Of a stretch of DNA of 64,000 nucleotides, positions 1 to 64,000 are shown piece by piece. The notes below the pieces were generated by a model, which ran no database searches, was not told the DNA's origin, and saw only the letters and a list, made by a program, of their open reading frames with translations. Origin of the DNA: Prochlorococcus marinus str. MIT 0912. Its GTDB lineage: Bacteria > Cyanobacteriota > Cyanobacteriia > PCC-6307 > Cyanobiaceae. Every line of letters begins with the position of its first letter. Position 1 is the first letter of the stretch. Position numbers and translations under genes: made by a program. The DNA lies in contig NZ_CP114783.1 in assembly GCF_027359595.1 (NCBI RefSeq), positions 372,001 through 436,000 of the forward strand. The letters run 5' to 3'.

Positions 1-629
1 CTTGCAATAACAGAATAGAATGGGTCACTTTCGGACGAGTAAAAACCAAAAAGCTTTTCTTCATATGTTTTTTCATTAAATATTTTTTCAATTCTCCATC
101 CATTAGAAGAGAGAACACTACATACGTATTCAATCCTTTTAGCCTCTGACGAATAAGTCCAGATATTTGGAGCTTTGGTCCAAAATGCTCGATTAGTGAA
201 TGAAATTATCAAGAATGAATCAGATTTGATAATCCTTGATAGTTCTAATGAAACTTTTTCAGGATATTGAAGATATTGCCATCCGGCAACTATTAATCCT
301 ATGTCAATAGAAGAATCTTCTATTGGCATATTTTGCTTAATATTTAAATTTTGGACCCAGTAACTATTAAGCCTTTTATTTGAAGATAACTCATCTACGT
401 TCATTCCATGACCAATAACCTTTTTATATCTCATATCATCAGGTAAATGGCTAATCCAACTACTCATTAAATCAAGAATTACGTAATGATTTAGTAGATA
501 CTCAGAATATAAGCCTGTAAGTCGTTTTCTAAATGAATTGCTTAGGTGATTAACATATCTAGGATTTTTATAAAAAATATAATCATCATTAATATCTATT
601 TTTTCTCTATCATTACTTGAAAGCTTCAT
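1..629 (-). CDS. SAM-dependent methyltransferase-like protein (3' end off window)
   Basis: Open frame read leftwards from an ATG at 627-629 to the window edge, 209 codons with no stop. The product begins MKLSSNDREK and has a methyltransferase-like layout: a DLMSSW strand where motif I would be, a VIGHGMN segment, then DIGLIVAGWQYLQYP resembling the post-II/III region of UbiE-type (type 11) enzymes, and a late IISFTNRAFW segment. The glycine-rich motif I is not canonical, so activity is unproven. Its substrate is unknown. The C-terminus is probably only a few residues beyond the edge, judging from family length. Confidence 0.7.
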   Translation of the reverse strand, partial: MKLSSNDREKIDINDDYIFYKNPRYVNHLSNSFRKRLTGLYSEYLLNHYVILDLMSSWISHLPDDMRYKKVIGHGMNVDELSSNKRLNSYWVQNLNIKQNMPIEDSSIDIGLIVAGWQYLQYPEKVSLELSRIIKSDSFLIISFTNRAFWTKAPNIWTYSSEAKRIEYVCSVLSSNGWRIEKIFNEKTYEEKLFGFYSSESDPFYSVIA

Positions 630-772
630 CAAAAGTAAAATTCTTATTGTTAATTAATTATTTTACTTTATTATCGAATTATTTACAAAATTAAATTAGC
701 AATAAAATAAAGAATACTTATCGCTCAATTTTATATATCTATATTTTATAAATAATTAATTCCAGGATTCAT

Positions 773-1384
773 TTAAAATTCTTTTTGATCCAATGAGTTT
801 TGAATGGAATTAGTGGGCTCTCTAAAGTCAATTTTATTATTTGTTGGAATAAAGAGTAATAGCGTACTTGTAAATAAAAATATAATAAATGCATAAAAGA
901 AATTATAATTCTTCTTGGACTTTGAAACACTATTAAGTATAAATTTCTTACTGAAAGGACATTCTTGATTGATATCCCAACTAATATTAAATCTAGGATC
1001 AAACCTTAAAAGATCAAGACATCTTGTCAAGTCAGATAATTCAGAGTCATCTAAAATAATTTCTAAAGGCTTAACACCCGTCCTTGTACTATTTAGTAAT
1101 AATTTATGATTAATACCAAAAGGTGACATTGTCACAATTTTTTTATTAGATATAAATGTGTTTCGGATACCAGAAACATATGATCTTGAATATTGAAATA
1201 TTACTTGCATTAAATTATCAAGGTGTTCCTTCTCTCCCTCCAATAGGGGTGACCCAATTATTTTTAATGACCAAGAAAATAAAATACCAATAGTATCTTC
1301 TGAGTCTCCATTTGAAACATCTGGCATCCCTGCAAGTTCAAGGGAAGAGGAGTTTTGATCAAATCTATAAGTTAAATTAATCAT
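773..1384 (-). CDS. DUF4335 family protein
   Basis: 203 residues. Soluble N-terminal part (1-160) starting MINLTYRFDQNSSSLELAG, then a lysine-rich stretch and one transmembrane helix near residues 163-180 (FFYAFIIFLFTSTLLLFIP), then a short tail. I recognise the arrangement as the cyanobacterial DUF4335 family, usually next to a DUF3038 gene as it is here (9-bp gap). The function is unknown; the topology suggests a protein anchored by its C-terminal helix. Co-transcription with the gene upstream is likely. Confidence 0.75.
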   Translation of the reverse strand: MINLTYRFDQNSSSLELAGMPDVSNGDSEDTIGILFSWSLKIIGSPLLEGEKEHLDNLMQVIFQYSRSYVSGIRNTFISNKKIVTMSPFGINHKLLLNSTRTGVKPLEIILDDSELSDLTRCLDLLRFDPRFNISWDINQECPFSKKFILNSVSKSKKNYNFFYAFIIFLFTSTLLLFIPTNNKIDFREPTNSIQNSLDQKEF

Positions 1385-1393
1385 ATATAAATA

Positions 1394-1990
1394 CTATTGC
1401 TGGTGATATAAAGATGCCTTTAAACGATTAGCTCCGGCTTTTCCACAGGATAGAGAGAGTATGACTAATAATTCTCTAAAAAGCTCATGACTATCTTCAA
1501 TTAATAAAGAAGAAATATAACTACGTTTAATATTCATCCTCTCACGAATAAGTGACTTAAGACGTGTAGTAAATAAATACCAGCGTTCTTGATTAAGTGT
1601 CTTTGATTCTTTTGACGAAAGTAATTGCCGAATAAGTGGATAGAGATTTTCTGCCATGCAAGAAATAAGATCAACGAGTGAATCGATCTGCTTAGAAGTT
1701 AGAGTTTCAAACGTATGAGTATTCCTCAGAGGATTTGTACATCTCATTTTCCAAAATTGGACTCTACTAGAGAAATCATCTGATAAACCAATATCTTTAG
1801 CCTTCAATAATAAGGAATCGGTTGCGTTGATTTGAAGAGTTTCAATAACTAATATCAAAAAGTCAAGTTTCCTAGGGGTATCAGAAGCGATTTGGCAATT
1901 AGCAAAAGATTTGTCGGAAGTTGAGAGTTGATATTTTGAGCTCATATTGACATTTTCATTCTGCGTAGCAACTAAGTTGGATTCTTTCAT
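1394..1990 (-). CDS. DUF3038 family protein
   Basis: 198 residues, all helical in appearance, with no signal peptide or membrane span. The core matches the cyanobacterial DUF3038 family from memory (segments LDFLILVIETLQINATD and FRELLVILSLSCGKAGA). It lies 9 bp upstream of the DUF4335 gene on the same strand; the two are typically paired, which suggests a joint but unknown role. A later ATG at residue 16 (MSSKYQL) is an alternative start, because the first 15 residues look unconserved. Confidence 0.75.
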   Translation of the reverse strand: MKESNLVATQNENVNMSSKYQLSTSDKSFANCQIASDTPRKLDFLILVIETLQINATDSLLLKAKDIGLSDDFSSRVQFWKMRCTNPLRNTHTFETLTSKQIDSLVDLISCMAENLYPLIRQLLSSKESKTLNQERWYLFTTRLKSLIRERMNIKRSYISSLLIEDSHELFRELLVILSLSCGKAGANRLKASLYHQQ

Positions 1991-2071
1991 ATTTTAAATA
2001 ATGACAGGGTATGGAAGATTAGCTAGTTTTATTGTTGGTTTTATAAAACCGCACACCAATATTTGTAAAGA

Positions 2072-2590
2072 ATGGAACACTTAAAAAAATATATAAATGA
2101 AATAAAAGACTTTCCAAAAGAAGGAATAGTCTTCAAAGACATCAACCCAATATATAAAGAGCCTATGATATGGAATGAATTAATGATTCCGCTACAAAAG
2201 CTAATATCCAATATAAAACCAGATTACATAGCTGGGATAGAATCCAGGGGATTTATTTCTGCTTCTGCTCTGGCATTTAAACTAGATGTTGGTTTTATAC
2301 CTATTAGAAAGCCTAATAAATTACCAGGAAATGTTGTTGGTGTTAATTATAAGCTTGAATATGGTGAAGACAGATTAGAGATACAGCAGAATTCAATTGA
2401 AAAAAATAGTAAAATAATAATAATAGATGACTTGCTTGCAACAGGAGGAACGGCTTCTGCTGCAGGCGATTTGATCAGAGAGGCAGGCGGAAATTTAATT
2501 GGATATGCTTTCTTAGTAGAGCTTACTGAACTTCAGGGGAGAAAAAGATTAGATACTAATTTGCTTGTAGAAAGTCTGATAAAGTATTAA
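2072..2590 (+). CDS. apt: Adenine phosphoribosyltransferase
   Basis: 172 residues, normal family length. Converts adenine plus PRPP to AMP in purine salvage, in the cytosol. The type I PRTase signature is intact: the PRPP-binding loop IIIIDDLLATGGTASAAG near residues 120-137, the substrate loop GIESRGFI near 55-62, and the N-terminal FPKEGIVFKDI segment diagnostic of Apt. Transcribed alone, divergent from the DUF3038 gene and convergent with the small DUF2949 gene, whose stop it overlaps by 4 bp. Confidence 0.95.
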   Translation: MEHLKKYINEIKDFPKEGIVFKDINPIYKEPMIWNELMIPLQKLISNIKPDYIAGIESRGFISASALAFKLDVGFIPIRKPNKLPGNVVGVNYKLEYGEDRLEIQQNSIEKNSKIIIIDDLLATGGTASAAGDLIREAGGNLIGYAFLVELTELQGRKRLDTNLLVESLIKY

Positions 2591-2796
2591 TTATCTTTTA
2601 GCCACAAAAGTATTGTATTTAGTTGAGAAAGAGTTATTAAACCATAACTCCACATGACAATAGGTAATGGAGAATTTTCATAGGTACATCTTTTAACTCC
2701 TAATTCTAACGCTCGCTCACTTATTTTAAGTTTGTGAATAATAAAGTTGCATAATTCATCGGAAGCTGGATTAATTGAATTTTTTGTAATAGTCAT
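2587..2796 (-). CDS. DUF2949 family small protein
   Basis: 69 residues. The conserved block LGVKRCTYENSPLPIVMW followed by SYGLITLSQLNTILLWL is the hallmark I associate with the cyanobacterial DUF2949 family. No membrane span or metal site. It is the last gene of a minus-strand run (dapB, membrane protein, UbiH-like), 18 bp after the UbiH-like gene. Function unknown. Confidence 0.75.
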   Translation of the reverse strand: MTITKNSINPASDELCNFIIHKLKISERALELGVKRCTYENSPLPIVMWSYGLITLSQLNTILLWLKDN

Positions 2797-2814
2797 TATT
2801 AAATATAATACAAG

Positions 2815-3927
2815 CTAAATTCCATTAGTCATTAAATTTAGAATAAATTTTCTAATAATGGATGATTTTTTTAGAACAAAGAAAATAAATTTTCTAGGTA
2901 ATAAAAAAATATTATAATTACTTCTAGAATATCTTACTAAAGAGTCAGTTAATATAGATATTAATAAAACATCAAGTAATCTAGAAAATGAATATATAAG
3001 AGGAATAATAGAATGATTATTTTTAAGAATTGGTATTGACATTAATTTTGTAAGACTATCAACATCTCTCCAACATAGATTTAACCCTTGCCCACCGACA
3101 GGATGCAATTTGTGTGCCGTTTCGCCTAAATAAATATATTTTCCAGAAAAAAATGAATAATTGAATACAAAATTTATGGGGAAAGAAACAGGAGAATCGA
3201 TTATAGTATCGGGTTCAATACCATTTGGAAGAATTGTAGATAAATAATCTAAAAACAATGACTTTGGCAAGCTAATATTATAATTACCTTTTAAAATAGA
3301 TTGACTACAAATAATTTGAAACAAATCTCCACCTAGAGGTAATACAGCAAATGGGCCCTCTGAGTTTAAAATTTCAAAAGCTTCGTTTGATTTAATACCT
3401 CTTAATAATACCTTAGCGGTTATACACATTTGGTCATATTTAAAATTGAATGAGGGAGTTTTAAGTTTCTTCTTTGTATTTGAATTGGATCCATCCGCAG
3501 CAATGATAATGTCATAATTATTTGTATTGGGTATAACAGAAGTAGGAATTTTATTGATATTTTCATTATCTGAAATGAATTCCAAAATGGAAATCATTAT
3601 ATTTTTATGCTCAGCTATCCAACCTACTGCCGAATATTTTTGATCTAATAAATGTAAATCATTAACTATAAATTGAAACTTTTTATTTAATTCATAATCT
3701 ATTACATTTAAATATTGAAATGGAACCAAATTAGATACTAAAGTAGACCATATACCAAGTTTTTCTAATATCTTCCTAGACGAATGAGTGATAGCATATG
3801 TTCGATCTCTATTGATTAGATCTTCGTCAGATAATCTTTCATATAGATCAACTCTAAAACCAGCTTTTGCTAATGATATTGCTGCTAATGATCCAGTTAA
3901 TCCAGAGCCAATAATTGCTATATTCAT
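2815..3927 (-). CDS. UbiH/COQ6-type FAD-dependent monooxygenase
   Basis: 370 residues. N-terminal dinucleotide-binding motif IAIIGSGLTGSLAAISLAKAG (residues 3-23, GxGxxG) followed by YERL; a central DIIIAADGSNS (second FAD motif) and a C-terminal GETAHKLHPVGGQGLNLCWRD block that matches the GDAAH...PxxGQG(L/M)NxG signature of aromatic-ring hydroxylases of quinone synthesis. In cyanobacteria such genes are annotated as ubiH-like; the quinone substrate (plastoquinone side pathway or another) is not shown by the sequence. Likely co-transcribed with the genes on either side. Confidence 0.85.
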   Translation of the reverse strand: MNIAIIGSGLTGSLAAISLAKAGFRVDLYERLSDEDLINRDRTYAITHSSRKILEKLGIWSTLVSNLVPFQYLNVIDYELNKKFQFIVNDLHLLDQKYSAVGWIAEHKNIMISILEFISDNENINKIPTSVIPNTNNYDIIIAADGSNSNTKKKLKTPSFNFKYDQMCITAKVLLRGIKSNEAFEILNSEGPFAVLPLGGDLFQIICSQSILKGNYNISLPKSLFLDYLSTILPNGIEPDTIIDSPVSFPINFVFNYSFFSGKYIYLGETAHKLHPVGGQGLNLCWRDVDSLTKLMSIPILKNNHSIIPLIYSFSRLLDVLLISILTDSLVRYSRSNYNIFLLPRKFIFFVLKKSSIIRKFILNLMTNGI

Positions 3928-3959
3928 AGTAGCTATTATATCATTTTAAAAAAAATTAT

Positions 3960-4607
3960 TTAGTTCAAAATTCTCATATTAACAAATTCTTCAAATGCAG
4001 GGCGAAGAAGAAATGGATAAGATCCAACCCATAAATTTATTTCTGGACACCAAGCATCACTTATAGCCTGAATCCTATCAAAATCTCTCCTATTACTAAA
4101 AACAACACAGTTAATCCTCATTCCTTTTGTTAGAACATTGAACTTATTTTGTAATGGAAAAGATATATTCCCTATAAATCCGTCTTCGTCTTCTATATCC
4201 AAAACGACCCAAGTTCTTTTTTTCTCTAACACCTCTAATCTTCCATCTTTATTTGCTTGTTCCTGTTGATTTTCTACTCTATCTTCTATATAAACATCAG
4301 ATATATATCCATCAACTAAGGCTGAGAAAGAGAAACTTTTAAATTTAGAATTTTTTCTACTAGCTTCAAGAATTGGTCCCCATAAGATATATAAAAGGAA
4401 AACTACACCTAATACCAACCATAAAGAGTAAAACTGACTTGTTACTTGACTTTGGCTGATGAGCAATGTAATGACCCCTCCAATGGTTGAAATCAATACC
4501 CGTTGAAAAACCTTCTGAGGATTACCCAACGCTGAATTAAATTGCTTCCCAGTCGCTACTGAAGGAATCAATTTATTTATATCATTTGGCTTGATTGGTA
4601 ATAACAT
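3960..4607 (-). CDS. Conserved cyanobacterial membrane protein
   Basis: 215 residues. Two hydrophobic helices close together (about residues 36-55 and 60-78: VLISTIGGVITLLISQ and LWLVLGVVFLLYILWGP), then a soluble beta-rich region from about residue 88 (SALVDGYISDVYIED, RTWVVLDIEDEDGFIG). Homologues are conserved in cyanobacteria and are sometimes labelled phosphate ABC permease, but I see no permease motif supporting that. It sits 12 bp downstream of dapB, so it is probably co-expressed with it. Function unknown. Confidence 0.7.
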   Translation of the reverse strand: MLLPIKPNDINKLIPSVATGKQFNSALGNPQKVFQRVLISTIGGVITLLISQSQVTSQFYSLWLVLGVVFLLYILWGPILEASRKNSKFKSFSFSALVDGYISDVYIEDRVENQQEQANKDGRLEVLEKKRTWVVLDIEDEDGFIGNISFPLQNKFNVLTKGMRINCVVFSNRRDFDRIQAISDAWCPEINLWVGSYPFLLRPAFEEFVNMRILN

Positions 4608-4619
4608 TTGTATTAATTA

Positions 4620-5468
4620 CTATAGGATTTTCTCAAGTCCATAAACCAATTGATTGAGGGATCTAATTTTTTTTACCACTAATAAAACTCCAGGCATATA
4701 AGCTGAACGATCAATAGTGTTATGGGTTAACTCATAGGTCTCGCCATTTGAACCAAACATGACTTGTTGTTGAGCAACAAGTCCGGGCAATCTTACCGAA
4801 TGAAGCTTTAAACCACTAGGACGAGATCCACCACGAGAACCTTCTATAGATTCTTCTTCATGGACTAGAGATTTATTAAAGGCTGCGCGCTGTTCCTCTA
4901 TTATTTCAGCTGTTTTTATACACGTTCCACTTGGGGCATCAGCTTTTTTGTTGTGATGCATTTCAGTTAATTCAGCGAACTCATAAAAACGAGCTGCCGC
5001 AGCAGCGGCTTGTTGCAGTAAAACCATACCTACTGAAAAGTTTGGAATAATTGCTGAACCAAGAGAAGCCTTTTCAGCAAATTTGGAAAGATCTTCTAAT
5101 TGATCTGAAGTTATTCCTGTAGTACCAATTACAGGATGAACTCCGTATGCGATTGATGTACGTGTATGTTTGTAAGCAACATTTGGATGAGTAAAATCAA
5201 CTAAAACAGCACCATTATTTGTTCCATTTTGGTTGAAATTTTGACTTGCAGCGCATATAGTTCCTTCGAAATCGCTTGAAAGATATACCTCTAGTGGCCC
5301 TAAACCTAATAATAAACCTATGTCTTGACCTTCTTTTTCCTTCTCAGTATCAATTGCTCCAACAAGTTGATAATCATTAGATGAATTAATTGCTTTAATA
5401 ACCTCAGATCCCATTCTCCCTAATGCGCCTGCGACTAAAACAGGTATTGATTGATTAGAAGAACTCAT
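4620..5468 (-). CDS. dapB: 4-hydroxy-tetrahydrodipicolinate reductase
   Basis: 282 residues. NAD(P)H-dependent step of lysine and diaminopimelate synthesis. Visible landmarks: N-terminal nucleotide-binding VLVAGALGRMGSEV (about 10-23), the DFTHPNV segment, GTTGI, the catalytic-region ELTEMHHNKKADAPSGT (about 165-181, with the E(L)HHxxKxDAPSGTA signature), and late RLPGLVAQQQVMFG. First gene of a minus-strand run; its start faces chlH across a 112-bp intergenic region that must hold both promoters. Confidence 0.95.
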   Translation of the reverse strand: MSSSNQSIPVLVAGALGRMGSEVIKAINSSNDYQLVGAIDTEKEKEGQDIGLLLGLGPLEVYLSSDFEGTICAASQNFNQNGTNNGAVLVDFTHPNVAYKHTRTSIAYGVHPVIGTTGITSDQLEDLSKFAEKASLGSAIIPNFSVGMVLLQQAAAAAARFYEFAELTEMHHNKKADAPSGTCIKTAEIIEEQRAAFNKSLVHEEESIEGSRGGSRPSGLKLHSVRLPGLVAQQQVMFGSNGETYELTHNTIDRSAYMPGVLLVVKKIRSLNQLVYGLEKIL

Positions 5469-5580
5469 TGGTTTTTTTTTTTACAATCATATTTGATATT
5501 CCTTGTAACAGGCATTAACTAAATAACACACTAAAGGGCCACTGAACACTAGGCTTGGTCGAATTCCGATAGAAGAAAAG

Positions 5581-8500
5581 ATGTTTACACAGGTTCGCTC
5601 AGCCAATCGCAGAGTTTCACCTGTCGAGAATCACAAGCATAAAGCAGTGATGAAGGCTGTTTATGTGGTTCTAGAGCCTCAATATCAAAATGCTCTTACT
5701 CAGGCGGCAAACTCACTAAATTCTCAAAATGGTCCTATCGGAATTGAGTTAAATGGATATTTAATCGAAGAACTTAGAGATACAGCAAACTATGAAAGCT
5801 TTAAAAAAGATGTAGAAAATGCTGATTTATTCGTTGCTTCATTGATTTTTATCGAAGATTTGGCGCAAAAAGTCGTTGAAGCAGTAGAACCTCATAAGGA
5901 AAATCTTAAAGCGGCAGTGGTATTTCCATCTATGCCAGAGGTGATGAGATTGAACAAATTGGGAACTTTCTCTATGGCCCAGTTAGGACAAAGTAAAAGC
6001 ATAATTGGCGATTTCATGAAGAAAAGGAAAGAAGCAGGCGGTGCTGGTTTTCAAGATTCAATGTTGAAGCTTTTAAATACTCTTCCCTCAATCCTTAAAT
6101 ATCTTCCGGTAGATAAAGCTCAAGATGCTCGTAGTTTTATGCTTAGTTTTCAATATTGGTTGGGAGGAACTCCAGATAATCTGAGAAACTTCCTACTAAT
6201 GCTTGGAGACAAATATGTTTTTCCTGAACTAACAATAGAAGAAGAGAAAATTGAAGTTGCAGAGCCAGAAGTTTTTCCAGATTTAGGGATTTGGCATCCT
6301 TTAGCGCCAAATATGTTTGAAGATAAAAAAGAATATCTTAATTGGACAGCATCTAGGGATGATCTATCAAATAAAGCAAAAGACGGTCCTGTAATTGGTT
6401 TGGTTCTTCAGAGAAGTCATATTGTTACTGGAGATGATGCACACTATGTCGCAGTAATCCAAGAACTGGAATACAGGGGAGCAACGGTAATTCCTATATT
6501 TTGTGGTGGATTAGATTTTTCTAAGCCTGTAAATGAATTTTATTACGATCCAATAAACCTTGACAAACCAATAGTAGATGGCGTTGTTTCTCTCACGGGT
6601 TTTGCACTTGTTGGAGGTCCTGCAAGGCAAGATCACCCAAAAGCGGTTGAGGCCTTAAAGAAACTCAATAGACCTTACATGGTTGCTCTGCCTCTGGTTT
6701 TCCAAACAACCCAAGAATGGGAAGGAAGTGATCTAGGTCTTCATCCCGTACAAGTTGCACTTCAGATTGCTATTCCTGAATTAGATGGTGCTATTGAACC
6801 AATAGTTTTATCTGGTCGAGATGATGCCACTGGCAAAGCTCATACACTCCAAGACAGAGTTGATGCTATAGCTGAAAGAGCAATTAGATGGTCATCACTA
6901 AGAATTAAAAAACGTGATCAGAAGAAATTAGCAATTACTGTTTTTAGCTTTCCACCCGATAAAGGAAATGTTGGAACAGCTGCCTACTTAGATGTCTTTG
7001 GCTCTATTTATCGTGTTCTAGAAGAAATGAAGCAAAAAGGTTATGACATAAAAGATTTACCTAAGAATCCAAAAGAACTTATGGAGACATTAATAAATGA
7101 TCCAGAAGCCTTACAAGGTTCTCCAGAACTATCAATAGCTCATCGAATGAGTGTAAAAGAATATGAAAAATTAACTCCATATTCTGAGAGGCTCGAAGAG
7201 AACTGGGGAAAGCCACCAGGAAATTTAAATAGTGACGGACAAAATCTTCTTATATATGGTAAAGAATTTGGGAATGTATTTGTTGGAGTACAACCAACGT
7301 TTGGATACGAGGGCGATCCCATGAGATTGCTTTATTCCAGAAGTGCTAGTCCTCATCATGGCTTTGCAGCTTATTACACTTATCTAGAAAAGGTTTGGAA
7401 GGCAGACGCAGTTCTACATTTTGGAACCCATGGATCACTTGAATTCATGCCTGGCAAACAAATGGGTATGAGTGAGACCTGTTATCCCGATTCATTAATT
7501 GGAGGTCTGCCTAATCTTTATTATTACGCAGCAAATAATCCTTCTGAAGCAACAATAGCAAAAAGAAGAGGGTATGCATCAACAATAAGTTACCTAACTC
7601 CCCCAGCTGAAAATGCTGGACTATATAAAGGTCTAAAAGAACTTGGAGAGTTAGTTGGTTCCTATCAACAACTACGAGAAAGTGGAAGAGGTATTCAAAT
7701 TGTTAATGCAATAGTTGAAACTTCAAAAAAATGTAATCTTGATGAAGATGTAAAACTACCTGAGAAAGATGCCTCCGAATTAGATATAGATGAAAGGGAT
7801 TTAGTAGTTGGAAATGTTTATAAACAATTAATGGAAATAGAAAGTCGACTATTACCTTGTGGCTTACACACTATTGGAAAGCCAGCAACTGCTGAAGAAG
7901 CTATTGCAACTTTAGTAAGTATCGCATCCATAGAAAGAGAAGATGATGGAATTAGATCGTTACCAGGTTTATTAGCTGAATCAAAAGGTAAAACAATTGA
8001 TGATGTCTATGAAGGTAATAACAAGGGAGTATTAGAAGATGTTGAACTTAATAAATTAATTACAGAAACATCCAGAGAAGCAGTCGGTTCAATGGTTAAG
8101 TCTCTAACTGGAAGAGATGGGAGAGTAAATATGAAGAAGAATATTTGGACTCTAATTGTTGAGTTCTTGAGAGGAATTGGTTTCTCTATCCCATCACCAT
8201 GGCAAGCATCAGCTAAGAAAGCAGGTTTTGAAAATGTAAATGCAAGTTCACTAGATAAATTATTTGATTATTTGAGATTTTGCCTAGAGCAAATATGTGC
8301 AGATAAAGAAATGGAGAGCCTTTTAAAAGCTCTAGATGGAGATTATGTTATTCCTGGCCCTGGTGGAGATCCAATAAGGAATCCCGGAGTTTTACCAAGT
8401 GGTAAGAATATTCATGCTTTAGATCCACAATCGATACCAACCGTAGCTGCTGTAGCTTCAGCCAAAGGTGTAGTTGACAAGCTAATCGAAAGACAAAAAG

Positions 8501-9594
8501 AAGAGCAAGGCACCTGGCCTGAAACCATAGCTTGCGTACTTTGGGGGACTGACAATATTAAAACCTACGGTGAATCATTAGCTCAAATCCTCTGGTTTGT
8601 AGGTGTAAAACCAAAACCAGACTCTGTAGGAAGGGTAAATAAATTAGAGCTACTTTCACTTGAGGAATTAGGAAGACCAAGAATTGACGTTGTTGTTAAC
8701 TGTTCTGGTGTATTTAGGGATTTGTTTATTAATCAAATGGCATTAATTGACCAAGCAGTAAAAATGGCTGCTGAGGCCGACGAACCACTTGATCAAAATT
8801 TTGTAAGGAAACATGCTTTGGAGCAGGCAGAAAAGGAAGGAAAAAGTATTAGAGAATCAGCAAGCAGAGTGTTTTCAAATGCAAGTGGAAGTTATAGCTC
8901 AAATGTCAATTTGGCAGTTGAGAATTCAACATGGGAAGAAGAAAATGAATTACAAGAAATGTACCTTTCCAGAAAAACTTATGCTTTCAACGCAGATAAT
9001 CCTGGTGAGATGAATCAAAACAGAGATGTTTTTGAATCAGTTATGAAAACTGCTGATGTTACATTCCAAAATCTTGACTCTTCAGAAATATCCTTAACAG
9101 ATGTAAGTCATTATTTTGATTCTGATCCAACGAATTTAATTAAAAACCTTAGAGATGATGGTAAAGCACCAAGCAGTTACATAGCAGACACAACAACAGC
9201 CAATGCTCAGGTCAGATCATTAAGTGAAACTATTAGATTAGATTCTAGAACAAAATTACTTAACCCAAAATGGTATGAAGGAATGCTCAAGTCAGGATAT
9301 GAGGGGGTAAGAGAGGTATCTAATAGACTTAATTACACATTAGGTTGGAGTGCAACTAGCGGGCAAGTTGATAATTTCGTATATGAAGAATCAAATGAAA
9401 CTTTTATAAATGATCCAGAGATGAGAAAAAGATTAATGGAATTAAATCCTCATAGTTTTAGAAGAATAGTTGGGACATTATTAGAAGTTAATGGAAGAGG
9501 ATATTGGGAAACATCTGAAGAAAATATTGAACAATTAAAGGAACTTTATCAAGAAGTAGAAGATAGAATCGAAGGTGTAAATACAGAAGATTAA
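5581..9594 (+). CDS. chlH: Magnesium chelatase subunit H
   Basis: 1337 residues, full length for ChlH. Binds protoporphyrin IX and, with ChlI and ChlD, inserts Mg2+ at the first committed step of chlorophyll synthesis. The N-terminus [14 protein letters not shown] and the following VVYVVLE-type strand agree with other cyanobacterial ChlH, supporting this start. The large CobN/Mg-chelatase domain includes the conserved [17 protein letters not shown] and [20 protein letters not shown] blocks, and the later [20 protein letters not shown] and [18 protein letters not shown] blocks. Convergent with folP, only 7 bp apart, with no obvious terminator between them. No other chelatase subunit gene lies in the window. 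Confidence 0.98.
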
Positions 9595-9601
9595 TTTCAT
9601 A

Positions 9602-10453
9602 TTAAATAATTGACTTTGTCATATTTATAACCTGTGAAATCTCCTTAATATCATGAACTCTTAAAATATCAACTCCAGCTAAAACACATCTGGAAGCAAT
9701 TGCAGCCATCCCAAATATTCTTTTAGAAGGATCAGATTCATTAATTACTGATCCAATAAATCTTTTTCTAGAAGCTCCTATTAATAAAGGAAAGTTCATT
9801 GAGACAAATTCTTCTAAATTTTGCAGCAAAGTTAAATTATGATCGACATTTTTTGCAAAACCTATTCCAGGATCAATAATAATTTGCTTTGTGTTTAAAC
9901 CATTAGATAGCGCTAATTCAATTTGATTCGATAATTCTTTTTTTACATCATTAACAACGTTTGCATATTTAGCCAGAGAATCCATTGTGATACTATTTCC
10001 ACGACTATGAGTCAAAACATAAGGAGAACCTTTATCAGCCATAACCTTAAAAATTTCAGGATCATGTCGGCCACCGCTAACATCATTAACTAAATCAGCA
10101 CCTATATTTAATACTTTTTCAGCGACAGAATGATGAAAAGTGTCAACAGAAATTGGTATTTCGGGATGTAATAATTTTAATTCTTTAATTAAAGGAACCA
10201 ATCTTTTTATCTCAATTTCGGCTCCAACATCAGATGCACCTGGTCGTGTACTTTGAGCTCCAATATCTAGAATATGTGCTCCATGGTTAATGCAAAATGA
10301 AGCATGATTAATTGCTGAAGGTAAATCAATATATAGTCCTCCATCACTAAATGAATCTTCAGTGATGTTTAATATCGCCATTAAATGGGTTTCTCTTCCC
10401 ATATGTTCTGGCAGATAATTAATAATTTTTTTCGTAGTTAGCAATTCTCGCAA
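9602..10453 (-). CDS. folP: Dihydropteroate synthase
   Basis: 283 residues from the first start. Joins p-aminobenzoate to hydroxymethyl-dihydropterin pyrophosphate in folate synthesis. Motifs: [15 protein letters not shown] (pterin site), [58 protein letters not shown] and the closing LRVHDI. The first ATG overlaps tpiA by 35 bp; an alternative ATG at 10402 ([12 protein letters not shown]) begins 16 bp after the tpiA stop and would avoid the overlap, so the true start is uncertain. Probably translated from a tpiA-folP transcript. Confidence 0.95.
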
Positions 10454-11162
10454 AACTTATAGGATCCAAAGACGCTCCTCCAACTAATACACCATCAATA
10501 TCAGACATGGACATAATCTCATCAATATTATTTGATTTAACTGATCCACCGTATTGAATAATTACGTCTTCATAACCAGTCCATTTACGAATCAGTCCAC
10601 AAATTCTATTAGCCTCATTTGCCTCACATGTTTTCCCCGTTCCAATGGCCCAAATTGGTTCATAAGCGACTATTAGCTTTTTCACATCTATGCCTTCAAG
10701 ACCCTGATCAACTTGCCTTCTAATAACCCTTTCTGCTTCACCCAGCTCTCTTTGTTCAATAGTTTCCCCAACACAAACAATTGGTATTAATTGATGGTCT
10801 TGAGCTGATTTCGCTCTCTTATTTATTTGTTCATCGCTTTCACTGAAATATTTTCGTGGCTCGCTATGTCCAACAATTGCACATTTAACCGAAAGCTCGT
10901 TAAGCATGAGAGGAGATACCTCGGCTGTATAGGCTCCACTATCCTCCCAGTGAACATTTTGGCTAGACAAGGAAAGAGATTCGCTTCTTTCCTTGATGAA
11001 CTCAGAGAGAGGGTATAAAGCAGTAAATGGGGGTGCAATGACAACATCTCTTTCTTTTTTCGGTATATCTTTCAATAATGGGATCAATACACGCATGTAC
11101 TCAATTGCCTCAGAACAAGTCATGTTCATCTTCCAATTCCCTGCGATGACCGGTTTACGCAC
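10419..11162 (-). CDS. tpiA: Triosephosphate isomerase
   Basis: 247 residues. Interconverts dihydroxyacetone phosphate and glyceraldehyde-3-phosphate in the Calvin cycle and glycolysis. Catalytic features: N-terminal AGNWKMNMT (Asn/Lys of the active site), [10 protein letters not shown] (catalytic His), [13 protein letters not shown] (catalytic Glu and flexible loop 6) and the phosphate loop [19 protein letters not shown]. Second gene of an S4-protein, tpiA, folP run, 9 bp after the S4 gene. Confidence 0.97.
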
Positions 11163-11171
11163 GCTAGCTCC

Positions 11172-11390
11172 TCATTTTTCGCTTATTGCCAACTTACGGC
11201 CTAGAGGATCAGAATTTGGAACAATGTATGTTTCATTTGCAAAAATAATTTGATCACCTTCAATTAATTTTCTACCTCTTCTGTTTTCCACTATGCCATT
11301 GACTAATATTTTTCCTGATTTAATAATCAATTTTGCTTCTCCGCCAGTCTGAACGATCCCAATAAATTTGAGGAATTGATCTAATTTCAT
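11172..11390 (-). CDS. S4-domain RNA-binding protein (YbcJ/RlbA-like)
   Basis: 72 residues consisting of one S4 RNA-binding domain: MKLDQFLKFIGIVQTGGEAK, then IKSGKILVNG (the S4 beta-turn) and RRGRKLIEGDQIIF. Stand-alone S4 proteins of this size bind ribosomal or structured RNA. It heads the run into tpiA and folP and is divergent from the ABC exporter 38 bp away. Confidence 0.85.
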   Translation of the reverse strand: MKLDQFLKFIGIVQTGGEAKLIIKSGKILVNGIVENRRGRKLIEGDQIIFANETYIVPNSDPLGRKLAISEK

Positions 11391-11428
11391 TTACGTGCTT
11401 TTAAATTAAACATTGATAGTTTGATGGA

Positions 11429-13165
11429 ATGAAACAAAAAAACAAAATAAATTTCATTTACCTGATAGGGAGACTCAAGGGACATTTGCCAATCTTGTTG
11501 ATGGGCGGAATAAGCATGTTTGTATACGTAATTTGCTGGCCGATACTCGCATGGTTATCAGGAAAATTAATACCTGCGATTGGTCAAGGAGATACAAAAC
11601 AAGTATTAAACGTAATTTTACAAGCCCTAATTATTTTTATAATCCAAAAAACTGCACAATATCTACAAGATAGTCTCTTAGCAAAACCAGCATTAGCCTT
11701 AAGCCAAGATCTTCGAACAACACTATTTAGAAAACTTCAAAAAAGTAATATCCTTTTCATAGAAAAGCTCTCATCCGGAGATATTGCATACAGACTTACA
11801 GAAGATGTTGATCGCGTTGGGGAAGTTATTTATAAAACTATTCAAGATACGACACCATCGATATTTCAATTATTAGCTGTTTTTGGTTATATGATTTTTA
11901 TTGACTGGAATTTGTCATTTGCAACAATCATATTAGCTCCCTTAATTGCATTATTAGTTAGTAATTTTGGAGGAAGGGTATTAAGAGCATCTGAAAAAAG
12001 TCAAAACAAAATTAGTTCATTAGCAGGTTTACTTTCAGAAGCAATTCAAGGACTACCTATGGTTAAAGCATTTGCAGTAGAAGAATGGTTGCAAAACGAT
12101 TTTGATAAACAAGTTAAATTACATAAAGAAGCTAAATTTAATATGCTTAAACTTGTTGCCCTTCAACATCCCATAGTTGGATTAATAGAAGTAATAGGTA
12201 TTTTAAGTATCCTCGCAATAGGAACTTATAGAATACAAATTGGAGGTATGTCTAACGAAGAATTTGGCAGTTATTTTACAGCTTTAATAATGTTAATCGA
12301 TCCAATAAGCCATATTACTACTAACTATAATGAATTAAAGCAAGGTCAGGCTTCACTTAGAAGGTTAAATGAAATAACAAATAATTCTCAAAAAACGTCG
12401 ACAATCGACAGAGGTATAATACCCAATAAAATTTATGGGAAGATAACATTTAAGAATGTATTCTTTTCATATAATAATAATATTGACGTAATAGACGATA
12501 TAAGTCTAGAGATAGATAGTGGTAAAATAATTGCCTTAGTTGGTCCCTCGGGTGCAGGCAAAAGTACAATCTTTTCATTAATATTAAAATTTCTAGAACC
12601 TAATAATGGAACAATATTTATTGATGAATACAATTTAAATAAACTTAATACAAAATCTTTAAGAAGATTAATTGGTATAGTTCCTCAAAAAACATTTATC
12701 TTTTCAGGGACCATTGCTGAAGCAATAAGATTTGGGAGACAGACAACCAGAGAAAATATAGTAAATGCCGCAAAAATTGCGAATGCTCATGATTTTATTG
12801 AACAATTCCCCGATGGCTATGAAACGTTTATAGAAGAAAGAGGTACCAATCTTTCTGGTGGTCAACTACAGAGAATATCAATTGCAAGAGCATTACTGGG
12901 AGATCCTACAATTTTATTACTAGATGAAGCTACAAGTGCCTTGGATGCGGAGGCAGAGGAATCCGTTCAAAAAGGTCTTAAGCAAGCTATGCATAATCGA
13001 ACAGTATTGGTAATAGCTCACAGATTATCAACTATACAAAAAGCAGATAAAATAGCAGTGATTGAGAAGGGCAAAATATGTGAAGTAGGTAACCATAATG
13101 AATTAATTAACAGGCAAGGAAGATATAAAGAGTTTTGCGATAAACAATTTATCAAGAGGTTTTAA
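11429..13165 (+). CDS. MsbA-type ABC exporter (fused permease and ATPase)
   Basis: 578 residues. N-terminal six-helix ABC transmembrane domain (about 1-320, with LLMGGISMFVYVICWPILAW as an early helix), then the ATPase domain: Walker A GPSGAGKST near residue 372, Q-loop VPQKTF, signature LSGGQ near 474, Walker B ILLLDEATSALD near 494, and H-loop VIAHRLSTI near 528. A half-transporter of this class works as a homodimer; lipid or lipid-like cargo is the usual family role, but the substrate here cannot be read. Starts alone and is followed by a small DUF6447-type gene 45 bp away. Confidence 0.92.
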   Translation: MKQKNKINFIYLIGRLKGHLPILLMGGISMFVYVICWPILAWLSGKLIPAIGQGDTKQVLNVILQALIIFIIQKTAQYLQDSLLAKPALALSQDLRTTLFRKLQKSNILFIEKLSSGDIAYRLTEDVDRVGEVIYKTIQDTTPSIFQLLAVFGYMIFIDWNLSFATIILAPLIALLVSNFGGRVLRASEKSQNKISSLAGLLSEAIQGLPMVKAFAVEEWLQNDFDKQVKLHKEAKFNMLKLVALQHPIVGLIEVIGILSILAIGTYRIQIGGMSNEEFGSYFTALIMLIDPISHITTNYNELKQGQASLRRLNEITNNSQKTSTIDRGIIPNKIYGKITFKNVFFSYNNNIDVIDDISLEIDSGKIIALVGPSGAGKSTIFSLILKFLEPNNGTIFIDEYNLNKLNTKSLRRLIGIVPQKTFIFSGTIAEAIRFGRQTTRENIVNAAKIANAHDFIEQFPDGYETFIEERGTNLSGGQLQRISIARALLGDPTILLLDEATSALDAEAEESVQKGLKQAMHNRTVLVIAHRLSTIQKADKIAVIEKGKICEVGNHNELINRQGRYKEFCDKQFIKRF

Positions 13166-13210
13166 AAATACAATCAATGCTATATAATATATCAACTATT
13201 TATTAAATAA

Positions 13211-13438
13211 ATGTCAAATAGCTCAACAAGTGAAAGGGAAGCAATTCTAACATTTGAGGATAAAAAATATGATCTTAAAAGCATGCCCAAAGAAGTACAG
13301 GAATTAGTCAAAGGGATGCAAGTTGCAGATGCACAATTAAGGATGCATGAAGATACCCTTAAAGTACTAGCAGTCGGTCGACAACATCTTGCGATGCAGC
13401 TTAAGGCAAAACTTGATACAATAAATCCTATTAATTAA
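13211..13438 (+). CDS. Small protein resembling DUF6447
   Basis: 75 residues, soluble and highly charged. Segments FEDKKYDLKSMPKEVQELVK and QLRMHEDTLKVLAVGRQHL match what I remember of a picocyanobacterial family named DUF6447, where a short beta hairpin precedes a long helix. No catalytic motif. It lies close behind the ABC exporter on the same strand, but an AT-rich 45-bp gap leaves co-transcription open. Confidence 0.6.
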   Translation: MSNSSTSEREAILTFEDKKYDLKSMPKEVQELVKGMQVADAQLRMHEDTLKVLAVGRQHLAMQLKAKLDTINPIN

Positions 13439-13589
13439 TAAAAATATTAACAACTAATATACAAAAATTCAAAGTCTATTAATCTCAAATAAGAGTAAAT
13501 ATACTTATGATTATTAAAGTTAAATAATTTTCCTTATCGAACCGAATACGACGAAGACATGAGAGAATCTAAAGAAATAATTAAGAGAG

Positions 13590-13880
13590 ATGGCAAAAAA
13601 AGGTTATTGGTTAAAGCAGGCCAAAATTGAAAGCACTGCACAATTTATCGAATACGTAAAAACCGTGGTTCCTTGGCTTAGATCAGTTGGTGGAACAATA
13701 ATTGCTAAAGATGTTAATCAAAATTCCGATTTAAATGAATGGGATGGAGGTCAATTAGGGGTAATAGTTGAATTCGAATCTAAAGCCGCTGCTCAAAAGG
13801 CATTTAATTCATCAGAATTTCAAGAATATATAAAATATAGTGGTATTGAAAATCAATTATCCCTGTCAATAATTGGATAA
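13590..13880 (+). CDS. DUF1330 domain protein
   Basis: 96 residues. Dimeric alpha-beta (ferredoxin-like) DUF1330 features: GYWLKQAKIESTAQFIEYV at the N-terminus, an LRSVGGTIIAKD strand, LGVIVEFESKAAAQKAFNS, and a terminal hydrophobic strand. A second DUF1330 gene sits at 56293-56634. The family is often suggested to have monooxygenase-like or small-ligand-binding folds, but no activity is established. Preceded by 150 bp of AT-rich sequence that presumably carries its promoter. Confidence 0.8.
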   Translation: MAKKGYWLKQAKIESTAQFIEYVKTVVPWLRSVGGTIIAKDVNQNSDLNEWDGGQLGVIVEFESKAAAQKAFNSSEFQEYIKYSGIENQLSLSIIG

Positions 13881-13920
13881 CTGAAATATGCTTATGGATG
13901 AATAAATAGGAAAATTAATT

Positions 13921-14148
13921 ATGATTAGAGATTCTTCAACTCTTCATAAGGGACAAAATTTGAAAGTAGATATTAATGAAGTCAAAGATCGACTACCAAA
14001 AAATATTCTAGAAATAATTAGGGAAAAACCTGTTGTCGAACTAGTTGGATATAAAATGGTAGATGGAAATCAATTTGGTCTAGTGGTTAAACTTACTAAT
14101 GGCAAAATTAATTGGTTTTTTGAAAACGAATTGTCTGAAATAATGTAG
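13921..14148 (+). CDS. DUF2862/PetP-like small protein
   Basis: 75 residues. The region from DINEVKDRLPKNILEI through VELVGYKMVDGNQFGLVVKL to NWFFENELSEI follows the SH3-like DUF2862 pattern; PetP, a small peripheral subunit of the cytochrome b6f complex, belongs to that family. Whether this copy is PetP itself or a relative cannot be told from the window. It follows the DUF1330 gene by 40 bp on the same strand. Confidence 0.65.
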   Translation: MIRDSSTLHKGQNLKVDINEVKDRLPKNILEIIREKPVVELVGYKMVDGNQFGLVVKLTNGKINWFFENELSEIM

Positions 14149-14247
14149 TATATACCTAATTATATTATTATTTATATAACTAAAAGATACATATTAGAAT
14201 AACAAATGATTAATAACGTATATTGAAACAAACAAAACAAAAAGATT

Positions 14248-14388
14248 ATGCCTTACAACCAAATCACTGTTGTACTTGGTGGACTTATGCATATTCCTGT
14301 CATAATACTAGTTTTAAGATTTATTGAAAACAGATTCAATAACAGAAACTGGACTACAGAAGAAATTAATTATAATAAATCAGCATAA
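14248..14388 (+). CDS. Hypothetical single-helix membrane protein, 46 aa
   Basis: ATG-initiated frame encoding MPYNQITVVLGGLMHIPVII and a charged tail ending NYNKSA. One hydrophobic helix (residues 7-25) with a short cytosolic C-terminus. I do not recognise the family. Support rests on the complete frame, protein-like hydrophobic/charged partition, and placement in a same-strand series of small genes. Confidence 0.45.
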   Translation: MPYNQITVVLGGLMHIPVIILVLRFIENRFNNRNWTTEEINYNKSA

Positions 14389-14449
14389 TACTTATCATTA
14401 ATAGTAAATTTGTTTTTAGACTGTATAAACATAAGTAATACGTTATATA

Positions 14450-15052
14450 ATGAGAACTATTGTAATTACAGGACCATCAGGCTCTGGGAAGTCTTATTTA
14501 ACTAATAAATTATCTAAATTATTCTATAATTCAATAATAATAAAAACAGATTCATACTACAGAGATAACATCTTAATCCGACTTTTATCCATATTTATAT
14601 ATGATATTTATGATAGGCCATTAAGTATCAAGAAATTCGAATTAAATAAAACGCTTAGATCTATATATAAAAAAGAAAGATTAATTACACATTATAAATA
14701 TGACTTTAAGAGCAAGATTTCATCTAAAACACAAATAAAAATAAACTATAAAGAGGATAATCAACTCCTTATATTAGAGGGAATATTTGCTCATAGGTTA
14801 AACTTAAACTATACAGAAACAATAAATATAGTATGCAAAGAGGAAAAAGATATTTGTTATAAAAGAAGGCTAAAAAGAGATCAATTAGAAAGAGGTAGAG
14901 ATAGCAGTGATGTCTATAAGAAATTCAATAAATCGTGGTATCTATATTATTTAAATGTTAAAAAATTTCTTAAAAATAATAAGGTATTGTCGATAAACCC
15001 ACGAGAAGAAATTTCGTACGACAAATTAGTGGCTGATATAAAAAACCTATAA
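14450..15052 (+). CDS. Uridine kinase-like P-loop protein
   Basis: 200 residues. Walker A loop GPSGSGKSYL at residues 8-17, followed by TDSYYRD, which corresponds to the substrate-binding DSFYR segment of uridine kinases, and ILEGIFAHRL (lid/acceptor strand). The CKEEKDICYKRRLKRDQLERGR region matches the arginine-rich lid of the family. Predicted to phosphorylate uridine or cytidine, or a related small molecule. Ends at a bidirectional terminator. Confidence 0.75.
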   Translation: MRTIVITGPSGSGKSYLTNKLSKLFYNSIIIKTDSYYRDNILIRLLSIFIYDIYDRPLSIKKFELNKTLRSIYKKERLITHYKYDFKSKISSKTQIKINYKEDNQLLILEGIFAHRLNLNYTETINIVCKEEKDICYKRRLKRDQLERGRDSSDVYKKFNKSWYLYYLNVKKFLKNNKVLSINPREEISYDKLVADIKNL

Positions 15053-15098
15053 AAAAATAACTAAGAAAAATAATTAAATTAAATCTCTTAGTTATTTT
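15051..15098. terminator. Bidirectional hairpin terminator
   Basis: Nine-base perfect inverted repeat TAACTAAGA (15058-15066) and TCTTAGTTA (15086-15094), with an A-run on the left and a T-rich run on the right. It lies between the convergent uridine kinase-like gene and the 49-residue membrane protein gene, so it can serve both. Confidence 0.6.
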
Positions 15099-15120
15099 AT
15101 AAATAGAAAATTTATATTGA

Positions 15121-15270
15121 CTACTTTTTCACCTCTGGAGCATTCATACCATCGTAGTCAGGACCGACCATTAATCCTACAATTGCAAATAAGGCAATGG
15201 ATGCGACTCCAACTAAAACTGCTGTAGGTGCTGGAGTGCTTGTTAGGCCAGCAATTAACAAATTACCCAT
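15121..15270 (-). CDS. 49-aa single-helix protein, paralogue A
   Basis: Start at 15270, MGNLLIAGLTSTPAPTAVLV, one membrane helix, then VGPDYDGMNAPEVKK. The next gene upstream (15564-15713) is exactly the same length and shares STPAPTA, a following helix, and VGPxYDGxN, so the pair arose by tandem duplication. The design (short luminal N-terminus, proline/alanine motif, one helix, YDG tail) recalls small photosystem-associated peptides, but I cannot assign a known subunit. Confidence 0.65.
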   Translation of the reverse strand: MGNLLIAGLTSTPAPTAVLVGVASIALFAIVGLMVGPDYDGMNAPEVKK

Positions 15271-15503
15271 AAAAGTTAAATAAAGCTAGTTATAAATAGC
15301 AGAAAAAGGAATAGATTATTTAATTAGTAACTGGTTTTGAACCAAAAAGGGGGAAATAGACATTTTGATACACACATAAGAAACTATTGTATAAATGCTA
15401 GAAAATATTCTATACAATTTTATTTAGTAATCGTACACATATGATTTAAAAAAATTTAACCTAGATGGAATAATTTCAATTACATGTGATTAATTTAATA
15501 CAT

Positions 15504-15541
15504 AAAAAAAGTGGGTAAACATGAAAATCATATCAACCCAC
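15504..15541 (-). terminator. Terminator downstream of paralogue B
   Basis: GTGGGT (15511-15516) pairs with ACCCAC (15536-15541), followed on the minus strand by seven T residues (15504-15510). It would end transcription of the 15564-15713 gene before paralogue A, implying separate control of the two copies. Confidence 0.55.
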
Positions 15542-15563
15542 CTATTTTAGCTAGTTAATCTAA

Positions 15564-15713
15564 TTATTTAGATGTATTTGGGTCATTAAAACCATCATAA
15601 TTAGGGCCAACTACGACAGCCATAATTCCGAATAGGGCCATAAAAGCGATACCTATGATTGGTGCAGTAGGAGCTGGTGTACTTAGTAGTCCAGCGAAGG
15701 TTAAAGGAAGCAT
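15564..15713 (-). CDS. 49-aa single-helix protein, paralogue B
   Basis: Preferred start at 15713 gives MLPLTFAGLLSTPAPTAPII, one helix (GIAFMALFGIMAVVV) and the tail GPNYDGFNDPNTSK, equal in length to paralogue A. A longer frame opens at 15785 but its extra residues are unlike the paralogue and probably not translated. Own promoter to the right, own terminator to the left. Function unknown. Confidence 0.65.
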   Translation of the reverse strand: MLPLTFAGLLSTPAPTAPIIGIAFMALFGIMAVVVGPNYDGFNDPNTSK

Positions 15714-16030
15714 GTTCTTTAGTAAGACCCAATATAAATACCAGTCATCAGGGAATATGACCATTGATATTTTAATTTGTAACATTTAACTCTTGCCAAA
15801 GTCAGCTATGACTGGGTTTATCAAGAGAATCATGAAGAAATCTCATTGATTGTCGATTTTAGAAAAGGTTATTAAAACGTGGTTTCGACAGATTGATTTG
15901 TTCAAAAAGACAAGACGATAAAATGCAAAAATATAAAAATATAATTAATGTCATATGACAAACAAAGACCATATTAGAAAACAAAAAATTTGGTAATATA
16001 AAAAAATAAAAGATAATTTTAAGAATCTAA

Positions 16031-16432
16031 GTGAATTCTAAATTACGTCCAATAACTCCCGTCGATGAATTTGAAGAAGCCTGTATAAAAGCTAAGTTAA
16101 ATGATAAAGAACAAAAGATTATTGATCACATTAGATATGTTGGCGTATTTACTCAACCGTCTCTCACTAAAGATCTAAAATTAGATTCTAAGCCACCATT
16201 ATTATCAGTGCTTTGTGAAATTTGCAGAAAAATAGGTAACTATATGCCCGAGCATTTTAAAAGTGTAAGAGACTGGTCAAAGGAAATTAATGAGCATAAA
16301 GTAAAATGGGACGGAGACCTAGTCTGTTCACTTGCATGGAATAAAGACGGAGAACGATTATCACCAGAGAATGGAACATGTTTATACCATACATTCGCAG
16401 TACACAAAGAATTATTCCAAGGTCTAGATTAA
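16031..16432 (+). CDS. Hypothetical protein, 133 aa
   Basis: Starts with GTG at 16031. Soluble, mixed charge, with a plausible small helix-turn-helix-like central part (KEQKIIDHIRYVGVFTQPSL then LLSVLCEICRKIG) and a C-terminal region LSPENGTCLYHTFAVH. Three cysteines are not spaced as a metal site. No family recognised. Preceded by about 240 bp of AT-rich non-coding DNA. Confidence 0.65.
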   Translation: MNSKLRPITPVDEFEEACIKAKLNDKEQKIIDHIRYVGVFTQPSLTKDLKLDSKPPLLSVLCEICRKIGNYMPEHFKSVRDWSKEINEHKVKWDGDLVCSLAWNKDGERLSPENGTCLYHTFAVHKELFQGLD

Positions 16433-16452
16433 ATTTCTAATTTGATCAATGG

Positions 16453-16653
16453 TTAACCTTGACTAAGGTACTCAAACAAAACATTATTAAAACCTAACTC
16501 TTCGGCTGAATATTCAAGCATCAAATTATCTGATTCTATTTGGGAGCGAAATGATCTAACTTCATCGGATTCATCTCCTGATGGAGGGATGCCGTCGACA
16601 ACATCAAAAATGATATTTTGTCGATCAATTTCTGCAAGAACTTCATTTGCCAT
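16453..16653 (-). CDS. Small acidic hypothetical protein
   Basis: From the internal ATG at 16653 the product starts MANEVLAEIDRQNIIFDVVD and is 66 residues, strongly acidic (SGDESDEVRS, ESDNLMLEYSAEELGF). An upstream in-frame ATG (16689) would add a hydrophobic leader, MAMYLLVLSLII, and cannot be excluded as a signal anchor. Function unknown. Convergent with the 133-residue gene. Confidence 0.5.
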   Translation of the reverse strand: MANEVLAEIDRQNIIFDVVDGIPPSGDESDEVRSFRSQIESDNLMLEYSAEELGFNNVLFEYLSQG

Positions 16654-16825
16654 AATGATCAAACTTAGAACTAATAAATACATAGCCAATATTTGGAATC
16701 AAAAAAAGCAAATAAAACATTCCTTTACGAAAGCGCAATCTGAAGTTAAGCCAACAAGTAGATCAGTAAAAACTATCTTCTTAAGTCAACGCCACTAACA
16801 CTCCCCGCCAGAAAACCACAACAGC

Positions 16826-16854
16826 TTTACATAAATTCACCTATGCTTTACATT
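16826..16854 (+). promoter_or_regulatory. HLR1-like (RpaB) repeats
   Basis: TTTACATA (16826-16833), TTCACCTA (16836-16843) and TTTACATT (16847-16854) are spaced 10-11 bp. This resembles HLR1, paired TTACAWW octamers bound by the redox-responsive regulator RpaB in cyanobacteria. The site lies 20-50 bp upstream of the NmrA-family start, with a TATAAAG near 16858. The assignment rests on consensus matching only. Confidence 0.45.
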
Positions 16855-16874
16855 CCTTATAAAGTTTTTAAATC

Positions 16875-17912
16875 GTGCGGGAACAAGGAGTTATTTTTAA
16901 ATCAGATACAAGTACGAATACTGTCATAGCAGTCACTATGGCTACTAGCCGACAGGGCATGGGAGTTGTTAAGGAACTAAGCAAAACCAATAAATATCAG
17001 ATACGGGCTATCACAAGAGACCTTAAAACATCAAAAGCTTTAGAGATTGGATGTCTAGATAACGTTGAACTAGTTAAAGGGGATTTAATGGATCCTGAAA
17101 GCCTTAATAAAGCTTTTGAAGGAGTAGACATGATTTTTGGAAATACAACACCTACAAAAGGATGGAAATTATTAAGGGGAAGTATTGTCAGGTCATATGA
17201 AATGGAACAAGGCTTTAACTTGATAAATCAAGTTAAAATTGCATACGAAAAAGGACATCTAAATCATTTTGTATTTAGTTCAATTAGTAAAGCAAAAGAT
17301 CCACTGAAGAATGACCCGGCTCCAGGGCATTTTACAAGCAAATGGGATATTGAAGAATATATAGACAAAGTAGGTCTTAAAAAAATCACAACGGTCTTAA
17401 GACCAGTAAGTTACTTTGAAAACTTCGAAAATAAATTACCTGGTTTCACAATTTCTAAGAAAATATTCCCTGGTATAGTCGGTAAGGAATTTAAGTGGCA
17501 GACAATTGCGGTAGAAGATATTGGTAAATGGGTAAGAGGTGTTATATCGAAACCAGAGAAATATAAAAATAAATCTATAAATATTGCCGGTGAGGAGCTT
17601 ACAGGGCTAGAAATGGCAAAGACGCTGCAAAATTTAGTTTCTTCAGAAGGATGTCAAACAGAGTATGTAATGATTCCGAGAGTAACTATTAAGCTTTTGG
17701 AATACGACATAGGAATAATGGCTGACTGGATTGAAAGATCAGGATATGGGGCTGATATGAATCAACTTAAGTTGATTCAAGACGAGTTAAATATCGTTCC
17801 TACTTCTCTTAAGGATTGGCTAAAAGCAAAACTCCAAATTCAGAATAATACACGAAATTCATGGTCAAGGCAGTGGAAATCATCTCAATGGAAACTACAA
17901 TGGGATAAGTAA
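16875..17912 (+). CDS. NmrA/atypical SDR-family NAD(P)-binding protein
   Basis: 345 residues from a GTG at 16875. An N-terminal Rossmann strand TVIAVTMATSRQGMGVVKEL carries a variant glycine motif typical of NmrA/HSCARG-type atypical short-chain dehydrogenases; VELVKGDLMDPESLNKAFEGVD and NHFVFSSISKAKDPL are matching later blocks. The Tyr-x3-Lys catalytic pair is not evident, so a sensor or binding role is as likely as catalysis. The upstream HLR1-like repeats suggest light-stress control, which would fit the Ycf39 side of this superfamily. Confidence 0.75.
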   Translation: MREQGVIFKSDTSTNTVIAVTMATSRQGMGVVKELSKTNKYQIRAITRDLKTSKALEIGCLDNVELVKGDLMDPESLNKAFEGVDMIFGNTTPTKGWKLLRGSIVRSYEMEQGFNLINQVKIAYEKGHLNHFVFSSISKAKDPLKNDPAPGHFTSKWDIEEYIDKVGLKKITTVLRPVSYFENFENKLPGFTISKKIFPGIVGKEFKWQTIAVEDIGKWVRGVISKPEKYKNKSINIAGEELTGLEMAKTLQNLVSSEGCQTEYVMIPRVTIKLLEYDIGIMADWIERSGYGADMNQLKLIQDELNIVPTSLKDWLKAKLQIQNNTRNSWSRQWKSSQWKLQWDK

Positions 17913-17940
17913 TAAACTTTAGAAATTTGTATTAATAAGC

Positions 17941-18111
17941 TTATAAACCATTCAAATCAATCGATTCCGCTATTGATTTGAGCAGTTCTACTATTTCACT
18001 GTTTTCACAATTTGTATCCTCCTTAAGCTCTAAACATAAATCCTTAATAGCAACATTAGTAGACCACCAAATGCCTGAAGTTTCTGTATCGTCAAAGTTA
18101 AACTTAGACAT
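17941..18111 (-). CDS. 56-aa helical protein of the ELKxxTxC type
   Basis: Starts at 18111: MSKFNFDDTETSGIWWSTN, then IKDLCLELKEDTNCENSEIV and a closing amphipathic helix. The LKEDTNC segment and following helix recur in the small proteins at 42473-42643 and 35077-35253, so these appear to form one family. Soluble, acidic, function unknown. Lies 22 bp from the next minus-strand gene. Confidence 0.55.
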   Translation of the reverse strand: MSKFNFDDTETSGIWWSTNVAIKDLCLELKEDTNCENSEIVELLKSIAESIDLNGL

Positions 18112-18132
18112 TAGATTGAAAAAGAGTATTAA

Positions 18133-18339
18133 CTATGAAAGTTTTTGAGGATCAGTAGAAGAATTATCCAAAGCTTTCAATTCATCAGGCAAATCCATAT
18201 CTAAACTCTCTAATAAGTTCTTTAAAACGATTTTATTGCTTATTTGATTTTTATCTGATCTAAAATTAAAAAATAAATAAATGAGAAAAGAAATTCCGAA
18301 TAAAATAAAAAAAGAATATAAATAGAAACTGTTGATCAT
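18133..18339 (-). CDS. Single-helix membrane protein, 68 aa
   Basis: N-terminal hydrophobic helix (MINSFYLYSFFILFGISFLI) followed by a polar tail of about 45 residues containing LLESLDMDLPDELKAL. No recognised family. Same strand as, and just upstream of, the 56-residue helical protein, so they may be co-transcribed. Confidence 0.5.
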   Translation of the reverse strand: MINSFYLYSFFILFGISFLIYLFFNFRSDKNQISNKIVLKNLLESLDMDLPDELKALDNSSTDPQKLS

Positions 18340-18678
18340 TCAGAAAAATAGTAACATTTTTATATTCATACCAAATCGGATAAAAATCAATAAATGTTAA
18401 AAAAATAATAATAAAATTATTGAAAAATGGTAAAACAAACACATAACGAGCTTAAAAAAAAAGGCATTAATAAGTATTTATATCTAGCAGGAATGGCTTG
18501 AATAGATTGCTTCTGATTATCGAGAAGATCTGAGGGTATATAAAAAATTTAATAAATTTAAAAAATAAAAATCAAGGAGAATTTATTAATATATAAGAAA
18601 ATTATTTATTAATTGCATCTAAAATAGAAAAAAATATCAAATAACGTCTTAATATAGTTTTATATTATTAGTAAATTT

Positions 18679-18846
18679 ATGCTTACCAACATAAGTTATA
18701 TATTTTTAATCTCTGCTCTATTGATTTTTGGTGGCTGGGCATTTAAAGCTTTGATCTCATTAGCTCAAGGGCAACCTGTAGAAATAAATCTCAAAAATCC
18801 TTTAAATTTAAAACCTAGATGGCCCAAAGAAACAAAAGAGAAGTAA
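18679..18846 (+). CDS. Single-helix membrane protein, 55 aa
   Basis: ATG at 18679: MLTNISYIFLISALLIFGGW helix, then KALISLAQGQPVEINLKNPL and a basic end KPRWPKETKEK. The pattern of a membrane helix with a defined soluble tail is typical of picocyanobacterial thylakoid-associated microproteins, but no family is recognised. About 320 bp of AT-rich non-coding sequence lies upstream (18340-18678). Confidence 0.55.
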   Translation: MLTNISYIFLISALLIFGGWAFKALISLAQGQPVEINLKNPLNLKPRWPKETKEK

Positions 18847-18945
18847 ATAATTATCTAAAAACTAAAACATAAAGTTTCTATTGCGTTATAAAGCCTAATA
18901 TTCAATTATCATAAAATTGTTTTAAAAAGATTACACTAAATAAAA

Positions 18946-19104
18946 ATGCTTGAATCCTTAGATCCTTTCCAACAACTTTTATTAGGTGTATCTAGTATTG
19001 GAATACTAATGATAATATTAGTAATTTTCCTTACAGCAAGCCCTAACTTTGAAAACACAGATAGATTAAAAAAGATATTAGACTTTTTTGAAAAAAAGAA
19101 TTAA
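18946..19104 (+). CDS. Single-helix membrane protein, 52 aa
   Basis: MLESLDPFQQLLLGVSSIGI begins a helix that runs to about residue 30, followed by SPNFENTDRLKKILDFFEKK. Complete frame with ATG and TAA; 99 bp after the preceding small membrane-protein gene on the same strand. Function unknown. Confidence 0.5.
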   Translation: MLESLDPFQQLLLGVSSIGILMIILVIFLTASPNFENTDRLKKILDFFEKKN

Positions 19105-19250
19105 ATTCATTATTTGATAAGACCATAAAACTTACCAATTGATTTTTTAAAAATCAAATTAAGTAAAATGCCAATATATTCAAAGGATAACTTAAAAAGA
19201 TTTATCTAAAATTTATAAGTAAAATTCACAATAAATAATCTATTCTAGAG

Positions 19251-19502
19251 ATGCTAAAGGAATTAGTTGACAACAACAAATACATTATTTGTGCAGGCAT
19301 AAGTACTCTATCTCTCCTTTTCACTTCAATCTCAATAATTTCTGTATCACGATCTGTTAATGAAATATCAAAAGAATTGGAAACAATTTCTGCCTGGGCT
19401 GACTCACAAAATGAATGTATTACAAAAACATTTCGCATCGACGGGATTAATACTCAAGGAATGCCCTCAAAGGTTTGGAGCTGTAATGGAGGAGGCCAGT
19501 AA
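19251..19502 (+). CDS. Small membrane protein, 83 aa
   Basis: One hydrophobic helix (residues 11-32, YIICAGISTLSLLFTSISII) followed by a polar region with two cysteines and the end KVWSCNGGGQ. The opposite-strand frame over the same DNA was rejected because it lacks any protein-like pattern. No family recognised. Confidence 0.55.
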   Translation: MLKELVDNNKYIICAGISTLSLLFTSISIISVSRSVNEISKELETISAWADSQNECITKTFRIDGINTQGMPSKVWSCNGGGQ

Positions 19503-19524
19503 CTTCACTCTTTCACAAGAAATC

Positions 19525-19707
19525 CTAGGATTCTCCCCATCTTTTTCCTATTTCATATCCCCATTGCTTTGCTAGTTCCACGACATCATCATGTGTTTTG
19601 CATCTAATAAATATTTGATACTTTTCAGGTGAATTATTAAGTAATTCAACCAATTGATTTAATTGATCAATTTTGAATAAAAAGCTTTCATAATCTTTTT
19701 TTGACAT
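19525..19707 (-). CDS. Nif11-like protein, 60 aa
   Basis: MSKKDYESFLFKIDQLNQLV, then CKTHDDVVELAKQWGYEI: this is the Nif11/N11P leader-peptide helix pattern ending in (A/L)xxxGY. The part after the GY is only eight residues (KRWGES and neighbours), so there is no credible modified core peptide. Orphan Nif11 domain proteins are common in picocyanobacteria. No lanthionine synthetase or transporter is nearby. Confidence 0.65.
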   Translation of the reverse strand: MSKKDYESFLFKIDQLNQLVELLNNSPEKYQIFIRCKTHDDVVELAKQWGYEIGKRWGES

Positions 19708-19733
19708 TTAAATCTAATATCAAACATATTAAA

Positions 19734-20878
19734 TTAATAATTAAATTTAGAGTGGTTGGGTTGTTTCCAAACATATCTATCAATACTGTAATCCTTTTTT
19801 ACTGCAACACAATTTGTAGCAACATGCCAAAGAGACTTGTGAATTGGAGTGGGGTTATATAGATAGACCTTAGAAAATTTATTTTTCAGTATTTTCGTAG
19901 CAAGTCTTGCATGATAGTGGGGTACTGTTGGTTCAATATGATGAATAACGTGCGTAGAACCTATTGAGTGATGAAGAAAATCTAATATTTTCCCATAGGG
20001 TCTATCTATAGATAAGAATGCACCTCTCATATAGGAAAATTGACTACCTCCAAGATGGGGAACGTCAGTATCTGTGTGATGAAGCCATGTATAAACCACT
20101 AGCCAAATATTAACAACAATTAGAGGGCCTAAATAGAGACTAATCATTGAAATAAATCCAAAATTCAAGGACCAAGAGGTTAGTAGAAGCAACATAATAA
20201 TAATTCCCCAGTCTGATATCCATACCTTTTTTGCCCATATGGATGGCCAAAGTTTTTTTGAGAAGGGAGCTGTTGGCCAGAAATGATTACTGGTCCCATA
20301 ACGAGGTCCACCGGTTTTACCAAAGAGTAAATATGCAGGCCATCCAAGAATCAAGTGAAGGAATAGTTGATTAAAGCCATACAAAATCCTTCCAAGGAAT
20401 ATTGATGACTCCATTTCACTTTCACCACCTTTTTTTTCAGATTGTCCATCGCCGGAAATTACAACAGGAACATGAGTCTCTCCATCAGTTATGTGATTTG
20501 TAAAAGCATGATGAACAGCATGGGACCTTTGCCATGAAAAGTATGGAACAAGTAAAAAAGAATGTAGACAATATCCGACGAGTGTTTCTAATTTACGATT
20601 ATCTGAAAATGCACCATGTCCACATTCATGAGCTAAAACCCAAAGCCCCATTGAAGTTGTACCAGAGAGTAATGCATATAAAATCCAAATAGGTATCATT
20701 TCTCTAGTAAGAGGAATTGAGAGACCTAGCAAAACAACAAAAATCTGAATTATTACTGTCCTGGACAGATAAAAAAGAGATTTGTTCGTTTGTCGAGTAA
20801 AACAGTGCTTGGGTATCGCTTCTCTAACTTCTTTCCGTGAGGGGATATCATCGAGTGAAATTTCTAATGCTTTCCCAT
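19734..20878 (-). CDS. Fatty acid desaturase with a broken or unusual start
   Basis: Membrane acyl-lipid (delta-12/omega-3 type) desaturase. All three di-iron histidine boxes are present: HECGHGAF, HAVHHAFT, and the late HVIHHIEPTVPHYH. The stretch with a usable start covers 332 residues from a TTG near 20732, but homology-like sequence continues upstream in the same frame (LEISLDDIPS, EAIPKHCF), the usual N-terminus of these enzymes, with no ATG, GTG or TTG there. An ATG at 20876-20878 is one base out of frame; adding one G to its following G-run would restore MGKALEIS. The gene therefore carries a one-base frameshift at codon 2, uses a rare start, or holds a sequencing error. Confidence 0.85.
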
Positions 20879-21150
20879 TTAAACAGAAGGAAGAAAAGTC
20901 CTATTGTTATTTTCGTTATTGACTCTTTCGAAATTAGTAAGCAGACTTTTTTCCAATTTTTATAACATGATTAAGGTTCACATAAGACGTTACTATTCAA
21001 GAGTGCTATGAGGCTATAGGAATTTCTAACTTTCACAAAAAATAGAACCTGCATAAACAATAAAATCTAAATAATTTCGATTATTACCACTGATTTATAA
21101 TTAAAAAAAATCCTTTGAAAATTAATAACATATACTAATATGTTATTAAT

Positions 21151-21357
21151 TTAGTTATTCCTACTTTCTGGATACTCTACTGTTCCGTCATCCTTCCTTA
21201 CTGGTTTAGAATATAAAACTCTTAATAAACCCTTTGTATCCATGTTTGGACTTGTGATAAAAAAGCTAATAAGAAAGAAACCACCAAAAATAACTAATAT
21301 AAATACAAGTGGTAAACTTAGTCCCATCTCCGAAAATGATAATAAGAATAAAAACAT
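21151..21357 (-). CDS. Single-helix membrane protein, 68 aa
   Basis: MFLFLLSFSEMGLSLPLVFI with a helix to about residue 34 (FGGFFLISFFI), then a polar tail ending VEYPESRNN. An internal ATG (MGLSLPL, residue 11) could be the actual start. Its − strand neighbours are more than 80 bp away. No family recognised. Confidence 0.5.
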   Translation of the reverse strand: MFLFLLSFSEMGLSLPLVFILVIFGGFFLISFFITSPNMDTKGLLRVLYSKPVRKDDGTVEYPESRNN

Positions 21358-21442
21358 TTGTTGTACTATAAAATAAATAAATTCTTTTTAATTTTAATAG
21401 CTTTCATAAAGAGAAGGACAATTGTAAATGATTAAAAACAAT

Positions 21443-22135
21443 CTATAATTGAATTTTTTCAAATGGTTTCTCAACAATTTTATTATCATCTAGGAATACA
21501 TTATATGTATTTTTATTATTTTTAAAACTGACATTTTTAAATGGTTTACCGTTAATAAAGTGCATAGCGGAACCTCCTTCAATAGAAATACAATTATTTA
21601 CTTTTTCTTCAAGTAGTATTTTCTTAACAAAAGGAATACGAGAAGGTTCTTCATCATAATGAGGGCAACAAGTCCCACTTATAAAATCTAAACAAGTTAA
21701 GATCCTTAATTCATTGTCCCATGAGTCTGTAATACCATTTGTAAACCAACAGATTGCCCCTGCACTTACTCCACTCATGATCACCCCTTCATTATAAGCA
21801 TCTTTGAGTAAATCACTCATCCCCCAATCATTCCAAATCGCAAGCATGCTCTTGGTATTTCCACCGCCAACAAATACAACATCCTGATCCATAATAGTTT
21901 TTTTTATGTTTGTAGTTCTTTTAAAAAATTCAATATGGCTTGGTTTACAATTTAAGCGATTAAATACTGAGTAGAAACGAACTATATAGCTATCATTGTC
22001 TCCTGTTGCTGTTGGTAAAAAACAAATTTTTGGGCTAGTTTTTGCTGAAAGATTAAGTATATATTTTTCTATTAAATTAGACAAACTATTTCTTCCAAAA
22101 CCACCACCACCTATTGAGACAATATGTTTTTCCAA
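21443..22135 (-). CDS. Peptidase S51 family (dipeptidase E-like)
   Basis: 230 residues with the S51 layout: N-terminal HIVSIGGGGFG, the VVFVGGGNTKSML strand (active-site cleft), and the nucleophile region GVIMSGVSAGAICWF, in which the serine of SAG sits as in PepE and cyanophycinase. A later CCPHYDEE provides the conserved His region. Such enzymes cleave Asp-X dipeptides or modified peptides; true substrate unknown. Own promoter region to the right. Confidence 0.85.
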   Translation of the reverse strand: MEKHIVSIGGGGFGRNSLSNLIEKYILNLSAKTSPKICFLPTATGDNDSYIVRFYSVFNRLNCKPSHIEFFKRTTNIKKTIMDQDVVFVGGGNTKSMLAIWNDWGMSDLLKDAYNEGVIMSGVSAGAICWFTNGITDSWDNELRILTCLDFISGTCCPHYDEEPSRIPFVKKILLEEKVNNCISIEGGSAMHFINGKPFKNVSFKNNKNTYNVFLDDNKIVEKPFEKIQL

Positions 22136-22240
22136 AGTGCTATGGCAATGCTTATAATATAATACAACTTAAAAATAAAATAAGAGGTGACAAATAATCT
22201 AAATAAATAATTAAAAAAATAATTAATTAAAATCAGACAC

Positions 22241-22960
22241 TTACCAGGGAATAATATTCTTATCCCAGCCTAAAAATTTTCCAGAATCAGATGGTTTTTG
22301 CTCAGAAATAATATTAATTAAATATTCAGAAGATTGTGAAGGACTAAAAAGTTTATTCTTAGGGACGGCTGCCTGAAAAGGTTTTGACAATTTTGTATCA
22401 CAAGTGCCAGGATGCAAAATAGAAACAATTGATAATGGAAATTTTCTACTCCATTCAATACTCAGAGTTTTTAAAAATTGATTTTGAGCGGCTTTAGAAG
22501 CTCTATAAGAATACCAACCACCAAGCCTATTATCTCCGATACTTCCAACTCTGGCACTTAAACTTGCATAGGAGAAAGGAAGTTCAGGCCTAATAAATTT
22601 TTCAATGCTTTTAGCAATCAAAATTGGAGCAATAGCATTAATAGAGAAATTTTTAATGATATTAGACCGATTTATATGTGAAAGTCTTTTTTCGGGTTTT
22701 ACTCTATTTGAATGAAGAAAACCACTTGTATTGATAACTAAACGAAGCGGCTTTTTAAAAAGTGAAATTTTGTTTTCAAATGAAGCAAATGAATGGTCAT
22801 TCTCCAAATCTAAATAAATTTCCTTGTTATTAGTAAGATTTCTAGTACAGACAACAACATTCAAATTTGGGGATTTAGCTGTCAAATAATCGGAAATACA
22901 TCTACCAATATCACCGGCACCAATAATTAGGGCTACTCCCTCCCAATCTCGAATTGTCAT
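22241..22960 (-). CDS. SDR-family oxidoreductase (CsgA-like)
   Basis: 239 residues. Rossmann start VALIIGAGDIGRCISDYL (variant of TGxxxGxG), NTSGFL (NNAG position), and the active-site triad region with SLSARVGSI and YSYRASKAAQNQFLK (Tyr-x3-Lys). PGTCDTKLS matches the PGxxxT motif. An NAD(P)-dependent dehydrogenase of unknown substrate. Monocistronic on the minus strand. Confidence 0.85.
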   Translation of the reverse strand: MTIRDWEGVALIIGAGDIGRCISDYLTAKSPNLNVVVCTRNLTNNKEIYLDLENDHSFASFENKISLFKKPLRLVINTSGFLHSNRVKPEKRLSHINRSNIIKNFSINAIAPILIAKSIEKFIRPELPFSYASLSARVGSIGDNRLGGWYSYRASKAAQNQFLKTLSIEWSRKFPLSIVSILHPGTCDTKLSKPFQAAVPKNKLFSPSQSSEYLINIISEQKPSDSGKFLGWDKNIIPW

Positions 22961-23087
22961 AGTATTTAGAGTTTAAGTAAATACTAGAAAAATAATTTCT
23001 TGAGCGAGGGGACAAAACACGAATATATAAGTATTTACTGTCAAAGATATAATATTAAAGTGTATAATTAAAATAAATACTTATACC

Positions 23088-23192
23088 ATGGAAAATGATT
23101 GGCTGTATGAATTCCAAAAATATATTAAAAAATTTGCGTTTCTAATTTGCTTTATTTTGCTAATGTTATTAATAATATTGGTGTTATATTGA
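23088..23192 (+). CDS. 34-aa single-helix microprotein
   Basis: MENDWLYEFQKYIKKFAFLI leads into a hydrophobic helix (CFILLMLLIILVLY) that ends the protein. Complete ATG-to-TGA frame with the polar N-terminus and C-terminal helix of a tail-anchored peptide. Too short for family assignment. Confidence 0.45.
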   Translation: MENDWLYEFQKYIKKFAFLICFILLMLLIILVLY

Positions 23193-23263
23193 TACCACTA
23201 ATAAATGAACACCTCCGAATAATCCACCGTACAAAATAACAATAGTTATAATAGAAGAAAACT

Positions 23264-23995
23264 ATGTCAATAAAAGCCACATACTACGGAGCAAATGGTT
23301 GGCTTATTGAAGTAGGTAAAACTAGAATTTTGATTGATCCATGGTTGAATGGTGATTTAACTTTTCCTCCAGGAGACTGGCTTATTAAAGGGGAATTGGC
23401 TAAAGAAATTGAAGTTCCTAGCAACCTTGATTTTTTATTATTAACTCAGGGGCAACCTGATCATTCCCATCCTCCAACATTAAAAAAGATAAATAAAGGC
23501 ATCCCAGTAATTGCTTCAGAAGCAGCAAGTAAAATTGTAAGCAAAATTGGTTTTACTAAAATAAACCCACTCAAGCCTGGAGAAACATTTGTAAAAAACA
23601 ATCTATCAATACAAGCGACATCAGGTGCATCTGTACCTAATCTTGAAAATGGCTATATTATTGATTCAGATTTAGATTCAATTTATATTGAGCCACATGG
23701 TTTTCTTGATAAAAAAATAAAGCCTCGGAATGTAAATTTATTAATTACACCAGTAATAGATTTCTCATTACCACTTGCAGGTAAATTCATTAAAGGTAAA
23801 ACAGTACTACCTCAGTTGTTAAAGTTATTTAAACCAAAAACAATCTTAGCCAGTACAACAGGTGGGGATATAACATTTACCGGAATAATAAATCATTTAA
23901 TCAGTGTTGATGGATCAGTTGAAGATATTAGTTTGTTAAAAGATACAAGTACTAAATTAATAAATCCTGAAACATTTAAAGAATACTTTATATAA
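23264..23995 (+). CDS. MBL-fold (UlaG-like) protein with altered metal motif
   Basis: 243 residues. N-terminal TYYGANGWLIEVGKTRILID (beta strands of the metallo-beta-lactamase fold) followed by DPWLNGD. The usual THxHxDH metal motif reads LTQGQPDHSHPP, so its first two histidines are replaced by glutamine while Asp and the following histidine remain. The later IYIEPHGFL supplies a possible ligand. The active site may bind one metal or be non-catalytic. Confidence 0.8.
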   Translation: MSIKATYYGANGWLIEVGKTRILIDPWLNGDLTFPPGDWLIKGELAKEIEVPSNLDFLLLTQGQPDHSHPPTLKKINKGIPVIASEAASKIVSKIGFTKINPLKPGETFVKNNLSIQATSGASVPNLENGYIIDSDLDSIYIEPHGFLDKKIKPRNVNLLITPVIDFSLPLAGKFIKGKTVLPQLLKLFKPKTILASTTGGDITFTGIINHLISVDGSVEDISLLKDTSTKLINPETFKEYFI

Positions 23996-24019
23996 AACTA
24001 AAAAAATACGGACTGTTAA

Positions 24020-24202
24020 TTATGGTTTACTTTTCTCATCTTGCGTTACATAAAATTGAGAAACTTCGTTTAACATTTTAATGACAACTTCGTTTCCACA
24101 CATTGTTCTTTCTTGAAGTCTCATGCAGGCTTCTTTGATATTTACAAACGCATCTTCTCTCATTTCTGATAGTTCATCTTCAGTATAATCGGCTTTAGAC
24201 AT
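24020..24202 (-). CDS. 60-aa helical protein, possible ELKxxTxC relative
   Basis: MSKADYTEDELSEMREDAFV, then ACMRLQERTMCGNEVVIKML and a short tail. The LQERTMCGNEVV segment resembles the LKEDTNCPNEII segment of other small proteins in the window, with the same helix-turn-helix length. Soluble, acidic. Function unknown. Confidence 0.5.
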   Translation of the reverse strand: MSKADYTEDELSEMREDAFVNIKEACMRLQERTMCGNEVVIKMLNEVSQFYVTQDEKSKP

Positions 24203-24262
24203 TAGTACTTATATAATTATTAAGATAATAGTATAAAAGTACGATAAAAAATCAAAATCAAT

Positions 24263-24595
24263 CTAAGTATTAATTAAATCTGATAAAGACTTAAATTGCT
24301 TTCGATATTTGACAAGAGTTTTTAAATCTGGAAAACCTTCTGTTGTTAGTTTAGATAAGAATAATTGCTCGAATCCAAGTAATTGCTGAGGAGAAGCTTT
24401 CTCATCAATTGAGCTGAACAAAGGTTTTGTCTTTTCATATAGGTTCATATACAAGTCTAAATCAGATTGGTTATCAAAAACAGAGCCGTCTTGAGCGGTG
24501 AAAGATTTTTTATTAATACTTTTAAACAAAAATAATGAAAGAAATACTACTGCTATCAAAATAAAAATAGCAATTGCTATCAATGTGATATCCAT
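24263..24595 (-). CDS. N-terminally anchored protein, 110 aa
   Basis: N-terminal membrane helix (MDITLIAIAIFILIAVVFLS), a basic junction KSINKK, then an 80-residue soluble domain with LDLYMNLYEKTKPLF and SPQQLLGFEQLFLSKL. No family recognised. The next minus-strand gene is 60 bp downstream. Confidence 0.6.
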   Translation of the reverse strand: MDITLIAIAIFILIAVVFLSLFLFKSINKKSFTAQDGSVFDNQSDLDLYMNLYEKTKPLFSSIDEKASPQQLLGFEQLFLSKLTTEGFPDLKTLVKYRKQFKSLSDLINT

Positions 24596-24769
24596 GAATT
24601 AGGTTATAATTTTAATACATCTTAGTAGAAAATGATTAGATATGGGAAATTATTTTTGGTAAAATGAGTATCTTGTCTTAATGCAAATGATAATTAATTG
24701 TATAACAGATGTAGAATATACATATTATTAGTATTTCCTTGTAATAAAAAATCAACAAGAGCAACTTAA

Positions 24770-24916
24770 ATGAATTTTATTTTATTAATTGTAATATTGT
24801 TTATATTAACTATTATCTTTTTTAATTATTTAATCTATAGACGAAGAAGAGATACTTATCTTAAGGCCAGTAAGAAGTGGGATAGAATAGTTGAAGAACT
24901 AAGTCGAAGAAAATAA
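24770..24916 (+). CDS. 48-aa single-helix microprotein
   Basis: MNFILLIVILFILTIIFFNY helix followed by a strongly basic tail (RRRRDTYLKASKKWDRIVEE). The positive-inside tail and complete frame support translation. Ends 3 bp before the convergent Nif11-like gene. Confidence 0.5.
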   Translation: MNFILLIVILFILTIIFFNYLIYRRRRDTYLKASKKWDRIVEELSRRK

Positions 24917-24919
24917 TGT

Positions 24920-25135
24920 TTAATTATATTCTCCTGGTACATCATTCTTTTGTACTGTAACTCTTCCAACTTTTTTTCCTGAAAATCGTAGTAATTCATC
25001 TCCTGAAAATTCGTAACCTCTTCTTAAAGCAATCAGGGCAACATCATCTGCAGTTGAGGAAGAAAGTACTTCATCTTTTAAAGCGTCATCATTCTGCATT
25101 TCCTTTAAAAATTTTCTTAATTGATCTAATGACAT
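24920..25135 (-). CDS. Nif11-like leader-type protein, 71 aa
   Basis: MSLDQLRKFLKEMQNDDALK, VALIALRRGYEFSGDELLRF: clear Nif11/N11P motif including the GYEFSGDEL end. The part after it (about 20 residues, KKVGRVTVQKNDVPGEYN) has no cysteine or serine cluster, so it is not a prochlorosin-type lanthipeptide precursor. No tailoring enzyme nearby. Role unknown. Confidence 0.75.
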   Translation of the reverse strand: MSLDQLRKFLKEMQNDDALKDEVLSSSTADDVALIALRRGYEFSGDELLRFSGKKVGRVTVQKNDVPGEYN

Positions 25136-25293
25136 TTAAGAAAGGCAAATATGAATATTAGAATTATTACTTTTGATTGTCAAATATCCAATATTATAAA
25201 TATTACTACTATATCAACAAACCAGTAATTATTTTTAAGTAAGTTACCTAATAAATGAAAAAAATTGTATAATTTATTTTTACTAAAAATAAA

Positions 25294-25530
25294 ATGAAGA
25301 AAATCCTAATTATATCTATCTTTATGTTTTCTTTTGCCACTACAGCCTATTCATATCCTGAAAGTCAAATGGAAGACTGTGTTTCGAGCGCACTAAGCAA
25401 TCCAGCAACCAAATCTATTTCAAAAGATTCAATAACTAATTACTGCGATTGTGCTCTCACAGCAATTATTGATGAAAATAAAGATATTAGAGAATCAGGT
25501 TACGAGTGTGCGCAAAAAAACTTTAATTAA
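25294..25530 (+). CDS. Secreted small cysteine protein, 78 aa
   Basis: Signal peptide MKKILIISIFMFSFATTAYS with likely cleavage after AYS. The mature part of about 58 residues holds four cysteines (MEDCVSS, NYCDCAL, YECAQK), compatible with two disulphides in the periplasm or lumen. No family recognised. Confidence 0.65.
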   Translation: MKKILIISIFMFSFATTAYSYPESQMEDCVSSALSNPATKSISKDSITNYCDCALTAIIDENKDIRESGYECAQKNFN

Positions 25531-25581
25531 TCAATTATTAATATAGAAAAATCGTATATATAAACTTATACATTACTAGTT

Positions 25582-25779
25582 CTAATAAAAATTCGCATCA
25601 GACTTACCCCAATCATTAGGTAATGCTAAAACCCAATCATCAATAGAGGTTCCCAACCATTCTTTATATTCTTGAAATATGCACCTTCTCACATTTTCAT
25701 CTGATGAAGACTCCATTCGCGACACTGCATACGAGACAACAGTGTGAAGCGTCAACTTCAATGCATTATCGTCATTCAT
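25582..25779 (-). CDS. Hypothetical soluble protein, 65 aa
   Basis: MNDDNALKLTLHTVVSYAVS, RRCIFQEYKEWLGTSIDDWV and ALPNDWGKSDANFY. Tryptophan-rich and acidic, no membrane span. No family recognised, but the composition is protein-like. Confidence 0.55.
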   Translation of the reverse strand: MNDDNALKLTLHTVVSYAVSRMESSSDENVRRCIFQEYKEWLGTSIDDWVLALPNDWGKSDANFY

Positions 25780-25864
25780 TTAATCAATTTCAATTAGCCT
25801 ATCTCCACTACTAGCAATAAAATAAAAAAAAAACACTTAGATCTTTATATAATCATGAAGAACA

Positions 25865-26065
25865 ATGGTTTTTAATGTGGCAAGATTGAGAGTAAAGGAG
25901 CTTGCAGAAGCCTTAAATGTTGATTCTCCAGAAATAATAGCGACATGTACACTTCTAAAAATACCTGCTTCATCACCATTATCATCATTATCAATAAAGC
26001 AGAGCAAGGAAATAATTGACTTTATTCAAAAAACAAACAATGTACAAAATAATGATAATAAATAA
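25865..26065 (+). CDS. Stand-alone IF2 N-domain-like protein
   Basis: 66 residues: VARLRVKELAEALNVDSPEI, then ATCTLLKIPASSPLSSLS. The RVxELAxxLxVxSxEIxxxxxxLxI pattern is the small IF2_N fold that begins bacterial translation initiation factor 2, here without the GTPase. Possible nucleic acid or ribosome binder. Confidence 0.6.
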   Translation: MVFNVARLRVKELAEALNVDSPEIIATCTLLKIPASSPLSSLSIKQSKEIIDFIQKTNNVQNNDNK

Positions 26066-26181
26066 TCATTTAGGCAATTATTACTTATTGATATAAGTAT
26101 AAAGAGTCTCTAATAAATAAAAAGAAAAGAATTTTTAAACGGTATATAAAATTTTAAAAGAATGAAACCATTTCAATATAT

Positions 26182-26403
26182 CTACAAATCATTTGCTTCT
26201 CTAAACAAAGCATCCTGATAATCTGATTCTTTTTTTAAATTTTCCATTTTAATTGGATCAAAATGATCTATGAGTGACTTTCCAAACTCAAAGATTTCCA
26301 AATCTGTTAACCCCTGATCGCGTAAACCTGCAAGAATTGCTGATATGTCCTGAAAAGCATCCTTACATAATTCTTTTTTGTCTTCAGATGTAAGAGATTG
26401 CAT
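26182..26403 (-). CDS. Helical hypothetical protein, 73 aa
   Basis: MQSLTSEDKKELCKDAFQDI, AILAGLRDQGLTDLEIFEFG and an acidic tail. All-helical, soluble. The length and helix pattern resemble the other small helical proteins in the window, but it lacks their central cysteine. Function unknown. Confidence 0.5.
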   Translation of the reverse strand: MQSLTSEDKKELCKDAFQDISAILAGLRDQGLTDLEIFEFGKSLIDHFDPIKMENLKKESDYQDALFREANDL

Positions 26404-26560
26404 ATTAGATAATTACTAACAAATTTAATTAAATCATACTATAAGCAATAATTGAAGCAGAATGATTATATAATTGGCTAGTTTATACCTCTTTAATAAA
26501 AAGGAAAAAACTTTCAATCAATAATCACTATACTAAAACAATAATGACTAAAGAATTAAA

Positions 26561-27604
26561 TTGAATCTTATAAAAATAAATAAGTATAAAGGCTATTTGA
26601 AAGTCTGGGCAGAACCTATATCATTACTCATTTTTTTATTTTTATTCGGTGCCTTTGGATACCGCATTACAGAAGGTTGGGATTGGGGAGATTGTTTGTG
26701 GATGGTATTGATAACCATTACAACAATAGGTTTTGGTGAAGTAGAAGTTTTAAGTTCAGCAGGTAGAGTTATAACTTTTTTAATCATTGGAGGAGGATTA
26801 TTTGTTGTTCAACTAACTCTTCAAAGGTTTATACAATTGTCTGAATTAGGATATTTTATAAAATTAGAGCAGCTAAGGTTAAGGAGATTAATTAGAAGAA
26901 TGAAAAATCATGTAATTATTTGTGGTTATGGTCGCACAGGAAAAGAAATTGCTGACCAATTAATTAATGAAAAAATATCTACAATAATAATAGAAAGTGA
27001 TTCATCAAGAAAAATCGAAGCCGAAGAAAAAGGGTTCAACGTCCTACTCGCAGATGCCACAATGGACGAAACATTATTACTAGCAGGAGTTAAAAATTGT
27101 CGCAGCTTAGTAGTTACCCTTCCAAGTGACGCTGCAAATTTATATGTTGTTTTAAGTGCAAAAGCACTAAATAATACTTGTAGATTGATCGCTAGGGCTG
27201 CGAACGAGGAAGCTGCTAATAAATTAAAACTAGCAGGAGCCGATGCGGTAGTAAGTCCTTATGTTGCGGCAGGAAGAACTATGGCTGCCTCTGCATTAAG
27301 ACCAATTGCTGTTGATTTTATAGACTTGCTTGCAGGATCAGATTGCGAAATCGAAGAATTTAAACTCACCGATAATGTAGATAAAATCGAAATTTTCAAT
27401 AGTCAAAATGAAAATATTTGTAATTTCTCGAAAAGTGGTGAGGCATTACTTCTAGCAACAAAAGTTTCTGGTCAATTAATGGGTAATCCTAAAGACAAGG
27501 TATCTATCTCTCCGGGAATGATTCTAATATTCCTTGGAAGTCAAGAGCAACTCAACAAGATTAGATTTGATTTGAAAGACGTATTAGTAAATCTAAATAA
27601 TTAA
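26561..27604 (+). CDS. Potassium channel with RCK (TrkA-N) domain
   Basis: 347 residues from a TTG; an in-frame TAA lies 9-12 bp upstream, so no earlier start fits. Two transmembrane helices flank a pore loop with the selectivity filter TITTIGFGEVE (about 49-59), and a TrkA-N Rossmann domain begins at HVIICGYGRTGKEIADQL (about 118-135). The DATMDETLLLAGV block is typical of RCK domains. Ion flow is probably gated by NAD(H) or another ligand. The filter reads GFGE where GYGD is commonest, a variant seen in cyanobacterial channels. Confidence 0.88.
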   Translation: MNLIKINKYKGYLKVWAEPISLLIFLFLFGAFGYRITEGWDWGDCLWMVLITITTIGFGEVEVLSSAGRVITFLIIGGGLFVVQLTLQRFIQLSELGYFIKLEQLRLRRLIRRMKNHVIICGYGRTGKEIADQLINEKISTIIIESDSSRKIEAEEKGFNVLLADATMDETLLLAGVKNCRSLVVTLPSDAANLYVVLSAKALNNTCRLIARAANEEAANKLKLAGADAVVSPYVAAGRTMAASALRPIAVDFIDLLAGSDCEIEEFKLTDNVDKIEIFNSQNENICNFSKSGEALLLATKVSGQLMGNPKDKVSISPGMILIFLGSQEQLNKIRFDLKDVLVNLNN

Positions 27605-27699
27605 TCATTGAAATATCTACAGCGAGGGTAAACACTACATACACCCCATAACGAAAAAAAAAAAAATTGATTAGAACAATTTAAATTGAACTTCACTAG

Positions 27700-27951
27700 A
27701 TGCCACTACAAACAAAAGGAGAGTTATCAAACAAGTTACGGTCCAACAATAAGCTTTCACAAATTAATGAAAGTCAATTTTCAAAAGACTATGTTGATTT
27801 CTTGAACGAAGCTGGTTGGAGATTAGAAAAAAAACTTCCATCAAACAGTAATAATTATTCGGACCTGCTAGAAGACACCGATTGGAAATCAAATGATATT
27901 GATTTAAGATGTTCAAAACACTACAGAAGAGATCTTGATGCCTTGAGTTGA
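27700..27951 (+). CDS. Hypothetical polar protein, 83 aa
   Basis: Basic and asparagine-rich (MPLQTKGELSNKLRSNNKLS), with DYVDFLNEAGWRLEKKL and YSDLLEDTDWKSNDIDL. The YSxLLEDTDW string recurs at the end of the 36-residue protein at 37485-37595, suggesting a shared binding peptide. Function unknown. Confidence 0.55.
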   Translation: MPLQTKGELSNKLRSNNKLSQINESQFSKDYVDFLNEAGWRLEKKLPSNSNNYSDLLEDTDWKSNDIDLRCSKHYRRDLDALS

Positions 27952-28028
27952 TACTTTTAGTATGTAGCTGAAGCTATAATTAATGAAAGATCTCATAAAG
28001 AGATGTATTGATAATTAATCATAAAAAG

Positions 28029-28154
28029 ATGGATTCAACAAATCAATCATGGAAAGTATGGGTATTTGTTTTTTGCCTTAACATACTTGCTATTGGAGGG
28101 GCTGTTTACCTTAAATCAATTGGAATCGATCTTTATGCTTTTAGAGGTTCTTAG
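28029..28154 (+). CDS. 41-aa single-helix microprotein
   Basis: MDSTNQSWKVWVFVFCLNIL begins a helix that continues through AIGGAVYLKS, followed by IGIDLYAFRGS. Complete ATG-to-TAG frame. No family recognised. Confidence 0.5.
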   Translation: MDSTNQSWKVWVFVFCLNILAIGGAVYLKSIGIDLYAFRGS

Positions 28155-28210
28155 TAATTTGACTTACAGAATAATTTTTATATTATAAAGTTCATTTCTT
28201 AAAAAAACAA

Positions 28211-28462
28211 ATGAAAAAGGCAATTGAAAGCAAATGGAAGAAAGCTATTGATAATATATTAATTTATAATCTTTATATATTAATATTAGGTGCTATATTC
28301 CTAGGTATTAGTTTTACATTAAGTGTTAGTGGAAACTCCGATTTATATAATTTGTTTCAAAAACTATGGTTTCCAATATTTATTCCATCATTAAGTTTAT
28401 TCTTTACAGCAATATTGATCGAAACTATATTTAATAAACTTGTAGATCGAAATGATAAATAA
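28211..28462 (+). CDS. Two-helix membrane protein, 83 aa
   Basis: Basic N-terminus MKKAIESKWKKAIDNILIYN, helix 1 (LYILILGAIFLGISFTLSVS), helix 2 (LWFPIFIPSLSLFFTAILIE), charged end LVDRNDK. No family recognised. Confidence 0.6.
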   Translation: MKKAIESKWKKAIDNILIYNLYILILGAIFLGISFTLSVSGNSDLYNLFQKLWFPIFIPSLSLFFTAILIETIFNKLVDRNDK

Positions 28463-28550
28463 AAAATTCAATGGTTAAGATTCCAACATTTAAGAATAAT
28501 ACATTGTTTTTATAATTAAATAGCATAAAATAAAGAAAAAATTATCACAG

Positions 28551-28697
28551 ATGAGATTTAAAGTTTTCATGGTTAACGAACTAGGTAATTACCACGAAGA
28601 AACTGTTATTGCCAATAATGAAAATGAGGCAAAAAGGAATGTGCAGACTTTTAATCCTAAATCAAAAGTCTTAAAAGCTAAATGGGTCTATAAATAG
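28551..28697 (+). CDS. Small beta-rich hypothetical protein, 48 aa
   Basis: MRFKVFMVNELGNYHEETVI, ANNENEAKRNVQTFNPKSKV and LKAKWVYK. Beta-strand, helix, beta-strand pattern typical of a small nucleic acid-binding or DUF fold seen in picocyanobacteria. Complete ATG-to-TAG frame, 19 bp before the next gene. Confidence 0.55.
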   Translation: MRFKVFMVNELGNYHEETVIANNENEAKRNVQTFNPKSKVLKAKWVYK

Positions 28698-28716
28698 TAT
28701 TACAGCTTACAAAAAC

Positions 28717-29070
28717 ATGGAAGAACTTACTTATAAGGATCTAAGCGAAACAGAATTAGACGCCCTTAAAGATATGTACATATCAAGTAAAATTAATTCT
28801 ATGACTGAAAGTGATCTAAGAAAATTTGTAAAGGAAATTATTATCGATCAAATTAAAGGAACTGTAGGCAATGCAGAAGAAAAGGAAGCATGGGAAGAAA
28901 TTAAAGATCATTTCACAGTGGACTTAAGTCAAAAGATTCTTGAAGTGAAAGAAAAATGTAATAAAAATCCTAAAGTAGAACAAAAAAGCCCAGAAGAGAT
29001 TGAATTTGATAGAAGGCTTGGTCTCCTAAAACAACAACAAGAGGAGCAGTCAAGTAAAGACATGTGGTAG
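28717..29070 (+). CDS. Helical hypothetical protein, 117 aa
   Basis: Acidic, all-helical: MEELTYKDLSETELDALKDM, LRKFVKEIIIDQIKGTVGNA, AWEEIKDHFTVDLSQKIL, and a glutamine-rich end. Looks like a conserved picocyanobacterial hypothetical. Probably co-transcribed with the 48-residue gene. Function unknown. Confidence 0.65.
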   Translation: MEELTYKDLSETELDALKDMYISSKINSMTESDLRKFVKEIIIDQIKGTVGNAEEKEAWEEIKDHFTVDLSQKILEVKEKCNKNPKVEQKSPEEIEFDRRLGLLKQQQEEQSSKDMW

Positions 29071-29118
29071 TAAGACAATTAAAATACCCTATAAATATGA
29101 TACTAAATTAAATTTATT

Positions 29119-29661
29119 TTATTGAAAGAAAATAGAAGCTATCCTAAAAATCAAAGCATATACAATAAAAATAATTAACTTTAAAAATCTATATTTTAAT
29201 TCACTTAAAAATGATAAATATTTACCTGAGTGTAAAAATAATGAAATAAAGGAGTATCCAAATGATATTTTTTCCATCCAAACAATTGACTTAAGAAAAA
29301 CAATATTAATATCGTTAATATTTAAAGAGAAAACAAATAAAAGAATAAAGAATAATAAACTTATAATTAATAGTGATTTAAAAATAATCCCTAATATTAT
29401 AATCATAGTATGATCAAGTTGGTATATTCTTTGCTTTATCTCTTTAAGATGATGTTGTTCTAATCGAAAATACTCTGTTTGAGGGATTCTAAATTTTTTA
29501 TACCGATTATGTAACTCTTTTTCTAATTTTAAAAAATCACTGGTATAAAATTTAGCTACAATATTATCTGGCTTAAGTTGTCGCATCCTACTCTCAAATT
29601 TTTTTGTTATACCAATTTTATATAAATCTCTATTTCTTATTAAATAAAGCCAACCACTCAT
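29119..29661 (-). CDS. T5orf172/GIY-YIG-type domain fused to membrane helices
   Basis: 180 residues. The N-terminal 75 match the T5orf172/MUG113 branch of the GIY-YIG nuclease superfamily: GWLYLIRNRDLYKIGITKKF (the YxxKIGxT strand), ESRMRQLKPD, LEKELHNRYKKFRIPQTEYF. The C-terminal half has two to three hydrophobic helices (MIIILGIIFKSLLIISLLFF and others), an unusual addition. It follows the DUF2130 gene by 38 bp on the same strand. Confidence 0.75.
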   Translation of the reverse strand: MSGWLYLIRNRDLYKIGITKKFESRMRQLKPDNIVAKFYTSDFLKLEKELHNRYKKFRIPQTEYFRLEQHHLKEIKQRIYQLDHTMIIILGIIFKSLLIISLLFFILLFVFSLNINDINIVFLKSIVWMEKISFGYSFISLFLHSGKYLSFLSELKYRFLKLIIFIVYALIFRIASIFFQ

Positions 29662-29699
29662 ATTAATAAAATTAAACTTATTAAAGATTAATGAGTAAG

Positions 29700-30992
29700 C
29701 TATGCGGCCTCACTTGTTCTTATAGATTTAAATTTTTCTCTCATAGTAGGATTGTTTCTAGTCAATCTTTTAACAGACACATCTTGGGCTTTGTCATTTG
29801 CTAATCTAAGATTTCTATCCGCACCAATTAAAGCATCTTTGGTTTTTTGCAAATGATTAATAGATTTATCAATCTCAGTAATTGCTGTTTCAAAACGTTT
29901 TGATGCTAACGCATAATTTTTACCAAAAGAATCCTTAAATAGTTCAAGGCTTTTCTCAAAATTGGTAATATCAATATTCTGTTCTTTGATAGCTGTTAGT
30001 TCAGATTTATACTCAAGGGCCTTAAGTGAAGCATTTCTTAGTAAAGAAATTATTGGTAAAAAGCATTGAGGACGTACAACATACATTTTTGGATACCGAT
30101 ATGAAAAGTCAACGATCCCAGAATTAAATAAGTCATTATCAGTTTCCAATAAAGAAACTAAAACTGCATATTCACAATTTTTTTCAAGGCGATCTTTATT
30201 TAACTCTTTCAGAAAATCCTCATTCTTCTTTTTGCTAGAAGTACTATCACATTCGTTTTTCATTTCAAACATAATTGAAACGATTTCGTTTCCTTCAGTA
30301 TCGCTATCACGAAAAATGTAATCACCTTTACTACCAAAACTAGCATCATTGTCTTTTTCAAAAAAAGCATTAGGGAAAGCTGTTGCTCTTATTCGATTGA
30401 ATTCATTTTCACAATGATGCTCAAGTGACTCACCAACCATTTTTGTGGACAATTTTATTTTCATATCACGAAGTCTCCCAATCAAGTCATCACGTTCCTT
30501 TAACTGAATTTCATATTTCATTTTTATAGATTTTTCAGATAATTCTCTTTGTAGTTCAACTTTATCTAAGTTATTTTTGATTTTTTCATACCCTTCTTTT
30601 AATTCAGTAACGGCGTTTGAAACTGCAACTTTTTTATCATATTCATTTTTTTCTCTAGTTCTCTCCAATAAATATGAAAGTGAATCTCTCTCTTTTTCGA
30701 AGGTATGCTTAATTTTATTCACAGCCAATGTTTTTTCAGCTTGAGATGATATCAACTGAGATTGAAGCTCTTGCATTTTTTTTTCGTTTACAAACTCAGC
30801 CTTTTGCATTTGTAAACGAATATTCTGAATAGCAAGATCTAAGGATTTCTGTTTATCCTTTTCAAGTAGTTCAAGTCTTTTGCTCAATTCTTCATCAAAC
30901 TCTTGATCCCTAACCTGCTTTATGATATTCGAGTAATTATCTTCATCAATGCTGATAGTACTACCACATTCAGGACATTTGATTTCATTCAT
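29700..30992 (-). CDS. DUF2130 family protein with zinc ribbon and coiled coil
   Basis: About 430 residues from MNEIKCPECGSTISIDED (an earlier in-frame ATG at 31016 would add eight residues). Layout: N-terminal half zinc ribbon CPEC, a long coiled coil to about residue 190, then the DUF2130 core with NRIRATAFPNAFFEKDND, SFGSKGDYIFRD, MFEMKNECDST, FLKELNKDRLEKNCEYAVLV and MYVVRPQCFLPII. DUF2130 is predicted to have a restriction-endonuclease-like fold (D, ExK pattern). Paired with the GIY-YIG-type gene downstream. Confidence 0.85.
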   Translation of the reverse strand: MNEIKCPECGSTISIDEDNYSNIIKQVRDQEFDEELSKRLELLEKDKQKSLDLAIQNIRLQMQKAEFVNEKKMQELQSQLISSQAEKTLAVNKIKHTFEKERDSLSYLLERTREKNEYDKKVAVSNAVTELKEGYEKIKNNLDKVELQRELSEKSIKMKYEIQLKERDDLIGRLRDMKIKLSTKMVGESLEHHCENEFNRIRATAFPNAFFEKDNDASFGSKGDYIFRDSDTEGNEIVSIMFEMKNECDSTSSKKKNEDFLKELNKDRLEKNCEYAVLVSLLETDNDLFNSGIVDFSYRYPKMYVVRPQCFLPIISLLRNASLKALEYKSELTAIKEQNIDITNFEKSLELFKDSFGKNYALASKRFETAITEIDKSINHLQKTKDALIGADRNLRLANDKAQDVSVKRLTRNNPTMREKFKSIRTSEAA

Positions 30993-31137
30993 ATCTGAAT
31001 TAAAGAGACAAACCAACTATTCTCTCTTTTTATCTGGTTTGACTACGACAAGCAAGAATTATGTTAAACCCCAAAACCATCTATAAATAAAATTCAAGTA
31101 AATGCAAGATATTTAGGGAAAGCTGATTTTAAAAAAA

Positions 31138-31371
31138 TTATTTTCTTGATGTTGGGTAAATCCCAGTCAAATCACCTTTATTTGCCTTAATGGCCGATGT
31201 TTTCCATTTATACCATTTTTTATTTCTTGAATAGTCTTCCTCCTCCCAAATTTTATTTTGAAATATCAAGATCCCACAAAGTATAAAAAAGATGAGCGCG
31301 CCCATGAAGACATGCCAATCAAGCATTATTGACGCATTTGAATAACGAACATAGGCAACGATTTTAAACAT
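31138..31371 (-). CDS. Single-helix membrane protein, 77 aa
   Basis: MFKIVAYVRYSNASIMLDWH, helix FMGALIFFILCGILIFQ, then a tryptophan-rich basic tail (NKKWYKWKTSAIKANKGDLT). An internal ATG at residue 16 (MLDWHVFM) is an alternative start. No family recognised. Confidence 0.55.
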   Translation of the reverse strand: MFKIVAYVRYSNASIMLDWHVFMGALIFFILCGILIFQNKIWEEEDYSRNKKWYKWKTSAIKANKGDLTGIYPTSRK

Positions 31372-31578
31372 AGTGTTTTCCTTATGAACAAATGCGTTCT
31401 AAATGTGTACTTTGCAAATACTAAAGTATTTTCAAGACAAGTGAGTTATAGAAACGGACACTCATTAAAAAATTTAAATATGGATGACTAATTAAATAGT
31501 TATCAACTATTAGTATAAAATTATTTACTTGAGCAATAATTTTTACTACATTATATATATTTATATAGATACTAAAAT

Positions 31579-31773
31579 ATGATTAGAATAATTGAATTAT
31601 TTAAAATGTCAGTACTAAACTTTGCTCTCGCACACTCAGAGCTTGGTATAAGTCACTTTACAACAGACTTAATTCTTGTTCTTTCATTCGCAATAGTAAC
31701 CGCACTTCCTATGTCATTATTAAGACCTCAGATACAAGAAGATAATGTAAAGAGTAACGTTTTCAAAAGCTGA
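31579..31773 (+). CDS. Small membrane protein, 64 aa
   Basis: MIRIIELFKMSVLNFALAHS, then helix TTDLILVLSFAIVTALPMSL and a polar end. An internal ATG at residue 10 could be the real start. No family recognised. The following 270 bp hold no visible gene. Confidence 0.5.
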   Translation: MIRIIELFKMSVLNFALAHSELGISHFTTDLILVLSFAIVTALPMSLLRPQIQEDNVKSNVFKS

Positions 31774-32040
31774 GAAGAAAAAACACACCTAAAATTAGTA
31801 TTAATTACGTTATCAATTAATAGTATGATTTATCTCAAATCAATCTAATTAAATAGTGATTGAATCCTAAATCTATAAATTACTCAATAATATTTGAAAT
31901 TTATATAGAGACTTAAACTAATAAACTTAAAAAAATAATTATATTAATTCTTGATTTTTTAAAACTCTTATCCATTTTATAGTTAATTAGACGCATTTTC
32001 AGTCAAATTGTATGTAAACTACTAATAACAATAAATAGTC

Positions 32041-32442
32041 ATGTCAGACAAAAGTTTATTTATATATGATGGTGAATGTCCATTTTGCAATCACTTTGCG
32101 CAATTACTTGAATTAAAAAGCAGCCTTACTGAACTAGAAATTTTAGATGGAAGAAAAAATTTAGCCCTATTATCTCAACTCTATAACCAAGGCTATGATT
32201 TGAACAAAGGAGCAATTCTCATCAAGGATGAGAAAATCATGCATGGTGCGGATGCGATCAATTGGATTTGCTCTGAAATCAAAGAGCCAAGCGACTCACT
32301 GTTAGAAGTACTCAGGATTATCTTCACCTCAAACAAGAGGACAAATTTTTTATTTCCATTCCTTTTATGGGGTAGAAGATTATCACTGACGTTAAAAGGA
32401 AAGGTATGGCAACCAGTCAGCGAAAATAGTCAATATTATTAA
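32041..32442 (+). CDS. Thiol-disulphide oxidoreductase DCC family (DUF393)
   Basis: 133 residues. FIYDGECPFCNHFAQLLELK carries the DxxCxxC (DCC) motif near residues 9-16; later GAILIKDEKIMHGADAINW and LLWGRRLSL are typical of DUF393. The family is thioredoxin-like and presumed redox-active; substrate unknown. Monocistronic with about 270 bp upstream. Confidence 0.85.
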   Translation: MSDKSLFIYDGECPFCNHFAQLLELKSSLTELEILDGRKNLALLSQLYNQGYDLNKGAILIKDEKIMHGADAINWICSEIKEPSDSLLEVLRIIFTSNKRTNFLFPFLLWGRRLSLTLKGKVWQPVSENSQYY

Positions 32443-32782
32443 ATTTTCTTCAATCCCATTTCATATTTTCAAGTGAGTGAAGAATATTTAAATAGTTAGT
32501 AAGAGAAATTTATTTCAAATAAATGAATATTTTTCATTTAATACGATTAAGAGAAATTAGTGGTAGAAATAGTATAGATAAATTGTAAATACCCATAGCC
32601 TCTATAGCTGCTCATAATTCATATTCCACTTGCCAAGACATTGTAAATAATGCATGGCTGAGAAATTCTCATAAAGAGGGACTATTTTCTAATCCATTTG
32701 TAACATCAGTTTATTAGAGAATAGATCCAATACCTAGGAAAAGTTTAATATGTAAAATAAGAATTTTAAATCAAAGCTGAAT
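32443..32782. other. 340-bp gap with an unsupported open stretch
   Basis: AT-rich. A plus-strand frame of about 38 codons (around 32598-32717, containing AHNSYSTC and LRNSHKEGL) is open but lacks an ATG, GTG or TTG, so it may be a decayed gene fragment. No strong hairpin seen. Confidence 0.3.
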
Positions 32783-32881
32783 ATGCTTATAGAAATCATT
32801 GGGAATAGCTCTTCATTACTAGTTGTTGTTTTGATTGGTTTATCCATATATTTCGGAATCCAAGCTAAAACAAAAAAATAA
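32783..32881 (+). CDS. 32-aa single-helix microprotein
   Basis: MLIEIIGNSSSLLVVVLIGL then SIYFGIQAKTKK. Complete ATG-to-TAA frame, one helix with a basic end; the layout is like small thylakoid subunits but no identity can be assigned. Confidence 0.45.
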   Translation: MLIEIIGNSSSLLVVVLIGLSIYFGIQAKTKK

Positions 32882-32951
32882 AATGATGTTTATTTATCTA
32901 AATAATAACGCTGGAATCTAATCAACAAGTAAGAAAGCTCTTAAAAAATAT

Positions 32952-33179
32952 TTAAACGTTCACTTGTTCAAGTAAAAACTTTTTAATTTCTTCAAGACTA
33001 TGACCCCTCTCACGCTCAATACTTGAAATAGGTATCCAACTCCAATCTAAAAAGAGAGTAAGCATTACAGCAATAAAAATAGACAATGGCAAAAGAAGCT
33101 CAATAAACACATGTCGAACCATATAAATCAATAGGTCAGCAGAATTGGTAACAAATTCTTCATAGAGGGGATCAAACAC
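32952..33179 (-). CDS. Membrane protein, 75 aa
   Basis: MFDPLYEEFVTNSADLLIYM, helix HVFIELLLPLSIFIAVMLTL, FLDWSWIPIS, and a charged tail SIERERGHSLEEIKKFLLEQ. No family recognised. Confidence 0.55.
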   Translation of the reverse strand: MFDPLYEEFVTNSADLLIYMVRHVFIELLLPLSIFIAVMLTLFLDWSWIPISSIERERGHSLEEIKKFLLEQVNV

Positions 33180-33650
33180 GAAACTAAGATAGGTACAAGG
33201 TTATAAGGGTAACGAAAATAGAAATCATACTGTGAATATAAAAAATTAATGACAAGATAAAAAAGAGTGTATACCTGAATATTAAAAAGTGGGATTAGGC
33301 TATAAATAGAATGCTCATCAAGGGATTATCTCCAATACAATCGATCATATGAATTAAAGACCTAAGATTTTATCAAGAGGGCAATCAACTAATCCAAAAA
33401 CAATAATACTAAAAAATAACATGATAAAGAATCATGAAAATAGAAAAAAACGATAATTCAAAAAGGTATTTGTAATTGGGTTTAGAGGAAAAAAATACAA
33501 ATTTCAATAAAATCAAAAAAATTGAGTTATAAAATGAAATTATCCCTTGAAGGAAAAAGCAAAAATGCAAAGAAATAGAAAAGATACATCTCACTTGGTT
33601 TATAAACTATAGATGTATAAACAGACAAATATATCAAGGAACAATTCGCA
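33180..33650. other. 470-bp gap, no convincing gene
   Basis: AT-rich. The minus-strand frame at 33409-33594 is phenylalanine/isoleucine-only translation of AT-rich DNA and was rejected. No repeat or clear RNA structure seen apart from the terminator at its right end. Confidence 0.5.
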
Positions 33651-33684
33651 AAAAAAAGGCCCGGAAGAAGATATGCTTCCGGGC
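33651..33684 (-). terminator. Terminator of the cyAbrB gene
   Basis: Nine-pair stem GCCCGGAAG (33659-33667) with CTTCCGGGC (33676-33684) and an eight-base loop; on the minus strand it runs into seven T residues (33651-33657). Canonical rho-independent form. Confidence 0.9.
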
Positions 33685-33718
33685 TAAAACTAAAAATTTT
33701 GAATCAGTTTTTTTGGGA

Positions 33719-34075
33719 TTAACCTTCTCCTTCTGGAACCAAACGAAATCCTTTACGTCCCATCTTAATCTCAAAATTATCACCAGGCTTGAGATCTAAA
33801 AGAGCTGTATAGGCCTTTCCTATCAATAGGTTTCCATTTCCTTGAACGGTAGCCACATAACTAAGCTTTCTTCCACCTTTACCAATACCACCAGCACTTT
33901 CAGCTGCTAGGTTTACACCTTTAGCTTCTAGAAGTGCTTCATAAAAAGCAGTATAGTTAAGACGTTCTCCGCCTCCTTTCTTGGTGGAAACATATCCACA
34001 AGCTTTAACAAGATCAGATTTTGAGACATCTCCCAAGTCTTTGACCTTGGCTAATAAATCCTTACCAGTGAGCAT
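33719..34075 (-). CDS. cyAbrB-type transcriptional regulator
   Basis: 118 residues. The N-terminal MLTGKDLLAKVKDLGDVSKS, CGYVSTKKGGGERLNY and FYEALLEAKGV are specific to cyanobacterial AbrB proteins, followed by the C-terminal SpoVT/AbrB-like DNA-binding half (GDNFEIKMGRKGFRLVP). In other cyanobacteria cyAbrBs adjust nitrogen and carbon gene expression and nucleoid state. Single gene with its own strong terminator. Confidence 0.92.
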   Translation of the reverse strand: MLTGKDLLAKVKDLGDVSKSDLVKACGYVSTKKGGGERLNYTAFYEALLEAKGVNLAAESAGGIGKGGRKLSYVATVQGNGNLLIGKAYTALLDLKPGDNFEIKMGRKGFRLVPEGEG

Positions 34076-34084
34076 GATAAATAA

Positions 34085-34717
34085 ATGGTTGTACTTATAA
34101 TACTAACTTATAATTAACAAACTTACAATATTTACATTAGTCCTAGACATTAAAGCTAAAAGTTATGGGAAGACATCAGTCTAGATTAAACTCAGGAATT
34201 CAAGGTTATATGGAAAAATTATTCAAGGTTAAAGGGATTGAGTTATAGGAAAGATCCTTTTTGGCCGCTTAAAATTTATGATTTGATAGATCATTTATCT
34301 TTTAGGAAGCGCTGTATCTCCAGCAATAGCAAGATTATTTTATAAAATAAGAAAAAATCTAAACTGGCATAAAGACAGCTATGAGAGAATTGAATTGTTC
34401 ATACAATCAAATCTTTCAGTATATAAAGCTTTACTTTTGAATATTTGTTAAGGCATGAATCCCAACAAAATTACTTATTACAACAAAAAATGAACCGGTC
34501 CAAAATACCTCCAATTTTAATTGTATCTATATTCATCGTTTAGGAATTGCTGGATTATTTGGAAATCTATAGATACCTTGTATCAAGCATGAAATAATTA
34601 TTTTCAATCCTTCCTTTAGATTTATTATTTCCCTTTAATCTGACTAAGAACTATAGAAAGTACTTCGTATAAAATGCGGGTAAATAAAATCTTCTAGAAA
34701 AACATGCCAATATTTTA
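34085..34717. other. 630-bp gap with decayed-looking fragments
   Basis: Only short pieces are visible: a 27-codon plus-strand ORF starting MGRHQSRLNSG near 34165, and a start-less frame near 34300-34452 reading GSAVSPAIARLFYK and DSYERIELFIQSN. Both look like remains of genes. No hairpin terminator or repeat recognised. Confidence 0.3.
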
Positions 34718-34972
34718 TTAGTTGTTGGTCTTAAATTTGGTTTCAAATACATCACCATTACATATCATCACTGTTAAAACATCCTTACTGTCCTCATTCA
34801 TTTTCTTAACCGTATTGACCTGACTAAGTGTCTCAGATGTTTTTCTTAAGAATCGATTCCAGCTTGAGGCATGCCTGGAGATTGGGAATAATTGAATAGA
34901 AAGTGTGGTAAAAGCCACAGCAAGAACTCCTAAATGAAGTTTAGAGATAAAGTGCTTTATTTTTGCACTCAA
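34718..34972 (-). CDS. Hypothetical protein with N-terminal hydrophobic helix, 84 aa
   Basis: MSAKIKHFISKLHLGVLAVA, then FTTLSIQLFPI and a polar region NRFLRKTSETLSQVNTVKKM, ending VFETKFKTNN. The helix may be a signal anchor. No family recognised. Confidence 0.5.
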   Translation of the reverse strand: MSAKIKHFISKLHLGVLAVAFTTLSIQLFPISRHASSWNRFLRKTSETLSQVNTVKKMNEDSKDVLTVMICNGDVFETKFKTNN

Positions 34973-35076
34973 AAAATAATCAATATGATCTATTCAAACA
35001 AACCAAATGAATAACTCTTCTTACTATTTCCCATTAGAAAGTAATATGTCAACTTGATTGTAAAAATTAAGGTTGT

Positions 35077-35253
35077 TCAATCTGATTCGACCCATTTACC
35101 AATTGCGAATTCAAGAAATCGATCAACATCATCATTAGGGCAACCCGTCTTGCTTTTTAATTCTCTGCATGCTCCAATTATTTTCTGAAAGCAATCTTTG
35201 ACATCCCCATTTGCCTCTATTGCCTCAAACATTTGCTTATCGGTAAAGGTCAT
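35077..35253 (-). CDS. 58-aa helical protein of the ELKxxTxC type
   Basis: MTFTDKQMFEAIEANGDVKD, then IIGACRELKSKTGCPNDDVD and FLEFAIGKWVESD. The ELKSKTGCPNDDV segment matches the LKEDTNCPNEII segment of the 42473-42643 protein, defining a small helical family. Function unknown. Confidence 0.6.
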   Translation of the reverse strand: MTFTDKQMFEAIEANGDVKDCFQKIIGACRELKSKTGCPNDDVDRFLEFAIGKWVESD

Positions 35254-35377
35254 ATGAAGAATATGGATAATTAAATAAAGAATATTTCATTATGCTTTTT
35301 TGGCAATCTTAATAAGGATAAATAAATAGAAGAAACTATTAGATGCACAAGGAAGATCAATATAGATAATCAAACAT

Positions 35378-36010
35378 TTAACTGGTTAAAGCCAAAGCCC
35401 AATTTGGATAAGAGGTGCTAGCCCCTAAAATATTCTTCGTCATCGAGGAATTACATTTAGCGACGATTCCATTGGTAGGAAGATTTGAAAACAATTCCTT
35501 CTTGATCCATTGAGAATGCCATCTTTTGACCTGCTTAGGATCATCAGTTCTTAGAGTTATAGGGACCTCAAATCCCCAGTTCTGAAGTTGAGTCAAATCT
35601 GAGAGTTCATCACTGTTTGAACAAAAAATGTGAAATGCTAAAAATAGAAGAGAGGTATTATTGCCAATTTCAGAAATTGAATTTGATAGGACTTGTTCTA
35701 TAGAAATTTTAGAATTTGTGGAAGGAGAATATAAAATCCCCTCTAACTCTACTTCAACTTTTAAAGTGTCATCAATACTCAAGGGAATAGCATTAATATG
35801 CCTAATATTTTCAATAATCTCACTATCCTCACGAGAATAAGCCTCAACTAATTGGCCATATTTATATCTAAGCCCGATTGCATAACCATCAATTTTGGGT
35901 TGCACAACAATAGTTGATCCTTCTGGTAATTTTGCCCACCAGCTAGAGAAACAATCTTTATCAAGTCCAAGTAATCTCATATATATATCAATAGGGAAAT
36001 GTAGAGCCAA
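35378..36010 (-). CDS. Stand-alone NAD-DNA-ligase adenylation-like protein (KIDG type)
   Basis: 210 residues. VVQPKIDGYAIGLRYKYGQL reproduces motif I of LigA (KxDG, Lys near residue 39), then VEVELEGILYSP (motif III position), and LPTNGIVAKCNSS with NWALALTS near the C-terminus (motif IV DGVVxK and the following WAxAxKF). The motif IV Asp is Asn, and the C-terminal Lys of the WAxAxK motif is missing. No OB-fold, zinc finger, HhH or BRCT parts follow. This is not a complete ligase; it may bind nucleotide or nicked DNA. A divergent paralogue is at 39877-40563. Confidence 0.75.
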   Translation of the reverse strand: MALHFPIDIYMRLLGLDKDCFSSWWAKLPEGSTIVVQPKIDGYAIGLRYKYGQLVEAYSREDSEIIENIRHINAIPLSIDDTLKVEVELEGILYSPSTNSKISIEQVLSNSISEIGNNTSLLFLAFHIFCSNSDELSDLTQLQNWGFEVPITLRTDDPKQVKRWHSQWIKKELFSNLPTNGIVAKCNSSMTKNILGASTSYPNWALALTS

Positions 36011-36373
36011 GTCGCTTCTATTAACTTCTTTTCTTAAGGAATCAAAAAATTAATAGTAAATGATGGTATTTCAGAAAGAGAAGTTGAATAAGTGAAAAGA
36101 AATACTAGAAAGATAAATTATCGGTTTTACAATAATTTCCGTAAAAGAGACTAAAGTCATAGTCCTATTTTAAAGCTGGATTAAGGTACATGAAAAGAGA
36201 TAAGCAGGAAAATAGTTTTAGCTAGTTAAGTTTTTCGAAAATTTAAAGTAAAAAGTTTATCTATATATTGAATAAACATTTTTTAAGAATAGATATTATC
36301 TAAACAAAAGCGGTATTTATTCTCATGTATACAAGGCTTCTATACCATAAATTTAAAAGACGCATTTTTACAT
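36011..36373. other. 360-bp intergenic region
   Basis: AT-rich, between divergently transcribed genes, so it must hold both promoters. Neither a clear -35/-10 pair nor a stable hairpin could be picked with confidence. Confidence 0.4.
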
Positions 36374-36625
36374 ATGAGCTTTTCAGAGAAATATCCAGAA
36401 AATATTCCATGGGATTTAAACATCGATCAAAGTCAATCCAAATCAATTAGATGGATGCTATCAAAAGCGGATATCGTTTATACCTTCACGAGAAGTCGTA
36501 TAGACGATAATTATGTATATATTCAAAAAAATGACGGTGATAGAAAGGCATATAAAGAATATGAGGCTAGATATACTTATCAACGATTGTTTGACGAGGG
36601 GTATTCATTGGCGGCCTTTTCCTGA
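36374..36625 (+). CDS. Tandem paralogue 1 of a small unknown family, 83 aa
   Basis: MSFSEKYPENIPWDLNIDQS and ARYTYQRLFDEGYSLAAF. Shares the EKYPExxPWDL start and the AR(Y/L)TYQxLxDxG(Y/F) end with the next gene, 67 bp downstream, with a charged middle containing IDDNYVYIQKNDGD. Soluble, tryptophan-containing. Tandem duplication is evident; function unknown. Confidence 0.65.
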   Translation: MSFSEKYPENIPWDLNIDQSQSKSIRWMLSKADIVYTFTRSRIDDNYVYIQKNDGDRKAYKEYEARYTYQRLFDEGYSLAAFS

Positions 36626-36692
36626 TTGAAAAACTAATTCTTGACGTTGAAGAGCATAAGTGTAGGCTAAAAGATATCGTCACTTTTAATAC

Positions 36693-36947
36693 ATGCCAAG
36701 GGTAAAAAGAGAGAAGTATCCAGAGAAGGCTCCATGGGATTTAGGACCATTATCTGAGCATAAATCTCAAGATTGTTGGAGATTAGTAAGAGGGTCGGAG
36801 ATTGTCATTTTTGCTAGGAAAGGAGATGACAATCACTATTTCATCATGCAAAGAGATGATAAAGAGCCGATTGAGATCCTCGCATTTCAAGCAAGGCTCA
36901 CATATCAACAACTTTTAGATAAAGGTTTCAAACTTGAAGTCTCATAG
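36693..36947 (+). CDS. Tandem paralogue 2 of a small unknown family, 84 aa
   Basis: MPRVKREKYPEKAPWDLGPL and ARLTYQQLLDKGFKLEVS. Same overall length and conserved ends as paralogue 1; the centre reads DDNHYFIMQRDDKEP. The two have diverged in the middle, suggesting different partners or ligands. Confidence 0.65.
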   Translation: MPRVKREKYPEKAPWDLGPLSEHKSQDCWRLVRGSEIVIFARKGDDNHYFIMQRDDKEPIEILAFQARLTYQQLLDKGFKLEVS

Positions 36948-36986
36948 ATTTTTTGTTAAAAAAATATCAACTCTATTATTAATAAT

Positions 36987-37187
36987 ATGACTGAATTAGA
37001 AGAACTAGAAGACATAGTTGGAGATATAAAGAATATTGAACCATTTGGAATAGAACCAGACTTTAGTTCTTTGGGACTTGAACCAGCAGAGGTATTAGGA
37101 TTTAAAACAGAGGAAGAATTAGAAAATGCTATTGATCTTTTAGTAATGGATGTTAAACAAAGTCAACCCTGCCTGATTAATACTTAA
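36987..37187 (+). CDS. Acidic hypothetical protein, 66 aa
   Basis: MTELEELEDIVGDIKNIEPF, GIEPDFSSLGLEPAEVLGFK and a closing helix with one cysteine. Strongly acidic, soluble. Forty bp behind paralogue 2 on the same strand, so possibly co-expressed. Confidence 0.5.
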   Translation: MTELEELEDIVGDIKNIEPFGIEPDFSSLGLEPAEVLGFKTEEELENAIDLLVMDVKQSQPCLINT

Positions 37188-37347
37188 AGGTTAAGGGAAT
37201 ATAAACTTAATTGCAGTCAAAATAATAAGTTAGGAGAAAAAAAATATTCAGCATGTCATAACTAGAATCCAAAAAAATTTCTTTATATAGAATTTAACAA
37301 ATTTAATTTTTCAAATTCTAAAAATTAAATAAATTGAATTTAATTCA

Positions 37348-37467
37348 TCACAGCTTTTTTTGGAGTTTGTCATAACATTGCTTGCACATAATTAAACCCT
37401 TCATTCTCCACCAAGTTTCAGCATTCTTTTTTTTACATAATTGACAATGAAATGTTTTTTTCTCCAT
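37348..37467 (-). CDS. 39-aa zinc-ribbon microprotein
   Basis: MEKKTFHCQLCKKKNAETWW, then MKGLIMCKQCYDKLQKKL. Two CxxC pairs (8/11 and 30/33) separated by 18 residues form a minimal treble-clef or zinc-ribbon site. Highly basic; a nucleic acid or ribosome partner is plausible. Confidence 0.6.
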   Translation of the reverse strand: MEKKTFHCQLCKKKNAETWWRMKGLIMCKQCYDKLQKKL

Positions 37468-37484
37468 TATCAAAACATAATCGT

Positions 37485-37595
37485 TTATGCCCAGTCAGTA
37501 TCTTCTAAGAGACATGAGTAATCTGAGCTATCAAAAAAAGTATCTTCGTTGAGAAGATCGTCGACTTCTGCACGAAGCCAATAACTTAAAGCCAT
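37485..37595 (-). CDS. 36-aa acidic microprotein
   Basis: MALSYWLRAEVDDLLNEDTF and DYSCLLEDTDWA. The end repeats the YSxLLEDTDW string of the 27700-27951 protein. Lies directly downstream of the hli cluster on the same strand (18 bp), so it may be its last gene. Confidence 0.55.
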   Translation of the reverse strand: MALSYWLRAEVDDLLNEDTFFDSSDYSCLLEDTDWA

Positions 37596-37613
37596 CGTAA
37601 TTAAAAAATAGGG

Positions 37614-37733
37614 TTAAACGAAACCTGGAATAATCCAGCCTGTGAATCCGTAATTAATAACAGCTGCAAGGAGGCCCATCATCGCAAGACGGCCGTTCAT
37701 TATTTCAGCTGTCTTCCAGTAATTGTTTTCCAT
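37614..37733 (-). CDS. hli: High-light-inducible protein (Hli), 39 aa
   Basis: MENNYWKTAEIMNGRLAMMG followed by a short helix and WIIPGFV. Contains the chlorophyll-binding ExxNGRxAMxG signature of the LHC-related Hli family, which binds chlorophyll and carotenoid and protects photosystems. Its ATG shares the final A with the TAA of the gene upstream (TAATG). Last hli of five. Confidence 0.93.
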   Translation of the reverse strand: MENNYWKTAEIMNGRLAMMGLLAAVINYGFTGWIIPGFV

Positions 37734-37879
37734 TAAACAAATCCTGGAATAATTTGACCAGTAGTGGCATATGCACCAATAAGAGCTATGCAACCAAAGA
37801 GAGCTGCGTACCCATTAAGTCTCTCAGCTGTAATTTTCTCTGGATCGATTTTTCGGGTATTGTTGTTTTGTTCAGACAT
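37733..37879 (-). CDS. hli: High-light-inducible protein (Hli), 48 aa
   Basis: Start at 37879 (MSEQNNNTRKIDPEKITAER), then RLNGYAALFGCIALIGAYAT and TGQIIPGFV. The NGRxAM element is altered to NGYAALFG, while the TTGQIIPG end is typical. A longer open frame to 37939 only covers the preceding gene. Joined to both neighbours by TAATG overlaps, implying coupled translation. Confidence 0.88.
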   Translation of the reverse strand: MSEQNNNTRKIDPEKITAERLNGYAALFGCIALIGAYATTGQIIPGFV

Positions 37880-38025
37880 TACACAACACCTGGAATAATT
37901 TGACCGGTTGTTAGATATGCACCGATAAGTGCCCAACATCCAACAAATGCTGCGTAACCATTAAGTCTTTCAGCAATCACTTTGCCTTCTTCGACTCTTG
38001 GAGTTTCAGTTGGTTGTTTTTTCAT
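37879..38025 (-). CDS. hli: High-light-inducible protein (Hli), 48 aa
   Basis: MKKQPTETPRVEEGKVIAER, LNGYAAFVGCWALIGAYLTT, GQIIPGVV. Very similar to the 37733-37879 copy (same altered NGYAA element), so the two came from a recent duplication. TAATG overlaps on both sides. Confidence 0.88.
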   Translation of the reverse strand: MKKQPTETPRVEEGKVIAERLNGYAAFVGCWALIGAYLTTGQIIPGVV

Positions 38026-38144
38026 TAAACGACACCTGGGATAAGTTGACCGGTTGTTAGGTAGATACCTGTTAATAGAACGAATGCCATCATGGCTGGT
38101 CTGCCGATGCTTCTTTCAAGGATTGTTTTGTTAGATGGTTGCAT
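38025..38144 (-). CDS. hli: High-light-inducible protein (Hli), 39 aa, variant
   Basis: MQPSNKTILERSIGRPAMMA, FVLLTGIYLTTGQLIPGVV. The signature reads ERSIGRPAMMAF in place of ExxNGRxAMxGF, retaining Glu, Arg and the small residues expected for chlorophyll binding. Joined to the next gene by a TAATG overlap. Confidence 0.85.
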   Translation of the reverse strand: MQPSNKTILERSIGRPAMMAFVLLTGIYLTTGQLIPGVV

Positions 38145-38164
38145 TGTTGTTAGTAGTTATTGGT

Positions 38165-38272
38165 TTAGAAAATTCCAGGAATGATTTGACCTGTTGTTGC
38201 GTATGCACCGAATGCTGCTACGAAGCCAAGCATTGCTGCCCAACCATTAAACTTTTCTGCTTCTGGAGTCAT
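38165..38272 (-). CDS. hli: High-light-inducible protein (Hli), 35 aa
   Basis: MTPEAEKFNGWAAMLGFVAA, FGAYATTGQIIPGIF. First gene of the five-gene cluster. It differs from the 47901-48008 copy at a few positions only. An HLR1-like motif lies just upstream, consistent with light-stress induction by RpaB. Confidence 0.9.
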   Translation of the reverse strand: MTPEAEKFNGWAAMLGFVAAFGAYATTGQIIPGIF

Positions 38273-38290
38273 GATGAAATCCGAAATGTG

Positions 38291-38308
38291 TATGTGAATA
38301 AATGTAAA
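38291..38308 (-). promoter_or_regulatory. HLR1-like (RpaB) motif upstream of the hli cluster
   Basis: On the minus strand TTTACATT (38301-38308) then two bases then TTCACATA (38291-38298). This fits the paired-octamer HLR1 pattern with one mismatch in the second half. It lies 19-36 bp upstream of the first hli start. Confidence 0.5.
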
Positions 38309-38527
38309 CCAATTATTAATATACGTAAAGCCCGAAAAGTACGGCTTGCCTCATGAATATGAAATTTGGGCGCAACGGATACAAAAAACTTAGTAGAAGC
38401 AGTCAATTTGACTACATAAATTTAGACTCAAGCCAAAACAATATTGACTAAGAGGAAGAATTAACAAGTAAAAAAGTGAGACACTAGTGTCACATAGTCT
38501 ATTAGATTTATTTTCTGTTATCAGATC

Positions 38528-38800
38528 TCAGTTATAAAAAAAATCAATTTCTTTAGCTTTTAACCCATCCCAACCAGCTTTAATTAATCGTGTATTTAGT
38601 GTGTCTTGGTCAAAATGTTTGGATCCAGTTTTAACAATGCGGTTTCGCATTGATTTCTTAACTCCACTTCTTTTTCGCGCATTTTCTTTTTCCATAACAT
38701 CCCTATAGAGGGTAAGCATTTCTGATGGAATAGGACTTCCATCTAGATCTAATCCAGCTTGGATAGCGTTATCAATTGCATCTGGACCAGAAAACTCCAC
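38528..38800 (-). CDS. Hypothetical soluble protein, 90 aa
   Basis: MEFSGPDAIDNAIQAGLDLD, a basic centre (RKRSGVKKSMRNRIVKTGSK), ending GWDGLKAKEIDFFYN. Central RK-rich segment suggests nucleic acid contact. Conserved-looking but no family recognised. Confidence 0.6.
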   Translation of the reverse strand: MEFSGPDAIDNAIQAGLDLDGSPIPSEMLTLYRDVMEKENARKRSGVKKSMRNRIVKTGSKHFDQDTLNTRLIKAGWDGLKAKEIDFFYN

Positions 38801-38889
38801 AAGAAAAAAAGCGTAATGGACTTATTCTCCTATCGCATCTACCGAATATTTGAAATTCTTAGTAGAAAGAATAAAAAATGTGTGAAATT

Positions 38890-39513
38890 TTACTTTAAGC
38901 GATAAATAACTGAAAGATTGTTAGCAGGCATATCAATAACCTTATCTAGCTTAAATCCATTTTCTTCTGCAAGTTTATTAACTTCTTCTAATTGGCGAAG
39001 CCCCCAGAGCGGGTTTTGTATTTTTAAGGATTGATCAAAATTCAAATTACTTTCCGAAGTGTGTCTCTCTTTTCTTAAGAAAGGTCCATAGAGCATCAAA
39101 AAATTACTTTGATCTAAATATTTCTTTGATTGTTCAAACAAAGATCTTGTACAACTCCATGGTGAGATATGAATCATATTTATGCAAACAATTCCTTTAA
39201 TTAAAGCAACAAGACGATTAGTAATAGGCCAAGGACGCATTTCCACATCTAGATCCAGAGGTTCAGGCATTTTTGAATAAAGCCCCTCATGCCTAATCCA
39301 TGAATTAATACTTTTTCTATGCACTAATTCGGGATCACTAGTTTGCCAGGTAATTGATGGGAATTTTTTTTGAAAGAAGACTCCGTGTTCTCCACTACCA
39401 CTAGCTATTTCTAAAAGCAAGCTATTAGGAGAAATATAATTGCTTAAAACTGAAGCGATGGAATCACGGTTCCTTGTCGTGGCAGGAAAATTTAGGCGAT
39501 AATCGGGATTCAT
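38890..39513 (-). CDS. DUF938 family methyltransferase-like protein
   Basis: 207 residues. RLNFPATTRNRDSIASVL, LLEIASGSGEHGVFFQKKF (SAM motif I ExxSGxGxH), WQTSDPE, NMIHISPWSCT, LMLYGPFLR. These blocks define DUF938, a SAM-dependent methyltransferase-like family of unknown substrate. Its ATG overlaps the upstream zinc-ribbon gene's stop by 4 bp, so the two are coupled. Confidence 0.88.
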   Translation of the reverse strand: MNPDYRLNFPATTRNRDSIASVLSNYISPNSLLLEIASGSGEHGVFFQKKFPSITWQTSDPELVHRKSINSWIRHEGLYSKMPEPLDLDVEMRPWPITNRLVALIKGIVCINMIHISPWSCTRSLFEQSKKYLDQSNFLMLYGPFLRKERHTSESNLNFDQSLKIQNPLWGLRQLEEVNKLAEENGFKLDKVIDMPANNLSVIYRLK

Positions 39514-39785
39514 ATTGTCAATGAATTATCAATAGTTAATAGGACTAAGGAATCGGAATTGTTTGGAAGTTTTTCCTTAGAAAAATCATTAATAATAAAA
39601 ATTATCATTATTAGTAAGGGAGCTAGAAATGCGGATGCGGCAACTGCTCCAATAATTCGTCTTGAATTTAATAAGGGCTTTTTAACTAATTGGTCACCGC
39701 AAAGGCCACAAATCAAAGCACCATCACTTCTGGTTTTATGAAATTGATAACGAGAAGAGCAGAAAGGGCAATAATATCGGCTCAT
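39510..39785 (-). CDS. Zinc-ribbon membrane protein
   Basis: From MSRYYCPFCSSRYQFHKTRS the protein has about 91 residues: CPFC and CGLCG pairs form a zinc ribbon, followed by one helix (IIGAVAASAFLAPLLIMIIF) and a short tail. The in-frame ATG at 39806 adds seven residues before the ribbon and is less likely. Co-transcribed with the DUF938 gene. Confidence 0.7.
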   Translation of the reverse strand: MSRYYCPFCSSRYQFHKTRSDGALICGLCGDQLVKKPLLNSRRIIGAVAASAFLAPLLIMIIFIINDFSKEKLPNNSDSLVLLTIDNSLTI

Positions 39786-39876
39786 TTCTGATCTTACAAA
39801 AAACAAAATTTATCTATATTAAATATGCCTACCATTGTAAAAGGCAAACTAATTTGAAAAAATGTAGGACTGAAAG

Positions 39877-40563
39877 ATGAGAGAAGAGAAGGAGGTATCA
39901 AATCATCTGAAAAGGAATCTTGAAAGAATATCTCCAGAAAACTCTATCTTTAATTACCATTCCGGAAGAAAAGCCTTCTTATCATTAGGACAAGGAAATA
40001 TTCGTGAATGGTTGGAGACATTTCTTCCGAATACAAGAATAATTTTAGAACCAAAAATTATTGGATCAATGATTGGCATTCAATATATCAATGGAGAATT
40101 AAAAAAGGTGATTAATAAAAATAGTATTGACATAACAGAAAGTGTAAGATCTCTAAAAATTTTTCCTAAAAACCTACTGATTAAAAACAGAATAGAAATA
40201 CAAGGAATTCTTTATGACGATAAAAATTTATCAACTAGAAATAATGAAACTGAATTTATAGAAAATCATAATTTTAAATCACAGTCTAAAAGAATTAAAT
40301 TCTGCGCTTTTCAGATATATCATTGCAAAATTAATCATTTTCAATCACTTCAAGAGTTAAAACATCTAAATTTTGAAATTCCTCAAACTCAATTTACAAA
40401 CTTCATTTCAGATATCGAAATCTATCTTCAATGTTGGAGAGAGGGTAAGTTATTTACAAGCTATCCAACAAATGGACTAGTATTGAAAATCAATTCAAGA
40501 AAATTGCAAAAGTATCTTGAAGAAAATAAGCTATCAATACCTTGGGCATACGCCATAAATTAA
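39877..40563 (+). CDS. DNA-ligase adenylation-like protein, degenerate (KIIG type)
   Basis: 228 residues, paralogous to the 35378-36010 protein: IILEPKIIGSMIGIQYINGE aligns with LigA motif I but reads KIIG, so the motif Asp is lost; IEIQGILYDD aligns with motif III; YPTNGLVLKINSRKLQ and IPWAYAIN with motif IV and the end. Predicted inactive as an adenylyltransferase, so a structural or sensing role is likelier. Coupled by TAATG to the small membrane protein that follows. Confidence 0.7.
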   Translation: MREEKEVSNHLKRNLERISPENSIFNYHSGRKAFLSLGQGNIREWLETFLPNTRIILEPKIIGSMIGIQYINGELKKVINKNSIDITESVRSLKIFPKNLLIKNRIEIQGILYDDKNLSTRNNETEFIENHNFKSQSKRIKFCAFQIYHCKINHFQSLQELKHLNFEIPQTQFTNFISDIEIYLQCWREGKLFTSYPTNGLVLKINSRKLQKYLEENKLSIPWAYAIN

Positions 40564-40709
40564 TGATTATTGCCATAACGCAAAAAGCATCACAAGTCAT
40601 GGGAGGAGTAGATATCTTTTCCCCAACGGGATTGGCCATACTAGCCATAGGCATACTATTTACAGTGGGTGTCCCATTAACAATGATTTTAAAAGGAAAG
40701 AAAGATTAA
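40563..40709 (+). CDS. 48-aa single-helix protein coupled to the ligase-like gene
   Basis: The ATG shares its A with the preceding TAA. MIIAITQKASQVMGGVDIFS, then helix TGLAILAIGILFTVGVPL and TMILKGKKD. A later ATG (MGGVDIFSP) may be the actual start. Family not recognised. Confidence 0.55.
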   Translation: MIIAITQKASQVMGGVDIFSPTGLAILAIGILFTVGVPLTMILKGKKD

Positions 40710-40825
40710 GTTGTTTTAACTCTAGATTTTTTCGATAAATAAAATTGTGAGTAACTAAACAAACAACTACAAAATAGGGATTTATATTAAAATTGTATAA
40801 AGGCAAAATTTAATGCAATAATTAT

Positions 40826-41263
40826 ATGAATAAAAATATTCAAATTTTAATTCCTAACTTCAAAGATTTAATTAACTCTTTCCAATACAAGAAGTTGCGT
40901 TTCATTTTCGTATTGTTATCAGGAGTACTCTTGGTACCATTGCAACAAACTAGATCGGAAGTAATTTTTCTAAAATGTATTGGTAAATATGAAATAAATA
41001 GAGGTGCTCTAATTAAACCAGATTGGGAAACGAGCTATCTAACAATTAATCTAAATGGCTTGATATCTACTATTGACGAGAAAGGAATAAAAAAAGAAGG
41101 AAGGACTTTGATTAGACGTAATTCGTACACAATTACGCACAGAGATAATAGAAACAGCGTTAAGGATATCTACAAAATAAATGGAAAGCATGGAACATAC
41201 TCAGTTGAATCCCCTCAAAGGAATAGAACTTTGATAGGCACTTGTCAAAAAGGAAGAGGCTAA
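40826..41263 (+). CDS. Exported hypothetical protein, 145 aa
   Basis: N-terminal basic region then a hydrophobic helix (FIFVLLSGVLLVPLQQTRSE) that could be a signal anchor, followed by a beta-rich domain of about 95 residues: FLKCIGKYEINRGALI, TSYLTINLNGLISTIDEKG, IGTCQKGRG. Two cysteines could form a disulphide. No family recognised. Confidence 0.6.
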   Translation: MNKNIQILIPNFKDLINSFQYKKLRFIFVLLSGVLLVPLQQTRSEVIFLKCIGKYEINRGALIKPDWETSYLTINLNGLISTIDEKGIKKEGRTLIRRNSYTITHRDNRNSVKDIYKINGKHGTYSVESPQRNRTLIGTCQKGRG

Positions 41264-41312
41264 GAAGATTGATTTAAAACTAACAATAATACCTCAAATA
41301 TTTTCAATATCG

Positions 41313-41453
41313 TTAATTTTCGCTTCTTTTACTTTGATCAAGGCCTTGGGCTCTGCGGTTTTTGGCAATACCTCCAACCCCAAGAACTAAAAAGATCATA
41401 TAAAAAAATACAGTAGAAACAATAGTAATAATTGCAATTGTGGGAAAATTCAT
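41313..41453 (-). CDS. 46-aa single-helix microprotein
   Basis: MNFPTIAIITIVSTVFFYMI, FLVLGVGGIAKNRRAQGL and a basic end. Complete frame; one helix followed by an RRA-containing tail. Looks like a small thylakoid-type peptide, identity unknown. Confidence 0.5.
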   Translation of the reverse strand: MNFPTIAIITIVSTVFFYMIFLVLGVGGIAKNRRAQGLDQSKRSEN

Positions 41454-41512
41454 TAAATAAATATTGATTTAATGTGAGCTATTAATATAACAGGAAGTAT
41501 AAATGCAACTAC

Positions 41513-41599
41513 TTAAGTAAAGACAACAGTAACGCCGCTGATTAGTATAGAAAAGGTAATAATAAGAAAAGGTAGAACCTGAATTTGATTGTTATCCAT
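41513..41599 (-). CDS. Possible 28-aa membrane peptide
   Basis: MDNNQIQVLPFLIITFSILI then SGVTVVFT. Very short; only the hydrophobic pattern and a clean ATG-to-TAA frame support it. Confidence 0.3.
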   Translation of the reverse strand: MDNNQIQVLPFLIITFSILISGVTVVFT

Positions 41600-41780
41600 A
41601 ACCTCAATTTATTTCAACTCTAATAAAATCGCAAAAGAGACGAGACGAATCACCGTGCAAAAACTTTAGTAAAAACCGACCTAACTTATATTTAATGATC
41701 AAAGCTATTAGTTAAGAAGAACTAAAGTAAAAAAATTAGTAGCTAGAATTTCAAAATATTGCTTTCATTCTTAATTTGAT

Positions 41781-42071
41781 ATGTGGGTGAGCATAGATCT
41801 TTGCTTGGTACCAATAGGTGTAGGTGTCTCCTTATCTCCATACATAAAGGCATGCATATCAATTATTGAGGAACATAAGCTCAATTATGAACTGGGTCCA
41901 AATGGAACTGCAATTGAAGGGGAATGGGATCAAGTTTTTGAATGCGTAAAGAATTGCCATGAGGTAGTTCATAGCAAAGGTGCTCCACGTGTTTACACAA
42001 CATTAAAAGTTAATACGCGCACAGATAAGAAACAATTATTTAATGAAAAAGTGAAAAGCGTAAGAGACTGA
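41781..42071 (+). CDS. MTH1187-family (UPF0045) thiamine-binding protein
   Basis: 96 residues. MWVSIDLCLVPIGVGVSLSP, then CISIIEEHKLNYELGPNGTA and a closing APRVYTTLKVNTRTDKK follow the ferredoxin-like MTH1187/YkoF-related family, members of which bind thiamine or similar ligands. Single gene. Confidence 0.85.
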   Translation: MWVSIDLCLVPIGVGVSLSPYIKACISIIEEHKLNYELGPNGTAIEGEWDQVFECVKNCHEVVHSKGAPRVYTTLKVNTRTDKKQLFNEKVKSVRD

Positions 42072-42193
42072 TAACAAAAAAATATAAGAATTCATCAAAA
42101 GTTTCAAAACCTAAAACAAAAGAAAGATCCTAAGAATTACCCATGCATTCTCAGAGAGATCTTGATATAAAGGTTATAACAGCACGGTAATTA

Positions 42194-42295
42194 ATGACTA
42201 TCTTTGCTCGTCTAAGCAGATCAGAAGTTATTCACGGAAGAGCCGCTATGTTTATCGTTGCTATCTTGTTATTCTCAAACTATCTAATTCGTTAA
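42194..42295 (+). CDS. Hli-like single-helix protein, 33 aa
   Basis: MTIFARLSRSEVIHGRAAMF and IVAILLFSNYLIR. The ExxxGRAAMF core matches the Hli chlorophyll-binding motif (ExxNGRxAM), and the protein ends in the helix without the TTGQ(I/L)IPG tail of other Hli proteins here. Followed 2 bp later by the next gene on the same strand. Confidence 0.7.
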   Translation: MTIFARLSRSEVIHGRAAMFIVAILLFSNYLIR

Positions 42296-42297
42296 GG

Positions 42298-42429
42298 ATG
42301 ACTAACCCTATTAAAACTTGGTTTTTTGAATTAATAGAAGATGCGATAGGCAGTAAAGCCATGAAGCAATTCAAGGAAGAAGAAGAGGGTAAAAAAAAGA
42401 ATCCAGAATCAAATGACGAGAACAAGTAA
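42298..42429 (+). CDS. Small charged protein, 43 aa
   Basis: MTNPIKTWFFELIEDAIGSK, then a charged tail (AMKQFKEEEEGKKKNPESND). Starts 2 bp after the Hli-like gene, so probably co-translated; could be a partner of it. No family recognised. Confidence 0.6.
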   Translation: MTNPIKTWFFELIEDAIGSKAMKQFKEEEEGKKKNPESNDENK

Positions 42430-42472
42430 AATTAGATATCAATGACTCCTAATTGTTTAGATAACCAAAGAA

Positions 42473-42643
42473 TTAATCCCATTCAGCCGCGACGGCTCTT
42501 AAACCACTAGCAATGATCTCATTAGGGCAATTAGTATCTTCCTTCAAGGCCTTAGCTGCAAGATGAACGTTCTCCCAAAATACTGACACTGATCCTTTTT
42601 TTTGATCATCAGAGAATTTAAACTCCTCAAAAGCTTTTGGCAT
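42473..42643 (-). CDS. 56-aa helical protein of the ELKxxTxC type
   Basis: From the ATG at 42643: MPKAFEEFKFSDDQKKGSVS, VHLAAKALKEDTNCPNEIIA, SGLRAVAAEWD. An earlier ATG at 42685 would overlap the neighbouring gene. Clearest member of the LKEDTNCPNEI family. Soluble, helical, function unknown. Confidence 0.6.
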   Translation of the reverse strand: MPKAFEEFKFSDDQKKGSVSVFWENVHLAAKALKEDTNCPNEIIASGLRAVAAEWD

Positions 42644-42674
42644 TTTTCTATTTTTATAAGTTCTAGCAAATAAT

Positions 42675-42827
42675 TCATTCGTCAACTTTTATTTTCACAA
42701 CATCAATGTAATTGTCTTTTTTATTGTCAATAAATAGTTTTCTTATGATAAAAATTGCCAAGGTCGTTAAAAAAATAAAGCCAACACTTTGAACAAAATC
42801 TATATAGGTTGCCAAAAAATGATTCAT
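42675..42827 (-). CDS. 50-aa single-helix membrane protein
   Basis: MNHFLATYIDFVQSVGFIFL, TTLAIFIIRKLFIDNKKDNY, ending VKIKVDE. Ends 31 bp upstream of the preferred start of the helical-family gene, so the two may share a transcript. Confidence 0.55.
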   Translation of the reverse strand: MNHFLATYIDFVQSVGFIFLTTLAIFIIRKLFIDNKKDNYIDVVKIKVDE

Positions 42828-42908
42828 TGGAAACTTGATTTTTTTAAATGTAAAGGAAAAAAATCAAATAACAAATTCAAAAACACAAAAGCAATAAACA
42901 GTAACTTA

Positions 42909-43046
42909 CTAATCAGTTGAAGCCAAATAACTATCACACAATAAGGTACCAGTACCTAGATCAAAAACAGTATCCAAATTAGATAGCAGTTCTTGTAATT
43001 CTTCACCACTGATTCTTTTAATTTCTTGGTAAGTTTCTTTAGACAT
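42909..43046 (-). CDS. 45-aa acidic microprotein
   Basis: MSKETYQEIKRISGEELQEL, LSNLDTVFDLGTGTLLCDSY, LASTD. Short, soluble, helical then strand-like; one cysteine. Function unknown. Confidence 0.5.
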   Translation of the reverse strand: MSKETYQEIKRISGEELQELLSNLDTVFDLGTGTLLCDSYLASTD

Positions 43047-43232
43047 CGAAAAAACAAAAATCAGATGCAAATTTAACCACTCTCAAACAGCCTCAGAGAC
43101 CGTAAAGACCGATAGGGGTAATTGCCTTTCGGTATACTTCAATAAAAAAATTAGGATAATAAATAGATTGCTTGCATAAATATAACTAATCAATGCAACA
43201 AACAAAATAATAATACCTATAAAGTATAGATG

Positions 43233-43892
43233 TTAAGTAATTATTCCTACACGGCGAACAGTGGTTTGTTCTTATATTTTTTGAACTTCTCAGGACAACC
43301 TTCTTTTTATACTGAGCTTTAGAAGGTTGCTTCTTTGAATAAAAAACGTCAGTGCTCCTCCCCAGAAGCCAACCAATTATCGCCCTTGGTAATTGATTGC
43401 CTGACGTACATCAATCCTAAATTTTCCTTTTCATCAATGGTTCTGTAGGACCGTACGTCTTAGTTAGGGAAACCGTAAAAAGAATTAAACTCACTTAAAT
43501 AGACATTTTAAAAGGGCCCTAGGGGGCCCTTTTCCTTTACCGATTCTTATTGGAAGCTTCTGGATTTGGCAGCCTGGGGCCAAGTGTCTAGTAGAAAGGC
43601 TTTTTGACTCCGTTAGGGCACCTAAACGATGCAGAGGAGTTTCGACTGAATTGACGCACCTATATCATTGATCCTTGTCGCATCAGACGAATAGCCCACT
43701 TATTCATTGAGAATGTTGGAGCAGGAACCAGAATTCAGTTCGCTTCTCTTAAATACTCAGGTGGAGTGTCGACCATTAATGGTGCCTCTGAGCTCAACAA
43801 ACGTATCTTTGCTCTATTCGCACCTCAACGCAATCAGCCTTAATGCCCATTGCATTTCCACTACACCTGGTCAAAAATAGTAAGTTTGGGGT
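43233..43892. repeat. 660-bp direct repeat, copy 1
   Basis: Identical by eye over its full 660 bp to 54120-54779, in the same orientation, with no gap in either copy. Its base composition is visibly richer in G and C than the flanking DNA. It holds a structured element with terminator (left half) and, in the right half, a 62-codon frame (43655-43843: IDPCRIRRIAHLFIENVGAG and SGGVSTINGASELNK) lacking a start codon, with an in-frame TGA just before it. It looks like a decayed gene or conserved non-coding DNA. No transposase, terminal inverted repeat or target duplication was seen. Confidence 0.9.
43340..43535 (+). ncRNA. Structured element with alternative stems and terminator, copy 1
   Basis: CTGACGTAC (43401-43409) can pair either with ACGTCAG (43346-43352) or with GTACGTC (43453-43459), so the two stems exclude each other. 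An inner hairpin CAATTA/TAATTG can form within the first. The element ends in a strong hairpin, AAAAGGGCCC (43510-43519) with GGGCCCTTTT (43524-43533). This is the layout of a small RNA or of an attenuator-type leader, though no long gene follows directly. I could not match it to a named family. No transcript evidence is available here. Confidence 0.55.
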
Positions 43893-43924
43893 ATAAGAAT
43901 TTTATCTAAACTCAAACCATCAAT

Positions 43925-44269
43925 ATGTCGAGAGAACAAACAAGTAAACAAGACCAAATAAGCATTTTCGGAGGAATAGCTAAAGGATGTAGAACTGATC
44001 ATCAAAAAATTGATTTTTTCGATTCATGTAAGGAAGCATTTTTCACTGATTCAATTGAATCAACCAGCTTAGTTGATGAAGATATCCCTAAAGACTTAGA
44101 CGACGGGTTTTACGTATACGCAAATATGAAAAAACTTAGTGAAACGGAGCTTAAAGAGTTAAAAAGTCTAACTTGGAGGGAATACCCAGAAAACTTAAAG
44201 ATATTTTTATTCGATTTTTGCATCTCAAATGGTGATGCATATTCAAAATACTTCATCGATTTAACGTAG
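43925..44269 (+). CDS. Hypothetical protein, 114 aa
   Basis: MSREQTSKQDQISIFGGIAK, then RTDHQKIDFFDSCKEAFFTD and an acidic middle, ending LKIFLFDFCISNGDAYSKYF. Begins 33 bp after repeat copy 1, so any promoter may lie in the repeat end. No family recognised. Confidence 0.6.
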   Translation: MSREQTSKQDQISIFGGIAKGCRTDHQKIDFFDSCKEAFFTDSIESTSLVDEDIPKDLDDGFYVYANMKKLSETELKELKSLTWREYPENLKIFLFDFCISNGDAYSKYFIDLT

Positions 44270-44467
44270 TTTTAGAAATTTTCTAATACGACCACCTCAA
44301 TGAAAGTACACCATAAATTGCTGGTGTGGCATACGGAGAATTCATCTAACAAATAATATTAAAAGATATCCGATAATAGATTTATTGAGTTTGGGCCACA
44401 AATATGATGCGTTATTGCAAACAAGGTAGCAGCTTTAAATTGAAGAAAAAACAATATTTCTCAACTA

Positions 44468-44732
44468 ATGCTTGAAACAACTGTATGTAAATTAGATGTG
44501 AATGAACCTTACGTTGATTGGGTGAGAAAGTTTTACAACGAAGAGACCCCAGCCAGATCAGCCAAAGGAGAAAAAGTAATTTTCAGAAGTGTCCGCAACG
44601 ACAATCCTTAAAACGCGATCGTTATGATTAAAGCTTTAGAGTGTCTTAGGGAAACATATACAAGAGAATATTGAAATATATGATAAAAATGGTGCAGTTA
44701 TGAGTACTGCAGAAACTAGTTTTTGGACTTGA
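44468..44732 (+). pseudogene. DUF3764-like pseudogene
   Basis: The frame opens at 44468 (MLETTVCKLDVNEPYVDWVR, FYNEETPARSAKGEKVIFRS) and stops at 44609-44611 within what should be the domain. The same frame then continues as NAIVMIKALECL, and after one shift of frame LGKHIQENIEIYDKNGAV and STAETSFWT follow. Together the pieces resemble the picocyanobacterial DUF3764 family from memory. One premature TAA plus one frameshift mark it as disrupted. Confidence 0.6.
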
Positions 44733-44799
44733 GGATCTAAATTGCTTAGCTATAAATAAAGAATCAAATCAAAAGATTAGTCTCAATTAAATCTGAACA

Positions 44800-45069
44800 A
44801 TGATTAGAAATTTGTTTTTCTTAATTCTCGGAGCATTTAGCGGTCTTTGGTTTATATGGCCCCAAATCATTACGACCAAAGGTTGGGAATGCACAAAAGA
44901 TGTTATTGCATCTTCTAATGAAGATTTAACAGATATTGAATCATTAATTGAATCATTGCCAAACAGAATAAAATTAGGCTTGGCTGTTTCCCCTAAAACA
45001 TTGCTAAAGAGAGAGAACCTTACTCGTATCGAGAAGCTCAGAATTGTTGGGGATGCTTGCTTTAGATAA
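44800..45069 (+). CDS. Signal-anchored hypothetical protein, 89 aa
   Basis: N-terminal hydrophobic helix (MIRNLFFLILGAFSGLWFIW) then a soluble domain with CTKDVIASSNEDLTDIES, LPNRIKLGLAVSPKTLL and a final cysteine-containing GDACFR. The opposite-strand frame was rejected. Likely periplasmic or luminal. No family recognised. Confidence 0.6.
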   Translation: MIRNLFFLILGAFSGLWFIWPQIITTKGWECTKDVIASSNEDLTDIESLIESLPNRIKLGLAVSPKTLLKRENLTRIEKLRIVGDACFR

Positions 45070-45124
45070 TTTAAAAGCCACAAAGAAAAATTATCGTTAT
45101 AAATATCAACCAAAAGTTGGCGTC

Positions 45125-45634
45125 TTAACTTATCAAAGCAATTGCTTCTTTTAGTTCGTTCGCATGATTGATCTCATCTTGAGCGATTTCACGTATCCTC
45201 TGATCATTTGGATTAACGGTTAAATACTTTGCATAAGTTTCATACGCATGCTCTTCAATTTTTATATTGATATCGTATGCATTTGATGGAGATAGTAAGT
45301 AATAAAAAACCATTACCCAGTAATAGAAGATAACTAAATGCCTGGCAAGAAATCGGTCAACCCAAAATCTATTGCCGTTTCGTGATTCCATCTCCTCTAA
45401 ATGCTCCGTCTCATTGATTGCTTGATAAAAATGAGCCTTCATAAGCTTGTTACTTAAAGGTGTCTTTAGACCAAGCGACTCTTGTAAATGCAAAACTGAT
45501 AAGAATGCAAAATAAGGGGCTCTAGCAATTACCTCAAGAACCCAAAATCTCTGAACAGGTCTACCTTCGTAAATTCGATCAAGGATGCTAACACTAAAAT
45601 CTAAAACAAATGAATTAAAACCTTTCATAATCAC
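45125..45634 (-). CDS. ptox: Plastoquinol terminal oxidase (PTOX/alternative oxidase family)
   Basis: 169 residues. RFWVLEVIARAPYFAFLSVL matches the AOX/PTOX helix carrying the first iron-ligand Glu; INETEHLEEMESRNGNRFWV holds the Glu-x-x-His pair; KIEEHAYETY and AQDEINHANEL supply the last Glu and the second Glu-x-x-His. All di-iron ligands appear intact. The enzyme passes electrons from plastoquinol to O2 and relieves over-reduction of the thylakoid pool, a valve used by ocean cyanobacteria. Single gene within the repeat-bracketed segment. Confidence 0.92.
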   Translation of the reverse strand: MIMKGFNSFVLDFSVSILDRIYEGRPVQRFWVLEVIARAPYFAFLSVLHLQESLGLKTPLSNKLMKAHFYQAINETEHLEEMESRNGNRFWVDRFLARHLVIFYYWVMVFYYLLSPSNAYDINIKIEEHAYETYAKYLTVNPNDQRIREIAQDEINHANELKEAIALIS

Positions 45635-45746
45635 CTAGCTAACTACATAAGTATAAATACTTAACAAAAGAATATGGCTTATAACTTATTTATTTAACTA
45701 TCGATAGCAACCGGAGCTGAATATGGAAGCAGACAAATGATTAAAT

Positions 45747-45923
45747 CTATCTTGCTCGAACAGGTTGGTAAGCAGGAATCATCTTTCCTCCGCCAAAATC
45801 GTCATCATCGTCTGGAAGCGCTCTAGAAATTAGTTCTACTAGAACTAGAGCAGCCATAGGATAGAAGCACCATAAAACAGCTTTCCAGATGGGAAATGAG
45901 TCAACTAGCTGAAGCTCAGACAT
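45747..45923 (-). CDS. 58-aa single-helix protein with Asp5-Gly3 tail
   Basis: MSELQLVDSFPIWKAVLWCF, helix through FYPMAALVLVELI, then SRALPDDDDDFGGGKMIPAY and QPVRAR. The DDDDD plus glycine plus M(M/I) tail recurs in the proteins at 48353-48529 and 55216-55350. The acidic cluster could bind a metal or a partner surface. Function unknown. Confidence 0.6.
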   Translation of the reverse strand: MSELQLVDSFPIWKAVLWCFYPMAALVLVELISRALPDDDDDFGGGKMIPAYQPVRAR

Positions 45924-46104
45924 TTATCAGAAAATTGTTTGCCCAAACCTAACTGATCTAAAAATATTTAGTGTTACGGTTAGCACGAAGTGAATGTTTT
46001 TCTTATCGATATTTTTGTAAAAAAAAAACTTCAAGTTGTCTATGTTTTCCACAGTTCCTGAGTCACTAAATAACTTCAAGTTCTAAATAAAAAGCAATTC
46101 CAAT

Positions 46105-46137
46105 AAAAAAGACCCTAGGTATGGTGTCCTACGGGCC
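46105..46137 (-). terminator. Leftward terminator-like hairpin beside small RNA cassette A
   Basis: On the minus strand CCCGTAGG (bulged) pairs with CCTAGGG and runs into six T residues (46105-46110). Part of the ~55-bp block repeated in reverse at 62866-62920. Confidence 0.6.
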
Positions 46138-46345
46138 TGGGTGATGGGGATCTTATTTTTAACTGTTTTTCATCCAAATTGCAACCCCTACCATATCTGG
46201 TGTTAGAAAGTTTAAAAAATCTGAAAAAAAAGACCATATCTGGAATTACTAGCTTGCGCAATATGTACACAGCGAGTAATATTTTGAAATTACTGGGTGA
46301 TGGGGATCTCTCAGTAACTTATCCCTCAAACTTGAGGGTTTTTTT
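46137..46345 (+). ncRNA. Probable small RNA cassette A
   Basis: Two copies of CTGGGTGATGGGGATC (46137-46152 and 46293-46308), 156 bp apart in the same direction, the second followed by a terminator: CCCTCAA pairs with TTGAGGG (46323-46338) and seven T residues follow. CCATATCTGG also occurs twice between the copies. Its left side carries a leftward terminator-like hairpin. The same layout in reverse lies at 62677-62913. A frame crossing this region (46179-46385) is not protein-like. No family match could be made from memory. Confidence 0.55.
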
Positions 46346-46435
46346 ATGCCATGAATTTCTGCATGTAATTTATATGATGGATTAAGGCAAAATTGAGAAA
46401 CTGCTCTGATCCTTATTTTTTTCTCAAATCGAAAG

Positions 46436-46648
46436 ATGGAACAAGTAACTGAGGCAATTGGTAATCCCACAGCACTCTTAATAGAGAGAATTTTTTGGTT
46501 GAGTTTAGGTGCATTTTTAGGACTGGCAATAATTACTTCTTTACTAAGAGGATTAAAAGAAGGAAAAAACAAAACGACACCAATTTCACCTGATCAATTA
46601 GAGAATCTTGCTAAGAAAGCGATCCAAAAAAGTAGTGATAGCAATTGA
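46436..46648 (+). CDS. Membrane protein, 70 aa
   Basis: MEQVTEAIGNPTALLIERIF, helix WLSLGAFLGLAIITSLLRGL, then KEGKNKTTPISPDQLENLAK and a lysine/serine-rich end. Single helix with a soluble helical tail. No family recognised. Confidence 0.55.
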   Translation: MEQVTEAIGNPTALLIERIFWLSLGAFLGLAIITSLLRGLKEGKNKTTPISPDQLENLAKKAIQKSSDSN

Positions 46649-46775
46649 TATTGATTATCAGATATTTTTATAGCCACAAACAAATTTACTTATGGTAGTT
46701 GGTGCGAGAACCGTACAATCAGCTACCACTGATTAGATGATGAGCATATATGCTTAATAGATATTAACAAAAACA

Positions 46776-46856
46776 ATGAAATTAGTTCCTTACATATTCA
46801 TGGCTGTTGCTATCTTCTCCGAAGTTTCAACAATTGCTACGACACCTATTATCTAA
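46776..46856 (+). CDS. Possible 26-aa peptide resembling an SMR N-terminus
   Basis: MKLVPYIFMAVAIFSEVSTI, then ATTPII. The string resembles the first helix of small multidrug-resistance transporters (xYxxxAxxxEVxxTxxLK) but ends after 26 residues. It may be a truncated relic or a microprotein. Clean frame, low certainty. Confidence 0.3.
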   Translation: MKLVPYIFMAVAIFSEVSTIATTPII

Positions 46857-46938
46857 ATGAATCTCATTAATTGAGTATTCAGACCTAACACGTTCGGATG
46901 AATAGAGACGTTAGATTGTATATAACTGATTTATATCC

Positions 46939-47199
46939 ATGCTCAAAAAAATATTTAGGGCTGCTAGTTTTTTAGCTTTGTCTTTTTTTATAACTTCAAC
47001 AACTATTTTTTCAGGAATTAACCCTGTAGTAGCCGCGCAAATGGGTTCTGATATGAGCGAAGATAACTCTATGGGTATTGTGATCGAAGAATCGAGTGAT
47101 GCCTTGGATGGTTCGAAAACTAGTGCTGCCCCAGATCTTGGAGATGATCAAGCATTTCCTTTTATTCCAGGTTTTGGTAAAAATTCCGGTAAAGACTAA
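46939..47199 (+). CDS. Secreted acidic protein of the FPF-tail family, 86 aa
   Basis: Signal peptide MLKKIFRAASFLALSFFITS through NPVVAA, then MGSDMSEDNSMGIVIEES, a spacer, and the end DDQAFPFIPGFGK. Paralogues at 55479-55724 (GDEQVFPFPPGLGN) and 58853-59113 (LGPDTNFPFDP). Acidic, methionine-rich mature part, exported to periplasm or lumen. Function unknown. Confidence 0.7.
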   Translation: MLKKIFRAASFLALSFFITSTTIFSGINPVVAAQMGSDMSEDNSMGIVIEESSDALDGSKTSAAPDLGDDQAFPFIPGFGKNSGKD

Positions 47200-47300
47200 T
47201 CTTCTTTTTGTTTAAAGGATTTATTGATAATAAATTACTAATTTTTTCAAAAGCTAGAAAAAATCCACAGTTATAAGTAATCATTAGCTAAACCATTTTC

Positions 47301-47405
47301 ATGGAAAAATGGGAATCAAAAATAATCATTTTTGTTATGTTTTCAGTGCTTGCAATTGGGTCAATTGCGCCATTGATAAGGATGATAAGTGATCGTATTC
47401 CCTAA
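47301..47405 (+). CDS. 34-aa single-helix microprotein
   Basis: MEKWESKIIIFVMFSVLAIG, SIAPLIRMISDRIP. Complete frame with charged ends and one helix; 8 bp before the next small frame. Family not recognised. Confidence 0.45.
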   Translation: MEKWESKIIIFVMFSVLAIGSIAPLIRMISDRIP

Positions 47406-47413
47406 GATTGAAT

Positions 47414-47563
47414 ATGCTTGGACGAGCTGAGATCAATGGAGGAATTATTACTAACATGATTAGTTTTTGGCATTTTTGGCTGATTAATTTTTATTTTGCA
47501 AAAACTAGAAAAAATGGATTAAATGCTCGAATGGAAGAAAAAAATCTAGAGAATAATCTCTAG
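47414..47563 (+). CDS. 49-aa hypothetical protein, possibly Hli-derived
   Basis: MLGRAEINGGIITNMISFWH, FWLINFYFAKTRKNGLNARM, EEKNLENNL. The LGRAEINGG start vaguely recalls ExxNGR of Hli proteins, but the motif is broken. The stop codon lies inside the terminator hairpin that follows. Confidence 0.4.
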   Translation: MLGRAEINGGIITNMISFWHFWLINFYFAKTRKNGLNARMEEKNLENNL

Positions 47564-47569
47564 ATTTTT
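47541..47569. terminator. Hairpin terminator
   Basis: Perfect stem AAAATCTAGAG (47541-47551) with CTCTAGATTTT (47558-47568), loop AATAAT, with a T-run to the right. It overlaps the stop of the 49-residue frame and may also serve the convergent hli gene. Confidence 0.65.
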
Positions 47570-47595
47570 ATGAAGATTGATTTGTCTAAAGCTAT

Positions 47596-47892
47596 TTAAA
47601 AAATGCCAGGAATAATTTGTCCAGTAGTGATATAAGCGCCTAGTAAAGCAATCATTCCAATCATTGCCCAACGGCCATTGGTCTTTTCTGCTTCTTCAGG
47701 ATAGTTGGAATAGTTTTCAACTAATTGGGTTTGTACCTGGGTCGCAAACATGTTTTGCTTACCGTATTCAGTAATGATCTGGTTAGAAGCAGAACTGTAA
47801 GCTGGGATTCCTGTTGGATCAATTGATTGACCATCTGATTGATTATCAGTTGGATCAATTGATTGATCAGATACTTGGTTACTAGAAGTCAT
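47596..47892 (-). CDS. hli: High-light-inducible protein with repetitive N-terminal extension, 98 aa
   Basis: The C-terminal 35 residues are a standard Hli domain: EAEKTNGRWAMIGMIALLGA and YITTGQIIPGIF. They are preceded by about 60 polar residues, including two copies of QSIDPT (DQSIDPTDNQSDGQSIDPTG), encoded by an imperfect nucleotide repeat. Longer Hli forms of this sort occur in Prochlorococcus; the extension has no known role. Follows the 35-residue hli by 8 bp. Confidence 0.9.
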   Translation of the reverse strand: MTSSNQVSDQSIDPTDNQSDGQSIDPTGIPAYSSASNQIITEYGKQNMFATQVQTQLVENYSNYPEEAEKTNGRWAMIGMIALLGAYITTGQIIPGIF

Positions 47893-47900
47893 TTATTAAC

Positions 47901-48008
47901 CTAAAAAATACCTGGAATGATTTGACCTGTTGTTGCGTAAGCACCGAAAGCAGCAATAAAGCCGATCATTGCCATCCAACCATTAAACTTTTCTGCTTCT
48001 GGAGTCAC
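47901..48008 (-). CDS. hli: High-light-inducible protein (Hli), 35 aa, GTG start
   Basis: GTG at 48008 gives MTPEAEKFNGWMAMIGFIAA and FGAYATTGQIIPGIF, near-identical to the 38165-38272 protein. The frame continues upstream to 48146, but those residues are not Hli-like and the HLR1-like repeats lie there, so the GTG start is preferred. Confidence 0.88.
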   Translation of the reverse strand: MTPEAEKFNGWMAMIGFIAAFGAYATTGQIIPGIF

Positions 48009-48034
48009 GAGATTAATCTCAAATAATTCGCATG

Positions 48035-48063
48035 AATGTAAAGGAAAAGTAAAGGAATGTAAA
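48035..48063 (-). promoter_or_regulatory. HLR1-like (RpaB) triple repeat
   Basis: On the minus strand TTTACATT (48056-48063), TTTACTTT (48046-48053) and TTTACATT (48035-48042), with the octamers 10-11 bp apart. This is a good match to the HLR1 pattern bound by RpaB upstream of hli genes. It lies 27-55 bp upstream of the GTG start. Confidence 0.7.
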
Positions 48064-48173
48064 GGGGGCGCCCGTACACAGCAAAAGTTATCAGGGTTAT
48101 TAGCTGAAGCAATATTTGTTATCCACAGTCTAAATAACAATTCCACTAACTTTGTTGGACTTAATTCAACTAG

Positions 48174-48350
48174 ATGGATTTAATACCAGGTGTAGTTCTT
48201 TTCTTTGGAGCCATTGGAACTGTGGCTTTACTTGGTTGGGACACTTTCCAAAATCGTAAGCCAATTACAAAAGCTGAAATGCAGCAATCTCGTGGTACAA
48301 GAGCAGCAAAGCAAACACAAAAGAGAAGAGGGTTATTTAACAGAGGTTAA
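48174..48350 (+). CDS. 58-aa single-helix protein
   Basis: MDLIPGVVLFFGAIGTVALL, GWDTFQNRKPITKAEMQQSR, then a basic end KQTQKRRGLFNRG. Divergent from the hli pair. Two bp before the next gene, so likely co-transcribed with it. Confidence 0.6.
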   Translation: MDLIPGVVLFFGAIGTVALLGWDTFQNRKPITKAEMQQSRGTRAAKQTQKRRGLFNRG

Positions 48351-48352
48351 TT

Positions 48353-48529
48353 ATGGGTGAAATTCAAACATACGCTTCAAACCCCGGAGATTTAAATTTC
48401 CTTTTCGTTCTAATTATTATTGGGACTTATCTTCTTTATGAAGTTGGAAGAGCAATATTGGACAATAACGATGATGATGATATGGATGGCGGAATGATGA
48501 TGCGTGCAGCAGATGGGGCACAAGCCTGA
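48353..48529 (+). CDS. 58-aa single-helix protein with Asp4-Gly tail
   Basis: MGEIQTYASNPGDLNFLFVL, helix IIIGTYLLYEVGRAILD, then NNDDDDMDGGMMMRAADGAQ. Shares the acidic cluster plus GG and MM tail with the 45747-45923 and 55216-55350 proteins. Directly follows the 58-residue basic protein. Function unknown. Confidence 0.6.
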   Translation: MGEIQTYASNPGDLNFLFVLIIIGTYLLYEVGRAILDNNDDDDMDGGMMMRAADGAQA

Positions 48530-48637
48530 ACTGACTAACAAAATAACAGGTACTTATTGACAACTAAAATTTGTCGTCTCTCTAAACAGTTTTAGGGTAA
48601 ATTGAATATATAATTAGTCATATATTTATAAAAAATT

Positions 48638-48775
48638 TTGAGCGAAGAAAATATAAAAAGAAAAATAGATGCTTTATTAGAAGAACTTCAGGAGAAAACA
48701 GGTGTTTCGGATGAGGAGATGGACGAATTTAAAAAAATAATGGAACTAGCAGATTTTTCACAAGACCAAGAATAA
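48638..48775 (+). CDS. 45-aa acidic helical protein, TTG start
   Basis: TTG at 48638: MSEENIKRKIDALLEELQEK, TGVSDEEMDEFKKIMELADF. Strongly helical and acidic; no membrane span. Frame is clean, but the start is non-ATG. Family not recognised. Confidence 0.5.
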   Translation: MSEENIKRKIDALLEELQEKTGVSDEEMDEFKKIMELADFSQDQE

Positions 48776-48804
48776 TTTAAGTATGAGTCGGGATGAATGA
48801 AGGT

Positions 48805-48957
48805 TTAGCGAGATGAGATTTTTGACCAAATAAGCAGTACCAACACGTTAAACAATGCATATCCAACAGCAATTTGAAGTTGGTAAAAATATCCAACAAT
48901 CGAAGAGGATCCCACAATAATCAAACTAGTAATAAAAATATCTCTTGAAAAATTCAC
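48805..48957 (-). CDS. 50-aa two-helix membrane protein, GTG start
   Basis: GTG at 48957: MNFSRDIFITSLIIVGSSSI, VGYFYQLQIAVGYALFNVLV, LLIWSKISSR. Two short hydrophobic helices with a basic end. Overlooked easily because of its GTG start. Family unknown. Confidence 0.5.
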   Translation of the reverse strand: MNFSRDIFITSLIIVGSSSIVGYFYQLQIAVGYALFNVLVLLIWSKISSR

Positions 48958-49000
48958 CTAAAAAAATCAAGCACTATAAATATTTAGATTGAAAATTAAA

Positions 49001-49159
49001 TCATGAAAGTCTTATTTGATTTTCAATCGAATAAGCATTGCTTGTGCAGGCCTCATTGCCTGTAACTTGAGAAACAGCAATAACCAGAAGACTTAGAGAA
49101 CCAACTGCTAAAGAAATTGTTCTAATAGCACTGGCTTTCTTAGAGATTTTCTTGCTCAT
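49001..49159 (-). CDS. 52-aa single-helix protein
   Basis: Preferred start at 49159: MSKKISKKASAIRTISLAVG, SLSLLVIAVSQVTGNEACTS. A basic N-terminus and one helix, then a polar tail, as in signal-anchored peptides. An upstream ATG (49219) adds 20 residues with no pattern. Confidence 0.5.
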   Translation of the reverse strand: MSKKISKKASAIRTISLAVGSLSLLVIAVSQVTGNEACTSNAYSIENQIRLS

Positions 49160-49309
49160 ATCAAAAAATCTTGATGTAATAAGAATATGATAACTATCCA
49201 AGCATAAAAGAGTATCCATTGATACCTGGTAGAAATAATTACCTAAAAATTATTAGAACAATTCTGAATAGAGGTAAATCAATTGATAGCTAGATTAAAA
49301 TTGATTGCT

Positions 49310-49639
49310 TTAATTACAAGCTTGAGATGGTTGTTGCGAGCTTTCTTTTAAAAGTTCAATCCAATCTTGCAAAGAATTTAATGAGTCAATATTCAATTGG
49401 TAATAAACCCATCTACCAGTCTGCCTATCGGTAATCAAACCTGCGTCTTTTAAAACTTTTAAATGAAAAGATATTTTCGATTGAGCCAATCCAATTTCAT
49501 TGATCAAATCGCAAACACATCGTTCTCCTCCTGAAAGAGACTCAATGATTTGCAATCGCAATGGATCAGATAAAGCTTTTAGCAATTTCCTAGCCATTGC
49601 ATTTTCAAGAACTACTTCGCTCTTTGTCGCTGTGGCCAT
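49310..49639 (-). CDS. arsR: ArsR-family arsenic-responsive repressor
   Basis: 109-110 residues. Winged helix-turn-helix ArsR/SmtB fold: ARKLLKALSDPLRLQIIESL, then GGERCVCDLINEIGLAQSKI, where the CVCDL box is the As(III)/Sb(III)-binding site of ArsR, and HLKVLKDAGLITDRQTGRWV as recognition helix and wing. As(III) binding releases it from DNA. Divergent from the GAPDH-arsJ operon; a 16-bp palindrome between them is the likely operator. A second in-frame ATG lies one codon upstream, at 49642. Confidence 0.93.
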   Translation of the reverse strand: MATATKSEVVLENAMARKLLKALSDPLRLQIIESLSGGERCVCDLINEIGLAQSKISFHLKVLKDAGLITDRQTGRWVYYQLNIDSLNSLQDWIELLKESSQQPSQACN

Positions 49640-49710
49640 CACAGAAGGAAAAATATAATCACATGATAAAACAAACCGCAGAAAAGGCTTGCATCGACAA
49701 ACCTCTATAC

Positions 49711-49726
49711 ATCAATATAAATTGAT
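49711..49726. promoter_or_regulatory. Putative ArsR operator 1 (arsR/GAPDH intergenic)
   Basis: ATCAATATAAATTGAT, a perfect inverted repeat of six bases with a four-base centre, in the middle of the arsR/GAPDH intergenic region. It overlaps the -35 position of a plus-strand promoter whose TATAAT lies at 49735-49740. A near-identical palindrome occurs upstream of pstS. Confidence 0.65.
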
Positions 49727-49777
49727 ATGAGGAATATAATCCTTTATTGATTCACTCAATCAACTCAATTACACGTT

Positions 49778-50803
49778 ATGCGAATCGGTATTAATGGTTT
49801 CGGTCGAATAGGACGACTTGTTCTAAGAGCACTCTGGGGTAAAGAAAATATCGAGATTACACATATCAACGATCCATTGGGTGATGCAAAGGGAGCTGCG
49901 CATTTACTTGAATTTGATTCAGTACATGGTCGTTGGAACAAAGCAATAAGCAACGACCAAAACAACCTAAGTATCGAAAGTCAACCAATATCTTTTTCTC
50001 AAGAAAGTGATTTCACAAAAGTGCCATGGAAGGAAAAAGGAATAGAACTAATTCTCGAATGTTCAGGAAAATTCAAAACCCCTCAAACATTAAATCCATA
50101 TTTCGATACTCTTGGAATGAAAAGAGTTGTCGTTGCATGTCCTGTTAAAGGTGAAATACAGGGAGAGGATGCTCTAAATATTGTCTACGGTATTAATCAT
50201 GATTTATATGAGCCCAATAAACATCGCTTAGTAACAGCAGCATCCTGCACAACTAATTGCTTAGCACCAGTCGTGAAGGTCGTTAATCAAAACTTTGGTA
50301 TTAAGCATGGAAGCATCACTACACTCCATGACCTAACAAATACTCAGGTAATCGTCGATTCATTTAAGCCAGATTTAAGAAGAGCCAGAAGCGGATCACA
50401 AAGCTTAATTCCAACAACGACAGGATCAGCAAAAGCGATAGGGATGATATTCCCTGAATTACAAGGAAAATTAAATGGTCATGCAGTTCGAGTTCCTCTC
50501 CTCAATGGATCTTTAACTGATGCTGTATTTGAATTAGAAAAAGAGGTCACGCAAGAAGAAGTCAATCATGTGTTCAAAAAAGCTTCCGAAGAAGAACTAA
50601 AAGGAATACTTGGTTACGAAGAAAAGCCACTTGTATCAATCGATTATGTCAATGACTCGAGAAGCTCAATCATTGATGCTCTCTCAACCATGGTGGTCAA
50701 TAAAACTCAACTGAAAGTCTATATTTGGTATGACAATGAATGGGGTTATAGCTGTCGAATGGCAGATCTCGTTTGCCATGTCATAAATCTCGAAAAAGGC
50801 TAA
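49778..50803 (+). CDS. GAPDH of the arsenate-detoxification operon
   Basis: 341 residues. Type I glyceraldehyde-3-phosphate dehydrogenase with [18 protein letters not shown] (NAD site) and the catalytic [12 protein letters not shown] (Cys near residue 155). It is immediately followed (10 bp) by arsJ. In this established gene pair the GAPDH uses arsenate in place of phosphate to form 1-arseno-3-phosphoglycerate, which ArsJ exports. It could also be the glycolytic Gap1, but the ars context and no other ars enzyme favour the detoxification role. Confidence 0.9.
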
Positions 50804-50813
50804 AAATAAAAAC

Positions 50814-52076
50814 ATGCGATTAACTGCATTGCAACAATATGGAATAGTAACGACCAACTATTGGGCATTCACACTGACAGATGGTGCTCTAAGAATGCTA
50901 GTGATTTTTCACTTTCATAGCCTTGGATATACAACATTAGAAATTGCATTCTTATTCCTTTTCTATGAGTTCTTTGGCGTCATCACTAATCTCTATGGAG
51001 GTTGGATAGGAGCAAGATATGGATTACGTCTAACACTTTGGGTAGGAACTCTTTTACAAATCGGCGCCTTATTGATGTTGATACCCGTTTCAAGTGGTTG
51101 GTCGAAACTTTTGAGTGTCATTTATGTCATGGTTGCTCAAGCGATTAGTGGCATAGCAAAAGATCTCAATAAGATGAGTGCTAAAAGTGCCATCAAAACT
51201 GTCGTTCCAGACTCCTCAGAAGAAGATGGTGGAAATAATCAATTATTTAAATGGGTAGCTATCTTAACTGGTTCAAAAAATGCTCTCAAAGGAGTTGGAT
51301 TCTTTCTTGGTGGACTTTTGCTTACAAGTTTTGGATTTAATAAAGCAGTTGAATTAATGGCTATCGGTTTAGGTCTGTCATTTCTAATGACATTAATTTT
51401 GCCTGGAGATATTGGAAAGATGAAAAACAAACCAATCTTTAAAGACTTATTTTCTAAATCTCAAGGGATCAATGTCCTCTCTTTTGCACGCTTTTTTCTC
51501 TTTGGGGCAAGAGACGTATGGTTCGTCGTTGCACTACCTGTTTTTCTTGAAACGTATCTAAATTGGAATTTTTCTGAGATTGGAGCTTTTCTAGGATTGT
51601 GGGTTATTGGTTATGGTTTTATTCAAGCGTTTGCGCCCTCTTTAAGAAATTTATGGGGAAATAAAACAAGCCCAGGAGTTTCTTCTGTTCAATTCTGGAG
51701 CGCTGCCTTAACTGCAATACCAGCGCTAATAGCAATAGCACTATGGCGACAAAGCAATCCAGAAATAGCAATTACAGCTGGATTGATATTATTTGGGTTC
51801 ATATTTGCAATGAACTCATCAATACATTCATATATGGTTCTTGCTTATACGGACAAGGAAAACGTGAGTCTAAACGTCGGCTTCTATTACATGGCAAATG
51901 CGGCAGGGAGACTGATTGGTACTCTCCTATCAGGAGTTTTATTCATGATTGGAGCTAATGCCTCTATAGGAATGCAACTATGTTTATGGTGTTCAAGCCT
52001 ATTTGTATTTATCTCATTGTTGACTAGTTTACGACTACCTCCGGTATCAAATACAAAAGCCATAAAAAATTCCTAA
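50814..52076 (+). CDS. arsJ: Organoarsenical efflux permease ArsJ (MFS)
   Basis: 420 residues, major-facilitator type with about 12 membrane helices; LTALQQYGIVTTNYWAFTLT, DGALRMLVIFHFHSLGYTTL and NLYGGWIGARYGLRLTLWVG are typical of the ArsJ branch. It exports 1-arseno-3-phosphoglycerate, which breaks down to arsenate outside the cell. Second gene of the GAPDH-arsJ pair. Confidence 0.9.
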   Translation: MRLTALQQYGIVTTNYWAFTLTDGALRMLVIFHFHSLGYTTLEIAFLFLFYEFFGVITNLYGGWIGARYGLRLTLWVGTLLQIGALLMLIPVSSGWSKLLSVIYVMVAQAISGIAKDLNKMSAKSAIKTVVPDSSEEDGGNNQLFKWVAILTGSKNALKGVGFFLGGLLLTSFGFNKAVELMAIGLGLSFLMTLILPGDIGKMKNKPIFKDLFSKSQGINVLSFARFFLFGARDVWFVVALPVFLETYLNWNFSEIGAFLGLWVIGYGFIQAFAPSLRNLWGNKTSPGVSSVQFWSAALTAIPALIAIALWRQSNPEIAITAGLILFGFIFAMNSSIHSYMVLAYTDKENVSLNVGFYYMANAAGRLIGTLLSGVLFMIGANASIGMQLCLWCSSLFVFISLLTSLRLPPVSNTKAIKNS

Positions 52077-52117
52077 GACCTTCAATTAAAAAAATTAAAT
52101 ATCAAGGGAAAGAAGGA

Positions 52118-52195
52118 CTACTGAACCTCTGATTCTCTGTCATATTCAAGTTCAACTTCATTCATCCAAGCTGCTTTCGTTTTAAAGTTTTCCAT
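52118..52195 (-). CDS. Possible 25-aa peptide
   Basis: MENFKTKAAWMNEVELEYDR then ESEVQ. Helical and acidic; overlaps the next minus-strand gene by 14 bp. Only a clean frame supports it. Confidence 0.3.
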   Translation of the reverse strand: MENFKTKAAWMNEVELEYDRESEVQ

Positions 52196-52295
52196 GCTCG
52201 GCTAGATGTAATCCCTCAATCGAAATAAATAAAACTAGTAGTGAAACTGGAATCAACCAGATGGGTGATCCAACTATTTCCTTCCAGTTATTCAT
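52182..52295 (-). CDS. 37-aa single-helix microprotein
   Basis: MNNWKEIVGSPIWLIPVSLL, VLFISIEGLHLAEHGKL. One helix and a short polar end. Located between arsJ and pstS, convergent with arsJ. Family unknown. Confidence 0.45.
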   Translation of the reverse strand: MNNWKEIVGSPIWLIPVSLLVLFISIEGLHLAEHGKL

Positions 52296-52374
52296 TGATT
52301 GTTTTTTTCATATTAAAGAGCTTTTTTTAAGCTTAAGTTAAGAAGTTACTAGCAAGCAAAAAAAAAATGACAAT

Positions 52375-52400
52375 AAAAAAAGGAGGCTAATGCCTCCTTT
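52375..52400 (-). terminator. Terminator of pstS
   Basis: AAAGGAGGC (52379-52387) pairs with GCCTCCTTT (52392-52400), four-base loop; on the minus strand it continues into T residues. Twenty bp after the pstS stop. Confidence 0.85.
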
Positions 52401-52420
52401 ATAAGAGCATGAGGTTTAAT

Positions 52421-53392
52421 TTAGTTACCAATACGCTTAACCGCAGCACGAGAGTTGGCAAGAATATCACCTTTAAGAGGTACAAATCCAAGAGAGGGAG
52501 CCTTAGCCTGGGCTTTATCACTGAGCAAGTAGTTAAGTGATTCTTGGACGGCTTTAGTATTTCTACCATTACCAGTCTCGTAAGCTAGAATCCATGTAAG
52601 CGTAGCGATTGGATATGCACCCTTAGCTTTTGGGTTAGGATTTTTACCAGCTAAATTTTTATCTAGTTTTATACCATTAAGAGCTTTTGTTCCTGCTTCT
52701 GTTGTTGGTTTTAAAAACTCACCAGATAAATTTTGAAGAGCGGCAGCTTTAATTACACCTCTAATATATGACTGGTTTACATAACCAATTGCTCCGGGAG
52801 TATTACGAATAACTCCAGCAACACCAGCATTACCTTTTCCACCAACGCCAGAAGGCCAAGCGACAGATTTACCTGTACCTAGAGTCCAGGTCTTTGAGAA
52901 AGCTTGCATGGAATTTGTAAAAGCCTTCGTAGTACCTGAACCATCAGAACGATGCGCCCAAGTTAGTTTTCCTTCAGGGCAACCAACCTCATTCCAGTTT
53001 GTAATTTTACCCATAGCAACCCGAACAGCTTGCTCTTGTGTAAGTTTAAGATCGCAATCATAGTTATAACCAAAGGCAATAGTGCCGCCAACCATTGGGA
53101 TTTGAACTAATCCACGAGTAACTTTTGCAATATCAGTTGCTTTCATTGGATCATCAGACGCACCGAAATTAACGGTTTCATCAATGAAAGCTTTACGACC
53201 AGAACCTGAACCAACAGCTTGATAGTTCACACGTGGACCACCTTCTTTAGCTAAGTCAGAGAACCAACGAGTGTAGATCTTAGCGGGGAAAGAAGCTCCT
53301 GCTCCGCTGAGTCGAGCACCCGCAAAGGCACTTCCTCCTGAGCCAAGAATAATTAAAGATGAAAGAACAAGACTCTTCTTAGCAAAGCTCAT
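52421..53392 (-). CDS. pstS: Phosphate ABC transporter substrate-binding protein
   Basis: 323 residues from the ATG at 53392, giving signal peptide MSFAKKSLVLSSLIILGSGG ending SAFA. Upstream ATGs exist at 53425 and 53446, but the two ArsR-type palindromes sit only 3-37 bp before the latter, so the internal start leaves room for a normal promoter. Mature features: GAGASFPAKIYTRWF, GSGSGRKAFIDETVNFGAS (phosphate-binding TGSG loop variant), and RSDGSGTTKAF. Binds phosphate in the periplasm. The pstCAB genes are not in the window. Confidence 0.93.
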   Translation of the reverse strand: MSFAKKSLVLSSLIILGSGGSAFAGARLSGAGASFPAKIYTRWFSDLAKEGGPRVNYQAVGSGSGRKAFIDETVNFGASDDPMKATDIAKVTRGLVQIPMVGGTIAFGYNYDCDLKLTQEQAVRVAMGKITNWNEVGCPEGKLTWAHRSDGSGTTKAFTNSMQAFSKTWTLGTGKSVAWPSGVGGKGNAGVAGVIRNTPGAIGYVNQSYIRGVIKAAALQNLSGEFLKPTTEAGTKALNGIKLDKNLAGKNPNPKAKGAYPIATLTWILAYETGNGRNTKAVQESLNYLLSDKAQAKAPSLGFVPLKGDILANSRAAVKRIGN

Positions 53393-53448
53393 CAAAGGTC
53401 TGCGACGTAAAAGCAATGAAAGCATAGGACGCGAAGGCAATGACATTA

Positions 53449-53464
53449 ATCAATATTAATTGAT
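53449..53464. promoter_or_regulatory. Putative ArsR operator 2 (upstream of pstS)
   Basis: ATCAATATTAATTGAT, a perfect six-base inverted repeat around ATTA, differing from operator 1 (49711-49726) by two bases in the centre only. Fifty-seven bp upstream of the preferred pstS start. Confidence 0.6.
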
Positions 53465-53467
53465 ATA

Positions 53468-53483
53468 ATCAATATAGCTTGAT
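53468..53483. promoter_or_regulatory. Putative ArsR operator 3 (upstream of pstS)
   Basis: ATCAATATAGCTTGAT: ATCAA and TTGAT arms with a six-base centre. Nineteen bp centre-to-centre from operator 2, so two dimers could bind side by side over the pstS promoter. Confidence 0.5.
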
Positions 53484-53617
53484 TCGGGGCCTTGTTGTAA
53501 AACCGATTATGAGTATAAATTTCTGTTTAATTGGGCCAAGCGGTAGATTCACGCATGATTAGAATTGATGCCTGGTTGAAAACCAACCAATAGAACAATC
53601 AAGCATTTAATAAGAAG

Positions 53618-53758
53618 TTGAAAAACAAAGTAAAATATCTTCTAATAATTCTAGTCTTAATAATCGGCACATCTATATCTATTAGGCAATACAAAAACAC
53701 ATATCCAGATCCAAGTGAGAGAAAAGATTTATCTGTTAAAGGAATCTTTCTAGATTAA
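53618..53758 (+). CDS. 46-aa signal-anchored peptide, TTG start
   Basis: TTG at 53618: MKNKVKYLLIILVLIIGTSI, then SIRQYKNTYPDPSERKDLSV, ending GIFLD. Helix plus polar tail. Non-ATG start lowers certainty. Family unknown. Confidence 0.45.
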   Translation: MKNKVKYLLIILVLIIGTSISIRQYKNTYPDPSERKDLSVKGIFLD

Positions 53759-53861
53759 AAATGTTATATTTACAAAAATATAAAACATAGATAAGGTTTA
53801 AGTGTATAAATTTAGACTAAAATAAAAAAAGAGTGAAGGCTTGAAGAAAAGAGGAAACTAA

Positions 53862-54092
53862 ATGAGATGGCCACCGAATGCAGCTTGGACCTCAGCCGTA
53901 AAAAGAGAAGGTTATCGACATTTTGAAGTTAAAAGCTATGGAGGCAAAAAAGATGAACGGTGGGTAGAACTATTTCCAGTTAACAACAACGAAATTCTTA
54001 TAAAAGTTCCATGGTCGGAATTAAAAACATACTCAAAGTGGACCAGTGGTTGGCTTCAGTTACCAAAAGATGAAGATTGCGATGGCAACTAA
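53862..54092 (+). CDS. Tryptophan-rich protein of the TIGR02450 family
   Basis: 76 residues. MRWPPNAAWTSAVKREGYRH, then ERWVELFPVNNNEILIKVPW and SKWTSGWLQLPKDEDC. The repeated tryptophans (W3, W9 and later) and the (S/K)xWTSGWLQLP end identify the TIGR02450 family. Function unknown. Its stop is 28 bp before repeat copy 2. Confidence 0.8.
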   Translation: MRWPPNAAWTSAVKREGYRHFEVKSYGGKKDERWVELFPVNNNEILIKVPWSELKTYSKWTSGWLQLPKDEDCDGN

Positions 54093-54119
54093 TCTTTAGA
54101 GAAAACAAAAAACAGATAT

Positions 54120-54779
54120 TTAAGTAATTATTCCTACACGGCGAACAGTGGTTTGTTCTTATATTTTTTGAACTTCTCAGGACAACCTTCTTTTTATACT
54201 GAGCTTTAGAAGGTTGCTTCTTTGAATAAAAAACGTCAGTGCTCCTCCCCAGAAGCCAACCAATTATCGCCCTTGGTAATTGATTGCCTGACGTACATCA
54301 ATCCTAAATTTTCCTTTTCATCAATGGTTCTGTAGGACCGTACGTCTTAGTTAGGGAAACCGTAAAAAGAATTAAACTCACTTAAATAGACATTTTAAAA
54401 GGGCCCTAGGGGGCCCTTTTCCTTTACCGATTCTTATTGGAAGCTTCTGGATTTGGCAGCCTGGGGCCAAGTGTCTAGTAGAAAGGCTTTTTGACTCCGT
54501 TAGGGCACCTAAACGATGCAGAGGAGTTTCGACTGAATTGACGCACCTATATCATTGATCCTTGTCGCATCAGACGAATAGCCCACTTATTCATTGAGAA
54601 TGTTGGAGCAGGAACCAGAATTCAGTTCGCTTCTCTTAAATACTCAGGTGGAGTGTCGACCATTAATGGTGCCTCTGAGCTCAACAAACGTATCTTTGCT
54701 CTATTCGCACCTCAACGCAATCAGCCTTAATGCCCATTGCATTTCCACTACACCTGGTCAAAAATAGTAAGTTTGGGGT
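54120..54779. repeat. 660-bp direct repeat, copy 2
   Basis: Same orientation and, by eye, the same sequence as 43233-43892 throughout. The two copies enclose 10,227 bp. Perfect identity implies very recent duplication or continuing gene conversion. Recombination between the copies would delete one copy and everything between: PTOX, two hli genes, arsR, the GAPDH-arsJ pair, pstS and the microprotein genes. Confidence 0.9.
54227..54422 (+). ncRNA. Structured element with alternative stems and terminator, copy 2
   Basis: Identical to 43340-43535: same competing CTGACGTAC pairings and the same AAAAGGGCCC/GGGCCCTTTT terminator at 54397-54420. If transcribed, two loci would supply the same RNA. 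Confidence 0.55.
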
Positions 54780-54810
54780 CTAGCTAAGATCTAATCAATA
54801 AATCAAAAAC

Positions 54811-55005
54811 ATGAATCAGACTCCAGAGAAAGAGAAGGGAATGAGCTTTATTAAAAAAGCTGGTAAATGGGCTCCATTAGTTGGAGGAGCATGGATTGTT
54901 CTAAATATTGTTGTTCCATTAGCTCTACTGCGTATTCCAGCAGTCCAAAAATATTTAGTAGTACTGGAAGACAAACTCCCTTTTGATATTCCAGGTATTG
55001 GTTAG
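54811..55005 (+). CDS. Membrane protein, 64 aa
   Basis: MNQTPEKEKGMSFIKKAGKW, helix LVGGAWIVLNIVVPLALLRI, then AVQKYLVVLEDKLPFDIPGI. Thirty-one bp after repeat copy 2. Family unknown. The next plus-strand frame starts one base after its stop region. Confidence 0.6.
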   Translation: MNQTPEKEKGMSFIKKAGKWAPLVGGAWIVLNIVVPLALLRIPAVQKYLVVLEDKLPFDIPGIG

Positions 55006-55182
55006 ATGGCAACAGAGATTATTTGTTTTTTCTTGCTTGGTATTGCAGCACTGCTTCTAAATGCTGGACTCGACGCTCAAGTTCTTCCACTCTTTTGGCT
55101 AATTCTTCCATTAGTAATCAAATTAAGTTTCGACAATATAACCAGAAAGAAAGCTCTCCTCATCAACAAAAAAACGAAATAA
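55006..55182 (+). CDS. 58-aa hydrophobic frame, overlapping an antisense coiled-coil frame
   Basis: ATG at 55006 directly after the preceding stop: MATEIICFFLLGIAALLLNA, GLDAQVLPLFWLILPLVIKL, then KKALLINKKTK. On the opposite strand 55019-55111 encodes a 30-residue heptad coiled coil, MEELAKRVEELERRVQHLEA. A heptad read antisense gives hydrophobic codons, so only one is probably real; gene order favours this one, heptad quality the other. Confidence 0.4.
   Translation: MATEIICFFLLGIAALLLNAGLDAQVLPLFWLILPLVIKLSFDNITRKKALLINKKTK
55019..55111 (-). CDS. 30-aa coiled-coil peptide (antisense alternative)
   Basis: MEELAKRVEELERRVQHLEA, VLQYQARKNK. Clean heptad with L/V at a and d positions, as in SlyX-like or small scaffolding peptides. 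Fully inside the plus-strand frame 55006-55182. Confidence 0.4.
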   Translation of the reverse strand: MEELAKRVEELERRVQHLEAVLQYQARKNK

Positions 55183-55215
55183 GGGCTAAGGTCGTGAAAA
55201 ATTAGCCGAAAAGCT

Positions 55216-55350
55216 TTGAACGAGTTACAAGCATTGACGCTATCAGGAGCATTAGCTGTATTTGCTATTACATGGCTATTTTTTGGTTTTGGGGATGATG
55301 ATGATGATGGAGGCGGGATGATGAGACCTGTTAGACAAAATGCTGATTAA
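55216..55350 (+). CDS. 44-aa single-helix protein with Asp5-Gly3 tail
   Basis: TTG start: MNELQALTLSGALAVFAITW, helix to LFFGFG, then DDDDDGGGMMRPVRQNAD. Third member of the acidic-cluster/GG/MM-tail group. Non-ATG start. Function unknown. Confidence 0.55.
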   Translation: MNELQALTLSGALAVFAITWLFFGFGDDDDDGGGMMRPVRQNAD

Positions 55351-55478
55351 AATCAGTTGCCAATAAGAAAGAAAAAAGCCTCAATCTAATTAGGACAATT
55401 CAAGAGGTATTTTTACAACTCCTAAAGCTAAACAAGCTTCTAATCAAGCATTAGCCTAAGTAATGAGAGCATGGTTAT

Positions 55479-55724
55479 ATGAAAAATTTTCTAATCAAAT
55501 TAGTTTTATTCGTATTCATTGTTTTCTCTGGATTGAATAGTGCTGAAGCTGTATTACAAGGCTGGGTACCACCAGAAGATTATGGAGAGGGTGACTCATA
55601 TGAAATGGGAATGGAATCCGATGAAGACGCTGTAGGAATGGATTCTCAAAGTGAAGAGTTAAGTATGGAGGATATTTTTGGGGATGAACAAGTTTTTCCT
55701 TTTCCACCTGGTCTAGGCAATTAA
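55479..55724 (+). CDS. Secreted acidic protein of the FPF-tail family, 81 aa
   Basis: Signal peptide MKNFLIKLVLFVFIVFSGLN to AEA, then WVPPEDYGEGDSYEMGMESD, ending IFGDEQVFPFPPGLGN. Same architecture and FPF tail as 46939-47199. Acidic, exported. The opposite frame is a shadow. Function unknown. Confidence 0.7.
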   Translation: MKNFLIKLVLFVFIVFSGLNSAEAVLQGWVPPEDYGEGDSYEMGMESDEDAVGMDSQSEELSMEDIFGDEQVFPFPPGLGN

Positions 55725-55794
55725 TCAAAACGCAAACATTCGCTTTAGTAAGGTAGTTACAGATAACTATCTAACTATTAAGTTTGTTGAACTA

Positions 55795-56205
55795 ATGGCA
55801 GCAATAAAAAAAGATTCAGAGCCTCTAGACAACTTATCCAGTCAAGAGATAGAGGATATTGTCAGATCAAACGAAATCTTGGATCAAGAGAATGAAAGAC
55901 TAATCAAAGAAGAAGAAATAGAGGCACAAAGATTCTCAAAGACAAAATCTACAAAAAGATTGCTTAGACGATTAAGAAGATCTCCACTTGAAGTGATAAA
56001 TCGATCACTCTTTTTTGTATTCATTGGTAGTTTTATCTTTTCCTTTGTCTCTGTTTACTCAATCAATAGATTGTGGTTTATCTTTTATGTCATCAGTGCC
56101 TTCTCCTGTGTTTTATACACTCCAAATAGACAAGCCCTCAAGGAACTAATTGCAGCATGGCCAAATATCGAAGATCTTTTAAAAAAAAGAAGTCTATGGA
56201 AATAA
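55795..56205 (+). CDS. Membrane protein, 136 aa
   Basis: Acidic helical N-terminus (MAAIKKDSEPLDNLSSQEIE), basic patch KSTKRLLRRLRRSPLEVINR, two helices (LFFVFIGSFIFSFVSVYSIN and LWFIFYVISAFSCVLYT), soluble end ALKELIAAWPNIEDLLKKR. No family recognised. Confidence 0.6.
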   Translation: MAAIKKDSEPLDNLSSQEIEDIVRSNEILDQENERLIKEEEIEAQRFSKTKSTKRLLRRLRRSPLEVINRSLFFVFIGSFIFSFVSVYSINRLWFIFYVISAFSCVLYTPNRQALKELIAAWPNIEDLLKKRSLWK

Positions 56206-56292
56206 TTTATTTAGACTTATAGACCATTGACGTGAAAATTATTTACTGAGGTAAGTCTCAACTATTCTAAATTCATAATTGATTAAAAGGTA

Positions 56293-56634
56293 ATGGATAA
56301 AAAAGGAGCCAAAGGGTACTGGATCTCAACAGCAAAAATTATTAATCAAGAATTATTTGATGAATATGTCGAAAAAGTTGGACCATGGCTCAGAGAGAAT
56401 GGTGGGGAGGTATTTGCGAAAGATACAGACCCAAGAGGAAAAGAAAAAACCGAAGATTCAAACCTTGCAGTCATTACTGAATTTCCATCTATGCGAATAG
56501 CAGTAGATGCTTATGAATCCAGTGAATATCAAGAGTTATCTAAATTACGTAAAGCAGCCACCGTAAATGCAACGTTCACAATTATGGAAGGAATGGACGA
56601 GGCGACAAAACTTAGAAGAGCAATGGGAATGTAG
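56293..56634 (+). CDS. DUF1330 domain protein
   Basis: 113 residues. KGAKGYWISTAKIINQELFD, LRENGGEVFAKDTDPRGKEK, LAVITEFPSMRIAVDAYESS: the DUF1330 dimeric alpha-beta fold, related to the copy at 13590-13880 but with a longer C-terminus. Enzymatic role unproven. Confidence 0.85.
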   Translation: MDKKGAKGYWISTAKIINQELFDEYVEKVGPWLRENGGEVFAKDTDPRGKEKTEDSNLAVITEFPSMRIAVDAYESSEYQELSKLRKAATVNATFTIMEGMDEATKLRRAMGM

Positions 56635-56727
56635 ACAATCGCATCTCACTATTCACCGTTTATATTTAAGGAATTAATGAATTGATCTAACTATTAATAG
56701 CATTAAAACTTTAGGAGGTATCTTCTG

Positions 56728-57576
56728 ATGAATAATCAAAATAGAAGTGACGATCTAGAGCTAGTCAGCAAAAATCTAGAATTAATTATTAGTTCCAGCA
56801 ACTACCAATTAGCCCACGAAGATAGAGAGTTACTCAATAGTGATGAAATGAGGGGAGTGCGAATGCTTCTAGAAATTAATAAACCAGAAAAAATCCTAGA
56901 AGAACATAATATTTTATCAACAATCATCGTCTTTGGAGGTGCAAATTTATCTGATAAAAGCTCTATAGAGAACAGAATTGAACTAGCGAAGAACTCTCTC
57001 ACCAAAGATCCGAGCTCATCTGATTTACAGAGAGAAATAACACGTCTAAAGAATTTACAATCGATATCTCATTACTACGATTCGGCCAGAGAATTCGCAA
57101 AGATTGTCTCCAGACAAAACCAAAAAGAACACTGCAATTCACATGTAATTGTCACTGGTGGTGGTCCTGGGATCATGGAAGCTGCGAATCGAGGTGCTTT
57201 TGATGCCGACTGTAAATCCATAGGATTAAATATAAGTCTCCCAAACGAACAACATCCCAATTCATATATTACGCCTGGGCTTTGCTTTAAATTTAATTAT
57301 TTTGCCTTACGAAAATTTCATTTTGTAATGAGATCAGTTGCAGCAGTTTTTTTCCCAGGAGGATTTGGAACATTTGATGAACTCTTCGAATTACTTACTC
57401 TTCGTCAAACAGGAATGAAAAATCAGATTCCAATAATTCTTTTTGGTCGAGATTATTGGTCGAAAGTGATCAACTTTCAATTTCTTTCAGATCACGGACT
57501 TATCTCAGATGAGCACATGAATATCTTTCAATACGCCGATAGTGCTTCAGAAGCATGGGACATTATCAAACAATAG
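56728..57576 (+). CDS. LOG-family (TIGR00730-type) protein
   Basis: 282 residues. A strong Shine-Dalgarno AGGAGGT (56713-56719) sits 8 bp before the ATG. IIVFGGANLSDKSSIENRIE, HVIVTGGGPGIMEAANRGAF, SIGLNISLPNEQHPNSYITP, and VAAVFFPGGFGTFDELFELL are the GGGxxGxME and PGGxGTxxE motifs of LOG phosphoribohydrolases and lysine-decarboxylase-like proteins. It may release bases from nucleotide 5'-monophosphates. Its C-terminus is near the next gene (15 bp). Confidence 0.9.
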   Translation: MNNQNRSDDLELVSKNLELIISSSNYQLAHEDRELLNSDEMRGVRMLLEINKPEKILEEHNILSTIIVFGGANLSDKSSIENRIELAKNSLTKDPSSSDLQREITRLKNLQSISHYYDSAREFAKIVSRQNQKEHCNSHVIVTGGGPGIMEAANRGAFDADCKSIGLNISLPNEQHPNSYITPGLCFKFNYFALRKFHFVMRSVAAVFFPGGFGTFDELFELLTLRQTGMKNQIPIILFGRDYWSKVINFQFLSDHGLISDEHMNIFQYADSASEAWDIIKQ

Positions 57577-57591
57577 ACGTATCATCTGATA

Positions 57592-57873
57592 ATGGATTGG
57601 AAAACATCACTAGATTGGTATTGTTCAGGCAACATTCTCGAGAAAGAGGATCTTGAGCTTTTAGAAAAACATTATCAACAGGTAATCAATGAAATAGATA
57701 CGAATCTCTCCCTTGAACTAGCTCCAAAACATATTTGTAATCAAACCAATATTCCAGAGGGAAGTTCTTGGTTTACAGCAGTAGCAGTTGTACTTGATCG
57801 ATTAAATCCTGTTAAGACTGGCAAGCCAAGAAGTTTAATCGTTGATCAATTAAGAAGAAAGCAAAGCAGTTAA
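57592..57873 (+). CDS. Hypothetical protein, 93 aa
   Basis: MDWKTSLDWYCSGNILEKED, LAPKHICNQTNIPEGSSWFT, VVLDRLNPVKTGKPRSLIVD. Soluble, follows the LOG gene by 15 bp and may be its partner. The IPEGSSWFTAVAVVLDRLNP segment is comparable in layout to 60935-61231. Its 3' end overlaps the convergent MAPEG gene by 24 bp. Confidence 0.6.
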   Translation: MDWKTSLDWYCSGNILEKEDLELLEKHYQQVINEIDTNLSLELAPKHICNQTNIPEGSSWFTAVAVVLDRLNPVKTGKPRSLIVDQLRRKQSS

Positions 57874-58260
57874 GCCCTCTTTATACAAAAGAGTTGAACA
57901 TAAAAGCCCCGATGCCCAACAAAGTCCTCTAGCAAGAGGAATATCACCAACATAAGCACCAATATAAATAAACCTCACGAATGGGTGAACCCACGCAGCT
58001 ATCACTGCTACAGGAGAGACAACACCGGCAATCAGACATAGTAAACACGCAGGAGCGTGAAGAGTTATGCTCTCCCAGCAATTTTGATGACACCAAACAG
58101 CTCTTTTGCCAAAATCGGGGAGCTCATCAAATAAAGCTCTTGGAGCACTCATATTCTCGGCCGAATATCCAGCTTTAACTCGGCCATAAGTTAGTGGCCC
58201 AATTGACAGCAAAACAACAACGGCAGACAGGCAAAGGCTCCAAGCAAAAGCTATTTCCAT
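57850..58260 (-). CDS. MAPEG-family membrane protein
   Basis: 136 residues, four membrane helices. FGKRAVWCHQNCWESITLHA matches the RAxxxHxNxxE signature of MAPEG proteins (microsomal glutathione transferase/eicosanoid relatives); VHPFVRFIYIGAYVGDI is the second conserved block. Glutathione- or thiol-linked membrane chemistry is the family role; substrate unknown. Confidence 0.85.
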   Translation of the reverse strand: MEIAFAWSLCLSAVVVLLSIGPLTYGRVKAGYSAENMSAPRALFDELPDFGKRAVWCHQNCWESITLHAPACLLCLIAGVVSPVAVIAAWVHPFVRFIYIGAYVGDIPLARGLCWASGLLCSTLLYKEGLTALLSS

Positions 58261-58469
58261 GGAATAAAAAATGATATTTCGAGCTTAAGTGAGGCAGAGT
58301 CAAAATGAGGATCAAAGGTTGGGTTTAAATCGATATGCCTAAAGTTAATACAAACAAAAATTTTCAAAGAGAAGATAAAAACACAATATTTAGCTCATAA
58401 ACTTGTTATCCTCTGGGAGTCATAAGAGTTCTGCTCGACTAAATTACCAATTATTAAAGCGATCCAACC

Positions 58470-58634
58470 ATGGACTGGGATTCTGCAAAACAACATTGCA
58501 AAGAGCGAAAATGGCAATGGTCATTGGAATTAATCAATCAGGCTCAAAAGGAGATGGAAGATTTAGAAACGAAACTAAAAAAATGTGAGGATCAACAGAA
58601 AGCGAATCGTTTATATAACGCCTGTAATTACTAA
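58470..58634 (+). CDS. 54-aa helical protein
   Basis: MDWDSAKQHCKERKWQWSLE, LINQAQKEMEDLETKLKKCE and DQQKANRLYNACNY. Coiled-coil tendency, three cysteines. Its TAA overlaps the ATG of the next gene (TAATG), so the two are translationally coupled. Confidence 0.6.
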   Translation: MDWDSAKQHCKERKWQWSLELINQAQKEMEDLETKLKKCEDQQKANRLYNACNY

Positions 58635-58840
58635 TGGAAGAAATGAGCGCAACAATAGTTCCATTGGGTTCACTTGCACTTCTATTTGCTGTGATTTCAA
58701 TCCTTGTCTTCCTTAGGAAAGCAAGTATCGCAAGACAAGCTGATGAGTCTATAAAAAATAGAATGGAAGCAAAAAGAAATGAAAAGACCGAATCTCTTGA
58801 AGAACAAAAAAAACGCTTAGAAATGTTACTTAGAAAATAA
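58634..58840 (+). CDS. 68-aa membrane protein with coiled-coil tail
   Basis: MEEMSATIVPLGSLALLFAV, ISILVFLRKASIARQADESI, then a coiled-coil tail KTESLEEQKKRLEMLLRK. Coupled to the preceding 54-residue helical gene; the two coiled coils may pair. Family unknown. Confidence 0.6.
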   Translation: MEEMSATIVPLGSLALLFAVISILVFLRKASIARQADESIKNRMEAKRNEKTESLEEQKKRLEMLLRK

Positions 58841-58852
58841 AAAGATACTTAC

Positions 58853-59113
58853 TTACAAATTTTCGTCGCTTATTTTGCCAATTCTTTTGATCGGATTAGA
58901 CCCATCTCTGTGATTTGCTGGATCAAATGGAAAATTTGTATCTGGTCCTAAAAGATCATCAATACTTTTTGAATCCATTGAACTTTGATCATTTTCAATA
59001 TCAACATCCATTGTTATTAACAACGGCTGTGCTTCAACTGACTGGAAGCAAACACTAATTACTAAAAATATGGAAAGTAATAATCCAAACCAAGTTTTCA
59101 TAACACTTTTCAT
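58853..59113 (-). CDS. Secreted acidic protein of the FPF-tail family, 86 aa
   Basis: Signal peptide MKSVMKTWFGLLLSIFLVIS to SVEA, then LLITMDVDIENDQSSMDSKS, LLGPDTNFPFDPANHRDGSN. Shares signal, acidic spacer and FPF element with 46939-47199 and 55479-55724, but continues about 20 residues past it. An internal ATG (residue 5) is an alternative start. Confidence 0.65.
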   Translation of the reverse strand: MKSVMKTWFGLLLSIFLVISVCFQSVEAQPLLITMDVDIENDQSSMDSKSIDDLLGPDTNFPFDPANHRDGSNPIKRIGKISDENL

Positions 59114-59175
59114 TGAGAAGTAAAAGATTAACTATTTGCTCAAGAAAAGTATATTTCCTTATGTCCTATCAACTA

Positions 59176-59337
59176 CTAGTCATCAAAAATAAGACATGCA
59201 GGTGAGGAAGGATTTAAAGCACACTCTCTCTCCCAGTATGAAGCGATCGCTGTCATTCCTCTTTTGACTAACTCGTGCTTTCTACCTATGTCACCCATAT
59301 TCTCTCTGGGGACGCTAAATGAAGTTTGAAGTTTCAT
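59176..59337 (-). CDS. 53-aa small conserved-looking protein
   Basis: Preferred start at 59337: MKLQTSFSVPRENMGDIGRK, HELVKRGMTAIASYWERECA, LNPSSPACLIFDD. Two cysteines near a SSPAC end. The longer frame from 59406 adds residues without pattern. Looks like a known picocyanobacterial hypothetical family; function unknown. Confidence 0.55.
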   Translation of the reverse strand: MKLQTSFSVPRENMGDIGRKHELVKRGMTAIASYWERECALNPSSPACLIFDD

Positions 59338-59530
59338 AGATTTCCTCTTCAATTGATTTCGGTATAAACCATCAAGAAGGTCTATGGCAAGTGAATTTAT
59401 CCTCATCTTTCTCTTAAATCATTTTTGACTCATCAATTAAAATATCTTTAATCTGGGAAAATCAATTTTTGACATCTAGTGAGCTGCTTAAAAAAGCAAA
59501 ATCAACCCAAGCAATTAAGGGTTATGACAA

Positions 59531-59665
59531 GTGACTTCAACAATAATTTCAATAATGACATTAGGCATCGCCATTACAGGGATTTCAGTTTGGTGGGTCA
59601 GAACAACCATTAAAGAAGGTAACAAGGCACTTGAAGAAAGCCAAAAAGAGAATCCAGACAATTAA
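59531..59665 (+). CDS. 44-aa single-helix microprotein, GTG start
   Basis: GTG at 59531: MTSTIISIMTLGIAITGISV, WWVRTTIKEGNKALEESQKE. One helix, charged tail. An in-frame ATG at residue 9 is an alternative. Family unknown. Confidence 0.45.
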   Translation: MTSTIISIMTLGIAITGISVWWVRTTIKEGNKALEESQKENPDN

Positions 59666-59723
59666 CACTTTCATCGACTTAGGTACAAAGCAATGCTTTG
59701 AGAAAAATCATTTGAACATTTAG

Positions 59724-59759
59724 TAAAAAAAGCACCTCAACTTAAATAGTAGAGGTGCT
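59724..59759 (-). terminator. Terminator of the 59790-60056 gene
   Basis: AGCACCTC (59731-59738) pairs with GAGGTGCT (59752-59759); on the minus strand a run of seven T residues (59724-59730) follows. Confidence 0.85.
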
Positions 59760-59789
59760 AAGAAACACATTCTTCAGACCAACTAACAG

Positions 59790-60056
59790 TTACTTCTTAT
59801 TAAGGGCAGCCTTAACCTTTGAGGAAGACAAAGTCTTAAGTTCCTCTTTTATCTCATTTTGACGTTCATCAAGAACTTTAATACGAGCTTGATAGCACTC
59901 TTCTAGTCTTTTTCTAGAGTCCTCGATGTTGTCGAGTTCCTCTTGACGTTGATTACGTTTAAGCTCTTCAAGCTGGCTATCAGAAACCACATAAACAGTT
60001 CTGGTAGGTGCAATTAAAGCATGAGAGAAAAAAGTGTCGAAGATTGAAGTGTACAT
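59790..60056 (-). CDS. Coiled-coil hypothetical protein, 88 aa
   Basis: From the ATG at 60056: MYTSIFDTFFSHALIAPTRT, VYVVSDSQLEELKRNQRQEE, then a long charged coiled coil ending LSSSKVKAALNKK. The upstream ATG at 60077 is possible. Ends at a strong terminator. Function unknown. Confidence 0.6.
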   Translation of the reverse strand: MYTSIFDTFFSHALIAPTRTVYVVSDSQLEELKRNQRQEELDNIEDSRKRLEECYQARIKVLDERQNEIKEELKTLSSSKVKAALNKK

Positions 60057-60233
60057 AACTTTTCTTTCGGAGTACACAACTACTCTGTCCTAAATTAATT
60101 TCTTGAGGGATGAGGCATACCGTAGCAATAGATTCGGTAAATACATCTCACTTCGGTTACTACAACACAAAAGTTAGGCATACCGACCTCTAAACTTTTT
60201 CACAATACATCTCTTGAAAGAGACAACAAAATA

Positions 60234-60392
60234 ATGGCTACATATTCACTCTTTCTTGGAATCCTCGTGATAATCATTTCGTGGAAATTTTACAATGACT
60301 GGGCTTCTGGTCTGGCAGGGTTTATTTATGGAGGCATCCTATTTTGGAGCATCAAATTTTTTGTGGAACTCATTAAAACTTTATTTGGATAA
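60234..60392 (+). CDS. 52-aa two-helix membrane protein
   Basis: MATYSLFLGILVIIISWKFY, then NDWASGLAGFIYGGILFWSI and KFFVELIKTLFG. Two hydrophobic segments separated by a short loop. Family unknown. Confidence 0.55.
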   Translation: MATYSLFLGILVIIISWKFYNDWASGLAGFIYGGILFWSIKFFVELIKTLFG

Positions 60393-60413
60393 AAAATAAT
60401 TTATCTATTGAAA

Positions 60414-60569
60414 TTAAATAAAACTACTGAAACCGTGCTTTAAACCCCAAAAGATAGTCACCAAAATTGCTGACAAAGGTAGTGCGATGGCAAGTGTGAT
60501 ATTGATTGTTCTAAAAATCTTCCCAACTCCATTACTCGTATCTTTAGAAGGATCTACAATAAGTGGCAT
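60414..60569 (-). CDS. 51-aa single-helix membrane protein
   Basis: MPLIVDPSKDTSNGVGKIFR, TINITLAIALPLSAILVTIF, WGLKHGFSSFI. A soluble N-terminus of about 20 residues and one helix; complete frame. Its layout is like small photosystem subunits, but it is not identified. Confidence 0.55.
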   Translation of the reverse strand: MPLIVDPSKDTSNGVGKIFRTINITLAIALPLSAILVTIFWGLKHGFSSFI

Positions 60570-60648
60570 GGCGAATACGTATTTTTTTTATTTATAGGCG
60601 CAATTTCCATTCAATTGGTTAGATTGTCGTAATTATCGAGACAGTCTC

Positions 60649-60864
60649 ATGTATTTATTAGGTCTTGGACTATTAGTTTTAAGCACTTGGTATCTGATGA
60701 AGCTATACACAAATTTCAATAACGATCCGATAGCAAAAAAAGAAATAGACAATGCATGGCAAGAAGCAAAGAAAGAGGCAAAAGGTAAAAATCCTTTTGC
60801 ACCAGGAAGAATTAAAGAGGCTCTCAATGCATATAAAGCGGATATGAATAAAAAAGACAACTAA
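60649..60864 (+). CDS. 71-aa N-anchored hypothetical protein
   Basis: MYLLGLGLLVLSTWYLMKLY, then a soluble helical part with NDPIAKKEIDNAWQEAKKEA and APGRIKEALNAYKADMNKKD. The opposite-strand frame is a shadow. Family not recognised. Confidence 0.6.
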   Translation: MYLLGLGLLVLSTWYLMKLYTNFNNDPIAKKEIDNAWQEAKKEAKGKNPFAPGRIKEALNAYKADMNKKDN

Positions 60865-60934
60865 AAGATAGAAAATCCAAAGAGATCAAAATATTTCTAA
60901 AAAGTAGTTAAATTAGTTTTTTGTAGATTTAGTA

Positions 60935-61231
60935 GTGACGCCTTCATTAGTTCTAATGGATTATGTAGACAGAAAGACTTTGAATAACGAACAACTAGAA
61001 TATCTCGAGCAAGTTTTAAAAGCATCAATTCAGAAATTGAAATTCACTGGTATCGAACCTGTAATTGCTAATAATGAAATATGTGATGCAGCACTCATTT
61101 CCCAGGGTTCCTATGAAATAAGTTGTATTGCGTCCATACTTGATATGCTTCAGCCAACAGAAAAACCAATGGAGCGCAAAAAAAAGGTATTCAACGCTCT
61201 ATGCAATGCAGGTTTAATTATTACTGATTAA
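60935..61231 (+). CDS. Hypothetical protein, 98 aa, GTG start
   Basis: GTG at 60935. MTPSLVLMDYVDRKTLNNEQ, LEQVLKASIQKLKFTGIEPV, CDAALISQGSYEISCIASIL. Soluble, two short helical halves. Ends before the lysine-rich gene's terminator. Some resemblance in layout to 57592-57873. Confidence 0.55.
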   Translation: MTPSLVLMDYVDRKTLNNEQLEYLEQVLKASIQKLKFTGIEPVIANNEICDAALISQGSYEISCIASILDMLQPTEKPMERKKKVFNALCNAGLIITD

Positions 61232-61289
61232 AGAAAGAGGCATACATGAGCAAACAGATCCAAACATATATAAACAAGATATCAACAAA

Positions 61290-61319
61290 AAATACCAGTG
61301 AGAGGCATTGAACCTCTCA
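61290..61319 (-). terminator. Probable terminator of the H1-like gene
   Basis: TGAGAGG and CCTCTCA (61299-61305 and 61313-61319) form a seven-pair stem with loop TTCAATG on the minus strand; the T-run follows six bases later (61284-61292 region). The loop resembles a tRNA T-arm, but no tRNA body fits around it. Confidence 0.5.
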
Positions 61320-61344
61320 TGCCGCCTGACGGTCTGGGTAAGCT

Positions 61345-61863
61345 TTATTTAGCAGCTTCAGGTGCTTTTCTGGCTTTGCGTGCACGTCTTGCAGGTCTAC
61401 CAGCACTAGGCTTCACAACTGCAGGAACCTCAGCCTTAGCTTTAGCTGCAGCCTTTTTAGCTACTGGCTTTTTAGCTACTACTTTCTTTGCTGTTGCCTT
61501 TTTAGCAACTGTTTTTTTTGCGACAGCTTTTTTAGCTGTGGTTTTTTTAGCTGCAGCGGCTTTTGGAGCAGAGCCTTTACGTGTGCGATGAGAAAGAATT
61601 AAAGCCCATTCATCAGCGCTAATATTTGCTGGCTTATTTCCATGAACCTCAGAAACTTTAGCTGCTTTTTCGATATCTTTAATTAGGTTTTTCCAAGAAG
61701 CTGCGTAACGTTTATCAGACTGAGATTTAGCACCACTTTCAACAAGGGTTTCAACGACTTGAGAAGCAGTGACCTTCTTACGACGTCTGTTAAAGATCTC
61801 CTTTTGCAAGGTAGCGATCAAGGCATCACCTTTAGCACTAACTTTGATGGATAACTGAGACAT
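61345..61863 (-). CDS. Histone-H1-like lysine/alanine-rich protein, 172 aa
   Basis: N-terminal 95 residues form a folded region (LSIKVSAKGDALIATLQKEI, RRRKKVTASQVVETLVESG, ADEWALILSHRTRKGS), followed by a tail of repeated AAKK/VAKK units (about residues 103-145) and an arginine-rich end. The tail is built from a degenerate nucleotide repeat. Proteins of this sort bind DNA or RNA; a nucleoid role is likely. Its upstream 190 bp carry the promoter. Confidence 0.8.
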   Translation of the reverse strand: MSQLSIKVSAKGDALIATLQKEIFNRRRKKVTASQVVETLVESGAKSQSDKRYAASWKNLIKDIEKAAKVSEVHGNKPANISADEWALILSHRTRKGSAPKAAAAKKTTAKKAVAKKTVAKKATAKKVVAKKPVAKKAAAKAKAEVPAVVKPSAGRPARRARKARKAPEAAK

Positions 61864-62676
61864 AACTCAATAATTACTTTCTTAATACATCTATCACATA
61901 TAGGGTATTTAATTCAATAGTCAATGGTTAATCGACTACTAAATTTTCATATATCTATCAATATCACTTAAAGTGACACCTTAAAATAATTCGATCTTAA
62001 CTATAAAGCCATATAAAATGGACAAGAAAAAGCTATAAACTAATACAAAGTCAATGCACGTCAATAAAGCTCATACACTGATCAAAGATGTTTTAAAAGA
62101 AGTTGATCTCTTCAAGGTGTCAGGCCACTCTAGACACCAACCAATCTCGTTCTCTAATTGCCGCATCCAAAGATGACACATGAAATCTAATGATCTACAC
62201 GAAAAATAAAACGACGATGAACATGACAGGAAAAAAGTGCTCTTTAATGCTTGTAGCAGGAATAATTGAAATGTTGACATGTCATGCAAAAGAGAGCTGA
62301 ACATGTTTTTTTAAGAACCCCTTTTTAAAGGAATTGGATCTCTTCTTCTTGACCAAAGATCTTATCGGTGAAAGTTTCTTTGGGGTGAGTCGTAAACATT
62401 GACCAATACCAATAGGTTGCGCTACAGAAGATGCCCATTCATCAGCCCTAAAGACAGCATATGGGGAAGCAGATAAAGTCATTTACCATTAGCAGTACAC
62501 TTGTACTAGCAAGAAGTAATAGCTATTGTCAAGTCGTATATTTCAAAACATCTAATATGTGTCGCCTGCGCTTACAAAAATCGAACAGGAAAGTGCTGAA
62601 ACGCGATGAATATTTCAAGGATATAAATTCTATTTAAAAAATATCAAAGGTATAGGTCAATACAAAACAAAAAAAC
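61864..62676. other. 810-bp region with only tentative small frames
   Basis: Possible genes are a 40-codon plus-strand frame at 62054-62176 (MHVNKAHTLIKDVLKEVDLF), a 27-codon plus-strand frame at 62217-62300 (MNMTGKKCSLMLVAGIIEML) and a 66-codon minus-strand frame at 62282-62482 (ASPYAVFRADEWASSVAQPI and GIGQCLRLTPKK). The last is the most protein-like. No strong hairpin or tRNA was seen. Confidence 0.35.
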
Positions 62677-62881
62677 AATAAAAAAGCCCTCATCTCATGA
62701 GGGCAAAATAAACTGCTGAAGGATCCCCATCACCCAGCTTTCAAAAATAATAATCAAATCAATCAGATTAGGCAACATTAAACCACCATATGTTTTACCC
62801 CAGGCTTAAATGAACACCATCTGTAGGGGGGGGTTGATTTATATAGAAAATAGGGTTAGAAATAGTATCCCCATCACCCAG
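62677..62881 (-). ncRNA. Probable small RNA cassette B
   Basis: On the minus strand two copies of the CTGGGTGATGGGGAT core (62867-62881 and 62722-62737), about 145 bp apart, the second followed by terminator GCCCTCAT/ATGAGGGC (62686-62704) and a T-run. This repeats, in reverse orientation, the layout of cassette A at 46137-46345, although the terminator sequences differ. No protein-like frame explains the conservation. Confidence 0.55.
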
Positions 62882-62913
62882 ACCCGTAGGACACCATACC
62901 TAGGGTCTTTTTT
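62881..62913 (+). terminator. Rightward terminator beside cassette B
   Basis: GACCC(G)TAGG (62881-62890) pairs with CCTAGGGTC (62899-62907), followed by six T residues. Forms part of the ~55-bp block that recurs in reverse at 46096-46151. Confidence 0.75.
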
Positions 62914-63192
62914 ATTGGAATACCTCTTACAGAGCGATTTCATTATTATTAAGGTTATAAAAACTGTGGAAAACTTTTGTTGTTTGAATGAATGTACGAT
63001 CTACAAAAGTCTGTCCTTACCTAGATCTTCGGGAAAGTAGCTTATAAAGGTTTAAAAACGATTAATTGAAAAATCTTTCTCAACTAAGTAAAAAGGTTCT
63101 AAATCTGATAATTGATTTGAAAAAGACAATTGCGACAAAGAAATTGAAGCTATCGAATAAATCAATTTGAAATCTTTATGTGATAACAAAAA

Positions 63193-64000
63193 ATGATTGA
63201 TCTCAAAAGAAATAGCAAAAAAGAACCAATTGAAGCAACAGGCCTTCGAAGTCGTAAATCTTCTCTCTATAAGCCAAATCAGAAAGAAAATTTCAAAATT
63301 AGTAGAGGTCGATTCTCAAATTTTCTAACGTGTCAAAGGTGCTTTTATCTTGATAGGGTAAGAGGTCTTGATCCTCCAGGGACACCAGGTTGGACTCTCA
63401 ACGAAACGACTGACCTATTACTCAAAAAAGAATTTGACGATTGCAGAGAGAAGCAGATTCCACACAGAATATTTGCATCTAATGGACTATCTCATGTTGT
63501 TCCATTTGATCATCCTGAAATTGATAACTGGAGAAACTCACTTCATCGAGGACTAATTCATCCTTATAAGGATACCGGAATAATTTTGACTGGAGGTGTA
63601 GACGATATATGGCAAGACACTATTACAAAACAATTAATCATTGTGGATTACAAATCACAAGCTAAAAACGGACGAGTTGATAAGAAAGATTATTTAGAGG
63701 ATCCATTTCACGAGAGCTATAAAATTCAAATGGATTTTTATGCTTACTTGCTCTCGGGGATGGGGTTTAGTGTTCATCCAACGTCTTATTTTCTAGTTTG
63801 CAATGCAAAAAGGGATGAAGATGAATTTAATAAGACCATGCGTTTTGATGAATATCTTGTTCCCTACAAATGGAGAAATGATTGGATAGAAAGTCGACTA
63901 GATGAAATGGTGGCACTAATGAATCAGTCGGAAATTCCAGAATCAAATCCTTCCTGCAAGAACTGCGCCTACGCAGATCAATATTCGAAAATACTATTTT
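63193..64000 (+). CDS. PD-(D/E)XK nuclease family protein (3' end off window)
   Basis: Frame open from ATG at 63193 to the edge, 269 codons. FKISRGRFSNFLTCQRCFYL at the start, TGGVDDIWQ and IIVDYKSQAK (Asp and the (D)xK pair of the nuclease fold), QMDFYAYLLSGMGFSVHPTS, and a cysteine pair NPSCKNCAYADQY near the edge. Cys residues before and after a PD-(D/E)XK core resemble the Fe-S exonucleases of the Cas4/RecB group. No CRISPR array or other cas gene is visible, so a DNA-repair or unknown role is more likely. Confidence 0.75.
   Translation, partial: MIDLKRNSKKEPIEATGLRSRKSSLYKPNQKENFKISRGRFSNFLTCQRCFYLDRVRGLDPPGTPGWTLNETTDLLLKKEFDDCREKQIPHRIFASNGLSHVVPFDHPEIDNWRNSLHRGLIHPYKDTGIILTGGVDDIWQDTITKQLIIVDYKSQAKNGRVDKKDYLEDPFHESYKIQMDFYAYLLSGMGFSVHPTSYFLVCNAKRDEDEFNKTMRFDEYLVPYKWRNDWIESRLDEMVALMNQSEIPESNPSCKNCAYADQYSKILF

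Follow-up and report, generated by a model that had tools for sequence, protein, structure and literature searches.

A local ArsR regulon very likely joins arsenate export to the supply of a phosphate-binding protein in Prochlorococcus marinus str. MIT 0912, acting through the palindrome ATCAA-N6-TTGAT and replacing Pho control in this genome. Arsenic sensing is thus probably wired into phosphate uptake in Prochlorococcus, a reading that draws on the sites themselves, their conservation and placement, their co-occurrence with ArsR, and the absence of a PhoB match. The window analyzed here is a 64,000-nucleotide stretch of this genome.

Genes and predicted operators of the locus

Gene calls for arsR, gap3, arsJ and pstS were confirmed against NCBIfam cut-offs. 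At E ≤ 1e-12, the genome contains one arsR match, the gene at 49310..49642 (minus strand; ATG start probably at 49639). Its product is an ArsR/SmtB-family metalloregulator, as judged from a winged-helix domain above curated cut-offs (HTH_metalloreg NF033788, 98 bits, cut-off 55; PF01022, 65.8 bits, cut-off 22). The CVC motif, described in the first-pass annotation as an As(III) site, is present without change in all 11 aligned ArsR rows and agrees with the criterion for As(III)-sensing ArsR proteins, a metal-binding CxC within the DNA-binding region. The R773-type As(III) site has a third cysteine three residues after CVC; at this position the 11 rows have I, V, M or T, which counts against the ArsR reading, and classification as a three-cysteine R773-type ArsR is not claimed. 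A C-terminal cysteine is nearly invariant in the same alignment.

The arsenate-export module comprises two adjacent genes above curated cut-offs: gap3 (49778..50803, plus strand), encoding an ArsJ-associated glyceraldehyde-3-phosphate dehydrogenase (NF033735, 555 bits, cut-off 450), and arsJ (50814..52076, plus strand), encoding an organoarsenical efflux MFS transporter (NF033734, 575 bits, cut-off 400). The phosphate-binding protein is encoded by pstS (52421..53392, minus strand; TIGR00975, 232 bits, cut-off 205), which gave one match and is the sole copy found in the genome. Its frame is open to 53446, and the first start codon there is missing in some relatives; the conserved start (MSFAKKS) yields the gene given above, 56 bp from the nearer palindrome.

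All three perfect ATCAA-N6-TTGAT palindromes named in the first-pass annotation were confirmed in the sequence; each is a predicted ArsR-type operator without strand assignment. One, ATCAATATAAATTGAT (49711..49726), lies in the arsR/gap3 intergenic region, and the other two form a tandem before pstS, with a proximal half, ATCAATATTAATTGAT (53449..53464), and a distal half, ATCAATATAGCTTGAT (53468..53483). The tandem spacer, formerly given as 4 bp, is 3 bp (53465-53467), with a centre-to-centre distance of 19 bp. The arsR/gap3 site is a single palindrome in the clade of the window, whereas other lineages have a tandem with a 2-bp spacer. A fourth conserved palindrome (49160..49175, no strand), absent from the earlier list, is a candidate site that abuts the start of a small ORF downstream of arsR (MSKKISKK..., 52 aa; 49001..49159, minus strand). 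The fourth site would act on this ORF, which was recognized by sequence reading and is conserved as DNA in LLI relatives.

Placement and conservation in relatives

Within the genus of the window, the exact tandem occurs in 18 of 41 genomes (reversed control, 0), and its 20 sites lie upstream of pstS (14) or of gap3/arsR (6). Across 60 genomes of the high-light genus, all 48 exact tandems are located upstream of arsR (33) or pstS (15). The arsR tandems all have a 2-bp spacer and lie 68-73 bp from the match, and 14 of the 15 pstS tandems have a 3-bp spacer. Tandem presence tracks ArsR presence in these genomes (34 of 46 with ArsR versus 0 of 14 without; Fisher p=5.6e-7), and the pstS tandem is present in 15 of 28 genomes without PhoB versus 0 of 32 with it (p=7e-7), the p-values here and below ignoring the relatedness of the genomes. 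The arrangement of sites is kept where ArsR identity falls to about 49-69%. Among genomes without ArsR, G292 has a decayed tandem at pstS, in line with the ArsR reading. Counting against it, some genomes without ArsR (G367, G277) retain a single palindrome at a second high-light pstS copy, and G297 carries a stop within the ArsR frame.

Conservation of the arms was compared with that of their surroundings. In the LLI pstS tandem, variation affects 6 of the 20 arm columns versus 95 of 118 flank columns (p=1.4e-5), a test that omits L051 and L137, two loci with identical upstreams in which the sites have been lost by deletion; with both included, the difference is not significant (p=0.53). At the LLI gap3 site, the arms are constant in 20 unique sequences while 42 of 119 flank columns vary (p=0.03); these rows comprise only upstreams with two short markers, one including the right arm, so the test leans towards constancy. 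At the fourth palindrome, both arms are exact in 22 of the 23 related loci, L228 having lost the site; without that locus, the 21 unique LLI rows show no change in the arms but differ at 3 of the 6 inner positions (p=0.07 versus flanks, 0.04 versus inner bases). The Pho-type LLI single site is represented by only five near-identical rows. Placement, co-occurrence with ArsR, persistence of the sites at low ArsR identity and arm conservation together support the operator common to gap3/arsR and pstS that the first-pass annotation had proposed.

The palindrome is also found at other phosphate-related genes. A perfect single copy stands just upstream of phoB in 27 of 29 high-light upstreams and in 6 of 6 LLI loci, the rows L061, L075 and L145 being uninformative because they end at a contig or locus end; the high-light arm test is weak at this site (p=0.04, arms varying at 2 of 10 columns). 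In lineages other than that of the window, it precedes 12 of 22 unique ptrA-like upstreams. For pstC, the upstream palindrome is exact in two of three related high-light genomes (L209 and L210) and has one mismatch in L211. In the 20 other high-light genomes read, the sequence after arsR contains no palindrome, even when one mismatch is allowed, and the proposal of ArsR sites at pstCAB was therefore dropped. In filamentous cyanobacteria, an exact or one-mismatch palindrome follows arsR in five plasmid loci, and in all four annotated ones it precedes pstS. The tandem was found in none of the 4 cyanophage pstS records examined (97 records had a match); cyanophage P-SSM2 has one perfect palindrome.

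Pho control and other explanations

The pstS gene is a classic Pho target, and it might be an ordinary Pho-regulon member here, controlled by PhoB or a PhoB-like regulator via a Pho box, with the palindromes being incidental. We regard this as very improbable. Although five other proteins of the genome match the PhoB model, all fall below its cut-off, and no PhoB ortholog was found in the genome at E ≤ 1e-45. The pstS copies linked to PhoB in high-light strains have Pho boxes scoring 13-15/16, whereas the pstS of the window scores 11/16, the commonest value in 2000 shuffles, with a scorer devised in this analysis from a consensus; in the genus of the window, 14 of 14 exact-tandem pstS copies score 9-11. 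Pho-regulon membership of this pstS was rejected on its score and the lack of PhoB, and the earlier suggestion of ArsR control rather than PhoB control suits this genome.

The idea that Pho box and tandem strictly exclude each other within the genus of the window was likewise rejected, given 10 pstS copies with a Pho score of at least 13, of which 7 lie in genomes without a PhoB match (several of them incomplete). ArsR-type pstS and PhoB occur in the same genome in G006 and G032, and the high-light genome G302 has a Pho-box pstS copy and no PhoB match. On a PstS tree of 87 rows, three promoter labels, which depend on the Pho score devised here, need 12 changes where the minimum possible is 2, and well-supported branches force at least 3 changes for the ArsR-type label. 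The best reading of these patterns is that ArsR and Pho control of pstS have been exchanged more than once.

Equally improbable, in our estimate, is that a different protein, for example PtrA of the CRP family or one resembling FNR, uses the palindrome to co-regulate phosphate and arsenic genes. CRP-type proteins also bind inverted repeats, several lineages have a ptrA-like gene next to pstS, and the palindrome stands at the ptrA-like upstreams counted above. However, only 58-69-bit PtrA matches exist in the genome of the window, in G092 and in all 15 tandem-pstS high-light genomes, and matches of this strength likewise occur in genomes throughout the set; PtrA was therefore rejected as the binder in the window's genome. 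In an FNR box, the half-sites are reversed in order and separated by 4 bp. Tandem presence, moreover, tracks that of ArsR.

Genome-wide frequencies bear on chance. With up to two mismatches, ATCAATATNNNTTGAT has 29 matches on both strands of the window versus 10.9 expected (maximum of 100 shuffles, 20). The single palindrome occurs 35 times in the 1.9-Mb genome (reversed control, 5), and 24 of these lie inside ORFs of at least 90 aa, so one site alone means little, and the view that every ATCAA-N6-TTGAT is an operator was rejected. Four of the 11 copies outside ORFs are the sites of this locus; at six of the other seven (all but the one at genome position 560687), inspection of the surrounding translations by eye recognized no arsenic or phosphate-uptake genes. 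The exact tandem occurs once (reversed control, 0). The objection that the palindrome might be common throughout this genome thus holds in part for the single site, which is fairly common, and fails for the tandem. Chance repetition of AT-rich promoter sequence, or its carriage by synteny with no operator function, would suit the AT-rich genome, the many copies within ORFs and the loss of the pstS sites in two loci, but it is scarcely credible given a reversed tandem pattern found 0 times in a table of 400 family genomes, all 48 exact tandems of the 60 high-light genomes restricted to two loci, and arms that stay constant while inner bases and flanks change.

Proposed mechanism and comparison with known systems

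In the ArsR model, the local ArsR would use ATCAA-N6-TTGAT as its operator. As long as As(III) is absent, dimers of the repressor would occupy the single arsR/gap3 site and the pstS tandem and block transcription. Arsenate would enter along with phosphate and be reduced to As(III), the predicted ligand, whose binding would release ArsR and switch on gap3-arsJ and pstS together. The gap3-arsJ products would export arsenate as 1-arseno-3-phosphoglycerate, and more PstS would increase phosphate capture exactly when the As/P ratio is harmful, the presumed benefit to the cell. With neither PhoB nor a Pho box found at pstS, ArsR control would replace Pho control in this genome; in PhoB-bearing high-light relatives, the Pho box would serve the PhoB-linked pstS, and the ArsR-type site would instead act before phoB. 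A broader scheme, which we offer tentatively and consider somewhat doubtful, places ArsR at the top of phosphate nutrition in Prochlorococcus, acting directly on pstS in genomes that have lost PhoB and on phoB or a ptrA-like regulator where it is kept, with intracellular As(III) reading the As/P ratio as a proxy for phosphate scarcity.

In the phosphate-poor oceans that Prochlorococcus dominates, arsenate and phosphate are in competition. Genes used as markers of phosphate stress may also report arsenic if ArsR governs pstS and, in other lineages, phoB or ptrA. Several analyzed genomes presumably match strains in culture, so the ArsR-phosphate link would be directly testable. Strain SS120 is described as unable to regulate phosphate uptake for lack of PhoBR (PMC3349580); such strains may, if the proposal is true, regulate it through arsenic. 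In Halomonas GFAJ-1, deleting either pst operon, one of them in an arsenic island, left arsenic resistance unchanged in the part of the study available (PMC5930303), which speaks against the proposed benefit of extra PstS.

No paper among the literature matches listed dealt with an ArsR operator at either pstS or phoB in marine picocyanobacteria, papers behind subscription being largely outside reach. Cyanobacterial ars clusters with pstS, gap3 and MFS genes, their co-localization with arsR and a suspected arsenic co-regulation have already been published (PMC4284471); the available portion of that work describes no operator, comparison with Pho control, or link to phoB or ptrA. The Vibrio var operon (arsR-gapdh-arsJ) is the same export module under ArsR, but the accessible text describes no phosphate-binding gene under ArsR and suggests that the ArsR of this operon senses As(V) (PMC9601151). 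The cyanobacterial Pho regulon, in the part of its description available, has pstS as a target in common, but SphR/PhoB bind direct 8-bp repeats there (PMC1906773). The Pho boxes of Anabaena sphX-gap3 (alr1094, Ava_3716) published in the same partly available source have a perfect ATCAA-N6-TTGAT within them and could be operators for ArsR, in which case some published Pho boxes need re-reading.

The closest parallel is Agrobacterium tumefaciens 5A, for which the accessible part of one paper (PMC7965956) reports an As(III)-responsive ArsR1, encoded near phosphate genes, as a direct repressor of both pstS1 and phoB1, with at least two ArsR1 sites between these genes by gel shift (Kang 2012, 2016, cited therein). 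The predicted ArsR operator at pstS, in common with the ars promoter, and the ArsR-type site at phoB in PhoB-bearing relatives resemble that system; no phoB was found in the genome of the window. The one motif string given there is TCGTCG-TGTC, not ATCAA-N6-TTGAT, and a separate true Pho/Pst system is kept (PMC7965956, same part). In contrast, the tandem palindrome described here is fixed and recurs across many genera, and the sole pstS found in the genome carries it, apparently in place of Pho control.

Placement of the palindrome in the window and in relatives

In the genome containing the window, a single contig of 1,898,947 bases, arsR (49310–49642, minus strand) is divergent from gap3, the ArsJ-associated GAPDH gene (49778–50803), and arsJ (50814–52076). 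pstS, with a conserved start at 53392, is convergent with arsJ; all four genes pass the NCBIfam cut-off. The predicted ArsR operator, ATCAA-N6-TTGAT, is present at the three places proposed in the first-pass annotation: at 49711–49726 between arsR and gap3, and at 53449–53464 and 53468–53483, a tandem 56 bp from the pstS start whose spacer measures 3 bp instead of the claimed 4 bp. A plus-strand promoter-like match (11/12) at 53440–53469 overlaps this tandem and is directed away from pstS; the region shows no excess of such matches (5, versus 11.1 in shuffles).

The concern that the palindrome might be common throughout the genome holds for the single site, which occurs 35 times (reversed pattern, 5), and not for the tandem, which occurs once. 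Because of this abundance, and because 24 of the 35 copies fall within ORFs of at least 90 aa, a lone palindrome is weak evidence. Tandems, defined as pairs of exact palindromes with a 2–3 bp spacer, were found in 18 of the 41 genomes of the genus, with none in the reversed control; when positions were compared by eye, 14 of these 20 tandem sites lay directly upstream of pstS and six upstream of gap3/arsR. Family-wide, 131 of 400 genomes and 33 of 59 genera carry tandems (reversed control, 0), and in 20 fetched regions picked for holding them, 17 from outside the genus, all tandems except one are at gap3/arsR or pstS. The exception (locus L213, 6722–6756, genome G118) lies about 1 kb beyond arsR without an evident target gene; a single base separates it from the tandem at the pstS promoter of G061, and it may be what is left of a lost pstS. 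Among 60 genomes of one other genus, each at least 95% complete and which we take to be high-light Prochlorococcus, 33 of the 48 exact tandems precede arsR and the other 15 precede pstS. One palindrome precedes gap3 in the window's clade and two in other lineages.

Conservation was compared among the strain's relatives in what we take to be clade LLI; the closest named relatives by pstS are Prochlorococcus single-cell genomes. Across 15 unique rows, 6 of 20 arm columns of the pstS tandem are variable, compared with 95 of 118 in the flanks (p=1.4e-5). This excludes two loci, identical in sequence, whose sites are deleted; with these put back, the test fails (p=0.53). No gap3 arm position varies among 20 rows, a sample that leans towards constancy, having been taken by two short markers, one including the right arm. 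A fourth palindrome (49160–49175), conserved in LLI strains, directly adjoins the beginning of a 52-aa ORF (49001–49159) downstream of arsR; its arms are kept in 22 of 23 loci while its inner bases vary, and L228 has lost the site. The arsenic response may include this small protein as a new member.

Outside the picocyanobacteria, ArsR matches led to five plasmid loci in filamentous cyanobacteria, which carry the palindrome behind an arsR-like gene and, where annotated, before pstS. It is exact in Calothrix, Oscillatoria and Kovacikia, whose unannotated record places it relative to the arsR-like gene alone, and has a single mismatch in Leptolyngbya and Nostoc. In cyanophage P-SSM2, a perfect palindrome (L391, 127–142) stands 37 bp before a DUF680 gene, itself preceding the phage pstS; three other phage stretches examined contained no exact copy.

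ArsR, PtrA and PhoB as candidate regulators

From the observed positions, conservation and co-occurrence of the sites, we infer that the palindrome is bound by ArsR, of which the genome contains one match at E<=1e-12. The CVC site attributed to this protein is present and invariant across eleven diverse ArsR sequences, and constant arms with changing inner bases fit a presumed recognition helix largely common to all eleven. In the high-light set, tandems occur in 34 of 46 ArsR-bearing genomes versus 0 of 14 lacking ArsR (p=5.6e-7, ignoring relatedness); one of the 34, G297, has a stop inside the ArsR frame, and the ArsR-less G292, which matches MIT9515 in length, retains a pstS tandem with one mismatch per half. 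The CRP-family regulator PtrA was rejected as the binder at the genome's own sites, no ortholog having been seen there, nor in tandem-pstS high-light genomes.

The proposal of ArsR rather than PhoB fits this genome: no PhoB ortholog was found at E<=1e-45, matches to the PhoB model being regulators present across the genus, and the one pstS found has no upstream Pho box, scoring 11 of 16 with our own scorer, built on the Pho-box consensus. In the high-light set, PhoB was found in 32 of 60 genomes, and exact pstS tandems in 15 of 28 PhoB-less versus 0 of 32 PhoB-bearing genomes (p=7e-7, ignoring relatedness). PhoB-linked pstS copies there have a Pho box without a tandem; G302, which yields no PhoB hit, also has a Pho-box copy, and a second pstS copy often has one palindrome, including in the ArsR-less G367 and G277.

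The split is looser in the window's genus, where PhoB absence is uncertain because several genomes are incomplete. Exact tandems precede 14 of 31 pstS copies examined, 12 of them in genomes without a PhoB hit; G006 and G032 combine a tandem pstS with PhoB and a second pstS. Pho scores reach 13 or more for ten copies, all with one exact palindrome and seven from genomes without a PhoB hit; in two PhoB-bearing genomes the score stops at 12. Mapping the three promoter labels onto an 87-row PstS tree takes 12 changes, and its well-supported branches require no fewer than three changes of the ArsR-type label; by this reconstruction, pstS promoters therefore switched type more than once. In G014 (L160), phoB is present and phoR apparently truncated (152-aa ORF), which suggests PhoBR decay in a strain with both a Pho box and one palindrome at pstS.

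Sites at phoB, ptrA-like genes and other loci

At high-light phoB, 27 of 29 upstreams read have a perfect single palindrome just ahead of the gene, the other two having one mismatch (31 closely related rows fetched from 32 genomes, two cut by contig ends); at LLI phoB, 6 of 6 loci have one. Further copies occur in L076 and three loci of another lineage encoding 42–45% identical PhoB-like proteins (all perfect sites: L155–L160, L076, L182, L184, L213, L319–L349); 23 other phoB-like rows, mostly non-cyanobacterial and including two from the window's genome, contained none. Upstreams of ptrA-like genes carry exact sites in 12 of 22 unique sequences, all from non-LLI Prochlorococcus-like lineages (L065, L066, L068, L089, L152, L179, L191, L194, L195, L213, L218, L226), and none in five Synechococcus and five LLI upstreams; four are triple palindromes common to a divergent pstS. 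Inner bases at phoB and ptrA-like genes vary by lineage. ArsR may act above PhoB, an extension less certain than pstS because these are mostly single sites.

In the complete genome G092 (L216, 6888–8294), the tandem precedes pstS and arsR, which look like a two-gene operon; the 14 kb fetched contains neither gap3 nor arsJ. A palindrome lies between arsR and pstCAB in a small group of high-light strains lacking PhoB (L209, 11058–11073; L210, 10443–10458).

Proposed mechanism and known systems

ArsR would repress gap3-arsJ and pstS, and As(III) would lift repression of both alike. Arsenate-to-arsenite reduction is described for Prochlorococcus (PMC6426599); the arsenate reductase gene of MED4 is listed as unexpressed under the conditions considered in PMC5111396. 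A larger supply of PstS, a strongly phosphate-preferring protein (500–850-fold; Elias 2012, as quoted in PMC3834237), would probably help when arsenate competes. Against this speaks Halomonas GFAJ-1, whose arsenic resistance was unchanged on deleting either pst operon (PMC5930303).

In Nodularia, phosphate limitation alters the ars-linked SphX only slightly (0.75 and 1.21) compared with PstS of Pst2 (7.08 and 4.33; PMC9846622), as would fit a weak influence of phosphate on the ars-linked gene; the GAPDH gene changes more than SphX (1.57, 2.41; PMC9846622). The Anabaena sphX-gap3 'Pho boxes' listed for alr1094 and Ava_3716 (Table 1 of PMC1906773) contain ATCAACTTTTATTGAT and ATCAACTTTTTTTGAT, perfect ArsR-type palindromes; these boxes may have been misassigned. 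Earlier papers describe co-localisation and suspected co-regulation in cyanobacteria (PMC4284471) and, in Agrobacterium, pstS and phoB under the direct control of ArsR (PMC7965956); within the literature searched, what is new is the operator with its tandem arrangement, the interchange with Pho control, and the Prochlorococcus sites before phoB and ptrA-like genes.
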